A stretch of DNA of 64,000 nt from Antedon mediterranea. Taxonomy: Eukaryota; Echinodermata; Crinoidea; Comatulida; Antedonidae. Both the position numbers and the translations under genes were made by a program. The notes under the pieces were generated by a model. The model searched no databases, was not told the DNA's origin, and worked only from the letters and a program-made list of their open reading frames with translations. The stretch is from the NCBI RefSeq assembly GCF_964355755.1, contig NC_092670.1, forward strand, positions 1,203,001 through 1,267,000. Reading direction: 5' to 3'. Positions 1 to 64,000 of this stretch are shown in pieces. Positions within the stretch are counted from its first letter, which is position 1. Each line of letters begins with the position of its first letter.

Positions 1-1216
1 CGTCGTCATCTAAGTCGTCTAAATCAACATCCCACGGAGAAGGATCTATGTAACCTCTCGGTCCAAGTTTTGGGTTAATCTCGTTGTTGCTTTCTCTTCT
101 TGTTCCAATTCCATTTTTCTCAAAGTCCAAATCATTAAAGCCATTTAACAGATCGTCATCAGGTGTTGCAACTCTTGCAACTTCACCAGTAGGAAGTGAC
201 GTCATGGCATTCACTGCGTATTGGTCAGTGACCATTAGGAGCGCATTGGATTGCTCCGATTCTGGTGTTAGTTCTGTTTCGTCTGGAATCGGATCATTTT
301 CACTGAAGTCTCTTTGACTGCGTATTGTCCCTCCTGACGGGCCGCCAGTGGTAGAACTAAATGTTCCTTTTCCTCCTTGTCGTTTTGAAGCTTTCTTACC
401 AACCGTCGAAGAAGAAGATTTGCTGCCGGGTTTCTTTGAATCATACACGGCATTTTCTTTACTTTCTCTTCGCTCTATTTCTTTTTGCATCTTCGCTTGC
501 ATTTCAAAGAATTTCTTGGCGCGTTTATCAGCCTCCTTCATCGCTTCCAATTTCAATTTCTTGACGAGCTTTGGATTTGATGCAGACTTTTTGGATGAAA
601 TATCGTCCAGAAAATCTACACATCGTCTGCGGTTCTTTTCAGCAGCTACGTCCATCGGGGTTTGGTGGTCATTGTTCATAGCCCAGATGCTACAATCAAA
701 CGACACAAGAAACGTAATTGCATTCAGATGACCACCGGCGGCAGCCCAATGTAGACATGTGTTCCCTTGAAAATCGCACTTCCGTGGATCACCTCTGTAT
801 AAAAAAAGAGAAAAATTTACTAAGCCTCATCGTTGACATAAACAATAAATATAATATAATAGATAAAATAAAATATAATATGGCCTTATTAGCATATGTC
901 GAATAATGCAGCAAGTTTGTGCCGAAATCAGATTTTGACCTATTTTGCCGAAAGAACATTCGACCAATGATCTTTAGCCGGCAGCAAATGGTCGCCGAAA
1001 ACAAATTCGCATTCGCTCAATACCATCAAAGCAATATGAAAAAACTCACCCCCTGCTAACAATGACCCTAAGGGTGTCCACGTTACCCTTCACCGCAGCC
1101 CATAGCGTTGGTGTCATGCCATTTTCGTCTAACTTATTGCAGTCTTTTCGTGTCGCTTCACTAAGAACATCCAGCGAACCGTTCTTGGCGGCAATATGGA
1201 ACTTTTCGGCCGCCAT
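1..1216 (-). CDS. USH1G: USH1G/SANS ankyrin-repeat scaffold protein, 5' part (exons 1-2, truncated by window edge)
   Basis: The protein starts at the ATG at 1216. Exon 1 is 1216-1050 (donor GTGAGT) and exon 2 runs from 794 (acceptor TATACAG) off the left edge, giving about 320 codons with no stop. Residues 31-130 form three ankyrin repeats, including [16 protein letters not shown] and [19 protein letters not shown], which align closely with vertebrate USH1G (SANS); the start spacing and the intron after VSRG fit that family. A charged, probably helical or coiled segment follows (about 135-190, [20 protein letters not shown]), then an acidic low-complexity linker. The C-terminal SAM domain and PDZ-binding tail typical of SANS/ANKS4B would lie outside the window. 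In vertebrates this is a cytoplasmic scaffold that links cadherin, harmonin and myosin VII in hair-cell stereocilia and photoreceptors; ANKS4B does the same in brush border. One invertebrate gene may stand for both paralogues. Confidence 0.9.
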
Positions 1217-4200
1217 AACTTCCTTTTTTTAATGTTTGTACTTTAGACCTGATTGTTGAGCACAGGCAGAACCGTACGTAATTCAGCGATATTTGTCTCG
1301 AATCGTTTCAATCAGCGGAAAACTTGTTTAGATGACAGGTTCCATATTATTTCAAAATTGTTCACGTTAAAATTGTATCATCGTCTTAAAATGTACAGTG
1401 CATAGTAGTTCTACGTCCCTCTGTAAGGCTTTAATTTTGATAAGAATCTGTTAACACGAATTGATTAAGTACTGTATTTAATCGTTTTGAGCCCATACCG
1501 TTCAACAAACATGTGTTTTTACAGTGTTTGCCTTTTGTGGGTGTTGGCGATCTCTTAAGCTTGTAGAGAACAAAGTACACTTTAAACCAAACACGAAACA
1601 GTAGATGTCTAATAATTAATTTTATGGATGTCTGGAGATCAGATTGTGATAAACTCTATTCCCTGATCTTTCCTATAGGCCTACTCGATAACCGCGCCGG
1701 TACTGTATATAAAATCCAACCACGATTATATATATGCTATTTTGTAAAAATAAAATTAATAATTATAATTAAAGATGTTTTGTCTCTCAAAAACATAAAA
1801 AAATAAAAATTAATAAAATCAGACTTTGAATAGATTATTTTGTAGTTACCACAGTTTCTTAGGTAAATACATTTTTTCGATCCAATGTTTGGTCAAAGTG
1901 GATAACTATTAGATGACATTAAAATGACATATTAACAAAACATTAAAAAAATATTTTTTTCAGGGGGACAATACATCTTCAATCCACGTCTGTAGTAAAA
2001 TATGTTAGCCCCAGCATTTTTTAAATGAATGCGATAAAAGACACGCGGTTAGAAAACTGTTGGCAACGATTATTATAATTTTATAATGAAATTGACCTAT
2101 ACTATTATGGCCTTTACTGGTAAATTAATATATAATTTTACTTGATTCTACCATGGAGCTAATAGTGCCGATTTTAGTATAGCACCCCCTATATTCATTA
2201 TTTCTTTTTGAATAAATCCTAATGCAATATACTATTTATTACAAGCATGGTTTTCATGGACACGAAGTATATCGATATACAAAATAAAACGAACAAGATT
2301 CAACTCGATCATAAACATTATAAAAACGTAACTTCAAATAAAAATGTTTTCATTTTTATGCAACATTGCATTTTTTTTTTAGTTTGATCAAATTGATATA
2401 ATTATTAATAAGCGCACAAACATTTGCTGTTTCTCTAAACATTTATAGTTATTTTAATCGGTGTACATCAAAAGAAGATGTAGGCTACAGTACTGTAAAT
2501 ATATAAAAAGGTTGTGGTTACTTATTAGCCTTTTTTCCATTATATCAATGCGCTGTTCTGAACGAGTGAAATCAATCAACCGTGTCAATAATTCTCATTT
2601 CTTCATAATTTAATCATGAGTTTACCTTCAAATTATTTTAAAAACAATAAATTTATCAATGTAATTATTACGATTAATTTTAACTTCTGAAATGAAACAT
2701 CCCTATTCCCGGTTGATAATTTATTAGAATTACTTTTTTTAGTAGGTAGAGTGATTTGGTTTGATACGGTACGATTGTTTTGATCTCTCTTTCAAAGCAA
2801 CGCGATTGTGTGTATCATCACCAAGTGTTTCACACACCCACTTCTGGTGTGAACAGAGCGTTGTTGATGGAAAGTGTTGATAATCCTGCCTAGTAATTTA
2901 GTTTTAGCTGTAAAAATCACATTATCAATGGTAAGCAGTGTATTGTTTTATATTTTTCTTTATTCTCTAGGCCTATGGCATTTGTTGCGTCACGCGTACA
3001 TGCGGCGGTGATGCGTTAATTAAGTTGGGACTTAAATTGCGTCGGTTGGCGCAGATCGCTTGTACTGTATCGTATGTAAACCTCCATCACATTTTCCTAA
3101 AGTATGGTCGGCCGACCAAAGCGGTATGAAACGCCAATTAGCGTTTGTGAAAAAGGCGAGGTGTACCTTTCGGCCGAGTTTTAAGAGCTTTCGTCGGCAT
3201 CCCTTTGTACGTGATGTGAGCATTTCATTTTACTTAATCTAATGGTGCTAGCGAATTTGGGTGGGAGGTGAAAATTGAAAATTTGAGAAGGGTTGAGCAC
3301 CTCGTCTGCCTCATCATGCTGGCTACAGCCCTGATTGAATGTTGATATAATGAGTATAAAACCAGTGTGGTATAACATTTCCAAATTACAGTACAGTACA
3401 CCTGTCATTATTATTTATTTTATCATGAGGAGATTCATTTTTTGATAAAAACTTGAAAAATGTCAGCAAGTCTAATTTCGAACCATATACCATGATTTCT
3501 GCTGCTAAGTGTCCTAGTTTGAAAAGGCACTTTAGAAAAATATGGGTCTTTGAACCAAATGAACACCAGCTCGAGCCTCCAACTACCCGGACCCACTCCC
3601 CCACCTTCCTACAATATAACTCTTAAGCTTGTTTTATTCCGATTGATTTTGAAATCCGATAAAACATTTCCACAAGAAATGTATAACTGACAGTTGGATG
3701 TTTTATGTGTTATTGATGTTTCTGTTTAGTAATGTTAACATTGCTTATTCAAGGCCGGCAATACAGGATGTAATACAGTTTGTGGTTTCATTTGTTGTGA
3801 AGGCACTCCCAAATATTCAAAGTGGGCGTCAGATAAATCTAAATCTTTTCTTGTTTGTTTTACCCAAAATAAAACACTAACAGTTAATTAAGATCAACAA
3901 ATATATGATTCATCAGGAGGACTAAGCAGTAAGTCAGCCCAATATGTATTTATTCTGTCTTTATATTGAATGACACTTTCAGTGCTAAAGCAAGTGGTTC
4001 AGAAAATATAACAATATAATAAAAATAATTCAAAGAAAAACTAACGTTCAGTAATTTACATTATTACACACACATTTACAAAAACCTACAAATATACAGT
4101 ATAAATAATGGAAGGAATTCAAGGTAAAAAAAATACTTTGAAAGTTGAAAGTATCATAAATTTATAGAAAGTACACAAATAATATAATACCTTGTATTGC

Positions 4201-4417
4201 TGCTGTAATATGCATCACAGCATCCCTTGTTGTCAGGGCACTCCCTGTTCAACAGTGTGGGCGGCTTGTTATCATAGCCATTGACTTCAGACGCTACTCA
4301 AGCGTTCCTATTGGCTCGTGCTATAAGCCAATGACAATTAATACAGGAAGGCCTTTTTGCTATAAGTTTTGTCATGCTTAACCTACTTGCTTACTCTTGT
4401 TTTGTCCTTTTTTTTAG
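1217..4417. other. Intergenic region between USH1G and the exchanger; probable promoters
   Basis: No convincing coding exon is visible in this 3.2 kb between two divergent genes, and the sequence is AT-rich. A GC-richer patch lies at about 2980-3200. A GTAAGC donor-like site at 2931-2936 could end a non-coding 5' exon of the exchanger, because the first coding exon is preceded by a good 3' splice site at 4416-4417. CCAAT-type motifs at about 4313 (ATTGGCT) and 4325 (AGCCAATG) could instead mark a promoter close to the exchanger. Short open frames here show no family resemblance. Confidence 0.4.
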
Positions 4418-4498
4418 GTTGTCTGTTTTCACTGTAGAACCAGAACTTGACCAAATCTTTTTATCGATTCCTAATTTTCTTCATTACAATCTTTCAAT
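4418..4498 (+). other. 5' UTR part of the exchanger's first coding exon
   Basis: A long pyrimidine tract ending in AG at 4416-4417 (TCCTTTTTTTTTAG) looks like a 3' splice site 81 bases before the exchanger ATG. This suggests at least one non-coding exon upstream. The interpretation rests only on splice-site appearance. Confidence 0.45.
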
Positions 4499-7400
4499 AT
4501 GGATATGAATATTTCTACTACCCCGGCACCAACGAATGGTTGCCCTGTGCCACCGGATAACGGAAATTCGTCTGCTTGCACTGGTCTTATACTTCCGATT
4601 ATTCCCGGTGAAGAAGATTGGAACCAAGGCTTTCGAGGTTTCTTATACATGGCTGGGTTGCTATGGAGTTTTATGGGTGTGGCCATCGTGGCAGATATTT
4701 TCATGGTAGCGATTGAGGTTATTACAAGTAAAACAAAGAAAGTGAAATTGGCCAATCCTGATGCGCCAGGCGGAATTGAGGAGATAGAAATTAGAGTATG
4801 GAACGATACTGTCGCAAATTTAACCCTTATGGCATTGGGTTCCAGTGCCCCGGAAATCCTTCTGTCTATAATAGAGATTGTTGGAAATAATTTCCATGCC
4901 GGAGAACTGGGACCAAGCACAATAGTGGGATCCGCAGCTTTTAACCTTTTGGTTATCACAGCTGTGTGTATCATGGGCATTCCTAAGGGAGAGTCAAAGA
5001 GGATTCGAACTATCAAAGTATTTATGGTCACTACATCATTCTCAATCTTCGCTTATATCTGGCTGTTCCTCGTCGTTTCTGTCATTTCCGAAAGCAAGGT
5101 AGATTTGTGGGAAGCTTTTGTCACCTTCTTGTGTTTTCCGATACTCATCATTATCGCCTTTGTCGCAGACAAAGATTATTGTGGCGAGAAAAAAGAGACG
5201 ACAGAGATTGAGCTAGGAGTTGGTAAGGATTTTTTTTACAAATTTTATAAAATTATTTTGTATTGTATGTACGGTAATTCATTTTTCATTTATCATCATT
5301 TACTCAAAAAGCCTGCTGTAAACCTATATATGCAAGGTGGGCTTTATACACAATAGGGACTAAACACACGGTGGGCTTATATTGTAAACAGGGTGCTTAT
5401 ACTATAAACAAGGTGGGCTTATACTGTACACAGGGTGGGCTTTTACATAGTGGGGACTATAGCACAGGGTGGGCTTATACTGTTCACAGGGCAGGCTTTT
5501 ACACAGCCGGGACTATAGCACAGGGTGGGCTTATACTGTTCACAGGGCAGGCTTTTACACAGCCGGGACTATAGCACAGGGTGGGCTTATACTGTACACA
5601 GGGCGGGCTTTTACACAGCCGGGACTATAGCACAGGGTGGGCTTATACTGTACACAGGGTGGGCTTTTACACAGCCGGGACTATAGCACAGGGTGGGCTT
5701 ATACTGTACACAGGGTGGGCTTATACTGTACACAGGGTGGGCTTATACTGTACACAGGGTGGGCTTTTACACAGTGGGGACTATAGCACAGGGTGGGCTT
5801 ATACTGTACACAGGGTGGGCTTATACTGTACACAGGGTGGGCTTATACTGTACACAGGGTGGGCTTTTACACAGTGGGGACTATAACACAGGGTGGGATT
5901 ATACTGTACACAGGGTGGGCTTTTACACAGTGGGGACTATAGCACAGGGTGGGCTTATACTGTACACAGGGTGGGCTTTTACACAGCCGGGACTATAGCA
6001 CAGGGTGGGCTTATACTGTACACAGGGTGGGCTTATACTGTACACAGGGTGGGCTTTTACACAGTGGGGACTATAGCACAGGGTGGGATTATACTGTACA
6101 CAGGGTGGGCTTTTACACAGTGGGGACTATAGCACAGGGTGGGCTTATACTGTACACAGGGTGGGCTTTTACACAGCCGGGACTATAGCACAGGGTGGGC
6201 TTATACTGTACACAGGGTGGGCTTATACTGTACACAGGGTGGGCTTTTACACAGTGGGGACTATAACACAGGGTGGGATTATACTGTACACAGGGTGGGC
6301 TTTTACACAGTGGGGACTATAGCACAGGGTGGGCTTATACTGTACACAGGGTGGGCTTTTACACAGTGGGGACTATAGCACAGGGTGGGCTTATACTGTA
6401 CACAGGGTGGGCTTATACTGTACACAGGGTGGGCTTATACTGTACACAGGGTGGGCTTTTACACAGTGGGGACTATAGCACAGGGTGGGCTTATACTGTA
6501 CACAGGGTGGGCTTTTACACAGCCGGGACTATAGCACAGGGTGGGCTTATACTGTACACAGGGTGGGCTTATACTGTACACAGGGTGGGCTTTTACACAG
6601 CCGGGACTATAGCACAGGGTGGGCTTATACTGTACACAGGGTGGGCTTTTACTGTACACAGGGTGGGCTTTTACACAGTGGGGACAATAGCACAGGGTGG
6701 GCTTTTACTGTACACAGGGTGGGCTTTTACACAGCCGGGACTATAGCACAGGGTGGGCTTATACTGTACACAGGGTGGGCTTTTACACAGCCGGGACTAT
6801 AGCACAGGGTGGGCTTATACTGTACACAGGGTGGGCTTATACTGTACACAGGGTGGGCTTTTACACAGTGGGGACTATAGCACAGGGTGGGATTATACTG
6901 TACACAGGGTGGGCTTTTACACAGCCGGGACTATAGCACAGGGTGGGCTTATACTGTACACAGGGTGGGCTTTTACTGTACACAGGGTGGGCTTTTACAC
7001 AGTGGGGACTATAGCACAGGGTGGGCTTATACTGTACACAGGGTGGGCTTATACTGTACACAGGGTGGGCTTATACTGTACACAGGGTGGGCTTTTACAC
7101 AGTGGGGACTATAGCACAGGGTGGGCTTATACTGTACACAGGGTGGGCTTATACTGTACACAGGGTGGGCTTATACTGTACACAGGGTGGGCTTTTACAC
7201 AGTGGGGACTATAGCACAGGGTGGGCTTATACTGTACACAGGGTGGGCTTTTACACAGCCGGGACTATAGCACAGGGTGGGCTTATACTGTACACAGGGT
7301 GGGCTTATACTGTACACAGGGTGGGCTTTTACACAGTGGGGACTATAGCACAGGGTGGGCTTATACTGTACACAGGGTGGGCTTTTACACAGCCGGGACT

Positions 7401-10400
7401 ATAGCACAGGGTGGGCTTATACTGTACACAGGGTGGGCTTATACTGTACTACACAAAGGATGATTGCAAATTTTGTAATTTAAAACTGATCCTTAAATGA
7501 ATATGATAGAATGACCTTTGAAAGTATATAGAGTAAAATACACAATCATAGAGGAAATTTACAGGATGAATTACTGTAGCTCACAAGGATGTCATGAATG
7601 ATATCAAGTTTATGTGACAAAAACTGTGAAAGTGTCCATATATGGACATGATGATGTCATATCACTATCATATTTGGGCACATCACACTTTTTTTTGTCG
7701 TCAAACTAGTTTGATAGTGTAGACAGAGCTTAAGAAATAGCAATTACGGTAGCTATTTTATTTTTTTATTTTTTAAGTACTGTTATTGTAAAAATAAAAA
7801 ATGAAATTCGTTGAGGTTAGAAACTGGTAAATAAATCATTCTATCCCTGGGAGTAGTTCAATTGTTCTTTTTAAATAAAAGTCTATTAGTCAACCATTGA
7901 TTCATTATAGCTGGCCTAAAGTTCCTTTTTGTGTGGGAGACAAGTTTAACTTACTTCATGAATAGGCAGGGAATTTACCATTCTGCCTACTCACATTTTA
8001 AATCTCCATATTTGGTACTGTGGTTCCCACAGGTAATCTTCATTATTTATGCTTTTGTAAATTTATTTTGATATAAAATGCAATGCAAAATATTTTAGTA
8101 TAGAACATTTCTCAATAAAAAATGAATTTTAAAATTTCACAGTCATATTTTTTAAAGGAAAATACCTTGTTAGGCTATTATTCTAGTATCGGTTGTTCTT
8201 CATTGTGACCATCAAGCACAGTAACATCATGACAGTGGTATACTTGTTTATAGATTAGAATAAAATACCACAACTCAATCATGGGTAAATTTCTGCCACA
8301 GTTCAGTTTTTCTGAGTCTGCTTTTGGAAAAACTATCTGTGTGGCAGTACAACAAACTTTTTCACCCATCAGTATAGGACAACCACACAGTATAGGACAA
8401 CCACACAGTATAGGACAACCACACAGTATAGGACAACCACACAGTATAGGACAACCATACAGTATAGGACAACCATACAGTATAGGACAACCATACAGTA
8501 TAGGACAACCATACAGTATAGGACAACCATACAGTATAGGACAAGCCCATACAATATAGGACAACCATACAGTATAGGACAACCATACAGTATAGGACAA
8601 GCCCATACAATATAGGACAACCATACAGTATAGGACAACCATACTATATACAGTAGGACAACCATACAGTATAGGACAACCATACAGTATAGGACAACCA
8701 TACAGTATAGGACAAGCCCATACAATAGGACAACCATACAGTATAGGACAACCATACAGTATAGGACAACCATACAGTATAGGACAACCATACAGTATAG
8801 GACAACCATACAGTATAGTACAACCATACAGTATAGGACAACCATACAGTATAGGACAACCATACAGTATAGGACAACCATACAATATAGGACAACCATA
8901 CAATATAGGACAACCATACAGTATAGGACAACCATACAGTATAGGACAACCATACAATATAGGACAACTGGATACAGTATAGGACAACCATACAGTATAG
9001 GACAACCATACAGTATAGGACAACCACACAGTATAGGACAACCATACAATATAGGACAACCATACAGTATAGGACAACCATACAGTATAGGACAACCATA
9101 CAATATAGGACAACCATACAGTATAGGACAACCATACTGTATAGGACAACCATACAGTATAGGACAACCATACAGTAGACAACCATATTAGGCCTAGAGT
9201 ATAGGCCTTCTCCACTTTTTTTAACTTTTAATGTTTTTGTCTTCCATTTTGCAACAAACTAGTAGGTCCTCCACAAATTATGCCCGCAGTGAAGCTTACT
9301 GTTGTTTACTATTCTAAACATTACAGTGACGTACTCACTGTAATGTATAGTACTGTATGTTCTGTACTAAGCTTGGATTAGGCTTAGTGCATTGATGCTC
9401 ATAATAGCTGCTACACTTCAATGATTACATTAAAAATTCATCAGCTATACTACAGTACATCAGCCCAAATGGCTCTATAGAAGTATCACACTCAGCCACT
9501 GTAAAAGTATGCAGCACATTTGCACAAAACGCTTATCACTGTAGTGTAAGTAAGCCCAGCTACTGTATTTTATTGTATTTTCTTACAAAATATGATATGA
9601 AAAGGTAATATGCAAGAGCATCTCTGTTGATAACTCTGACAACATTTGTCATATTTAACATATTACAGTAGTCCCTTGTAGTAAAAACAAGATTTGCAAA
9701 CAATTTTCCATGGTATAATACTGTAAGTCTGTATTTTATGCTTGATTTAAACATAAGGTTGTTTCTGTTCTGCTCTGGATTTCCATTTTCTTTTCTATAT
9801 TTGAGGTTTTTAATTCACGTAAACAGATTGATTAAAGTGTGCAGTATTCATTAATTTCATAAAAGAAATTCTCGAATTAAACGTTTCTAATGGATAAACC
9901 TTGTAACACAATTACCTCAGTTACTGTAATTACTATACGCAATTATTAAAGCCACATCCCAAGAGGTTTAATGTTATTAGAATTTACATATCGCCCTAGC
10001 TGAGAAAATTACTAACATAAAATACATTAACTAAATACTTTCAATAAATTATTCATTCTCTTTTGAGGAATTATGTAGATATTAAATTGGTGATATAACA
10101 TGGATATTTTCCAATACTTGTACTTTCACCACACTTGGGAAGTAATGTAGTGAGATTCCAATATCCATCCTGTAATTGGACTTGCTGTAGGATATGAACA
10201 TTTAAAAAATAATAATCGATAAAAAGTGAAAGGTATACAAAAATCCAAACTTTTGAATATTTGACCTGCAAAAAATAATCTTAAAATTTCAGACCACCAA
10301 AATGATAATGTGAAATGTTATATAATCCATAGCTAGAGGCAGAACAAGAACTTTTTAACTGGGTCAAACAAGGTCAACAAGTAGCCTACAAATTAGGGAC

Positions 10401-13400
10401 TAGTAATGCAGGAAGTATTTGATTTGAAGTATCAGTTTTTCTATTTAAATCCTGTCAAAAATATGACATTAAACGCCCGGCTGCGTAGGCCATGACTTCC
10501 TAGTGAAAGGGATGCAAACTACTAGCGTGGTATGTGACTCAAACTGCAACAGGTTTAGTGACGGATTTGCCATCTTGTGAGGTTTTTTGCAACCTGAATG
10601 ACGTAGTTCCATTTGACTTGGGGTTTACCCCAGATATTAAGTGACATTTGTTACAAATTTGTATATTAAAGTGACATTTTGTACTAGCGTCTCAAAACTG
10701 ATCTAATGATTTATTAGCATCTGTGCAACTGATTAGTATCCTAGTTAATCAATGTTTTGTATATTATAATTTTTTTTTAAATTAGTGTTTCAAAATCCTA
10801 AATCAACTTTTGTTTATTTTTGTTGGCCAATTGACGTTCTCCTTTCCTTAACATTTATTGTATTTTTACTGTTTTTTAATTAGAGGATGTATTTTGTTTT
10901 TCATTACGATTACATTTTTTGATATGGTCTTGCAATATATTTCAGCAATTGGGTTTGCTGCATTGTTTCAGCATCTGTAACTCACCGTATATTACTGTAT
11001 AATTAATTTTAAAATTGTAGAAAACCATGAAGATTTTACCTCTTTGATAAAAACACCTTGTCCAATAAGATTTCTAATATTCGTTTTCCCTGACACGTTA
11101 AGAAAGAAGAGTGTCTTAGCCCTGGTTGCCATGACAATTTAGAGCATACTATATTTTTATAGCTCTAAGATAAACCCATTACTTTTATGAATATTACAAT
11201 AATATAGTGCAAACACATGGAACGTTTTGTTCATTTTCTAAATGCGTCTACTAAATTATTGAGTATTGTAATGCTATGGTACACAGTTATATAAAATTAT
11301 GAAAAAATCCATAATTCTGGAATATATTTGCATAGAATTTTAACAATACATTGCACGTTTTGTGAATAATTCTTATCATTGATCGCATTTTTTTAATAAG
11401 TATTCTCCGTCTCCTCCGTAGCGACGTATATTATCTTAAATTACAGATTATATATGTATAACCTGTTTATATATTCTAATGCTTTGAATATACAGTATTT
11501 GTATACTGTATACTTTCATCCAGTTTGTTTAGACAGACACAATTATAATGCATGAATACAAATGACGATTAGAGTGTTTATGGTGTCCCATGATTACCTG
11601 AGTCAAGGAGTTATTGTAGTAGGTGGATTGCTATATAATTATAGTAGGCTAGATATAATTATAGTAGGCTAGATGGTGCCTAGAACTCATCAGATCTGAA
11701 CTGAGATCTGAGTTTTCTAGACACCTAGTGTAGATTTCCAGATGCAGTACCAGCATAGTAACTATGGGATTATAGGTTATGTGAAAATAATTGCATATAT
11801 TGTAAAAGCTTTTTTTTATTTGCACCATAAACATATTTATAATGAACTCCAATTATTATACAATAAAATAAAGAAATAATGTCAACAACAGTTGTCACAA
11901 CATTTCCTAGCTCCGCCCTATTTTCTTTTGCCAATTGATCAAACAGAATATATATAATATATTCAGAAATGCACATTGTTCAAATTCACCGAGGTTTATT
12001 GTAATACGTTCACCAATATTCATTGTTCAAATTCAGTGATGTTTGTTGTTTTGTGTTAATTTCATAAACGATTCCATTCTGAAAAAAAAATTGAATTTAT
12101 TACTTACAGTTGATCAGTGCAATATTATTGTTGTACTACCTGTAGTGCAGATCTGGCATAGCCTACAGACAACTCTCCCATTAACCAACAAACTCTTTGA
12201 AAACAGAAAATCTCTCCCAAAACCAGACTTTTATTGAGTTTCAATTCTTTTTTAGCCATTAAAAACACATTTATAATTTACTACAATTCCAGAAAAACAG
12301 ACATATTATTAGTCAGGTATCCGGAGAGTTGACTGTGCCATACATATCTTTGTGGAAGAAATCAAGAAATATTTTAACACACTTTGCAAAGTATTTGAAC
12401 ATCTCAACTGGTATCTTCCACCTCCCCTCCCCCCCCCCTCCCCCCCCTCCCCCCCTCCCCACTCCTCATCATGTAACCTGCCATTTTATCCAATCATCTT
12501 TAACCATCACCCTTCTCACTTATTTCATTTTACAAAGTATTCTTGCTTCATTTTTAAGTTTAAGGGTCACAATTTTTTAAATATTTTTATTTTGTTTTAA
12601 TAATTTCATTCATACTGCTTATAGCCTAAGTCTATTATTATTTTTATCATTTATTTTGCAAACATTTTATGTAAATTATTTGCTGGAATGACAATTTAAT
12701 TAATTTCTTTGTTTTATTTTGGTTGACAGGTGGGAAGAGTAAGTATGGCTTAATTTGATATACTTGTCATGCATTGGTGTTGGCTTTTATCAGTTCATTT
12801 TCTACTCACATAAGATATTCCAGCCTTAATTTGTTTCATTCCAAAACATTACATTATCGCATGAGGTTGAAATATTAATGCAAGGTACTGTATGTCTAGA
12901 CTTTAGTTCGACCAAAAATTTCTAGACATAATGATAAACAGTAACTCTTCCAAATTTTCATTAAATAGTACTATTTTTAGCTCTATGGAAGTGTGTTTTG
13001 GAAGACAAACTTTGAACCCAACTCTCATGTTTGATCACAGGGGGTTGAATGTATAGGGTTAATTGTATTCCTAACCAGTTTGGTTTAAAAAAAGGAATAC
13101 TTATAGATGTTCAAATATTGAACATTAATAAACAGCACTAACCAAAGCTAGATGTGAATGCATGAACGTTTACTACTAAACTAAAGTAGTAGAATATGAC
13201 AGTTTCTACACATTTCATTATTCTATTTGGGTTTTCTGAATTAAGTTGTATATTGTTTGTAATACTCACTGAAGGAGTTTGTAGAAACATCTTTTTTCTA
13301 TAGTACTGTATATCTTCTCAAATTACTGGAAAGAGTTTTAGTCTGAAATCAATTATGTTCACTTTGGTGTAGAACAAACTAATTAATGCAGGGGAGACAT

Positions 13401-16400
13401 TTAGCTGTTTGTTTTCAAACTTTTGAAGATCGAAACGTATCATAAATTTGCATTTTATTTGTTGATAATTTAACGAATTTACATCAGTGATTATAATGCA
13501 TGATTTTTTAATATTTGTTAAATTAAAAATTAAATTTTAATTGCAAACAGCTTGATATTATAATGGAATTTTTATAACTAAGTTATTTTCTGTTCTTTTT
13601 TTACTCTCTTCACATAATTTTCCTATAGGCCTACTACCTTCTTTTTATCAGTCTGATTTCATTTGGTAAAAAAATTCTATAATCAATATGCGTGGGCTGG
13701 AGAATATTGGATACTGCTATGGTAATAAATGGTAATGTCAACAATTCTAGGCAATAATTATAATAATGTTTTGATAATCTTTATCAATATCAGTTAAGGT
13801 TATTTACAATTAAAACCATAAAACTAACTATCTGCCTCTGTGCAGTGTATAACTAGGCTACTGTATTTACCTAAATTGCTGGCATCCATAAGGCCTTCTG
13901 TATATTTAAAAGCAAAGTTTTTAGGGGAAATATATGGCTTTTCACAAAATACTAAACACACAAAAGCTAAATCAAATCAAAAGGTAAACAATCGGGTATA
14001 TAAAGTGTACCTGTCAATTAGGAAGTGAACTAAAAAAAATTAATGAGAGCAATTATATATAATGTAAATTGGCTTTAAGTGTCACCTCATTTATCTTTGC
14101 TCTATAAACTAAAATCAAAATATGTTTTAGTTTAGTTTAAGGTTGAAGAAAAATAAGATTATATGGCCTTATGCCAGGTATGGTATTTTACCCAGATTAT
14201 GTTATTCAAAGTGTGATATCATTACATCCAACAACATCCACAACATCCCCATCCCCAATTTAATATTAAAGTCACTTTTTGTTTTGTAAATTCATGATTT
14301 ATCATGCTTTATTAAAGTATGTCTCATTTATTTATTATGAATCTATCATTTCATTACATTGGTACAGTACACTAAGCTGGTATACTCAGCACTGGTCACA
14401 CTGAAGCTTGATTATAAATTCAAACCATGTGTCAAATGTTGCTTTCTGCTTACGAAACAACCTGCTGTTTTTGTTCAAAGTAAACAACAAAATGTTGTAC
14501 GCAAGCAATATTGCAATCATTTGGTAGATTTGATATCACTTTCCAGCATAATTTTAGTCTAATTTTAACTACAATTTTAAATAAAAATCATAGATATATT
14601 TTATAGTTCTGAATAAGTAGTTATTATAGAGATAGTAGCCATATGTGGAACTACACACCATGGGTACTGTACATGATTGGTTTGTTAGTTTAGGGGATGG
14701 GGAGGAGGTGTTGGGAGATAAGGAACATGGTAGTGTAATTATGTAGTAATGTCAAAGTACTAAAAATACTAAAATATTCAACATTAAATTCAAGTTTTGA
14801 TTATTCCCTTTAAAACAAATTTTGCCCAGGTACTTTTTTTCAAAAATCCCACATGATAAATGTCTTTTTTTAATTGGTTGCTGAAGCTTGAATCAAGTAT
14901 TAAATGTTTGCACATGCTCACTAACCTTACAAAGTCTAATAAAGTATCATTTTGTATTCAGTATCAAAATAGGGATCTATTATATTTTGCTGTGCTTTGA
15001 TTTGATATTGATTAGTGGGATTGTTGCGATATGCATATGCCCATCCCACCAATTTAGAAAACAGATTAACACTGATTAACACTGTTAATTATGTACTGTA
15101 TTCCAAAGGTTTTTAAGGACAGAAGGAAGGTTCTGCAAGAATTGAAAATATTAGCCCAATCAGTGGACAATGAATTTTGCTGTTTTAGATGAATGTTTTT
15201 CAATATATTTGTGTTCATAATGGGTGTGTTGTACTTTAGTATTGTCAATAGCTGCAGTATAGTGTTTATATTGCATAAACCACTGGCTTTTGTTAACACC
15301 TTGTTAAGATACAGACTCTTCAGTGTCTAAGCTGAGATTATGTAATTTATGTAGAAAAAGACCCCACCTCAATTTACACACCGGCTGAATACATAAATAT
15401 GTTTTAAAAAATATCATGCATTGTTTTAAAAAATATCATGCATTGTTAAAAATATATTATGAGTTCTATAGAAGAAGCCTGGTAATGGTATCATTTCATA
15501 TCAACTAATTAAGCTTTTGAAAATGTTTTTAACCTTTTGGTAGATATCGAAATCTATCCTTGTACAGCTTTTGTTTCTTTGTATTGTCATCTTACAAAAG
15601 AGTTCATCCAAGTGATCATAAAAGCCTTCTCATCATCCAAAATGTTTTATTGTTTGGCAGACACACTCCAATGCCAAATAATATTTCTAAAGCCGATCTC
15701 ATAATATTTTCTTTACCAAATGCAAACACTTTGTGTCATAGTACTTAGTGGAAAAACCTATTATGTACATGAACAGTCTTAAATAGTAATGTCAATATTA
15801 CTATTGCATGATTTACAGAAACATACTGTGCAGTACGCAAAGAATATGCTTCACAATCAGAGCAAAGAAATAGACTGCAGTAACTGTGCAATTTGGATCC
15901 CACTCGGACGCAACGCAAGGATGTCAGTGCAAGCAGTTTGACCAATCACAAGCAATCGATTAACCAAACGATAGCTTGTTTTTAGTCAAATTATTTGCTT
16001 TACTTTTTTGTTGCGTTCTAGTGGGAACCAGGCTTACTGTATCAAGGCATCCACTTGCATTATTATAATTTTATTTCTGATACAGTACATTCACTACTTT
16101 AAGCTAAATGTCATTTATACTGTTAATTTGTGGCCATTTATACATTATACCTAAATCGTTCTGTTATTAACCATCAACTGTAATTTTACTATTCATGACC
16201 AATGCATAATTCATAATTGCCTAGTTCTAGCATATGGACACAGAATTTACACAACTAATTTCAAACACAATTGAAGCAGTGATAAAAGCTTGCATTCATT
16301 ATCTAATGACATCGATTAATGAATTATATTTCGCAACTACTACTGTACAAATGAGATAACGGTTTGCGAGTACTGTATCTCATATACAGTAGCCCATCGG

Positions 16401-19400
16401 GTTAGTGAGCAAGGCCACAGGGGTGGATTTAGGGGGAACCCTCCTATTTAGACAACTAACATTAAATAAATACTGTACACAGCTGTCGAAAATTCATTTT
16501 GCAATATTCAGAAACCTGTGCAAATGCAACAAGTAAAAAACTCACTTTTTTAACCAAGACTACTTGAAAAATTAAAGTTAGTATGCGAACATATTAATTT
16601 GTAAAAATTCACTTGGCAGCCTACAGTATATAAGTAAGATTAAAAGGATTTTACAACATGCACATATACTGTAGCCACCAGCATAAAGTTTAAAGGTCGC
16701 TGCTGCGATAAACTCCTAGGTTATAAATACTGTTAAAAATCTGACTATTATAGATTTCTGTGAATCCAGAATATTGTAATTTACAGGTCATGACATTGCC
16801 TTGTTTGTATTAGCAACCATTAGATATAAAATGGGCAGCAGCAGTGTACGAACCAACACCTCATTTGAACAATTGGCTATAGTGCCAACAGAATAAGCCG
16901 CCCTTCAATTCACACTAGCAATATGTATACATAGGTGTGGTAATTACGTCTCATCTAAAAGCTAATTCATCTAATTCTAATTTCATAATGTATGATAAGT
17001 TGCAATCAATTTTACTTGAATACACAATTTTTCAATGGTATTGCAATTATTTAACTGAATGGGTTTTGAGCTGTACCAGATGAATACAATGGAAACTATT
17101 TCTACAGCAAAGACCACTAATTATAATCTCCTTAGAAGAATATTTTGTAGCACTGTAAATGTAAATTATAGATATTGTTTATTCATGTACAGTATGGGAG
17201 AAGGTTTTGGAAAAAGACATGTCCTGACCCCAAAACTGCTTTAGAGCATCCAAAGTATATAAATAATAGACGGAGCATTAAGTCAAGGAAAACGAACCCC
17301 GTTTACAACCCACTACAGCTTAGTATGTCTTAAAATATGAGCTATACTTAAAATATGAGCTAAAAGTATGAGCTATACTTACTTATAGCTATACTGTTAC
17401 TTTAATAAATAAATTGCTCCTTTAAGACATTGAACTATTTATAGCAAGATGGAATTCAAAATTGATATCAAATTAAAATGTAATATTAAACAGAAATATA
17501 ATTATTTCAGAAACACTTAATTATTCATATTTTTACATTCATATCTATTAGAACGAAGAACAAGTTTCATAAACTGAATTATTATTAAAATTACTTCCAG
17601 TTTATTAGTATCTTCTCTCTTGGGCACATCGAGGTATGACTAAAATTCCAAATGAGGTCATCATCGTTAATTATTAACTATAAACATATAATACAAGAAG
17701 ATAACAAATTACTTTGAGAACACACCTTGAATGCGGGATACAATAATTGTAAATGGTAAATTGTTAGATTGTTAGTCTGTTTGGGTCATTTTAATCAAAA
17801 TATTAATTTTAGGTTAAGAGACCAGAAGTCCGTCATTTTATCAAAATAAGGGTAGAGTTCAAATTTCAAATCATTTTCACTATTATTAATGATCTTTTTT
17901 TATGAATACCGAAAGTAAAGAGATCACAATCTAGTATATGGATAACATTTAAAGGCAGTTGTGGTGGAACGTGTCACAGAATATTCTTTCCTAAGATCTT
18001 GGTATGTTTCTTACCAAATAAGTCTAGTGCAAACAGAATATAGACATTCTTAGCTGTCTAAGTTTGTCATAGGTATATAATATTTCAAACTTAGCAAATT
18101 TCTGTTATGCATTTGCCAGATATTTGGAATGTATTGTATGCTATTCAATCTAAATATCTATAGTAATAATAGTGATCCACTGTAGGCCGACTGTAGCTAA
18201 TTACAGTACCTGATCTTCATAGCCTTTCTCTCCTGAATGAAAAGGAAGGAAGAGTTTTTGAGTTGAACTCTCTGACCTAACAAATGGGACAGTCCGCAAA
18301 CCACGCCCTCTAGTGGTAACATCCTAGCATACCATAATTTAAGTGTCCACTGATAAGTTTGATATACAGTAAGATACTATGAAATTAACTCTGTAAAAAG
18401 TGAGGCACTATAATAAAAGTGAGGCACTATAATAAAAGTGAGGCACTATAATATTTCAAACATTAAATCATCTTCACTGGATGGATAATTGAATCACAAT
18501 AGTAGCCTGCCTCACTTTGAGTTTGTTTTATATTATCAAATTTTAATTTAATTTAGTAATTTTTCATTTTTTTTATTTACTTTTGAGTCTCTTTTGTTAA
18601 ACCCACTTGCATGCTACAGTATTTTCTTTTTAGATTTGTTTTTGTCATTTAGAAAATAGTTCTTTAGTTTACTATGAAACAAAGTTATTAGAAGTCCTGT
18701 TTTACCCTTCTCTAAACTGTTTTTGGTTTAATATAAGTTGATTTTGTAGAAAAATAAGTTGGACACGTTGATACAGTAGATGTTCATATTTTTAGGTTTT
18801 AGAAAAAATGATAGTCTTTGTGTAGAAACAAATAAATTGTAAAGTTGCGCAGTCGTTAAAACTGTTAAACAAATTGTATAAAATAGTTGTGATAGAATAG
18901 AACTACTGTTTAATTGATAATAGTTGTAGATGACCATACATTTTTTTTGGGTGTGAAATATTCTAGAACATAGAAAAAGTTTGCCTTAACTTATTAAATA
19001 TTGTAATATTATGTTTTGTTGTTTGTAACAGGAGAAGGGGAAAAGTTCTTTACAGCCGGCCATGAGGTTGATCGTGAAGTGGTACGTGATTTCATGAAAG
19101 AAGTCGGGAAACATCCTGATATTGACGAAAGCATGATCGCTAAACTCGTTGCTATTGAATGTCAGCAACATCAACATCATAGCCGCGGATGGTACAGAAT
19201 TAACGCTTCTCGTAACATGATGGGTAGAACCAAGGTGGATGAGCAGGATCCGCACGCATTGGAGGTATGATTCAACAAACTTAGTACCTGTATTGTGGTA
19301 TCTTTGAATTCCTTTAATTATTATTTTATTTGAAAATAAAATCATTAAAATGATTAAAATAAATATTATAAATATATTTCAAATTTTATTTAATAATACT

Positions 19401-22400
19401 GTAATAATAGAAAGATTTATCTTATTTTCTTTATTTGTTTTAATGTTTATGTTAATATTTGACGATTGGAAATTTCTTTTTGATGTTGATCGTAGCTGTT
19501 TGGTTTTAATTTTCGTGTTTTCTATCAGAGGTGTTTTGTCTTTCTTTGTCTTTTAAATCTGTTCATTTGTATTTGGCAGAAATTTGAATAAAGATAAAAT
19601 ATTAGAGTATTTTCCATTTATTTTGAATGAGATGAATGTTTCAACACTTTAACATCTGTTGACATTTCAAACTTGCATTTTAGTAGTTTTGTAATGTATG
19701 TTAACAGCTTATGTGCGACTTGTGCTGCATCCTAATCCAATGGAAATGAAAAATACTGATTGATAATTTAAGTACATCATACTGTATTATAATACATAAA
19801 ACATACTTTTAAAACTAATTTGTAGTCTATAAACCATTATTGTATGAGAAATATTTTCTGTATTTCTTTTTGTGCATAATATATAAAAATATATGAAGAA
19901 AAATACTTATGTCATCTGCAAAATTATTTTTTGTTCGAATTGATGAGAATTTTAATATAGTTTAGTATAGTATGATTTTAATTACACAAACCAAAAGTTG
20001 TGTTTGTATACGAGTTTTGTAAATTTTAATATCTTCTAGTATCATGTTAGGAATTTTTGTAATATCAGGGAATAAATTAGTATTATTACTGTTCCTTAAC
20101 AAAATGTTTTCAGCAACAAAAAAATGCAATTGATTACCAATATTTATTACTTTCAAGCATTTTGTTATCTAATGTGGATGTAAAAATTGTCATAGCAACC
20201 ATCAACACAAATTATTTCCCTAAATGTCAAAAGTAAGATGTATAATATCAAGGATTATATTGCAAGTTACAGAAGAATAATTAGAAAAATTACATTTTAA
20301 AAGTCTGTGGATACACCATAGCTTCTGTGTATATGCTTTTTAATTTTAAAAACCCTTGAAGATCAACAACATTTAATAATTTTTTTCAGCTCTATAACAA
20401 AATTAAGAACAAGGAATTGCCCAATTTATCTAAAGACGAGCTTGAATATGGAACGGATAAAGCAGTGGTCGAGTTTGCTGCTGTGTCGTACTCTGTTATG
20501 GAAAATGCGGGTCGTGTCAAAGTAGGAATTGTACGACGAGGAAACAAAAAAAGCCAAGTTATTTTCAAGTAAGTGCTTTTCTTTATGTTTACTAGTATCG
20601 GTTCTGTTCAAGTTTCTGTAATGTGTTGTTTACCTTGCAAAATAACCCCTAAAGGAACTTAAAACCTGCTATTTAAGTAACATGACTTTACTTTAAGTAG
20701 GCAAATATAGAATATGAATCGACATTTTCAAATACAAGTTATAGCATATTTTTACATAAAGAGAAGTCGGTTTATAATATTTTAAAGAGGATAAAGTAAT
20801 TCTCATTTCCCTGGAGGCCTAAGAATATTGACAACAGTGCTGAGTAAATTGAACATATGTTATAGATAGGCAAAATTGATGATTTTATGAAAATGAGATA
20901 TCGCTTATATACCACAACCAGTTTAATAGTACTACTCAAATGTTAAACTTTAAATTCATTGATATGCTGGTATCTGCAGAAACCAGTTTAATAGTACTAC
21001 TCAAATGTTAAACTTTAAATTCATTGATATGCTGGTATCTGCAGAAACTGCATATCATTAAATGCTGCTAGTTCCCAAAGGTTGTGAACAAGTAGTAGTT
21101 GACAACAAGGTGCAATTGATTTATATTGAATATTCTGTTAGCTATTGAGTTATAATATATAATAATTTACAACTTGAGGCTAGAGTAGTAAATAGTAATA
21201 ATAATACTGGAGGAGCTCCAAATGGTCATTGAGAAGAGTAGCCAAAAGTTAAGGACATTTCAATTTGTATAAGTTGAATATGCGGTACACAGTAATTAAT
21301 ATTGCTGATAGGCACCTCATAGAGCAAATATTTGCTTTTTGAGAGAATTTTAACAAAACGTCAAACTACTATACATCTTTTGATTAAGACCTAACTTAAC
21401 AGAAAGGTTTGAAGGAAGATGCTTATTCCTTTTACATATTGAAACTTGCATGAGAAAAAAAAACCCTGTTGGACCCATGGAATATAAGTTGATATCATAT
21501 CAGGCCTACCACCCACGCAACTGAATATGACTATTGTATTCTCACTGCAGTGTAATCTGCAAAGGAACTAACTATTGATAGCTTGTTAACGAAACTAATT
21601 AATTGACCTTGTGTCATATCTTAACAAGACTATGGTTTCATTGTTCAATATCATATTTAATTTATTTTAATTCAATGAATATCCCATTATTAAATTTGTA
21701 TAATTAATAAATTTGTACAGCTGTAAAAAAAGGTTGTTGTTTTTTGTGTAATTGTTTGCAGTAAGCCATAGGGTTTGTGTATTATGTGATTTATACTGCT
21801 TTGAGGCAATTCAATAACTTGACAGGAGTATTGCAGAGGTTCACCTGTTTAGTATGTGTTTTGGCAGAGAATAAAAGATTGTGTGTCTTCGTTTTGCTGG
21901 GACCATTTCTAAACTAAAATTAACAAAAAAATTTTTAAATGAGCCAAAATGTACTGTATACAGTAGCAAGCAGAAAGTACTGGGATAAGTACAAACTGCT
22001 ATTAGCTCAGCTAAATAGCCCTGGTAACGTAACTAATCATTACACAACTATGATAATACAGGTAATAAATTATAATAATCATAAAATTATCTCTAGTACC
22101 ATTACTGTACTGGACATTGTCCAGTCAAACATTGTAGAATTCTTGTAAATCTCTTCTACAGACATGATCATACAGTTCTTCTTTATGATGTCTAAATAAT
22201 TTATGAGCTATCAAATTTCAAAAGTGATTGATTACCTTTAATCTAGTTTCAAATTAGAATACATCTTAAGCAACTCATGGTCTTGTGTTATCCAGTGGTA
22301 AAAGCAAGCATCTTAAAAAGGTGTAAAGTTACTCTTTAAATATAATATAACACTAGAGGGGAAAATAGCAAACTAGAGTGCTTGCGTTTCTATTATGAAT

Positions 22401-25400
22401 TTACCTTTATCTATAAAATGCATATTCTCTAATTTTACAATTCTTTGTACATTAATGATTTTGTTATGTTATGTTTCAGAAGAATTTTATAATTATTCAA
22501 ATAAAAAACAAAATAATAGTTTATAGTAATTTTTAATTTGATTGGTATAGTCTAAAAGTTGCATTGAATAAATTTAATTCAGGTAAACTAAATTGGTTAT
22601 GATAATTGTTTTTACTACTAAAAGTTCTAATACTGTGCAGAAACAGTGTGGTGGTAGGTAGGTCTAGGCTCATCAACAATCAATGCCAGTATAAAATTGT
22701 TAAGGAAAGTACATTCAAAATTTTTAAAATATACACTTAATGGTAAACATAAACATAGTAAACAAATAAGACATGGAAGGATCAAGAAGGTATATCTAGT
22801 TAGTAACACTATAACACTGCAGTATATGACACTACAATACTAGTAACACTATAACACTACAGTATATGACACTACAATACTAGTAACACTATAACACTGC
22901 AGTATATGACACTACAATACTAGTAACACTATAACACTACAATACTAGTAACACTATAACACTGCAGTATATGACTCTACAATACTAGTAACACTATAAC
23001 ACTGCAGTATATGACTCTACAATACTAGTAACACTATAACACCACAGTATATGACACTACAATACTAGTAACACTATAACACTACAATACTAGTAACACT
23101 ATAACACTACAGTATATGACACTACAATACTAGTAACACTATAACACTACAGTATATGACACTACAATACTAGTAACAGTATAACACTACAGTATATGAC
23201 TCTACAATACTAGTAACACTATAACACTGCAGTATATGACTCTACAATACTAGTAACACTATAACACTACAGTATATGACACTACAATACTAGTAACACT
23301 ATAACACTACAGTATATGACACTACAATACTAGTAACACTATAACACTGCAGTATATGACACTACAATACTAGTAACACTATAACACTGCAGTATATGAC
23401 ACTACAATACTAGTAACACTATAACACTACAGTATATGACACTACAATACTAGTAACACTATAACACTGCAGTATATGACACTACAATACTAGTAACACT
23501 ATAACACTACAGTATATGACACTACAATACTAGTAACACTATAACACTACAGTATATGACACTACAATACTAGTAACACTATAACACTACAGTATATGAC
23601 ACTACAATACTAGTAACACTATAACACTACAGTATATGACACTACAATACTAGTAACACTATAACACTGCAGTATATGACACTACAATACTAGTAACACT
23701 ATAACACTACAGTATATGACACTACAATACTAGTAACACTATAACACTGCAGTATATGACACTACAATACTAGTAACACTATAACACTACAGTATATGAC
23801 ACTACAATACTAGTAACACTATAACACTACAGTATATGACACTACAATACTAGTAACACTATAACACTACAGTATATGACACTACAATACTAGTAACACT
23901 ATAACACTACAGTATATGACACTACAATACTAGTAACACTATAACACTGCAGTATATGACACTACAATACTAGTAACACTATAACACTACAGTATATGAC
24001 ACTACAATACTAGTAACACTATAACACTGCAGTATATGACACTACAATACTAGTAACACTATAACACTACAGTATATGACACTACAATACTAGTAACACT
24101 ATAACACTGCAGTATATGACACTACAATACTAGTAACACTATAACACTACAGTATATGACACTACAATACTAGTAACACTATAACACTACAGTATATGAC
24201 ACTACAATACTAGTAACACTATAACACTGCAGTATATGACTCTACAATACTAGTAACACTATAACACTACAATACTAGTAACACTATAACACTACAGTAT
24301 ATGACACTACAATACTAGTAACACTATAACACTACAGTATATGACACTACAATACTAGTAACACTACAGTATGTGACACTACAATACTAGTAACACTATA
24401 ACACCACAGTATATGACTCTACAATACTAGTAACACTATAACACTACAATACTTTGTAACACAATAACACTACAGTATTTGACACTACAATACTAGTAAC
24501 ACTATAACACTGCAGTATATGACACTACAATACTAGTAACACTATAACACTACAATACTAGTAACACTATAACACTACAGTATTTGACACTACAATACTA
24601 GTAACACTATAACACTGCAGTATATGACACTACAATACTAGTAACACTATAACACTACAATACTAGTAACACTATAACACTACAGTATATGACACTACAA
24701 TACTAGTAACACTATAACACCACAGTATATGACACTACAATACTAGTAACACTATAACACTACAATACTAGTAACACTATAACACTACAGTATATGACAC
24801 TAAAATACTAGTAACACTATAACACTACAGTATATGACACTACAATACTAGTAACAGTATAACACTACAGTATATGACACTACAATACTAGTAACACTAT
24901 AACACTGCAGTATATGACACTACAATACTAGTAACACTATAACACTACAGTATATGACACTACAATACTAGTAACACTATAACACTACAGTATATGACAC
25001 TACAATACTAGTAACACTATAACACTACAGTATATGACACTACAATACTAGTAACACTATAACACTACAGTATATGACACTACAATACTAGTAACACTAT
25101 AACACTGCAGTATATGACACTACAATACTAGTAACACTATAACACTACAGTATATGACACTACAATACTAGTAACACTATAACACTGCAGTATATGACAC
25201 TACAATACTAGTAACACTATAACACTACAGTATATGACACTACAATACTAGTAACACTATAACACTACAGTATATGACACTACAATACTAGTAACACTAT
25301 AACACTACAGTATATGACACTACAATACTAGTAACACTATAACACTACAGTATATGACACTACAATACTAGTAACACTATAACACTGCAGTATATGACAC

Positions 25401-28400
25401 TACAATACTAGTAACACTATAACACTACAGTATATGACACTACAATACTAGTAACACTATAACACTGCAGTATATGACACTACAATACTAGTAACACTAT
25501 AACACTACAGTATATGACACTACAATACTAGTAACACTATAACACTGCAGTATATGACACTACAATACTAGTAACACTATAACACTACAGTATATGACAC
25601 TACAATACTAGTAACACTATAACACTACAGTATATGACACTACAATACTAGTAACACTATAACACTGCAGTATATGACTCTACAATACTAGTAACACTAT
25701 AACACTACAATACTAGTAACACTATAACACTACAGTATATGACACTACAATACTAGTAACACTATAACACTACAGTATATGACACTACAATACTAGTAAC
25801 ACTACAGTATGTGACACTACAATACTAGTAACACTATAACACCACAGTATATGACTCTACAATACTAGTAACACTATAACACTACAATACTTTGTAACAC
25901 AATAACACTACAGTATTTGACACTACAATACTAGTAACACTATAACACTGCAGTATATGACACTACAATACTAGTAACACTATAACACTACAATACTAGT
26001 AACACTATAACACTACAGTATTTGACACTACAATACTAGTAACACTATAACACTGCAGTATATGACACTACAATACTAGTAACACTATAACACTACAATA
26101 CTAGTAACACTATAACACTACAGTATATGACACTACAATACTAGTAACACTATAACACCACAGTATATGACACTACAATACTAGTAACACTATAACACTA
26201 CAATACTAGTAACACTATAACACTACAGTATATGACACTAAAATACTAGTAACACTATAACACTACAGTATATGACACTACAATACTAGTAACAGTATAA
26301 CACTACAGTATATGACACTACAATACTAGTAACACTATAACACTACAGTATATGACACTACAATACTAGTAACACTATAACACTACAGTATATGACACTA
26401 CAATACTAGTAACACTATAACACCACAGTATATGACACTACAATACTAGTAACACTATAACACTACAATACTAGTAACACTATAACACTACAGTATATGA
26501 CACTACAATACTAGTAACACTATAACACTACAGTATATGACACTACAATACTTCATCATATTTATAATCATTATTGTACTATTTAGTATTATTACATATA
26601 CAGCCCTACTACTATTAGATTAAAAGCTAGCCATGCGCAACAGGCAACAATTTTGCATCGCTCTCTTGGGATTTTTGTTGTCACATAAGTAATATAAATA
26701 TCACAAGAGTAACATTAAACAAGAACAATTTGACACGTTGGCAAATTTTAGAATGTTAAAAAATATCATGCTGGCTCAGACGTAAACATGTTCTTGACTG
26801 AAACATAACATTTGGAAGAAAAGAAAAATCATATTAATAAATTGTTTTAAAGTTGTACAGGTCTCCATCTAATTAAGTTGTCAGCTTTCCAAGAATTCTG
26901 AATATTAACATTTTCTTGCATTTGTTTGCTACTAGAAATATTATAATTCAAGGAGTATTATTTTGTTTTTTATTAACTAGCTACAGCAGTATTTGTAGTA
27001 CAAAAGATAATATTTACTTAAATCAGAGAAGAGAGATTATTAATTAAACAATGGAATCCCAGGGTTGCTCAATATACAACAAAATCCCAGGGTGCTCAAT
27101 ATACAACAGAATACCAGGGTGCTTAATATACAACAGAATACCAGGGTGCTTAATATACAACAGAATACCAGGGTGCTTAATATACAACAGAATACCAGGG
27201 TGCCCAATATACAACAGGGTTCTCAATGTTCAACTTGAGCTGCATCTGGCCTACAGCAAAGAGCTACATGAAACCAAAGCTTGTTAAAGCTTGAAGCAAC
27301 ATGTTCATGACTCTCTATATTCAAATTCACATTACATATAGATTGGGATTCTTTACAACCTTACAGCTACTGTACGACAAGAACTTATTTATCTTCTTAT
27401 TAAGAAAGAATAAATAATGTTATAGTGATAGTAATCCAGTAAATTCTGTTGCTTCATCATTGATCAGATCGGTCCTATGCTTCTGGTTTGATGACAAACT
27501 ACTATTATCCGTTACCTAACATTTTTTTTTTTAAACTAAATAGTAGATATATTAAAATTTAAGTTTAAATAAAAAATATGTACAATTTTAGTTTCCATTC
27601 TGTAGCTTGCTGTTACAAATGATGTTAAAACCTTTATGGTCCTAAAAGAGTAACCTCCAAGTTACAAAATGGCAGCTTGTGCTTAGAAACACTATTGAAT
27701 ATTTTATATACTATATGACTCAAATGGTGACTACGTCATCTTCAAACTAAACACAATTACTATCTAATAATAATAAGACTGAGTTATACAGTTTGAAATC
27801 TAATATAAATTTCTAATATTTTGCAATAAACTTTAACATCGACCTTGGAAACATTTACTAATCTTTGTTAGAAATTGCATGAAACGTTGATGGATATTGG
27901 AATGTTTCTATCTATATGCAAACGCATATTACTTGGGCATATATAGTATTATTTTATGTAGAAACCTGAAATTTAATGAGTAAATAGATGAATGCATGGC
28001 AAATAAGTTGGCTCATTCTTCATTCATTCATTTTCTAAGTATGCAAATTAAGTTGTTCATGTTCTATAAATTAATGCAACTATGTTTGCTGCAGTTATTT
28101 ATTGCGACCAAAAACAAATTTATTTTTGAATAGAATTATCAATAAATCACCTTGCAATGTATATTAATTGTTGATGATAATGAATGCATTGCATTTTAAT
28201 TGCAAACTTTAAGGTGGATGCATATCTTTATTGGAAGATCTTTAAACAGAACTAGCTTACTTTAAAAAGATACTTCATACAATGGAGGACGGTTGAAGCT
28301 AGGTGGAGGTCTTTAGAACTAGAATTTTGGGTTTTGGCAACTATATCCATATACTTTCAAAACATTTATACAGAAATAATAATTAATGAATTAATAAAGA

Positions 28401-31400
28401 ATTACATTCGCATTCAATGCATAAAGTGTGAACCCTAGCAATTCTTATTAATATGTCTTTCATCAGTATGTGACGCATGTATAAAGTGTGAAATATACAA
28501 TCAATCATTTTTATTAAAGCTCAATGCGAGTTCATGCACTGTATATTGATCAGATAATAAGTATGAACTTAAAGCTGTCTTGTAGGCCTACTTGTTACAT
28601 GCATTAGTATGTTCTACCGTGTCCTAATACACAATGTGAACATTGAATGGCTTGAAGTTCAGTTAATAATTATTTTATTGTTGAAAACATCATAAAAGAG
28701 AGCAGAAAGCAGAAGGTTTGAAAGAAAATATGGTGTTAAAGTTGTAATTGTTTAAAATAATATCACAAATTTAATTTGATGATTTAAATTTGTAGGTATG
28801 AGACACTAGATGGAACTGCTGAAGCCAAGTCAGACTATGTTCCTATGAAAGGAATAATGGTTTTTGAGCCAGAAGAAACTGAAAAGTTTCTTGAAATTGA
28901 GATCATCGATGACAATGAATGGGAACCAGATGAGACGTTCTTTGTCAAGTTGACTCTGGAGGAGAAGGCCGACGGCGTCGTCCTCGGAAAGCACCCAATT
29001 ACTGAAGTCACTATTATCAATGATGATGGTGAGAATCAATTATATTCACATATTTGAAAACAATCAAAATCCTTACAAGGCGAGGTTTAGAATTTCTTCT
29101 GTGCCTTTTATATATATTGATGAAGGGCTAGTGTTGGCCGAAAGCTCTCCTAATTTTTGTGGCTGTTTTACTTTATAGTTTTGATTTAGCTTTTTGCTTA
29201 TTTTATTTTGAATCTCTATTGAGATCCAGCTGATACACACAGCATTGTCATTTTTTCAGTAATTTGCCTCTGGATTGCTATATATATACTGGGATACATA
29301 ATAATATGCACAAGAATTTCTACAATTTTATCAGACATAAGGAGTGAGAAATACTCTTATGTGACATACTGTAGCAAACAAGTTGTAGCCCTCTAGATAA
29401 TGTAATTACAGAAAGTGCTTGCAAAATATTCCTTTTAGTTTCTTCCCATAGGCATCTTTTATAATAACATCTTTCCTTTTGCATACATGCTCCCTTCTCC
29501 CAAATGCATCCATATTATTGCCGCTTAATAACTACCTCGTTCTCGGACTCAATAAAAGGCAATTATTGAACTGTAACCGATGAACAACTTCTGACGTTGA
29601 TAACGATGATGAAAAATGTTAACGACGTACAACCTGTCGTTTCGTGTCAACGAACAATTCATCAAATATAATATATTTGAATTAATCTGCTGCCATTCCC
29701 TGCAATCAATTCAGAATCTAGCATTCACCAAATTCCTGTTTCAATCTGAATATTGATATTACAAATTGAAGATGTTAATTTATATACATAATACAAATTT
29801 ATATAAATACACAGTATTAGTAAATAACATTTGACCATTTTATTCTAATACCAATTTAATGCAATGAAATAAAACATTTTCAACATTTTAATTCTTTACT
29901 AGAGCCTGGAACTTTAGAGTTTGCCAAGACCAGCTTTCTGGTAACAGAAAACATTGGAAAAGCTGAGCTACCTATCCAGCGTCTCAATGGATGCGATGGA
30001 AAAATTGAAGTGACCTGGCGCACTAAGGATATTGAAGCAGTAAACGGCAAAGACTTTGAGGGAGGAGAGGGCACTCTAGTCTTTGAACACGGAGAGAGGG
30101 AGAAGAACATTCTTATCCCAATTATTGATGACCAAGAATACGAGAAAGATGAAAGCTTTCAAGTGGAACTCTTTGATCCAACAGGAGGCGCTCAGCTCGG
30201 AAGATTGAAAAAAACTGTTGTTACTATCATTAACGATGACGGTGAGTTATATTTTTGTCTCTCACATTGAGATTATGTTTGGTTCCTTCTTGATAATTTA
30301 ATCTAGATTATGAAATAGATGATTTCAGCAAAGCCATAGGTGTGGTGTAGGAATAATTTACTGGACAGCCTGTAGGGAGTGAAGTTGTAATTGTATTCAC
30401 TGATGATTATGTTACAACTTTAATTGTTTAACTTTTACTTCTCTAATTATTTTGCACGATATTTCATTGAACTAATTGATTTAACTGATTAATCTAGATT
30501 ACAAAACGATTCTGGACCGTGTGGTAAACATCACCCACATCAACATGGACCGACTAAAACTAGGCAACTCTTCATATGGCGACCAATTCGTCGATGCTAT
30601 GAATGTCAACGGTGGAGACGTGGAAAACGCGACCTTTATGGACTACATCTTGCATTTCTTGACTTTTGGATGGAAGGTATATAAGTTGACCTTTTGCTGA
30701 ACTGACTTTGAAAGAGACATTTGTGTTTCTAATAATAATCCATGAATTATGCTGTTTCCCTTTGTGTCTTAAAGTCATATCTAAGATTAAAGGAGATTTT
30801 ACTTATTTCTATACACAGCAATTCAGTTTATTTACCATTGGAGAAAAGATACTAAATATACTACAGTAATTAGACTAAAAGTTTTCATTCATTTTTATTT
30901 CAAATCTTTTTTTTACCACACTATTTGATACTAATTATTTCATGATTTCTTTAATAGGTCATCTTCGCTATTATTCCGCCACCAAACTTCTTGAATTCTG
31001 GTGGTTGGATCACATTCTTTGTGGCACTCGGTTTCATTGGCTTACTGACCGCAATTATCGGCGACTTAGCGTCAATCTTTGGTTGCATAGCAGGCATTAA
31101 AGACAGTGTTACAGCTATCACATTTGTTGCACTTGGTACCAGTTTACCAGATCTTTTTGCGAGTAAAACCGCAGCCACTAATGAGAGATACGCAGATGCG
31201 GCAATCGGCAACGTCACTGGTAGTAACTCCGTGAATGTGTTCCTTGGTCTTGGAACACCATGGGTGATTGCGTCAATATACTGGGCTTCAAAGGTAATTG
31301 AATTTGTTAATTGTATTTATTAGTAAACCTCTAATGAAAGTTTTACATATATTATATCAAAACGTAACAGACACCCCTTTAGAATATTCTAAAGCAGCCA

Positions 31401-31697
31401 TTGTATGATGCCTACTGCCTACAAGAATAGTAGTTAATTCATTGAACTTTCCTTCTCCAGGGCCAAGATTTCTGCATTGAAGCTGGTTCGTTGGGGGTGA
31501 GTGTCGTCATCTACACCATCTGTGCCTTAATTTGCACAGCTTTGGTTGCTTCTCGTCGTGTGCTTGAACCATTTGGTAAAGCCGAGCTTGGAGGACCAAT
31601 GAATATGCGATATCTCAGTGGCGCATTCCTCATATTTCTGTGGTTCATGTATATTCTCCTGTCATCTCTACAAGCATATGAGGTCATCAACCTGTAA
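4499..31697 (+). CDS. SLC8A: Na+/Ca2+ exchanger, SLC8 (NCX) family, complete, 822 aa in nine exons
   Basis: This is a plasma-membrane antiporter that expels Ca2+ in exchange for Na+. Exons: 4499-5222, 12730-12738 (9-nt microexon), 19032-19264, 20390-20568, 28796-29028, 29903-30241, 30498-30676, 30958-31293, 31461-31697; all junctions are GT-AG and phases agree. The first membrane block holds the alpha-1 repeat (GSSAPEI at 114-120, [12 protein letters not shown] at 138-149). The cytosolic loop has two Calx-beta Ca2+-sensor domains: CBD1 at about 340-459, ending VTIINDD, and CBD2 at about 460-573. The second membrane block holds alpha-2 ([11 protein letters not shown] at 692-702, [14 protein letters not shown] at 716-729). 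The N-terminus has glycosylation-type NIS and NSS sites but no obvious signal peptide. The loop just after the first membrane block ([15 protein letters not shown]) is acidic and lacks the strongly basic autoinhibitory XIP-like stretch of vertebrate NCX1. The protein is somewhat shorter than vertebrate NCX1-3 (about 920-970 aa). The length is due to a smaller loop; both core repeats are intact. Confidence 0.95.
5330..7455. repeat. Minisatellite array of 22-bp and 34-bp units (56-bp composite) in exchanger intron 1
   Basis: The array begins about 100 bp after the exon-1 donor. It mixes a 22-bp unit (GGGTGGGCTTATACTGTACA plus CA) and a 34-bp unit (GGGTGGGCTTTTACACAG, then TGGGGACTATAGCACA or CCGGGACTATAGCACA). 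Their sum gives a recurrent 56-bp period. The TGGGG/CCGGG variants are interspersed along the array. Frames open through it only because of the repetition. Confidence 0.97.
7456..8368. other. Intronic spacer with one MITE copy
   Basis: AT-rich intron sequence between two tandem arrays. The only structured feature is a MITE remnant at 7595-7732, listed separately. No exon seen. Confidence 0.6.
7595..7732. mobile_element. MITE, family A (CTGTCTACACTATCAAA termini), 5' end decayed
   Basis: The right end reads AAACTAGTTTGATAGTGTAG followed by ACAGAGCTT, the inverse of the left end of the better preserved copies at 54655 and 60828. The interior carries the family's palindromic CCATATATGG and ATGATGATGTCATATCAC segments and the GGGCACATCACA motif. 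The left terminus is eroded. Confidence 0.8.
8369..9188. repeat. 18-bp tandem repeat array (about 45 units) in exchanger intron 1
   Basis: The unit is CAGTATAGGACAACCATA, with variants (CACA for CATA, CAATATAGG, and GCCCATACAATATAGG insertions). Because 18 is divisible by three and the minus-strand frames of the unit lack stops, frames of up to 345 codons read through it. They encode only six-residue repeats and are not genes. Confidence 0.97.
9189..12729. other. Exchanger intron 1, unique AT-rich sequence
   Basis: No exon or RNA gene recognised in 3.5 kb. Minor features are a short direct repeat at about 11640-11675 (GCTAGATATAATTATAGTA twice) and the C-tract at 12418-12462, listed separately. 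Confidence 0.6.
12418..12462. repeat. C-rich simple repeat (G-rich on minus strand)
   Basis: Runs of 4-9 C separated by single T, about 300 bp upstream of the microexon acceptor. The minus strand has more than four G-runs and could form a G-quadruplex. Confidence 0.9.
12730..12738 (+). other. SLC8A: Putative 9-nt microexon of the exchanger
   Basis: Nine bases (GTGGGAAGA) are bounded by an acceptor with a strong pyrimidine tract (TTTCTTTGTTTTATTTTGGTTGACAG) split across 12705-12729 and a perfect GTAAGT donor at 12739. The microexon enters in phase 1 and leaves in phase 1, so inclusion adds three residues (VGGKREGEKFF) and skipping gives VGEGEKFF, also in frame. It would be an optional cassette at the start of the regulatory loop. 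No transcript evidence is available here. Confidence 0.5.
15889..16035. mobile_element. MITE, family B (GGTTCCCACTAG termini)
   Basis: The right end CTAGTGGGAACCAGGCTT is the inverse of the slightly decayed left end (TTGGATCCCACTCGGACG). Both ends are followed inward by GCAACGCAA/TTGCGTT. A better preserved copy lies at 33238-33397. At about 150 bp and without coding capacity, it fits a non-autonomous DNA transposon. Confidence 0.75.
18398..18455. repeat. Short tandem repeat, 19-20 bp unit, three copies
   Basis: GTGAGGCACTATAATAAAA occurs three times head to tail, the last copy diverging after the first 15 bases. Intronic in the exchanger gene. Confidence 0.85.
20916..21045. repeat. 65-bp direct tandem duplication
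   Basis: The segment starting AACCAGTTTAATAGTACTAC and ending ATGCTGGTATCTGCAG is repeated immediately, with an offset of 65 bases and apparently no differences. It lies in exchanger intron 4 and looks like a recent duplication. Confidence 0.9.
21046..22797. other. Exchanger intron 4, unique part
   Basis: AT-rich intron sequence preceding the large 40-bp array. No exon, RNA gene or mobile element recognised. Confidence 0.6.
22798..26552. repeat. 40-bp satellite array (about 3.75 kb) with a 1,438-bp higher-order duplication
   Basis: The basic unit is AACACTATAACACTACAGTA followed by TATGACACTACAATACTAGT. Shortened 25-bp units lack the middle CAGTATATGACACTA. Variants include CTGCAG for CTACAG, GACTCTAC for GACACTAC, and AACAGTATAA. 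A distinctive run of rare variants (GTATGTGAC, TACTTTGTAACACAATAAC, GTATTTGAC, CTAAAATAC, AACAGTATAA) appears once from 24369 and again from 25807, an exact 1,438-bp shift. A block of dozens of units was therefore duplicated as a whole. The array lies in exchanger intron 4. Confidence 0.97.
26553..28795. other. Exchanger intron 4, 3' part
   Basis: AT-rich intron sequence containing the 27-bp minisatellite at 27050-27225. No exon or RNA gene recognised. Confidence 0.6.
27050..27225. repeat. 27-bp minisatellite, about six copies
   Basis: The unit is CAGAATACCAGGGTGCTTAA followed by TATACAA. Early copies read AAAATCCCAGGGTGCTCAA. The 27-bp period keeps frames open on both strands (nine-residue repeats), which is an artefact. 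Confidence 0.93.
29029..29902. other. Exchanger intron between the CBD1 and CBD2 exons
   Basis: This intron was inspected for a second, mutually exclusive copy of a Calx-beta exon, as vertebrate SLC8A1 has alternative exons in CBD2. None was seen. AT-rich, with no other feature. Confidence 0.5.
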
Positions 31698-32390
31698 GGT
31701 CATTGACCTTTGGAATCATCGACCTTCAGGTCATAACATCAAGCTTAATTCATGTTGCATCCTAAGCCCAACAGATACTGTTGTTGATTGGCCTGTAGAC
31801 ATGCATGAGAAGCTTACATGAGTTTACAATTCCATTGCTATGTGTATTTGTATTCTGCCATAACACATTATTCCATCAACAGTGTCGGTTGGGCTTAACA
31901 TATGGATATATAATGACTAATAATGTGGACAAGTAATGTCCATATGTGGGCATGATACAGTTTAAAAAATTCAATTTGATATTTTGAAGAAAGTTTTAGT
32001 AAAATATCTGATAAGGGACCATCTCTAATAAGAACAATTTCGTTTAGGGACCATCTCTAAGAGACCAGCTCTAATATGAACTGTTTCCTTTAGGGACCAT
32101 CTCTAATAAGAACCATTTCTTTTAGGGGCCATCTCTAATAAGAACCATGTTTTAGGGACCATTCTAATTTGAACCATTTCGTTTAGGGACCACTATTATA
32201 AGGACCATTGCTAATCAAAATGAGGTGTATTTCGGCAGCGAGAAATACTGCAACTTATTAAAACACCTTTTATTAAAGTTCATATTTATGTAAATCACAT
32301 GTTTTATACTTTTGTAGCAGAAATTCAATGTTAATAATGCAGTAACTGCAGTAATTTTCTGTTATCTTACTTATACATTTTGAAATAAAT
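31698..32390 (+). other. SLC8A: Probable 3' UTR of the exchanger with a degenerate ~32-bp repeat
   Basis: Downstream of the TAA stop, 32010-32210 holds about five imperfect units around AGGGACCATCTCTAATAAGA with an ACCATTTCGTTT tail. A candidate polyadenylation signal AATAAA lies at 32384-32389. The end of the transcript cannot be fixed from sequence alone. Confidence 0.45.
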
Positions 32391-32654
32391 AAGGTTAAAT
32401 ATGTAATTACATAGATTACCTTTCATTCATTAGGCAAATTCATTAATTATTTATTGATTGGCTAATAGATATAAAGTAGTATAACACATATTGTCTTTTA
32501 AAACTATAAAACTAAAAAATTCTATGTATGTTAATTTATGCAAATTTCAACAAATTTAGATGTTTCTATATTTCTCATTTCATTGAGTGTGTTCTTTACC
32601 AAACAATTCATACTGAATTATTCAATATAATAAATTACAAAATACAGTATATTA

Positions 32655-32856
32655 TACCGTATTTGACAAAGTACAATCATACGCGCGAATAATCCCACCC
32701 TACTTAATAGTCCTCTTGGTTCCCTCTTAGTGGAGGCAACACAATGACGTAAGCGCGCCATGGATAATTTTACCAAACCAATCTTAAATCCTTTGAAGTA
32801 CCGTATGTTATACGCGTTCCACTTTTTCCCTAGGTTATACTATGTCAAATACGGTA
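32655..32856. mobile_element. MITE, family C (TACCGTATTTGACA terminal inverted repeats)
   Basis: TACCGTATTTGACA at 32655 and its exact inverse TGTCAAATACGGTA ending at 32856 bound about 200 bp with no coding capacity. TA at both ends suggests a TA target site, as for Tc1/mariner-type transposases. Confidence 0.8.
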
Positions 32857-33237
32857 GGTAATTATCGTATTAATTTTGATTATTGTCGTCGGGTAAATTT
32901 TTCACCCTTATAACACGATGCAAGTATTTTATATTATACTATTTCTAATATTCAACTCACTGTTAATATTTGTACCTGTAGCTTTGCACATATATTGGGC
33001 GTGTGTTATTAATTTACGTTCCTGATTAAATTATTATAATTAAGTAGTATCTGGTAATTTAAAGGTAATTATCGGTTTAAACAAAGAACCATTTGAGAAG
33101 AAGTAGATGTAGTTGAGGAAGGCTGCACTGCCAGCGCGTAAAATATCGATGACCCGTGAATACGCGTACGCACAAGTTAAGTCTTGTTTTCCACGTCGTC
33201 TCTACACGATGACGCGACGGAAAGATGTACACGTAAA

Positions 33238-33397
33238 GCTTGGTTCCCACTAGGACGTAAACGCAACGCAAGCGTTTTAACCAATGACAAAAGTGAAGTT
33301 AGCAATGACAAGCGAATAAGCCATCGCTTGTGATTGGTCAATTCAATTGCGTTGCGTTACGTCCTTGTGTTGCGTCGCTAGTGGGAACCACGCTTTA
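33238..33397. mobile_element. MITE, family B, well preserved
   Basis: The left end AAGCTTGGTTCCCACTAGGA and the right end CTAGTGGGAACCACGCTT are inverted. Internal CGCAACGCAA and TTGCGTTGCG extend the inverted symmetry, so the whole element can fold on itself. It is the same family as 15889-16035. Confidence 0.85.
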
Positions 33398-35290
33398 ATG
33401 CAAATGATTTGACCATTTGATCAAACACGAGCGACGGATCACCTGAACTGTTCCTTGTGATCGGCCAGAAATTACTTGGATTGCGCACGGAAAAAATTAG
33501 TAACACTCCAACAATGTCTACTTTTTCAATACTTGAATCTTTACAAATTCAAATTTAGTTTGACTTTGCTTCTTTTTAAACGTTTATATCCTATTTTTGC
33601 TGCAGTAATTGTAATTACTGAAGTAAACCGTCATATTGTAAATTTGACCTCTCCGTTAGTGTTAAATGCGATATCTTTGTGTTTTTAATGACAATTTATG
33701 TGATTGTTATTTTGTACAAAATCTAATGACATTTTTATTAGTATTTAAATTTGTGTAAATTGCTAGGGATTGGGGTTTATTCATTTTGCTAAACAATCAC
33801 TTGAAGCACAACGGTATTTAGGTGGAGTCTGTAGCTAAACATTGGAGTTTGTAGTTTAATAGTGGCATAGCTACTTGGTTTGAGCCTATCTGACACATAA
33901 ACCTGCAGTTTCGCTCTCTACTAATTGTTATGCCACTGATCAACCACACATTCTCTAAAAGCATGTTTATTTTGGTGTTAGATGGTAGATAAAATAATGT
34001 GCAATAACCATACAGTTTAAATGTGACGCATTTCAAGTGGTTATTTGGAATGTTGTAGCAAGGTAGAAATACACAATTATTAATAAATTTACTTGGTGTT
34101 AATTCGGTCTTTACACTTGTTATTCTTTTGTAAATTATTAGTTTGTATTTATCTGCTAACACATTGACCGAATAACTGAATGAAGTATCGTAACGATCGA
34201 TCAGTTACATGAATTATCGATTAATTAATTAGTGCTATTGACTATGGCATTGATTTGGTTTTGACTAAGTTGATTTGTGGTAAGTGTCGCGGGTTTAAGT
34301 ACACGTACAGTATGCAAATGGCGCGTGATATTTGTTGCTATGAAACATTTTACGCAACAACACTGTACGCGAATAACAGTAACTATGGACGATCTTAGAA
34401 TAATAAATACATTGTGGTTATAATAACAGCAGTACATTGGAAGATACCTCATGTTTAACGTACTAAAAGGGATGAAGAAGGATGATTAATAAAGATCCAT
34501 TTAGAAAAGGTACAAAACAGTTTTAACCTTCAATATATCATTTTGATGTATGCTTATAATATTACACAAATATCGATGAAATGATAGTGGCGATGGAATG
34601 GTAAGGTAGAGGCCTACTGCTGAGGAGTGCAGTAATATGGCAACAAACAAAATAGTGATTATGTCTTATTGTTGTGGGGTTGATCTAAAATGAAGCAGAG
34701 AAGGACGACGGGGCAGAGTATGAATCATTCACTTTGTATGGGAACCTGTTACCTGTCGTGTTGTAAAGCCATGTTTCTTTCCTATATCTGTTCCTATTAC
34801 AAACGGTTTTTGTTTTCAATGTTGTGCGTCAATAAAATACGTAAGCTACAATTTGTTGCCTTGAAAGCTAATGTGATATAATGATAACCCGTTCTATATT
34901 GAATCATAGGAAAACCTATTTAAGTCAAAAGCTTAATTTAGACATAGCTTTACGTATAGGCAGTGAGTGGGTGGGTGACACAAAGCAAGTTCTAATTGAT
35001 TTCAATCTTATTTCTTATCAACCTAAATTTGCTTGCAAGATAAATCTAGCAGTCTATCGGTTTATTTCATCATACACGTACTAATTTAATTTAGTACATA
35101 CTAATACCAAATATGGTCTTTAAAACGTGTAAATAACAAAATGAAATACTTACATATATGTATGACATAGGCTTGTAAGTATAGAAACTTACACACAATT
35201 GTCTATACAATTACTTGTTGTAAAACATAAGACAAATTCTTCTTCTTCATAAATTCAAATATTTATAGTGTAATTCCTTTTTAAATATAG

Positions 35291-35358
35291 ACGCATTTTG
35301 TACTGGAACAACACGCCGCCTCGTCAAATCATCAGTGAATGCCCAGTCCACCTGTATT
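35291..35358 (+). CDS. Possible upstream exon of the unrecognised basic protein gene
   Basis: The acceptor TTTTTAAATATAG (ending 35290) and donor GTAATT (from 35359) bound an exon open in one frame: RILYWNNTPPRQIISECPVH then LY. It ends with one base (T) that joins AC of the exon at 36661 to give Tyr, so the phases match. Evidence is limited to splice sites, an open frame and phase, which could occur by chance. The exon before it was not found. Confidence 0.35.
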
Positions 35359-36660
35359 GTAATTGTCTTATTCAAAATGCACATATATACAGGTGTCGTT
35401 TATGAACTAGAACTCAACTAGAAGAATCTATAGATTCAGTTCTAAGTACACACGCAATAACTTTATTTTTCATCTGAACAAAAATCCTTTAAACAAAAAA
35501 GAGAGTTTTCGTCATGATTCATGTTTTGTGAATTATGGTCCAAAACGGCGTCTTTGTCGTTTATTTAAGGCAGGGATTTCTACATAATTAGTTTTGATTA
35601 CCTTTACGACTAACTGAACAGTTTAGTATCAGATGGACTCTCAATAAACATAAATCTTGCAAAATACTATCAAAACATTATTATAAAACATCTTTATTTA
35701 TGCTCGATATATGAGAATGGATTTTTTCCCATGATGTTTTTTTTTGCCTTCATGCATGATGTGGTATGTATGGGCATGTTTCAGAATGTTGTTTGCATCG
35801 TACTGTCAATATTAGGTTATAATAACTGAGGACGTACAAACTGTATAATCAGTGCTTTTATTTTAAGCCTGAAAAGTATTTCAGTCAGGCAATTCACATG
35901 CAGCTTTTCGGATACAAGTAGCCAATTATAATGATGAAGATGTTCGTATCTATGCAAGTATCCCATCAGACTTCTTTGCGTAGCAACGTGTTGCTACTGT
36001 CATAAATACCCTTATGTACAGTGACTGTCTTCTTTGTTGTCTGTATCATTATTTCCCTTACGTCATTCGATAGGTCATAATGAGGTCACGATTCCACCCG
36101 CACATCCAAAAATAGCATTTCCTCGGTAATTTCATTATTTCAAAACATCTGTCGTTTTTTCTCGATCAATTAATAATAAATCATAATTATGATAGACTAC
36201 GGACTATCTTTTTGCTGATGACGAATGTTATTACATTAAATACTTTGTCAGCTGGCTCCCAAATGAAAACTATGTATCCAATCATAATCATATCTAATTA
36301 TTTAATCCATGATACGATTATACGTACGCGGGTTGTTCTAAAAAAAGTTTTGAAATAGCGACTGCACAGAGGGCGCTATTTTATAATAGTTCATCTGATT
36401 ACCTATCTATACAGTAGTACTCTATACAGAGATTATTATTATAGAAAATATTTATATATTACATATTATGCAATTTCTATAAATTCAATAATTCATTCAT
36501 TCGGGTTAAAAGATTTCAGTAATGGTCAAGTTAAAACTTACTTGGTGAGGAGCTCTATAAGCCTAACTGAAGCGATTTTAGCGATAAAAGTACTAGTAGA
36601 TTATCTAGTTGAATGTAAAAAATGGTGCTTAACAAAGATTTTTTTTAATTTTCTACTTAG

Positions 36661-37676
36661 ACGAACCATATCCGAAAACAATCAGCAGAGGTGGTGGATC
36701 ATTCGCAACACAATGTGAACGACAACGGTTTAACTACCAGGACGCCACACTGATTCCCTGGAATGACACAGACACCGTAACTAGCTCAACCAATCACCTG
36801 CTTCAACGCTACAATGACATAATATCAAGCAAGAAGGATAGGCCTACATATTTCAACTATGAAACATATCTAAGAATGAATCAATTGATTAGAGATTTTC
36901 CAATGGAGAAGGAGCTTCCAAGTTACAGCTCAGACATTGAGTTGGTTCCATTTCCAAAACAAAAGAAAAAACGACACAAGAAACGTAACCCCCATAAGTA
37001 CGACCATCGTAAGGGTAGAATACATGTTGTAAAATCAAAAACAAGGTCACCAGAATATATGACTACAGATGATGACGATGATGATGAGTCACTTTCAGAT
37101 GAATCTATAGACACTTCGTATAACAGATATTTGAAACATAGTTCAAAATCTAGCAGCAGGTTTAACGATGATGCAAGAAGGCAAGGCACTAAGGAAAGGA
37201 GATTATTGAAGGAATTAGAATTGAAGAAACTGAAGGATATGAAGCTGTATTCAGATCGGCTACCTAAGAACAAATACAAGGAGAAAAGTGTAAAGAAAGA
37301 GAAGAACGTAAAGAAAGAAAAGAACGTAAAGAAAGAAAAGAACGTAAAGAAAGAGAAAAATATAAAGATAAAGAATCTAGCAAACAGAATGAAGAAAGTG
37401 TCCAGTAGTGTGGCATCATATACTGATTGGACAGACACAACTGATTTAGAAGATAACTTAGATGATGATTTAGATAATAATCTGAACAAACCATTCACCG
37501 AACGAGAACACTTTGGGGATCAGCTCAATTTATGCTCGCTGTCAACTCTACCTCCGTTGAATCAGCATTATAGTCAACCTTTGAACTTAATTGCAAAAGG
37601 CATCCCACAGAGTTCAGAAAAGAAAACGAAATCAAAGAAAAAGAGCAAAAAACTTAAGGAGAGAAAATATTATTAA
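36661..37676 (+). CDS. Unrecognised basic, lysine-rich protein, C-terminal exon (about 338 codons)
   Basis: The exon starts after the acceptor TTTTCTACTTAG (36660) and is open from its first base to TAA at 37674-37676. The reading frame before the internal ATG at 36876 also looks coding (EPYPKTISRGGGSFATQCER and NYETYLRMNQLIRDFP), so that ATG is probably not the start. The sequence then becomes charged: KKKRHKKRNPHK, an acidic DDDDDDES run, and about four copies of a six-residue KEKNVK repeat encoded by an 18-bp tandem at about 37280-37360. The C-terminus is KKTKSKKKSKKLKERKYY. No enzyme domain, signal peptide or membrane segment is visible. The basic clusters resemble nuclear localisation signals. 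I do not recognise the family; a cilia- or sperm-associated or nuclear protein is possible but unsupported. Confidence 0.75.
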
Positions 37677-37784
37677 GAAAATTACAATGTACATATTTTA
37701 AGAAAGAAAATACATTTTGGATACTTTTGAATAATTCAAATAATTATAGTACTGTATATGTTTATGCTAATTTATGTCAAATTT

Positions 37785-37790
37785 AATAAA
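37785..37790 (+). terminator. Polyadenylation signal of the basic protein gene
   Basis: AATAAA occurs 109 bases after the stop codon, a typical distance, and is followed by a GT-rich stretch (GTGTGTTCTTTG). The converging DCXR gene has candidate AATAAA signals on the opposite strand at 37821-37830. Confidence 0.6.
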
Positions 37791-37820
37791 GAAAACGGTG
37801 CAAAATATGTGTGTTCTTTG

Positions 37821-37830
37821 TTTATTTATT
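37821..37830 (-). terminator. DCXR: Candidate polyadenylation signal of DCXR (two overlapping AATAAA)
   Basis: TTTATTTATT on the plus strand gives two overlapping AATAAA hexamers on the minus strand, about 330 bases after the DCXR stop codon. If used, the two convergent transcripts would end within about 30 bases of each other. Confidence 0.45.
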
Positions 37831-37908
37831 ATTATTATTTCCATTAATTTCATTAGTAAAAATGCTATAATTAATGATGATCTTTAATGGTGTCCATATT
37901 ATGTAGAT

Positions 37909-38035
37909 ACCAGGGCCGGGCTAAGGTTAGTAACTTTGCCACTTCATTGTACATACCAGGGCGGGGCTAAGGTTAGTAACTATGCCACTTCATTGTACAT
38001 ACCAGGGCGGGGCTAAGGTTAGTAACTTTGGCACT
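37909..38035. repeat. 46-bp tandem repeat, nearly three copies, in the probable DCXR 3' UTR
   Basis: The unit begins ACCAGGGCGGGGCTAAGGTT and ends with CACTTCATTGTACAT. Copies start at 37909, 37955 and 38001; the third diverges at its end. It lies between the DCXR stop and its candidate polyadenylation signal. Confidence 0.9.
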
Positions 38036-38161
38036 TCCTTGAGGATTACTAACTTCCTCATTTCCTAGCCAGTAGCCACAACCTCAAAATAGTGAACAGA
38101 ATATAAGCCAAAATGCAGATAACTTCATCACAGACACATTCATCCAATCAAATTGCTGGCA

Positions 38162-40564
38162 TCAGATCCCACTACTTGACATAGCGCCATCTATCGGTAG
38201 ACAGGTCCCACTAACCATTGAACTCTTGCCACTTAGAAGAAATAGAATCACATGAACTACCTCATCAACCTCTGTTAAGATAAAAAAAAAAGTTTGGGAG
38301 AAATTATTCATTATTGAACAAATGTTACAAGAAATATGGAAGGTATATAGATAATGAATGAATGATAAATGAAGAGAAGAAGGATCAACACATGAATGGA
38401 TGGCTGGAAGATTATAGAAAAAGAAACAACTGCCTGAATGGAAAGTGAAAGTTTTACCTGCAAACCTGCCCAGTGGAATCCTTCGTTTCATTGGATCTGC
38501 TTTCTCTGGTTTACTCCAACCTACTTTACCCATAGCAGTGTTTGTCACGGTTGGATTCACTGAGTTTACCCGAATCTGATTTGTAAAAGGAGGAAAAAAG
38601 ACAGTGAAATTCAATGTCACATCTATCAATGATGACATCATATCCATCAATGATGACATCATCCTTACTGTGACATCATTCATCATATGTACTTACATTT
38701 TTTGGACCAAGTTCAAGTGCCATTGTCTTTGTTAATGAATCAACTGCAGCTTTTGTTGCACCTATTAAAACAAATGTTATACTTATTGCAATGCTTCATG
38801 ATACAAAATGCTAAGTATATACTTAGTGTAACCACTCATAGCTGTGTTGAATCTGACATCCATAAATTTGATGATATCATTAAAACAAAGGACATAATCC
38901 CACTATGATGACAAAACATCCATACTGTGACATCACATCTTTCTCTCTTCTACTTTACTACCCAATGATAGGACCTACTGTGCATTACATTTGTATCACT
39001 GTATTACTTACAATATACTGTATGGTTTGTCAAACCAACAAGAGAGGCTTGACTTGACACATTAACAATAGCGCCCCCTAAGCCTCGTTCAACCATCCCT
39101 TTAGCCACAATCTGTAACATCAATTTTAGAAATTACAGTAAATGGTTTATTTAGAGATTTGTAATGAACTTTGTGTCCATTTTTTACTTGTTTATCAGAT
39201 AGGATATACAGTATTATTAAAATTGTCAAAGAAAAAACTTATTCTATCTATACATGACAATGACAAGGCTTGGATTACACATTTCTAGGGCACTTTTTTA
39301 TAATAATAAATGTTAAAAAGAGTTTCAAGTTTGAAAAATATTACCTGTGATATCTGTATAATTGACCAAACATTTACATTCATTAATCTGTTAAAAACAA
39401 ATTTGAAGGTGAAATTAAATTAATCATGATTGGTTCATCAATCATAGAAATGGCAACTGAAGGCCCCCCTTGATTGTCAACATAAGTTGGTTAGGGTCAC
39501 CCTCTATAAATAAGGTGTAATAAAAATGTATTCAAACAAGAAACACATTTTCAAAGAATCCCTAAATACAGCTCTAGTATTTGAATGGTACTTACTTGTC
39601 AAAAATGTCTTTTGTCACTTCTAAGAACGGCTCTAATATTGCGACTGCAGCGTTGTTTACCAACAGGTCAATATCACCGCAGTTATTCACAGCTACTGTG
39701 GTTGCTTCAACATCTGCTAGGTCTACACAAATGGTCTTTATTTTTGGTACCTACAAAATAGAGATATTTTAAAGCTGTCTTTAAGTATGATGTACCTATA
39801 TTTTACATTTGTTGTCATTTTTAGTCAGTTATCCTTTTAACTATAGATTACCATCAACAACAATTTCTTAACATTATAGTTTAATTTAGTTTAAAACAAA
39901 GTTTCTTGAATCTTGTAATAAGAATTTACGAGGTGATTGATTGGGTGATTGAAAATAAACATTACACCTCAGCCTTGAGACTGTCCAGATCGGCTTTTGT
40001 ACGGCTTAAAGCAAATACTTCTGCACCACATTTTGATAGAAGAATAGCAGTGTCTCTTCCAATACCTCAAAATATAAGAATAATCATAGATAGATTTAAA
40101 TGAATTATTAAATAATAATAATATATTCAATACGAAACATAGTTGTTGTTGATGTGAAAAATTAAAACCACATAAAAATAATTAAAACTAAAATATTCAT
40201 GAGCTTTTCCAAAAACTGTTTTTGTTGTTATCATCATTGTTAGCTTACGGCGTTTGTATATTATAAAACTAGGCCTAGCTAGGCACTCTAGGTACTTAGG
40301 CTTACCCGCCACTACTATCTACCTACCAGCAGTGTACTAGACTAGCTGTACTGAGTGAGTGACGAACAGTCAGTGCGGCCTATTTATTAAGTAAAACTAG
40401 GCTAGGCCTAGCTAGGCCTAGCCTAGCTCTTATTAAACTATTCTCTACCACTACTTAACTACTCTAACTACACATTTTTTTAAATAATAATTAGTATAGA
40501 CTATATGAACACCTTTTCCAGCTCCGGTTACTAATGCTCTTTTTCCATCAAACCTTATATCCAT
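38162..40564 (-). CDS. DCXR: L-xylulose reductase / dicarbonyl reductase (short-chain dehydrogenase), complete, 246 aa in eight exons
   Basis: This is a cytosolic or membrane-associated NADPH-dependent SDR that reduces L-xylulose to xylitol in the uronate cycle and also reduces alpha-dicarbonyls. Exons (minus strand): 40564-40513, 40065-39968, 39750-39596, 39387-39345, 39111-39012, 38761-38697, 38575-38458, 38271-38162; all are GT-AG with matching phases. The nucleotide-binding TGAGKGIG is at 13-20. SRT at 38-40 is as in human DCXR, where the Arg favours NADP(H). NNAA is at 82-85, catalytic Asn107 and Ser136, and YCATK gives Tyr149 and Lys153. The NPTV...AMGKVGW region and [20 protein letters not shown] match DCXR rather than generic SDRs. 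The length equals the family's (human 244 aa). The C-terminal tail SSSGI differs from the vertebrate one. Confidence 0.93.
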
Positions 40565-40966
40565 GCTTTTGTATTGTTTTTTTTTTTTATAGATAAACAA
40601 AAAAAGTAAACATGGACACGCCCCCTTTTAAACTAGTCTGGTTCCCGTGTTGTATCAACTCTGACTTGAATAGAAATATTTTGCACTAATCCACCGCCGG
40701 GAACCATAGCTTTCGATATGCCACGTTTGGAATTACGTCATATGTCAACATGTAAATAGGAAATTCGCCGATGAGGTCAATTGATCACAACAGAATTTTA
40801 CGGAAGGAAGATTCGTAGTGTGACACCCTCTTTTGTGTAAATAGTACAACGTTTATCAGTCATCATGCGTTGAAAACTTGATGAATATCAAGTTTAAATA
40901 TGCTCCTTCATTTATCGAATTTATTTAGTTTAATTGTAAAGAGTTACCAAATATTTAGATGATACG
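40565..40966. promoter_or_regulatory. Shared head-to-head promoter region of DCXR and the CDR2L-like gene
   Basis: Only 402 bases separate the two divergent start codons, so both 5' UTRs and promoters must lie here unless non-coding exons exist elsewhere. The stretch is richer in CpG (CCACCGCCGGGAACC) than its surroundings and contains a CRE-like ACGTCA at about 40735. No clear TATA box is placed for either gene. Confidence 0.55.
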
Positions 40967-45876
<4,910 letters not shown>

Positions 45877-48800
45877 TTACTTTAAGTATATACTTAAGTA
45901 TATACAGTACAACTTCCAACGACGAGTTTGTGACCACCAACACCACCATTCTACAGCTACTGCTGCCTCTATGCATACTTTACTATGATCAAATCATTAT
46001 TTATGTTATATGTCTGTTAATATTGTACTAAAGTTTATGTTCAAAGGAGTTATAGATATGAAATTATTTGGTATTAAAAGTTATTTAAGTTTTTTTCATG
46101 TATGGTCTTATGTTATTACAGTACTGCCAAGTTGACAATATTGATAATTGTTATCAGGAGCAAACAGGAAACAATATCTAAAATAAAATACACAAGTGGG
46201 AACATTTTGATTGACACAATTTTGATCTTCTATCTCACCTTGTAAAATCCTATAAATATAAACTGACCAATGACCAATCAGAAAAAGCTTTATATTAACC
46301 AATGAGAAGAGCCAACAGGGAGCCGTTTGTTATAGCAAGAGTTAACATTTGATTAACAAAGGGTATATTGAGTCTATTCTTTGTTTATTATTAAATAAAA
46401 ACCAAATTTTAATATTGTTAATTTAAGTACAGCACTCGGTAAATCAACAACTAATAATAAAATAAACAAATAATAAAATAAAGTAAATAAGAACGTTTAA
46501 TAATTTAATCTCAAATGCATACAAAAACACTGCAATATATTCTATATATGTGTGTGCTTTTTAAAGAGGTTTTGCTTTTGTTTCAATACTATTAAACGTT
46601 TCAGCTTCTTGCCAAAAGAAAATCCTTGACAAAACTAAATTTACATACTATTAAGAGTATTGTTTCTGCCATAAAAACTAAATTTAAATCCTTTTAAAAA
46701 TATTAATTTTGCCATAGAGAAAGTAGAAAGTACATTACTGTTTGCTTACTGTTTTAATAATATTAAAGTATGTTTAAATGCCTTTGTTGAATTTAAAATA
46801 ATAGTTAAATATTTTAAATTATATATATAAATTGTTGAATATGTTACAGCATTAAGGATAGGGCAATTTTAAATATCTACAAATTATTATAACTAAGGTG
46901 TATGTACAATTGTTTGTAGTCAATTTTTAATTTAATTATTTTGCCAATATTGCCAAATAATTTATTAAAAGTAAAGTGTGTTTATTTCAATCAATATATT
47001 TGAAATATTGTTGAATATTATTTAATTTTTGATGACATATTAATTTACAGATTTGATAATGATTATTTATGATGTAGAATTGATGAAGGTAGTATTATTA
47101 CTTCTGTTGTGTGTTGTTATTTTTGTATTTACTAAAGAAACTGAAAAGAGGATTTTCAAAATTTATTAAGTTATAGCCGAATTTATTGTAATTATTTTAC
47201 CTCATACTTAAAAATGCTTTAATTGAAGACCAACCACACTACTAAATCTGACACAACTATGATGTAAGGGAACAATAATTATACAGTGATAACTTAAGTA
47301 ACTGCTTTACATTAGTACAGTATTAGTATGGTATAATATCCTTTTGAAACTACTGGTTTTATTTTCTGTAAGAAAATCCTTCCAAACTATTTGGTGCTAA
47401 GTTTAAAAAAAACCAGTTTAATTATAAAGCTGATTGTATTGGTTAATATTGTATTACATGGATTAATTGTAATGTGTTAATAATATTACATGCATGGAAA
47501 TATTTCCAGAGTGAAGTAAACGCCATGAATCTAATAATTAAATGTAACTAATAATTGATAATATATAGTGAGCCATACTAGGAGAGTGCATTATTAAGGC
47601 TATGACCCATGTACTTATTGTCCATTAATATTTATCTGTACTTATGTCATACTTAAAGCATGTATTTCTGGTATATAACCATAATAACGTATGAAATCCT
47701 AAACATTACATATATATAGATTATACTGCATGTTGATATGAATATTCTCCCATATGGAATAATGCTGGCTTGCGTATTTATAATTAATATCATATGTTAA
47801 TCATACAATGAGAAAATCAATATTACAACTGTATATAGAATAATTAATCAAAATAGTAAGTTAGAAAATCATCAGTGTTCTATGTTGAATTTATATTAAT
47901 TAATGTTGGGACCCTAGATGTTAGGACCATAGATGTTATTGTTAGGACCCTAGATTTCCAGGGACTATGCATTTTCAAGACCATTGAGATCTTTAAAAAC
48001 CTAGAGTGGTAGAAACTATTGACTTTGAAGCATTAGACTTGCAGGAACCATAAACTCTGTGATTTTGTTTGACCAAGTGTTACCATTATATTCCAGAAAT
48101 TACCCGATTTCCGAATTTTTAAATTCATAAAACAGATTTACAGGATCATGACAAATATTAAAATGTGAAACCCAAAATTTAGGACCACATAGGTCAAGAT
48201 ATAAATGTTTATCTTAAAAAATAAATATTTGGCAAATCAAAATAATTTGCACAACAAATCTATGGTACAAAGAAAGAGCTGATGGTCAAATTTTTTTTAT
48301 TATTATGCAGTTGCTCTCAAAATGGCTGAATTTCGTTTTGTATATTCTCAATTCATTATGCATGGTATATACAAAGTATTTGGTTGGAAAACAAATAAAA
48401 GCACAAATTGATTTGTTTTAATTGTTTTTGTTTGTCTGTTATATCAAGTGTTATAATTGAATGGATAAAAACCTGTTTTAATAAATGACTTCTACAAACT
48501 AAAAACAATTTTCAAATAAAGATTTTTGATTTATACAAGTGACTTTTTCAGTTCCAGAAAGCCCAGTAAATGACCGTGACCAGCTAAGACAAGAGACGAT
48601 TCCCTGCTCTTTTCAAATAGTGTGTAGTGTTTTTGTCCACAGCATTTCATCTCATTCGAAGGCTATAACCACAAATAACAGTATCATGCTCAATGATAAA
48701 AAAAATATGGCACAGACGGTTTAAAACTCTTGCCTCTCTCACATGCTAGTACGATATCTTTTAGCGATTGTTCTTGCAAATAAAGAATCATAATGCATGC

Positions 48801-49536
48801 CTCCAGAATCAGAAACACAACAATAACTAATTGGAGAAATGTGTAAATTGATATTACGATTTAATTTGCTTTAAAAATGAATTTATAATTATGACATTAA
48901 CATAGAAGCATGTATATGCAATAACTAAATAATACAATTACTGCTATAAAACATGTATATTATTAAAATATTCAGAGTACTATGATATCTAAAAATATGT
49001 ATACAGCATTTGCATGAATAATTAGTAACTTTAAGTAAATTGAAGATAAAAATAGCTTTGGCATTCATCTATTTGTATATCCATGTCTAAAACATTTCAT
49101 AATTCTGTGTAAAAATCATTACACTAATTATAATTAAACTTTGTGCATTGATTGAGAATGTTTGTGTTGAGCCATAGAGATATTATCAACAAACACAAAT
49201 CTGTAGCGATAAGTACTTTTTCTATGGCAGTACTCTAAGTATAAACTTTACATTAAAAACACTCAACGGAAAATTGAAGTATTCACTAAAAATTGCCTAT
49301 TTTGAATACACCAATTATCACACATAAGGAACACTTAACATTTTCTCACTTGTCTGTCAATTTGTAAAAATAATGATAAGGTGGTTATTAAAAATAAGTA
49401 TACTTTAAATATATTATTGTTAACTATTGTTCTTAATAAAACTAAGAACAAGTCACCCTGCCCACCCACCAATTAAAACCAACTCTGGCTCAATAATTGC
49501 ACAAATCATTGTTTCTAAAATCTATTTATCTTTTAT
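45877..49536. other. 3' flank of the CDR2L-like gene and of CLCN7 (convergent)
   Basis: 3.7 kb of AT-rich sequence that should contain the CDR2L-like 3' UTR (candidate AATAAA at 46394-46399) and the CLCN7 3' UTR. CCAAT motifs cluster at 46262-46305, with no gene attached. A degenerate AGGACCCTAGATGTT-like repeat lies at about 47905-48060. No coding exon recognised. Confidence 0.5.
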
Positions 49537-52500
49537 TTACGTTGAGATAAAAAGCTGCTCCAACCCTACACCGTGTCCACTGACCCGGAACCGGGCTAAA
49601 TCCTTTCTGGTTACTATACCAACGACCTGTAGAAATAAATATGAGCAGAAACAAGAAACAGTAATTATTAATTATGCAAGATGGTCTATTAATGGATTAC
49701 TTAATCAATTGACAATAATTAACACTCCTTGAAATATTATTACATAATGATCTAGGCAATACCTTTTCTAATTTAATACTTTTAGATAAAAAGTTTATAT
49801 TACTTGCTTTATTTGTTTACTTTTGCTTAATGATTTATGAACGCTACGTTTAAATAATTCTTGTTAAAACTTGTTCGTTTGAACTCGGAATGAGCTTGTA
49901 GCAATGTAAAGGTCACCACAAAGTGTATGAGTGATTATAGTGCTTAACTTAAAACATATATACAGGACATTTACAACAGCAATAAAAACACAACTAATTA
50001 CCTCATTGCAATCATTTACGACCACAAGATGGCGCAATCCAATCGCACGGAATAGACGGAAAATTCTTGGAAGTGAAGCATCCTAGGATAAGATACACAA
50101 CAAATCAAAATCAAATACGAGTTTTAAAAACAGTTGAAAATAAAGCGTTAAATAATTAAATAATAATATCAAACTAATTTGGATGATATCAAATTAACAA
50201 TAGCACTGGTACTAACCTCTGAAACAGAATACGGTGCCTGATTCATAAAAGGTCGAAGGTCAACGCTTGCCTGTCGTTCCAAATGTGTAATGTTCAGGGT
50301 TGAGATGTCTGGGAATCTAGGATAACTATTTTGGAAATCTTTGGTTCTAAGTTTATGGTCACTTGCATCGCTTAATGGGAATGTACTGTAAGCCTGTAAA
50401 AACATGATTTCATCAAAATAAGAAACTTTACACTGGCATAAACATAAAGAAATCAACAATAATAAAAGTGGGATGAGTTAAAGAGGTACAGCTGCAACTT
50501 GTCATTTTTTAAATGATAAAATTAAGAGCATACCTTATGTTTAAGTATAATAAGAAGTTGATCACGTAAAATGAGGCCTCTAAACGTACCAAAAGTTGAC
50601 CCATTCTGAAAGATAACATAACATCTTTTACTTTATATAAATGCATAGTTCAATTAAAGACAACAGGTAAGCAAATAACCTTAACCAACACTAAATTAAG
50701 TGTTGAGTGGGGACGCACCTGATCGTGAGGGTCGACCACAGGAAATCCATTGTGTTTAGAATCTTTACAACTTAATACATCAATGATACGTCCAACATTT
50801 TCAATTGTGTTTAAAGTTACTACAGGCTGGTTCATTACCTCACTGAAAAAAACAATCAATAAAATTGATGTTGATATTAAGAAAATGATATTGATCATAA
50901 TTTATTTATTCAACTTTATTTTACAAGGGTACCTCTCAGTTGTACTACAGCAGTACCAGCTGACATGGGTAAGAGGCCCTCTCAGTTGTACTACAGCAGT
51001 ACCAGCTGACATGGGTAAGAGGCCCTCTCAGTTGTACTACAGCAGTACCAGCTGACTTAGGTAAGAGGCCCTCTCAGTTGTACTACAGCAGTACCAGCTG
51101 ACATGAGTAAGAGGCCCTCTCAGTTGTACTACAGCAGTACCAGCTGACTTGGGTAAGAGGCCCTCTCAGTTGTACTACAGCAGTACCAGCTGACTTGGGT
51201 AAGAGGCCCTTTCAGTTGTACTACAGCAGTACCAGCTGACTTGGGTAAGAGGCCCTCTCAGTTGTACTACAGCAGTACCAGCTGACTTGGGTAAGAGGCC
51301 CTCTCAGTTGTACTACAGCAGTACCAGCTGACTTGGGTAAGAGGCCCTCTCAGTTGTACTACAGCAGTACCAGCTGACTTGGGTAAGAGGCCCTCTCAGT
51401 TGTACTACAGCAGTACCAGCTGACTTGGGTAAGAGGCCCTCTCAGTTGTACTACAGCAGTACCAGCTGACTTGGGTAAGAGGCCCTCTCAGTTGTACTAC
51501 AGCAGTACCAGCTGACTTGGGTAAGAGGCCCTCTCAGTTGTACTACAGCAGTACCAGCTGACTTGGGTAAGAGGCCCTCTCAGTTGTACTACAGCAGTAC
51601 CAGCTGACTTGGGTAAGAGGCCCTCTCAGTTGTACTACAGCAGTACCAGCTGACTTGGGTAAGAGGCCCTCTCAGTTGTACTACAGCAGTACCAGCTGAC
51701 TTGGGTAAGAGGCCCTCTCAGTTGTACTACAGCAGTACCAGCTGACATGGGTAAGAGGCCCTCTCAGTTGTACTACAGCAGTACCAGCTGACTTGGGTAA
51801 GAGGCCCTCTCAGTTGTACTACAGCAGTACCAGCTGACTTGGGTAAGAGGCCCTCTCAGTTGTACTACAGCAGTACCAGCTGACTTGGGTAAGAGGCCCT
51901 CTCAGTTGTACTACAGCAGTACCAGCTGACTTGGGTAAGAGGCCCTCTCAGTTGTACTACAGCAGTACCAGCTGACTTGGGTAAGAGGCCCTCTCAGTTG
52001 TACTACAGCAGTACCAGCTGACTTGGGTAAGAGGCCCTCTCAGTTGTACTACAGCAGTACCAGCTGACTTGGGTAAGAGGCCCTCTCAGTTGTACTACAG
52101 CAGTACCAGCTGACTTGGGTAAGAGGCCCTCTCAGTTGTACTACAGCAGTACCAGCTGAGTTGGGTAAGAGGCCCTCTCAGTTGTACTACAGCAGTACCA
52201 GCTGACATGAGTAAGAGGCCCTCTTAAAAAACAATACAAATAAATACAGATGAATAAAGATACAATATGATTTATAAAGTTAAAATTCTCAAACAGATAA
52301 CAGTTTTAAAATTGAAACAAAATTTAAGATATTATTGATGTTAACATTCATGATGATAATAATTTTATAGAAGACTTACTACTGTATTGGTATTGAAAAC
52401 CCTCATCACATCACAAAATAATTCCAAATATACACATTTTATTTGCTGCTTTCTTAAATATGATATAGTAACAATAAAAAGGAGCATGATCTAACCGTGC

Positions 52501-55500
52501 ATGAATATTAGCAGTTAGCTGTGGTGGTTCCCATGGCAATATAGGAACACTCTGTAGTTGTATGTGTATGTCATACAGGCCTTCGTTGAATATGTCTCCT
52601 ATCCATTTAGCAAAGACAAGAACCAGCATAAGAGGTAGACCATATGTTATGTTGCCTGTTGCCTCGATTAAAATGACAGTTAAACTGATGGTCATCCGTA
52701 ACACTCCCCCTGATTGATAACAAAAACAATTATTATTGTGTATCACCATACACACAATATAAAAACACACCATAAATTGTATTTGACAAGTCTCAATGGT
52801 AACTCACAAAAGTCAAATGATGAATTTAAAAAGGTATTTGTCTTAAGCTCTGTCTACACTATCAAACTTTATGTGAACAAAAATGTGATGTGCCGATACA
52901 GTATATCGACATGATGATATTTAGGCACATCACTACCATATTTAGGCACATCACTACCATATTTAGGCACATCACTACCATATTTAGGCACATCACTACC
53001 ATATTTAGGCACATCACACTTTTTTTGTCAAATTAGTTTGATAGTGTTCCTTATATTAGTCATCTTTTACAATTACAATAAAATCATATTATGTTTACCT
53101 AGATGGGCTGCTGCTCCTATTAGTGCGTATTTACCAGGATCAGACAATTGCTAAAGAAAAAAAAGTGGTATATTTTAAAAAGAAATCTATTTAGAAAGTC
53201 ATAAACCAATAGGCTTATGTATGTCAATGTTATTAACATATTTCAATTAACAACACAATCAAACTTAACGCTATTTGTACAATATAGTCTACAAAAACAA
53301 ATATAATATTTATATAAACACTAAAAAGAAACATCTTAATACACTTACTGCGTCTGGTAAAACAGTATTAATCAGAATACCACATAAACGACCCCAAGCT
53401 GCTCCCGTAAGGATGCACGGAATGAAAAGCCCGCTTGGAATGTTGAGTCCGTATGTCCAGCACGAAAGTAGAAAATATACAATAAAAAACACTAATAAAG
53501 TTTTGACTGAGTAAGCATCTGAAACACAAAAGAAAACAAGAAAAATGTTTATCTTTCGTGAGGACAACCCTCTTTTATTTCGTTCCAAACTTTCAGTAGC
53601 ATATAAAACTAGAAAGACACTCCAAGAGTGCATACCTCCGCCTACTGTGAAATTCTCCTACATAAGATTTCTCCGGTAAAAAAGAAATATATATATATAT
53701 TTGTGTGTGTCTTAATGCTGTTTGTGATTTAGGCTAATTTCACTACAAGCATGTGTATGCGAGTTTGGTGTAATGGCTATGTAACAAGCCTTTCAATTAA
53801 CAATAGCTTCAGTTGACTAACAATAGAACAGCAACGTGAAAATCAAACGAGTGAATTTGAAAAGAAATAGGTTTATAAAACAGAATTATAATAATGTTAG
53901 TTTAAATCAAACCTGTTGATCTATTAAGTGAGAAACATGCTTGTTTAATGAAGGTTAATGGTTCAAATCCTGATTGACTACATTAAAGCTCTGTCTACAC
54001 TATCAGACTGTGATGTGCCAGAATATGGTAGTGATATGCCATCATCGTGTCTACATATGGGCATATCACATAGGTAAATTATATATACATCACATGAGTA
54101 TAGTATAGGTTTATCAATAAAGCTCTGTCTACATTATCAGACTGTGATGTGCCAGAATATGGTAGTGATATGCCATCATCGTGTCTACATATGGGCACAT
54201 CACATAGGTAAATTATATATACATCACATGAGTATAGTATAGGTTTATCAATAAAGCTCTGTCTACACTATCAGACTGTGATGTGCCAGAATATGGTAGT
54301 GATATGCCATCATAGTGTCTACATATGGGCACATCACATAGGTAAATTATATATACATCACATGAGTATAGTATAGGTTTATCAATAAAGCTCTGTCTAC
54401 ACTATCAGACTGTGATGTGCCAGAATATGGTAGTGATATGCCATCATAGTGTCTACATATGGGCACATCACATAGGTAAATTATATATACATCACATGAG
54501 TATAGTATAGGTTTATCAATAAAGCTCTGTCTACACTATCAGACTGTGATGTGCCAGAATATGGTAGTGATATGCCATCATAGTGTCTACATATGGGCAC
54601 ATCACATAGGTAAATTATATATACATCACATGAGTATAGTATAGGTTTATCAATAAAGCTCTGTCTACACTATCAAATTTTATGTGACAAAATATGTGAT
54701 GTGCCCATATGGACATGATGATGTCATATCACTACTACATTTGGTCATATCACTACCATACTTGGTCACATCACACTTATTTTTCAAACTAATTTGATAG
54801 TGTAGACAAGGCTTTAGAGTAGAGTAGAACAAAATGATATACCTGGTGGATCGTGGAAGAGGTTTTTGATGGACGCTTCTGGCGTACTAAAAAACAAACT
54901 AGCTGTTGCCGAGTATTCCCCATCAGCACAGAACATCTGGCAAACAAATTTGAAAATCAATCAATATTAATTGCGCAAACAATTCTTTTGCAGAAAATTA
55001 AATGATTATTTTTGAACAAGAAGGAAGTAATGTGTACAAAATTCTTTTTATCAAACCAATGGTACAAATTACGAGATTAGATTGTAAATTACCTTCTTCT
55101 CCCGATAAAAGAATTGTTGACACATTGTTAATTACAAACCAGATGAACATTTACAAACAAGGAAGTAAAATGTATTTTAATGCAATGACATAATGCAATG
55201 ACATAATCTGTAAAGATCTGTCTACACTATCAATCTAGTTTGACAAAAAAACGTATGATGTGCCCAAATACTGTAGTAATATAACATCGTGTCCATAGAT
55301 GGGCACATCACATTTTTTTCTCACATAAAGTTTGATAGTGTATCTTTAGGTATGTAAATAACGTACTGTATGAAGGGCAAACGCTGTCTTAATTTGATAT
55401 CTCCTTACCTGCAATGGATATTTGACCTCTTCCTGTGGTAACGACCTACAATCTTGAATATTGTATATTGCTAAGAAAGCTAAAGTTGCTGTAACACTAG

Positions 55501-58500
55501 CAACTAACATGGCTTCTACCAAATGCATCCATCTTTTATATAAATACCTAAACAAAAACAAAAAAATTCTTTGTGAGGAAAGTTATTCATAGGCTAGACA
55601 TAACTCAGTCAGGCAAGCAAGTGTCATTACGGTTAAAAAAGACATATTTATTCAACCTCCTAAATATCAAATGTAATCCAAATCTGGCTATTAAACTTTA
55701 ACATAGACCAGGTATGTGTAAACACTGCCTAGACTAAACTATATAAACATTAGGTATGTTAAGATATCTGTTACACTTAGCTGCTTCCTGTTTTTAAATC
55801 TTCTAAAATTCTTCCTACACTATCAAACTAGTTTGACAAAAAAGTGTGATGTGCCCAAATATGGTAGTGATATGCCCAAATATGGTATTGACATGACATC
55901 ATCATGGCACATCACATTTTGTTGTCACATATAAAGTTAGATAGTGTAGACAGAGCTTATGATACAGTTTTTCTATTTTCTTCCAGTTTACATTATTAGC
56001 CAGAGCAGAATACACACTTTTACTTACTTGATTCTAAATACAGATAACCTATAGTTAACTGTGTTAAAGAGAGCACCCAGAAGACCACCAATTACAGCCA
56101 TTGCAATAAATATTGGTATTTCATAGCCATAGTAATCTTTGCCCTAGAAAAAAGAGGTAAAACAGGGGGATTAGAGCAAAGAAAAAGGAGGATTAGAGCA
56201 AAGAAAAAGGAGGATTAGAGCAAAAACATGGGGATTAGAACAAAGAAAAAGGAGGATTAGAGCAAAGAAAAAGGAGGATTAGAGCAAAAACATGGGGATT
56301 AGAACTATTTATCAATCATTCATTCTTTTTTTGGGGTAAATTCTTAAATTTTCATTCTGAGAGTTAATTCTACCACCTTCTGCCGTAACATTAACATACT
56401 TGATTTTTTTTAAGTTTTTCATTCAGTTTAAGGTCAACACAGGGTCAACATAAAACCCATAGCATCTTGTTAATGCACCCTTAATGTTTTTTAATTGTAT
56501 AATCTAAAAAATACTTTACCTCAAATTGTCCAAAATTGACCAGACCAGGACTTGACAGACTCCATGGATCATTATGGTAATAACTTAACAGAACATTCAA
56601 CGTAAAAGTAGACACCATCGATGCAAAAAACTGTGTGAAAAAGTAACAATGATTATTAACTTAGTGGCATAGTTTTTGCTACAATAAACAACATAAACTT
56701 TTACTTACTATTCTCCATGTTAGACTTTGATTCCAGAAGCTAGCACCCTCTTCTAAACTAAAAAGCACGCCCCCTACAGGAGCTCCGAAGGCAGCTGATA
56801 CACCAGCGGCTGCACCTCCGGAAACAAAATCACGCTTTTCATGATCCGATCGGAAATACTGAAACAGTTTACAATCAAATTTGAACGAGGTGCTTCTTCC
56901 TTGAGAAATTCCAGCTGCAACAACTGCGCCAGAATGAATCATAGGCCCTTCCTGATTCAAAATAATAAAAGAAGTGAAAATGAAATATTGTATCTTATTA
57001 TTAAGTAAAGCCTGTCAGGTCTTTGGTAGTAAGAGTTAGCTCTCATCTTTTTAAAAAAAGATAATCTGGACGATGTTTGGAAAGTTTAGTTCTACTCAGC
57101 ATGGCAGATTAGTGGACATTCTTCTACTTCTCCGACATTATTTGCAGAAATTTTCTATTAGTTGCAAGGGTCTTTACTTGGTTATACTAGCAATTCTGGC
57201 AAAGGAATCCTAAGGATTGCACAATTTAGGAGTTATAATTTGGCTAAGTTGGAGAGGCCACTACAACTTTGTGACCTCTATTTTATTATTTTTTTACAGA
57301 ATGATGCCTGGATGAATACAATTGTAATATAATAATGAAAAGAAAACACAAACTAAATAAATAACAAAAGTATAACTAACCTTGCCAATGGCTAGCCCTC
57401 CTGACATGCCAAATATGACACCGATGACTTTAGTAAAAAGAGTTTTAATTCGTACAACATGAGGTATTTTGACTCCATTTAAGTAACATTTAATTTGTGG
57501 TATTCCACTTCCTGCAGCTACAGGCTGTAAACAAAGGCATACAAATGAACTTTTACTTACAGTATCTTTCAAACCAATCTTAACTAATAATAGTCTGCAA
57601 AAAAAGCATATATGTTATTTGCATTTACTACACGATCTTATATTCAAAATTGTATAGTCTTATATCCTATTCACATCTGCATAAATTGAGGTTGATCTTG
57701 AGAAGAATCTAGGGATAGGAAAGCATAGCAATTTGATTAGGTCCCTTTGATTACTATGATTGATCAGTTTAATACAAGATCAATACATGCGCATGCAGTA
57801 ACAACTTTGGACATCATCAGTGTGATTTTCCACAAGATTGTGTCATCTCTTGCAAACCTGGTTACAACTTGTTACTTTTTGCAGATGTGCAAAGGGTAAT
57901 AGAGTCATATAATAATAATTATATATAAAAAGGACGACCTTATGAAGTGTTGAAATATCAGCTTACCTCTACAAAAGTTACAAGAATTGCTGCTATAGAA
58001 ACAAACCCAACATCCACTGCCAACCATAAAAGGAACGGTATCAGAATGCTAGTGCTCTCTAGATCATGATCAATATCTAAGGTTAACTGTTAAGAACTAT
58101 AATGTACCGTTGTCTAATAGTTACGCTCTAAAGGCTTCAAAACTTGCATTGAATGGAAATGACAGGTCAATTGACGTTGAGTTGAGTGACTGTTTACCAT
58201 TTCTTGTTTATTTTTTAATCTGAATGCTCAGAGAATTTGTTTATGCCTTCAAAATTATATATTTTAGGTACTGATGCTGTTTTTGGCCTTTTTAGAAAGG
58301 ATTTGAATAATAAGTTATCAAGCTACATTAAACAATTGGAAGTTGCCACAGATGATCATGTCAAGTTTTATAAAGGATACATTTACTAACTAATGCGTAT
58401 TTGGCGCCAGCTAACTTATCGATCATTACATCAATAAACGCCGCAATGCACGCTGTAATCACTCCAATCAGTAACATTACAAACCACCGTGCAGTCTGTA

Positions 58501-61500
58501 TCCGCCGGATCATAGATGTCTAAAAAGAGAATAATTAAAATTCCCAAAACATTTCTTACTATTTATTTAATATTAGATTTTTGTTGAATAACACTCTGGA
58601 TACTGAATTACAATAGTCTTTTCATATCGATACAATGGTGACCTTTAAAATTGTAAATGGGTGGCAATTATTTTATGACAGATAAGAAGATGATAAGTAG
58701 TATACAGTGTGCCTAAAATCTAAACTACATTTATTGTATAATTCAATAGGATTCACTTTCACTTTCAGTTTTGTTTTTTTAAATTTATTTATTTACTGAA
58801 TATTGTTGTTATATGAGTGTCAACATATATATAAACACAACAGGCATAGAAATAAATTTCAAACCGCCCGGTGATACACTGAAAATTATTTAATTAATTT
58901 TTGAAACGATAAAGATGAGGAAATCTGTGAGAATGAGAAAAAGTCGCCCCAACCGAAACTCGAACTCGGACCGTCTGCTTGATATGCAGTTGCCCTAACC
59001 ATTAGACCACTGGGGCTTTCATGGTATTGTTCTTTAACTCGATTGGATAACGACCCTTTAACATTCTCGGCGTGGTACGGTTGGAACACAACTAGTCCTC
59101 AGTTGTACGCACGCGCACCAGAGATCAAATTGATACGCCCTCATCTATAATTCAGTATATATTCACTAAGCGGGATCTCGAGAGATACTTTTATATATAT
59201 ATAAACACAACGGGCATAGAAATAAATTTCAAACCGCCCGGTGATATATATATATATTCACCCAATTATTGGTACTGTAATAGATTACACCAGTATCATT
59301 CCATAACACAGCATCACATGTGTTTTACTGTGATATAGTTGCTGTATTACTGAATATTTCTATGATACTGGGTAAATATGTTTGTATGTAGAGATACAGC
59401 ACTGACAATCCGGTAATATATTAAATATTGCAATGTGTAGAGCCCCTTGACTGCCATTCATTCTCCTTAACTTGGAGTGAAATTGGTGAATCCCGACAGG
59501 TGACTTGTCTTACCTTAGATCCTACTTGTTTTTGTTCTTTAAAATACAATGAGTTCTCTACAATATCATAATCTAAACTCTATAAAGAAAGAAAGAACAA
59601 GTTTGAATTATTTTCATATTTGGTTCTCCCTATGTCAACTGTCAACATAGGAATAATTTACTTTATATACTACAATGCCCACCTGGACAGTTTTGTCCTT
59701 ATTGCTAAAGTATTACGGAAACATCCATAACAACGAAAATTTGGTCCAATTACGGACGTACGAAAATTGAGAATACTAATGAAAACTGGCTAAAAATTGT
59801 TGGATGTCCTTATTGCCAATTTAGAGTTTATGGGCTCAGATGAGTATGTGGTAAATTTAAACTTTAACATTTAGCCTGGGGTTCTCCTAGGTAAATCTTT
59901 CTTCAAAATATGTGTACAATGCTGTATCATCAATTGTTATCAAACCAAAATATTTGGAGTTTCCCCCGGGGTAATTCCCAAACAATAAACATCATGTGTT
60001 ATATTACATTCATGTGGATCATTGTGTAACTAACAATGTTGCAATACATTTTTAGTCAAAATTGAAAAAACAGAAAGTGTACCAGATTTCAATTATTAAC
60101 TATTTCCTCATGCTCAGCAGGATGTAAAAGTTTATTTAATTCAGGTTTCTACTGAAAGTTATATACCATACAAAGGAAACAACACACAAAAATATAGTTA
60201 AATATTATTTTGAAAACAATCACTTGTTCTGTGACAAATTTGCGTGATTCTTGCTCATATTTTTGTAATCAGGTGATTTTTTGTAGCAGACATTTCCTCT
60301 TTACATTTCGGTGTCCTTAATTTAAAAAATAATTCAATTTTTTTTTTCAATCAATGTACTGTTTATTTCATAAAAACATAAAACAAAATTGTTGTGTTAC
60401 CATATAAGATCAAACAATAATTATAATGATTTTACTGTGTTTATTGTTAAATGAAGTATGTTACAGTGTAACATGTGGCATATTATAAACATTAGTAATC
60501 ATTTTAAACTAAGTTAGACCTTGAGCAGAGCCATGAGGTAATTTCCCGATTGATCGTAATCAAAACGGTACTGGGTTTGGTCTACTAGCGTTCCTGCTCC
60601 CAACCAGTACATCCATTCATAGAAGCCTTAACGAAGTAAGCCTACCTGGTGGTGGCCATAGAACGGTCCCGAGATAACGACTATACTTCGGCTTTAGTCG
60701 ATAGAAGATTGAATAAATTGTTAGAGATGAGGGAGAGTATACGATGTACAGACAATGGTTTCATCATGAAACTTTAATCCTTATAAATTATTATTGAAAT
60801 AAGTCTTTCCTGAGAAAGAATGTATTAAAACTCTGTCTACACTATCAAACTATATGTGACAAAACAATGTGATGTGCCCATATATGGATAATGATGTCAT
60901 ATCACTACCATATTTGGGAATACCACTACCATATTTGGGCACATCAAACTAGTTTGATAGTGTAGAGAGTGCTTTAAGTAACTCTTCATTTCATCCGTTA
61001 CCTCAAACTTTGACGACAACAACTTCATTGTCCCCATTTGTTGCACTTCTTCAGGTGACTTCTAGAAAATGAAATCAATTTTATCATAATTACCAAAAAT
61101 CTAATTTGGCTAATTTGTGTTCATACTTATAAAAACAAGTTGCTACTGATTGTCACCTAACTAAGTTGGTATAGTAGCAATGGTTGTCACTAAAGACATG
61201 TACTAATAATTGTCATTAAATTAAAGACAAGATGCAATCATGATGGTCTCTGCTACTTATCATTTTTAAATTATACTTTTAAGTTGTATTATTAAATACT
61301 TCATTTAGAAACTTACATAAAGAGACGATTAAGTTGGTCTGTAAAACTAAACAATAATAAATGAGATTTATAAAAAATGAAATCATTCATTTGCTGACCG
61401 CTATAATATGTTATCTGAGTAGTAGTACTTAGCAAGTACTTTTAGTAGACTTAGCTAAAAGTATATAAACTGTATATACTATTATATTTAAAAATCTGAT

Positions 61501-62217
61501 CAAACAAACACACAATTTTTATTGACATGAAGCAAAGGTTAAGCACTGAACCACATGTCGTCAGTTTGTATAAAGCTCAATGACTTGCATAAATAGCCTC
61601 ATTTATGGCCCTATATGGCTTTAGTATAGAAATAAGCATGTGTTATATTTCAGTACAACTACATTATGCAATAACCATTGTATACATTTTTTACATTTTC
61701 AACCTTTGAAATAAGCTGACCAGCTAGTATTTTAATTTTTTTGGGCAATTTTATGCTATTTATTGTGATGTATTACTACAATAGTGTAATTTACATTGTA
61801 GGTTTTACTGATTACCTGCTGGTACCTGCAAAGCGTTATGACAAACTTTATTAATTTTGCAAGATACAAGCTCGTATCAAAATGATTGTATTAAGTTTTG
61901 AATGTTTGGTAACTTACTGGTGACCTATCCCAGGTCGTACGTCTCATCCTGACGTCATTTGCCGCCACATCTTCGTCATGTTCCACCTGCAGTGAGTTGC
62001 CATACTGGTGGTGGTATCAAAATTAAAATATCATATATTAGCATTTTTTTCCATTTTGATTTATATTCTGTATTGACTTTCTGTTTTGGGAAAGTTGAGG
62101 GATGTATCTTGTGAAATGAGGTAAAAAAATACTTACACCAACATCACTTTGTGATAAAGAGCCGTTATATGTTGTTCTGCCACTTTCAAGCAGATGTGTC
62201 TTCTCATTTAATGCCAT
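49537..62217 (-). CDS. CLCN7: Lysosomal Cl-/H+ antiporter CLC-7, complete, 789 aa in 20 coding exons
   Basis: Exons (minus): 62217-62137, 62004-61918, 61061-61002, 59579-59514, 58519-58391, 58086-57967, 57524-57381, 56951-56709, 56630-56520, 56143-56028, 55547-55409, 54936-54843, 53518-53349, 53150-53099, 52709-52496, 50842-50719, 50605-50534, 50393-50217, 50082-50002, 49626-49537. All are GT-AG with consistent phases. Membrane signatures are [13 protein letters not shown] (from 186), [10 protein letters not shown] with the gating Glu230, and [12 protein letters not shown] with the proton-transfer Glu297, so it should be a 2Cl-/H+ exchanger. [10 protein letters not shown]... and [28 protein letters not shown] belong to the two C-terminal CBS domains. 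[11 protein letters not shown] (from 77) and FCADGEYS are diagnostic of CLC-7 over CLC-3/4/5. EKTHLL (5-10) fits the [DE]xxxL[LI] lysosomal sorting rule. Human CLC-7 has 805 residues and partners with OSTM1. Confidence 0.95.
50925..52226. repeat. 46-bp tandem array, about 28 copies, in CLCN7 intron 15
   Basis: The unit is GGGTAAGAGGCCCTCTCAGT followed by TGTACTACAGCAGTACCAGC and TGACTT, with few variants (ACATGG, ACATGA, GAGTTGG). Every unit carries the palindromic E-box CAGCTG and, on the plus strand, a donor-like GGTAAGAGG. Copies are almost identical, suggesting recent expansion or homogenisation. Confidence 0.97.
52845..53048. mobile_element. MITE, family A, with internal 21-bp expansion
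   Basis: The left end AAGCTCTGTCTACACTATCA and a right end ATTAGTTTGATAGTGT are inverted. The interior contains about five tandem copies of ATTTAGGCACATCACTACCA plus T, absent from other copies. Located in a CLCN7 intron. Confidence 0.85.
53985..54654. repeat. 134-bp tandem array (five copies) derived from MITE family A
   Basis: Units start at 53985, 54119, 54253, 54387 and 54521, exactly 134 bases apart. Each starts AAAGCTCTGTCTACACTATC and contains GATGTGCCAGAATATGGTAG. They differ at a few sites (ACATTATC in the second, TCGTG versus TAGTG, GGGCATATC versus GGGCACATC). They run straight into a full-length MITE at 54655. Located in a CLCN7 intron. Confidence 0.95.
54655..54814. mobile_element. 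MITE, family A, full length, at the end of the 134-bp array
   Basis: The left terminus AAAGCTCTGTCTACACTATC and right terminus GATAGTGTAGACAAGGCTTT are inverted. The interior has GATGTGCCCATATGGACATG and GGTCACATCACAC. It shares its left end with the tandem units but has a different, complete interior and right end. Confidence 0.88.
55212..55346. mobile_element. MITE, family A
   Basis: Begins AAAGATCTGTCTACACTATC and ends AAAGTTTGATAGTGTATCTT. The interior GATGTGCCCAAATACTGTAG and GGGCACATCACA are shared with other copies. In a CLCN7 intron. Confidence 0.82.
55805..55958. mobile_element. MITE, family A
   Basis: Begins AAATTCTTCCTACACTATCA and ends GATAGTGTAGACAGAGCTT. The interior carries GATGTGCCCAAATATGGTAG, ATGCCCAAATATGG and GACATCATCATGGCACATCA. 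In a CLCN7 intron. Confidence 0.85.
56155..56305. repeat. 22-bp purine-rich tandem repeat
   Basis: Copies of GGATTAGAGCAAAGAAAAAG plus GA alternate with GGATTAGAGCAAAAACATGG-type units, about six or seven copies, just upstream (in gene orientation) of CLCN7 coding exon 10. The strand of CLCN7 is pyrimidine-rich here. Confidence 0.9.
58832..59016 (-). mobile_element. tRNA-derived SINE in CLCN7 intron 4
   Basis: On the minus strand, 59016-58946 folds as a tRNA: acceptor GCCCCAG/TTGGGGC, D-arm with box A TGGTCTAATGG, anticodon loop ATATCAA, T-stem CCGAG/TTCGG with box B GTTCGAGTTTC. An unrelated body follows, ending in a 46-base tail (58876-58832) that recurs at 59246-59201. The apparent anticodon would be ATC and the top anticodon pair is A-A, so a SINE head is likelier than a working tRNA gene. 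Confidence 0.7.
59201..59246 (-). repeat. Second copy of the SINE 3' tail
   Basis: 46 bases matching 58832-58876 with one visible difference (CGGGC for CAGGC), containing CAAACCGCCCGGTGATA. It is probably the tail of another, 5'-truncated SINE of the same family. Confidence 0.7.
59580..61001. other. CLCN7 intron 3
   Basis: AT-rich intron. The only structured element is the MITE of family A at 60828-60975. No exon recognised. Confidence 0.6.
60828..60975. mobile_element. MITE, family A, well preserved
   Basis: Left end AAACTCTGTCTACACTATCA and right end GATAGTGTAGAGAGTGCTTT are inverted. The interior has GATGTGCCCATATATGG, ATGATGTCATATCACTACCA and GGGCACATCA. In CLCN7 intron 3. Confidence 0.88.
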
Positions 62218-64000
62218 TCTATGTACAATAAATCCAGAATTACAATGAATTAAATAGTTATATTTGATTATAGTATTACTGTACTTGTAATATTTCCCAA
62301 CCAATTTATTTCTCACTGTACATCACGTCATTAAAGCTTCGCTTCTGTTGTTGGTATTATTACACAATAAAAACATATAGGCCTAGGCCTATATGTGGCA
62401 CATGCAAGCGAAATCGGACATAAGTCGCATTTGTAGATACAGCCAAAAACATTAAAAGGCTGAAAAATTACATTTTTTTATTTTTACAGAAAATGATAGA
62501 TAGCTGAAACGATATTTATTTACATTACCTTGGTGTTTTTCTATTTTGAGACAAATAAATAAATACATTTTAACATTTTGTTTAGTATGTTGGTTAAAAA
62601 GATGGTGTAAATTATGTATGATTTTCATAAAACCTACCATGTTTTATGCTTAAATTGAAAGTGTTCCATTGGGTTGATTTTAATGAAATTTTGCATAATA
62701 ATAGAACAATAGTTAATTAAGGAAGGTGCGAAGTTTCATTGAAATAAAACAATTAGAATACCCGTTTGCTAAGGCGTAAACTTAGACGCCCTGTTTATTT
62801 TGTTGTTGTTTTCATTTCCTTTAAAAGCATTTTTCTCAAAACACTGATTGTAACAACCAAAACATTAGACTGAGATATCTCTGGAAGTAGACATGGTATC
62901 AAGATATTTTTTCAGCATTTTAAATCTTGGATTATGTATTTTCAGTATTTATTATGGAAATCTCAATTTTGAAAATTCCGACTTATATGTCTGGTTTCCC
63001 TTGCAGATGCCACATATACTTACTAGGTGTACAGTAAAGTTTTTTAAGTACAGTAATATTATTTTATAGAAATTTATAGAATATTGTACTACTACTAGGC
63101 GGCTAGGCCTCTTAAATTAAGTAAAAAACTAAAAATAAAATATTGACTAATATTAATCAAATTAATAAATTAAATTAATAATATTTTATTTACACACCTC
63201 AATTTCAAACTTTGTCTTCGCTTTCCTGTCTGTTGTTGTACGTAATATAGAGGCCTCCTCCTTCCTATACTTTTTAGTTTACTAGGCCTGGCCCTAGGCC
63301 TACTTCAGGTTAGTATTCACTGTTGTACGGCAGGAATGTCCTGCTTGTCACGTCTAGTCTGCCGCCGATATGATCGTGGGTACGGTGGGGGGAAAGTGCA
63401 CCAAAAAAGTTCAGTTCAAGCGGCGTCTACCTTTTTATAGCTAGGCTAGCCTCTCCCCGAAAAAAGATAAAACTTTAACTATATTATTAGGTCTTCAACG
63501 TATATACAAAGTAGGCCAGGCTACACCTTAAATAAGCTTTTTCATGATGATTAGGATAAATTAAGTACAAAGCGTGTGTAGAGTGGTGTTGGATCCGTTG
63601 TGTTTATACGAGGCCTAGCTGTTCGTCACGCTCTCTTGAGCAAGACTGACAACATTGCATCATTAAAATTCTGTAGAAACGTAAGTGATTGGACAATAGT
63701 TCCTATTAAATCGTTGATTGGATAATTTTCTAACAAGATGGTTAGAAAATGTCACGAGGGTTTATAACATGGAACGTCGAAAGTGCCAAAAGTAGATGGG
63801 AAATGCATAAGGAAGTAAAAATCCACAAACATGATTTGACCAAACGCGATGCTTCAATTCAATTAAATTTATTCTGGATTTTAAATGAACAATACAAACA
63901 TTAAAACAAACATACAATACACTGATACAAAATCTAAAATAATCAATTCAGAAGGATTGTGGAGGACAATTAACATATATTCTAGGCCCTATACGATGTT
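62218..64000. other. CLCN7: CLCN7 5' region and intergenic sequence; possible non-coding exon at ~63198-63380
   Basis: The first coding exon of CLCN7 is directly preceded by an acceptor-like site (TTGTACATAG, one base before the ATG), so a 5' non-coding exon is expected upstream on the minus strand. A candidate donor (GAG|GTGTGT) lies at 63198, next to a CpG-containing stretch at about 63330-63430 that could hold the promoter. No coding exon was recognised from 62218 to 64000. Confidence 0.35.

Follow-up and report, generated by a model that had tools for sequence, protein, structure and literature searches.

A young 134-bp intronic minisatellite with a MITE-derived unit head in Antedon mediterranea

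The array and its host intron

In the 64,000-nucleotide stretch of Antedon mediterranea DNA that was analyzed here (hereinafter, the window), translated exons matching Voltage_CLC, with ClC-7 as the best structure matches, delineate a GT-AG intron of a CLCN7-like gene. This intron contains five tandem units of 134 bp (53984-54653, 5 x 134 bp) that pass without a gap into a complete MITE (54654-54816). Together, the array and the complete MITE span 833 bp and occupy 63% of the intron, with 25 bp separating the outer end of the MITE from the 5' splice site. The features of the locus are as follows:

53519..54842, minus strand: host intron, 1324 bp, GT-AG, of the CLCN7-like gene (translated exons)
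53984..54117, plus strand: unit 1, 134 bp, with C63 and T81 (units 1 to 5 by TRF, BLAST and unit comparison)
54118..54251, plus strand: unit 2, with a private T17 and C63
54252..54385, plus strand: unit 3, with A63, derived
54386..54519, plus strand: unit 4, exactly identical to unit 3
54520..54653, plus strand: unit 5, exactly identical to unit 3
53984..54071, plus strand: MITE-derived unit head, present in every unit; terminal repeat and ~66 bp of the interior, right part missing; 78-92% identical to dispersed copies
54072..54117, plus strand: non-MITE unit tail, ~46 bp, present in every unit and flanking the terminal MITE on the left (genome search, shuffles)
54654..54816, minus strand: complete terminal MITE, hairpin-forming, with both terminal repeats (from these and the fold); the strand is that of its interior, opposite to the units
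54654..54675, plus strand: 22-bp terminal repeat TAAAGCTCTGTCTACACTATCA, putative recombination substrate; the first mismatch is at position 23
54795..54816, minus strand: right terminal inverted repeat of the complete MITE, 91% complementary to the terminal repeat of the unit

In the window, TRF reports this array at 53984-54696 with a period of 134, 5.3 copies, 98% matches and a score of 1356. The five units vary at only three sites, namely unit positions 17, 63 and 81; BLAST within the window aligns each of the other units to unit 1 with 132/134 identity, and overall the units are 98.5-100% identical. The original prediction, according to which five 134-bp units contain the left end of a MITE along with some of its interior and are followed by a complete MITE with a right terminus, is borne out in both respects by these comparisons and by the 87-bp matches to dispersed copies described below. 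The region is generally rich in tandem repeats, and the window additionally contains several large minisatellites unrelated to the MITE, at 22801-26552 (40 bp x 90), 5401-7449 (56 bp x 36), 50932-52224 (46 bp x 28) and 8366-9177 (18 bp x 45).

The MITE family and the make-up of the repeat unit

The dispersed element to which the units are related has the properties of a MITE: its numerous copies are ~110-165 bp long and lack coding capacity. The 19-bp end of the element occurs in 11,784 exact copies in the genome, compared to 0 for the reversed control, and 104 matches in a similarity search were counted toward the dispersed copies. The 22-bp ends of the complete element are terminal inverted repeats with 91% complementarity, of which the units retain one and lack the right one. 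Most of 33 copies are flanked by TAA or TTA on both sides; the two flanks are identical in 16 copies vs ~10 expected, and often TAA is found on the left and TTA on the right, a pattern compatible with duplication of TA or TWA. A search for PF13359, as a possible autonomous partner of the MITE, yielded matches in 150 genomic places. Other copies in the window are located at 52845-53047, 55211-55342, 55815-55958 and 60827-60976, and given this clustering, close neighbors are to be expected. The first of these copies includes an internal 21-bp motif in 4.8 identical copies (52917-53017), compared to ~2-2.5 in the other copies in the window, and is a better case of a repeat born within a MITE than the 134-bp array.

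Each unit of the array consists of a MITE-derived head of ~88 bp and a tail of ~46 bp, one third of the unit, that is not MITE sequence. In a whole-genome search, unit positions 1-87 (counted from 53985) matched dozens of dispersed copies with 78-92% identity and E values from 1e-26 to 1e-16, and the local alignment of the unit with the MITE has a score of 130, with a maximum of 33 among shuffled sequences (n=300). Thus, the homology of the unit to a dispersed element extends beyond chance, as in a tandem repeat derived from a transposable element, and the alignment to genomic MITE copies suggested in the original prediction supports the relationship over the 88 bp. The head corresponds to a short variant of the MITE in which a deletion follows the terminal repeat, similar to the copies L019 and L020.

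Searching the 354-Mb genome with the tail (query 54072-54138) yielded matches solely in five places inside the array. We rejected the possibility that the tail is a decayed right end of the MITE (131 of 300 dinucleotide shuffles score equally high) and, there being no convincing match in the 600 bp to the left or to the right, the possibility that it was copied from the nearby flank. The 88-bp head is thus genuine MITE sequence, but the notion of a MITE turning into a tandem repeat is not supported, given that the unit also includes ~46 bp of unique flank and that the complete MITE at the end is a separate copy (see below). The complete 134-bp unit is found in the 354-Mb genome at this locus only. 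With five units at one locus, the array falls short of satellite DNA, for which long arrays and/or many loci are expected; to present it as an intermediate in satellite birth was an overstatement, considering also that MITE ends are not overrepresented in arrays (see below).

The array seam and its proposed origin

The complete MITE is not a continuation of the units but a second copy, with an opposite interior, and its contribution is limited to the 22-bp terminal repeat. Between its interior and the units, matches occur exclusively on the opposite strand (e.g., MITE positions 39-99 with 54072-54010). In the direct orientation, the identity between the unit start and the complete MITE is limited to the 22 bp of TAAAGCTCTGTCTACACTATCA, the two sequences diverging from position 23, and the left flanks of the unit and of the complete MITE differ at once (ACTACAT vs TTATCAA). 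The complete MITE starts exactly in phase with a sixth unit (53984 + 5 x 134 = 54654), a coincidence with a chance of ~1 in 134 if this MITE had inserted independently. The array closes in a partial copy, that is, a short direct repeat present at both of its edges, with an exact overlap of 22 bp. Because the interior of the complete MITE is reversed relative to the units, a second MITE copy is required, and the 22-bp identity, the opposite interior and the in-phase start jointly imply two MITEs, with the seam of the array inside their terminal repeat. The sequence of this terminal repeat was not found in print in the literature searched.

Based on this structure, we propose that the array probably originated from two neighboring MITEs, one truncated and one complete, through an exchange between their direct terminal repeats that duplicated 134 bp. 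Under this scenario, a truncated MITE (A), of which 88 bp were kept, would have been located upstream of a complete one (B) from the same family; the two starts would have been 134 bp apart, with ordinary DNA accounting for the ~46 bp between the elements. The terminal repeats of A and B would then have formed a direct pair of identical 22-bp sequences at this distance of 134 bp. Such pairs need no special arrangement: given that the two ends of a MITE are the same short sequence in inverted orientation, any two neighboring MITEs, whatever their orientation, contain a pair of terminal repeats in direct orientation. The 134 bp between the repeats of A and B could then be duplicated through replication slippage or unequal sister-chromatid exchange involving these repeats, and once two full copies were present, the longer homology would drive further growth. 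Either event would yield exactly the observed unit and the exact 22-bp overlap. We infer the two-copy ancestor and the exchange event from the structure of the locus, in which slippage and crossover would look the same.

The order of growth can be read from unit position 63, which is C in 22 and T in 2 of the aligned dispersed copies, C in units 1 and 2, and A in units 3 to 5. Because A63 differs from the C or T of the dispersed copies, the identical units 3 to 5, which are adjacent to the complete MITE, are derived and the newest. Identity between the head and the closest of the sampled dispersed copies is 91-94%, compared to 98.5-100% among the units, and the array is therefore younger than the MITE insertion.

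Other arrays at MITE ends and alternative explanations

The idea that MITE ends might be hot spots of tandemization arose from three MITE-end arrays within the first 3.5 Mb of C1: the array in the window and two more C1 arrays, with periods of 42 and 92, that were detected among the first 100 of the 11,784 MITE-end places listed. We then have a sample of 388 independent sites, consisting of exact MITE ends picked by flank triplet across much of the genome, which gave one further array, with a period of 90, on C5. The three additional arrays are:

L044 456-2085 (C1:410755-412384): 42-bp array, ~39 copies, MITE end and 16 bp, running into a short MITE
L045 1-4862 and L047 from ~8958: 92-bp array, ~53 copies, containing a miniature foldback version of the MITE whose right end is truncated
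L046 1633-2384 (C5:3248632-3249383): 90-bp array, right half of the MITE and 14 bp of flank, with a complete MITE at its start

The background was defined as the chance that an arbitrary 25-mer lies within the founding unit of an array of three or more copies; it amounts to 0.37% in the window and 0.52% in a 114 kb scattered sample. Accordingly, 1.4-2.0 arrays would be expected for arbitrary sequence, compared to the 1/388 found for MITE ends. With MITE ends at the background rate, we dropped the hot-spot idea: there is no excess of MITE ends in arrays, and hence MITE ends are not special seeds. Overall, tandem arrays account for ~3-12% of the sampled DNA (3.8 of 114 kb in the scattered sample and 7.9 of 64 kb in the window).

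Among the four MITE-end arrays, the seam is located exactly in the terminal repeat only in the 134-bp array. The edges of the 42-bp array have 34 bp in common, including 8 bp of flank, and those of the 92-bp array consist of a truncated MITE end with flank, with no complete MITE at either edge. Because the edges of the other three arrays are not the terminal repeat alone, the route via two terminal repeats is not general for the family; for the 42- and 90-bp arrays, one MITE with an internal breakpoint is sufficient. The 90-bp array is the mirror image of the 134-bp array. In the 42-bp array, a C/T variant of the terminal repeat is scattered through the units on the left but lacking in the rightmost third, which represents a homogenization gradient. 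Three MITE-end arrays lie within ~1 Mb at C1:0.41-1.41 Mb, possibly an array-rich chromosome end.

The hairpin of the complete MITE itself might have been the seed of the 134-bp array, if a replication fork stalled at it and a template switch re-copied the upstream truncated MITE, the flank and the first terminal repeat; template switching or fork stalling of this kind would leave a similar structure. Indeed, the complete MITE is predicted to fold strongly as single-stranded DNA (z = -7.6 vs shuffles), and in L044 and L046, too, the array adjoins a complete MITE and includes flank together with a MITE end. By itself, however, this mechanism does not account for the exact 22-bp overlap at both edges, and a hairpin-driven process predicts an enrichment of MITE ends in arrays that is not seen genome-wide (1/388), so we consider it unlikely. 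Quite improbable, in our assessment, is an ordinary tandem duplication that caught the truncated MITE by chance, as it could any stretch of this repeat-rich genome, the complete MITE having arrived later, via insertion or gene conversion at the edge. The background rate of arrays at MITE ends (1/388 vs 0.37-0.52%) and the breakpoints in the other arrays, which are unrelated to the terminal repeat, are in line with such an accident, whereas the exact unit phase of the complete MITE and the lack of unit sequence on its far side argue against it.

A stronger proposition, that MITE termini actively and repeatedly provoke tandem amplification, through transposase nicking or hairpin fork stalling, especially near chromosome ends, appears highly doubtful, even with two further arrays within ~1 Mb of the 134-bp array near the C1 end vs ~0.3 expected (from ~60 other listed MITE ends). 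An assembly error in the copy number or order of the units is extremely improbable: the identity of units 3 to 5 makes a read-based copy number hard to fix, but 833 bp fit within a single long read, private variants distinguish units 1 and 2, and the flanks are unique on both sides. Finally, the possibility that the 134-bp unit is an independent satellite that matches the MITE terminus by chance, for which only the unrelated ~46 bp could speak, is practically negligible in view of the 88-bp alignment to dispersed MITEs and the confinement of the unit to a single locus.

Relation to known systems and implications

Tandem repeats derived from MITEs and foldback elements are well documented (PMC9659126, PMC12628747, PMC4079207, PMC6947457), and closely spaced or ectopically recombining elements are known to start tandem arrays (reviewed in PMC12628747). 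The proposed exchange between two MITEs resembles the model of Haber and Louis (1998), as described in PMC6947457, under which short direct repeats flanking a motif, the future unit, start minisatellites that later grow via longer homology; unlike in that description, the direct repeats here are 22 bp long and come from two MITE termini. Similarly, in the birth of satellites from double or neighboring transposon insertions (McGurk and Barbash 2018, as cited in PMC9659126), two close copies of one element supply the homology for unequal exchange, whereas the unit described here combines a MITE fragment with a non-transposon spacer, and one of the elements is truncated. Neighboring MITE copies have been invoked also for Xstir on a Xenopus MITE (Hikosaka and Kawahara 2004, in PMC12628747); the Xstir repeats, in the account of PMC12628747, derive from internal MITE sequence and are dispersed, unlike the 134-bp unit, which is confined to one locus. 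In the Tetris element of Drosophila virilis, with its TIR-220 repeats, the terminal-repeat sequence of a foldback element likewise appears in tandem arrays, but the repeats are already present within the element and make up satellite arrays of kb size in beta-heterochromatin (PMC4079207).

The 134-bp array is a private intronic minisatellite; nothing suggests a function, and most likely it is neutral intronic DNA. Given that ~3-12% of the sampled DNA is in arrays, chance alone is expected to place transposon ends in arrays, and caution is due. The array is a clean and young case of repeat birth by a known route rather than a new process, and the locus illustrates, on a small and easily read scale, how abundant inverted-repeat elements may start minisatellites.
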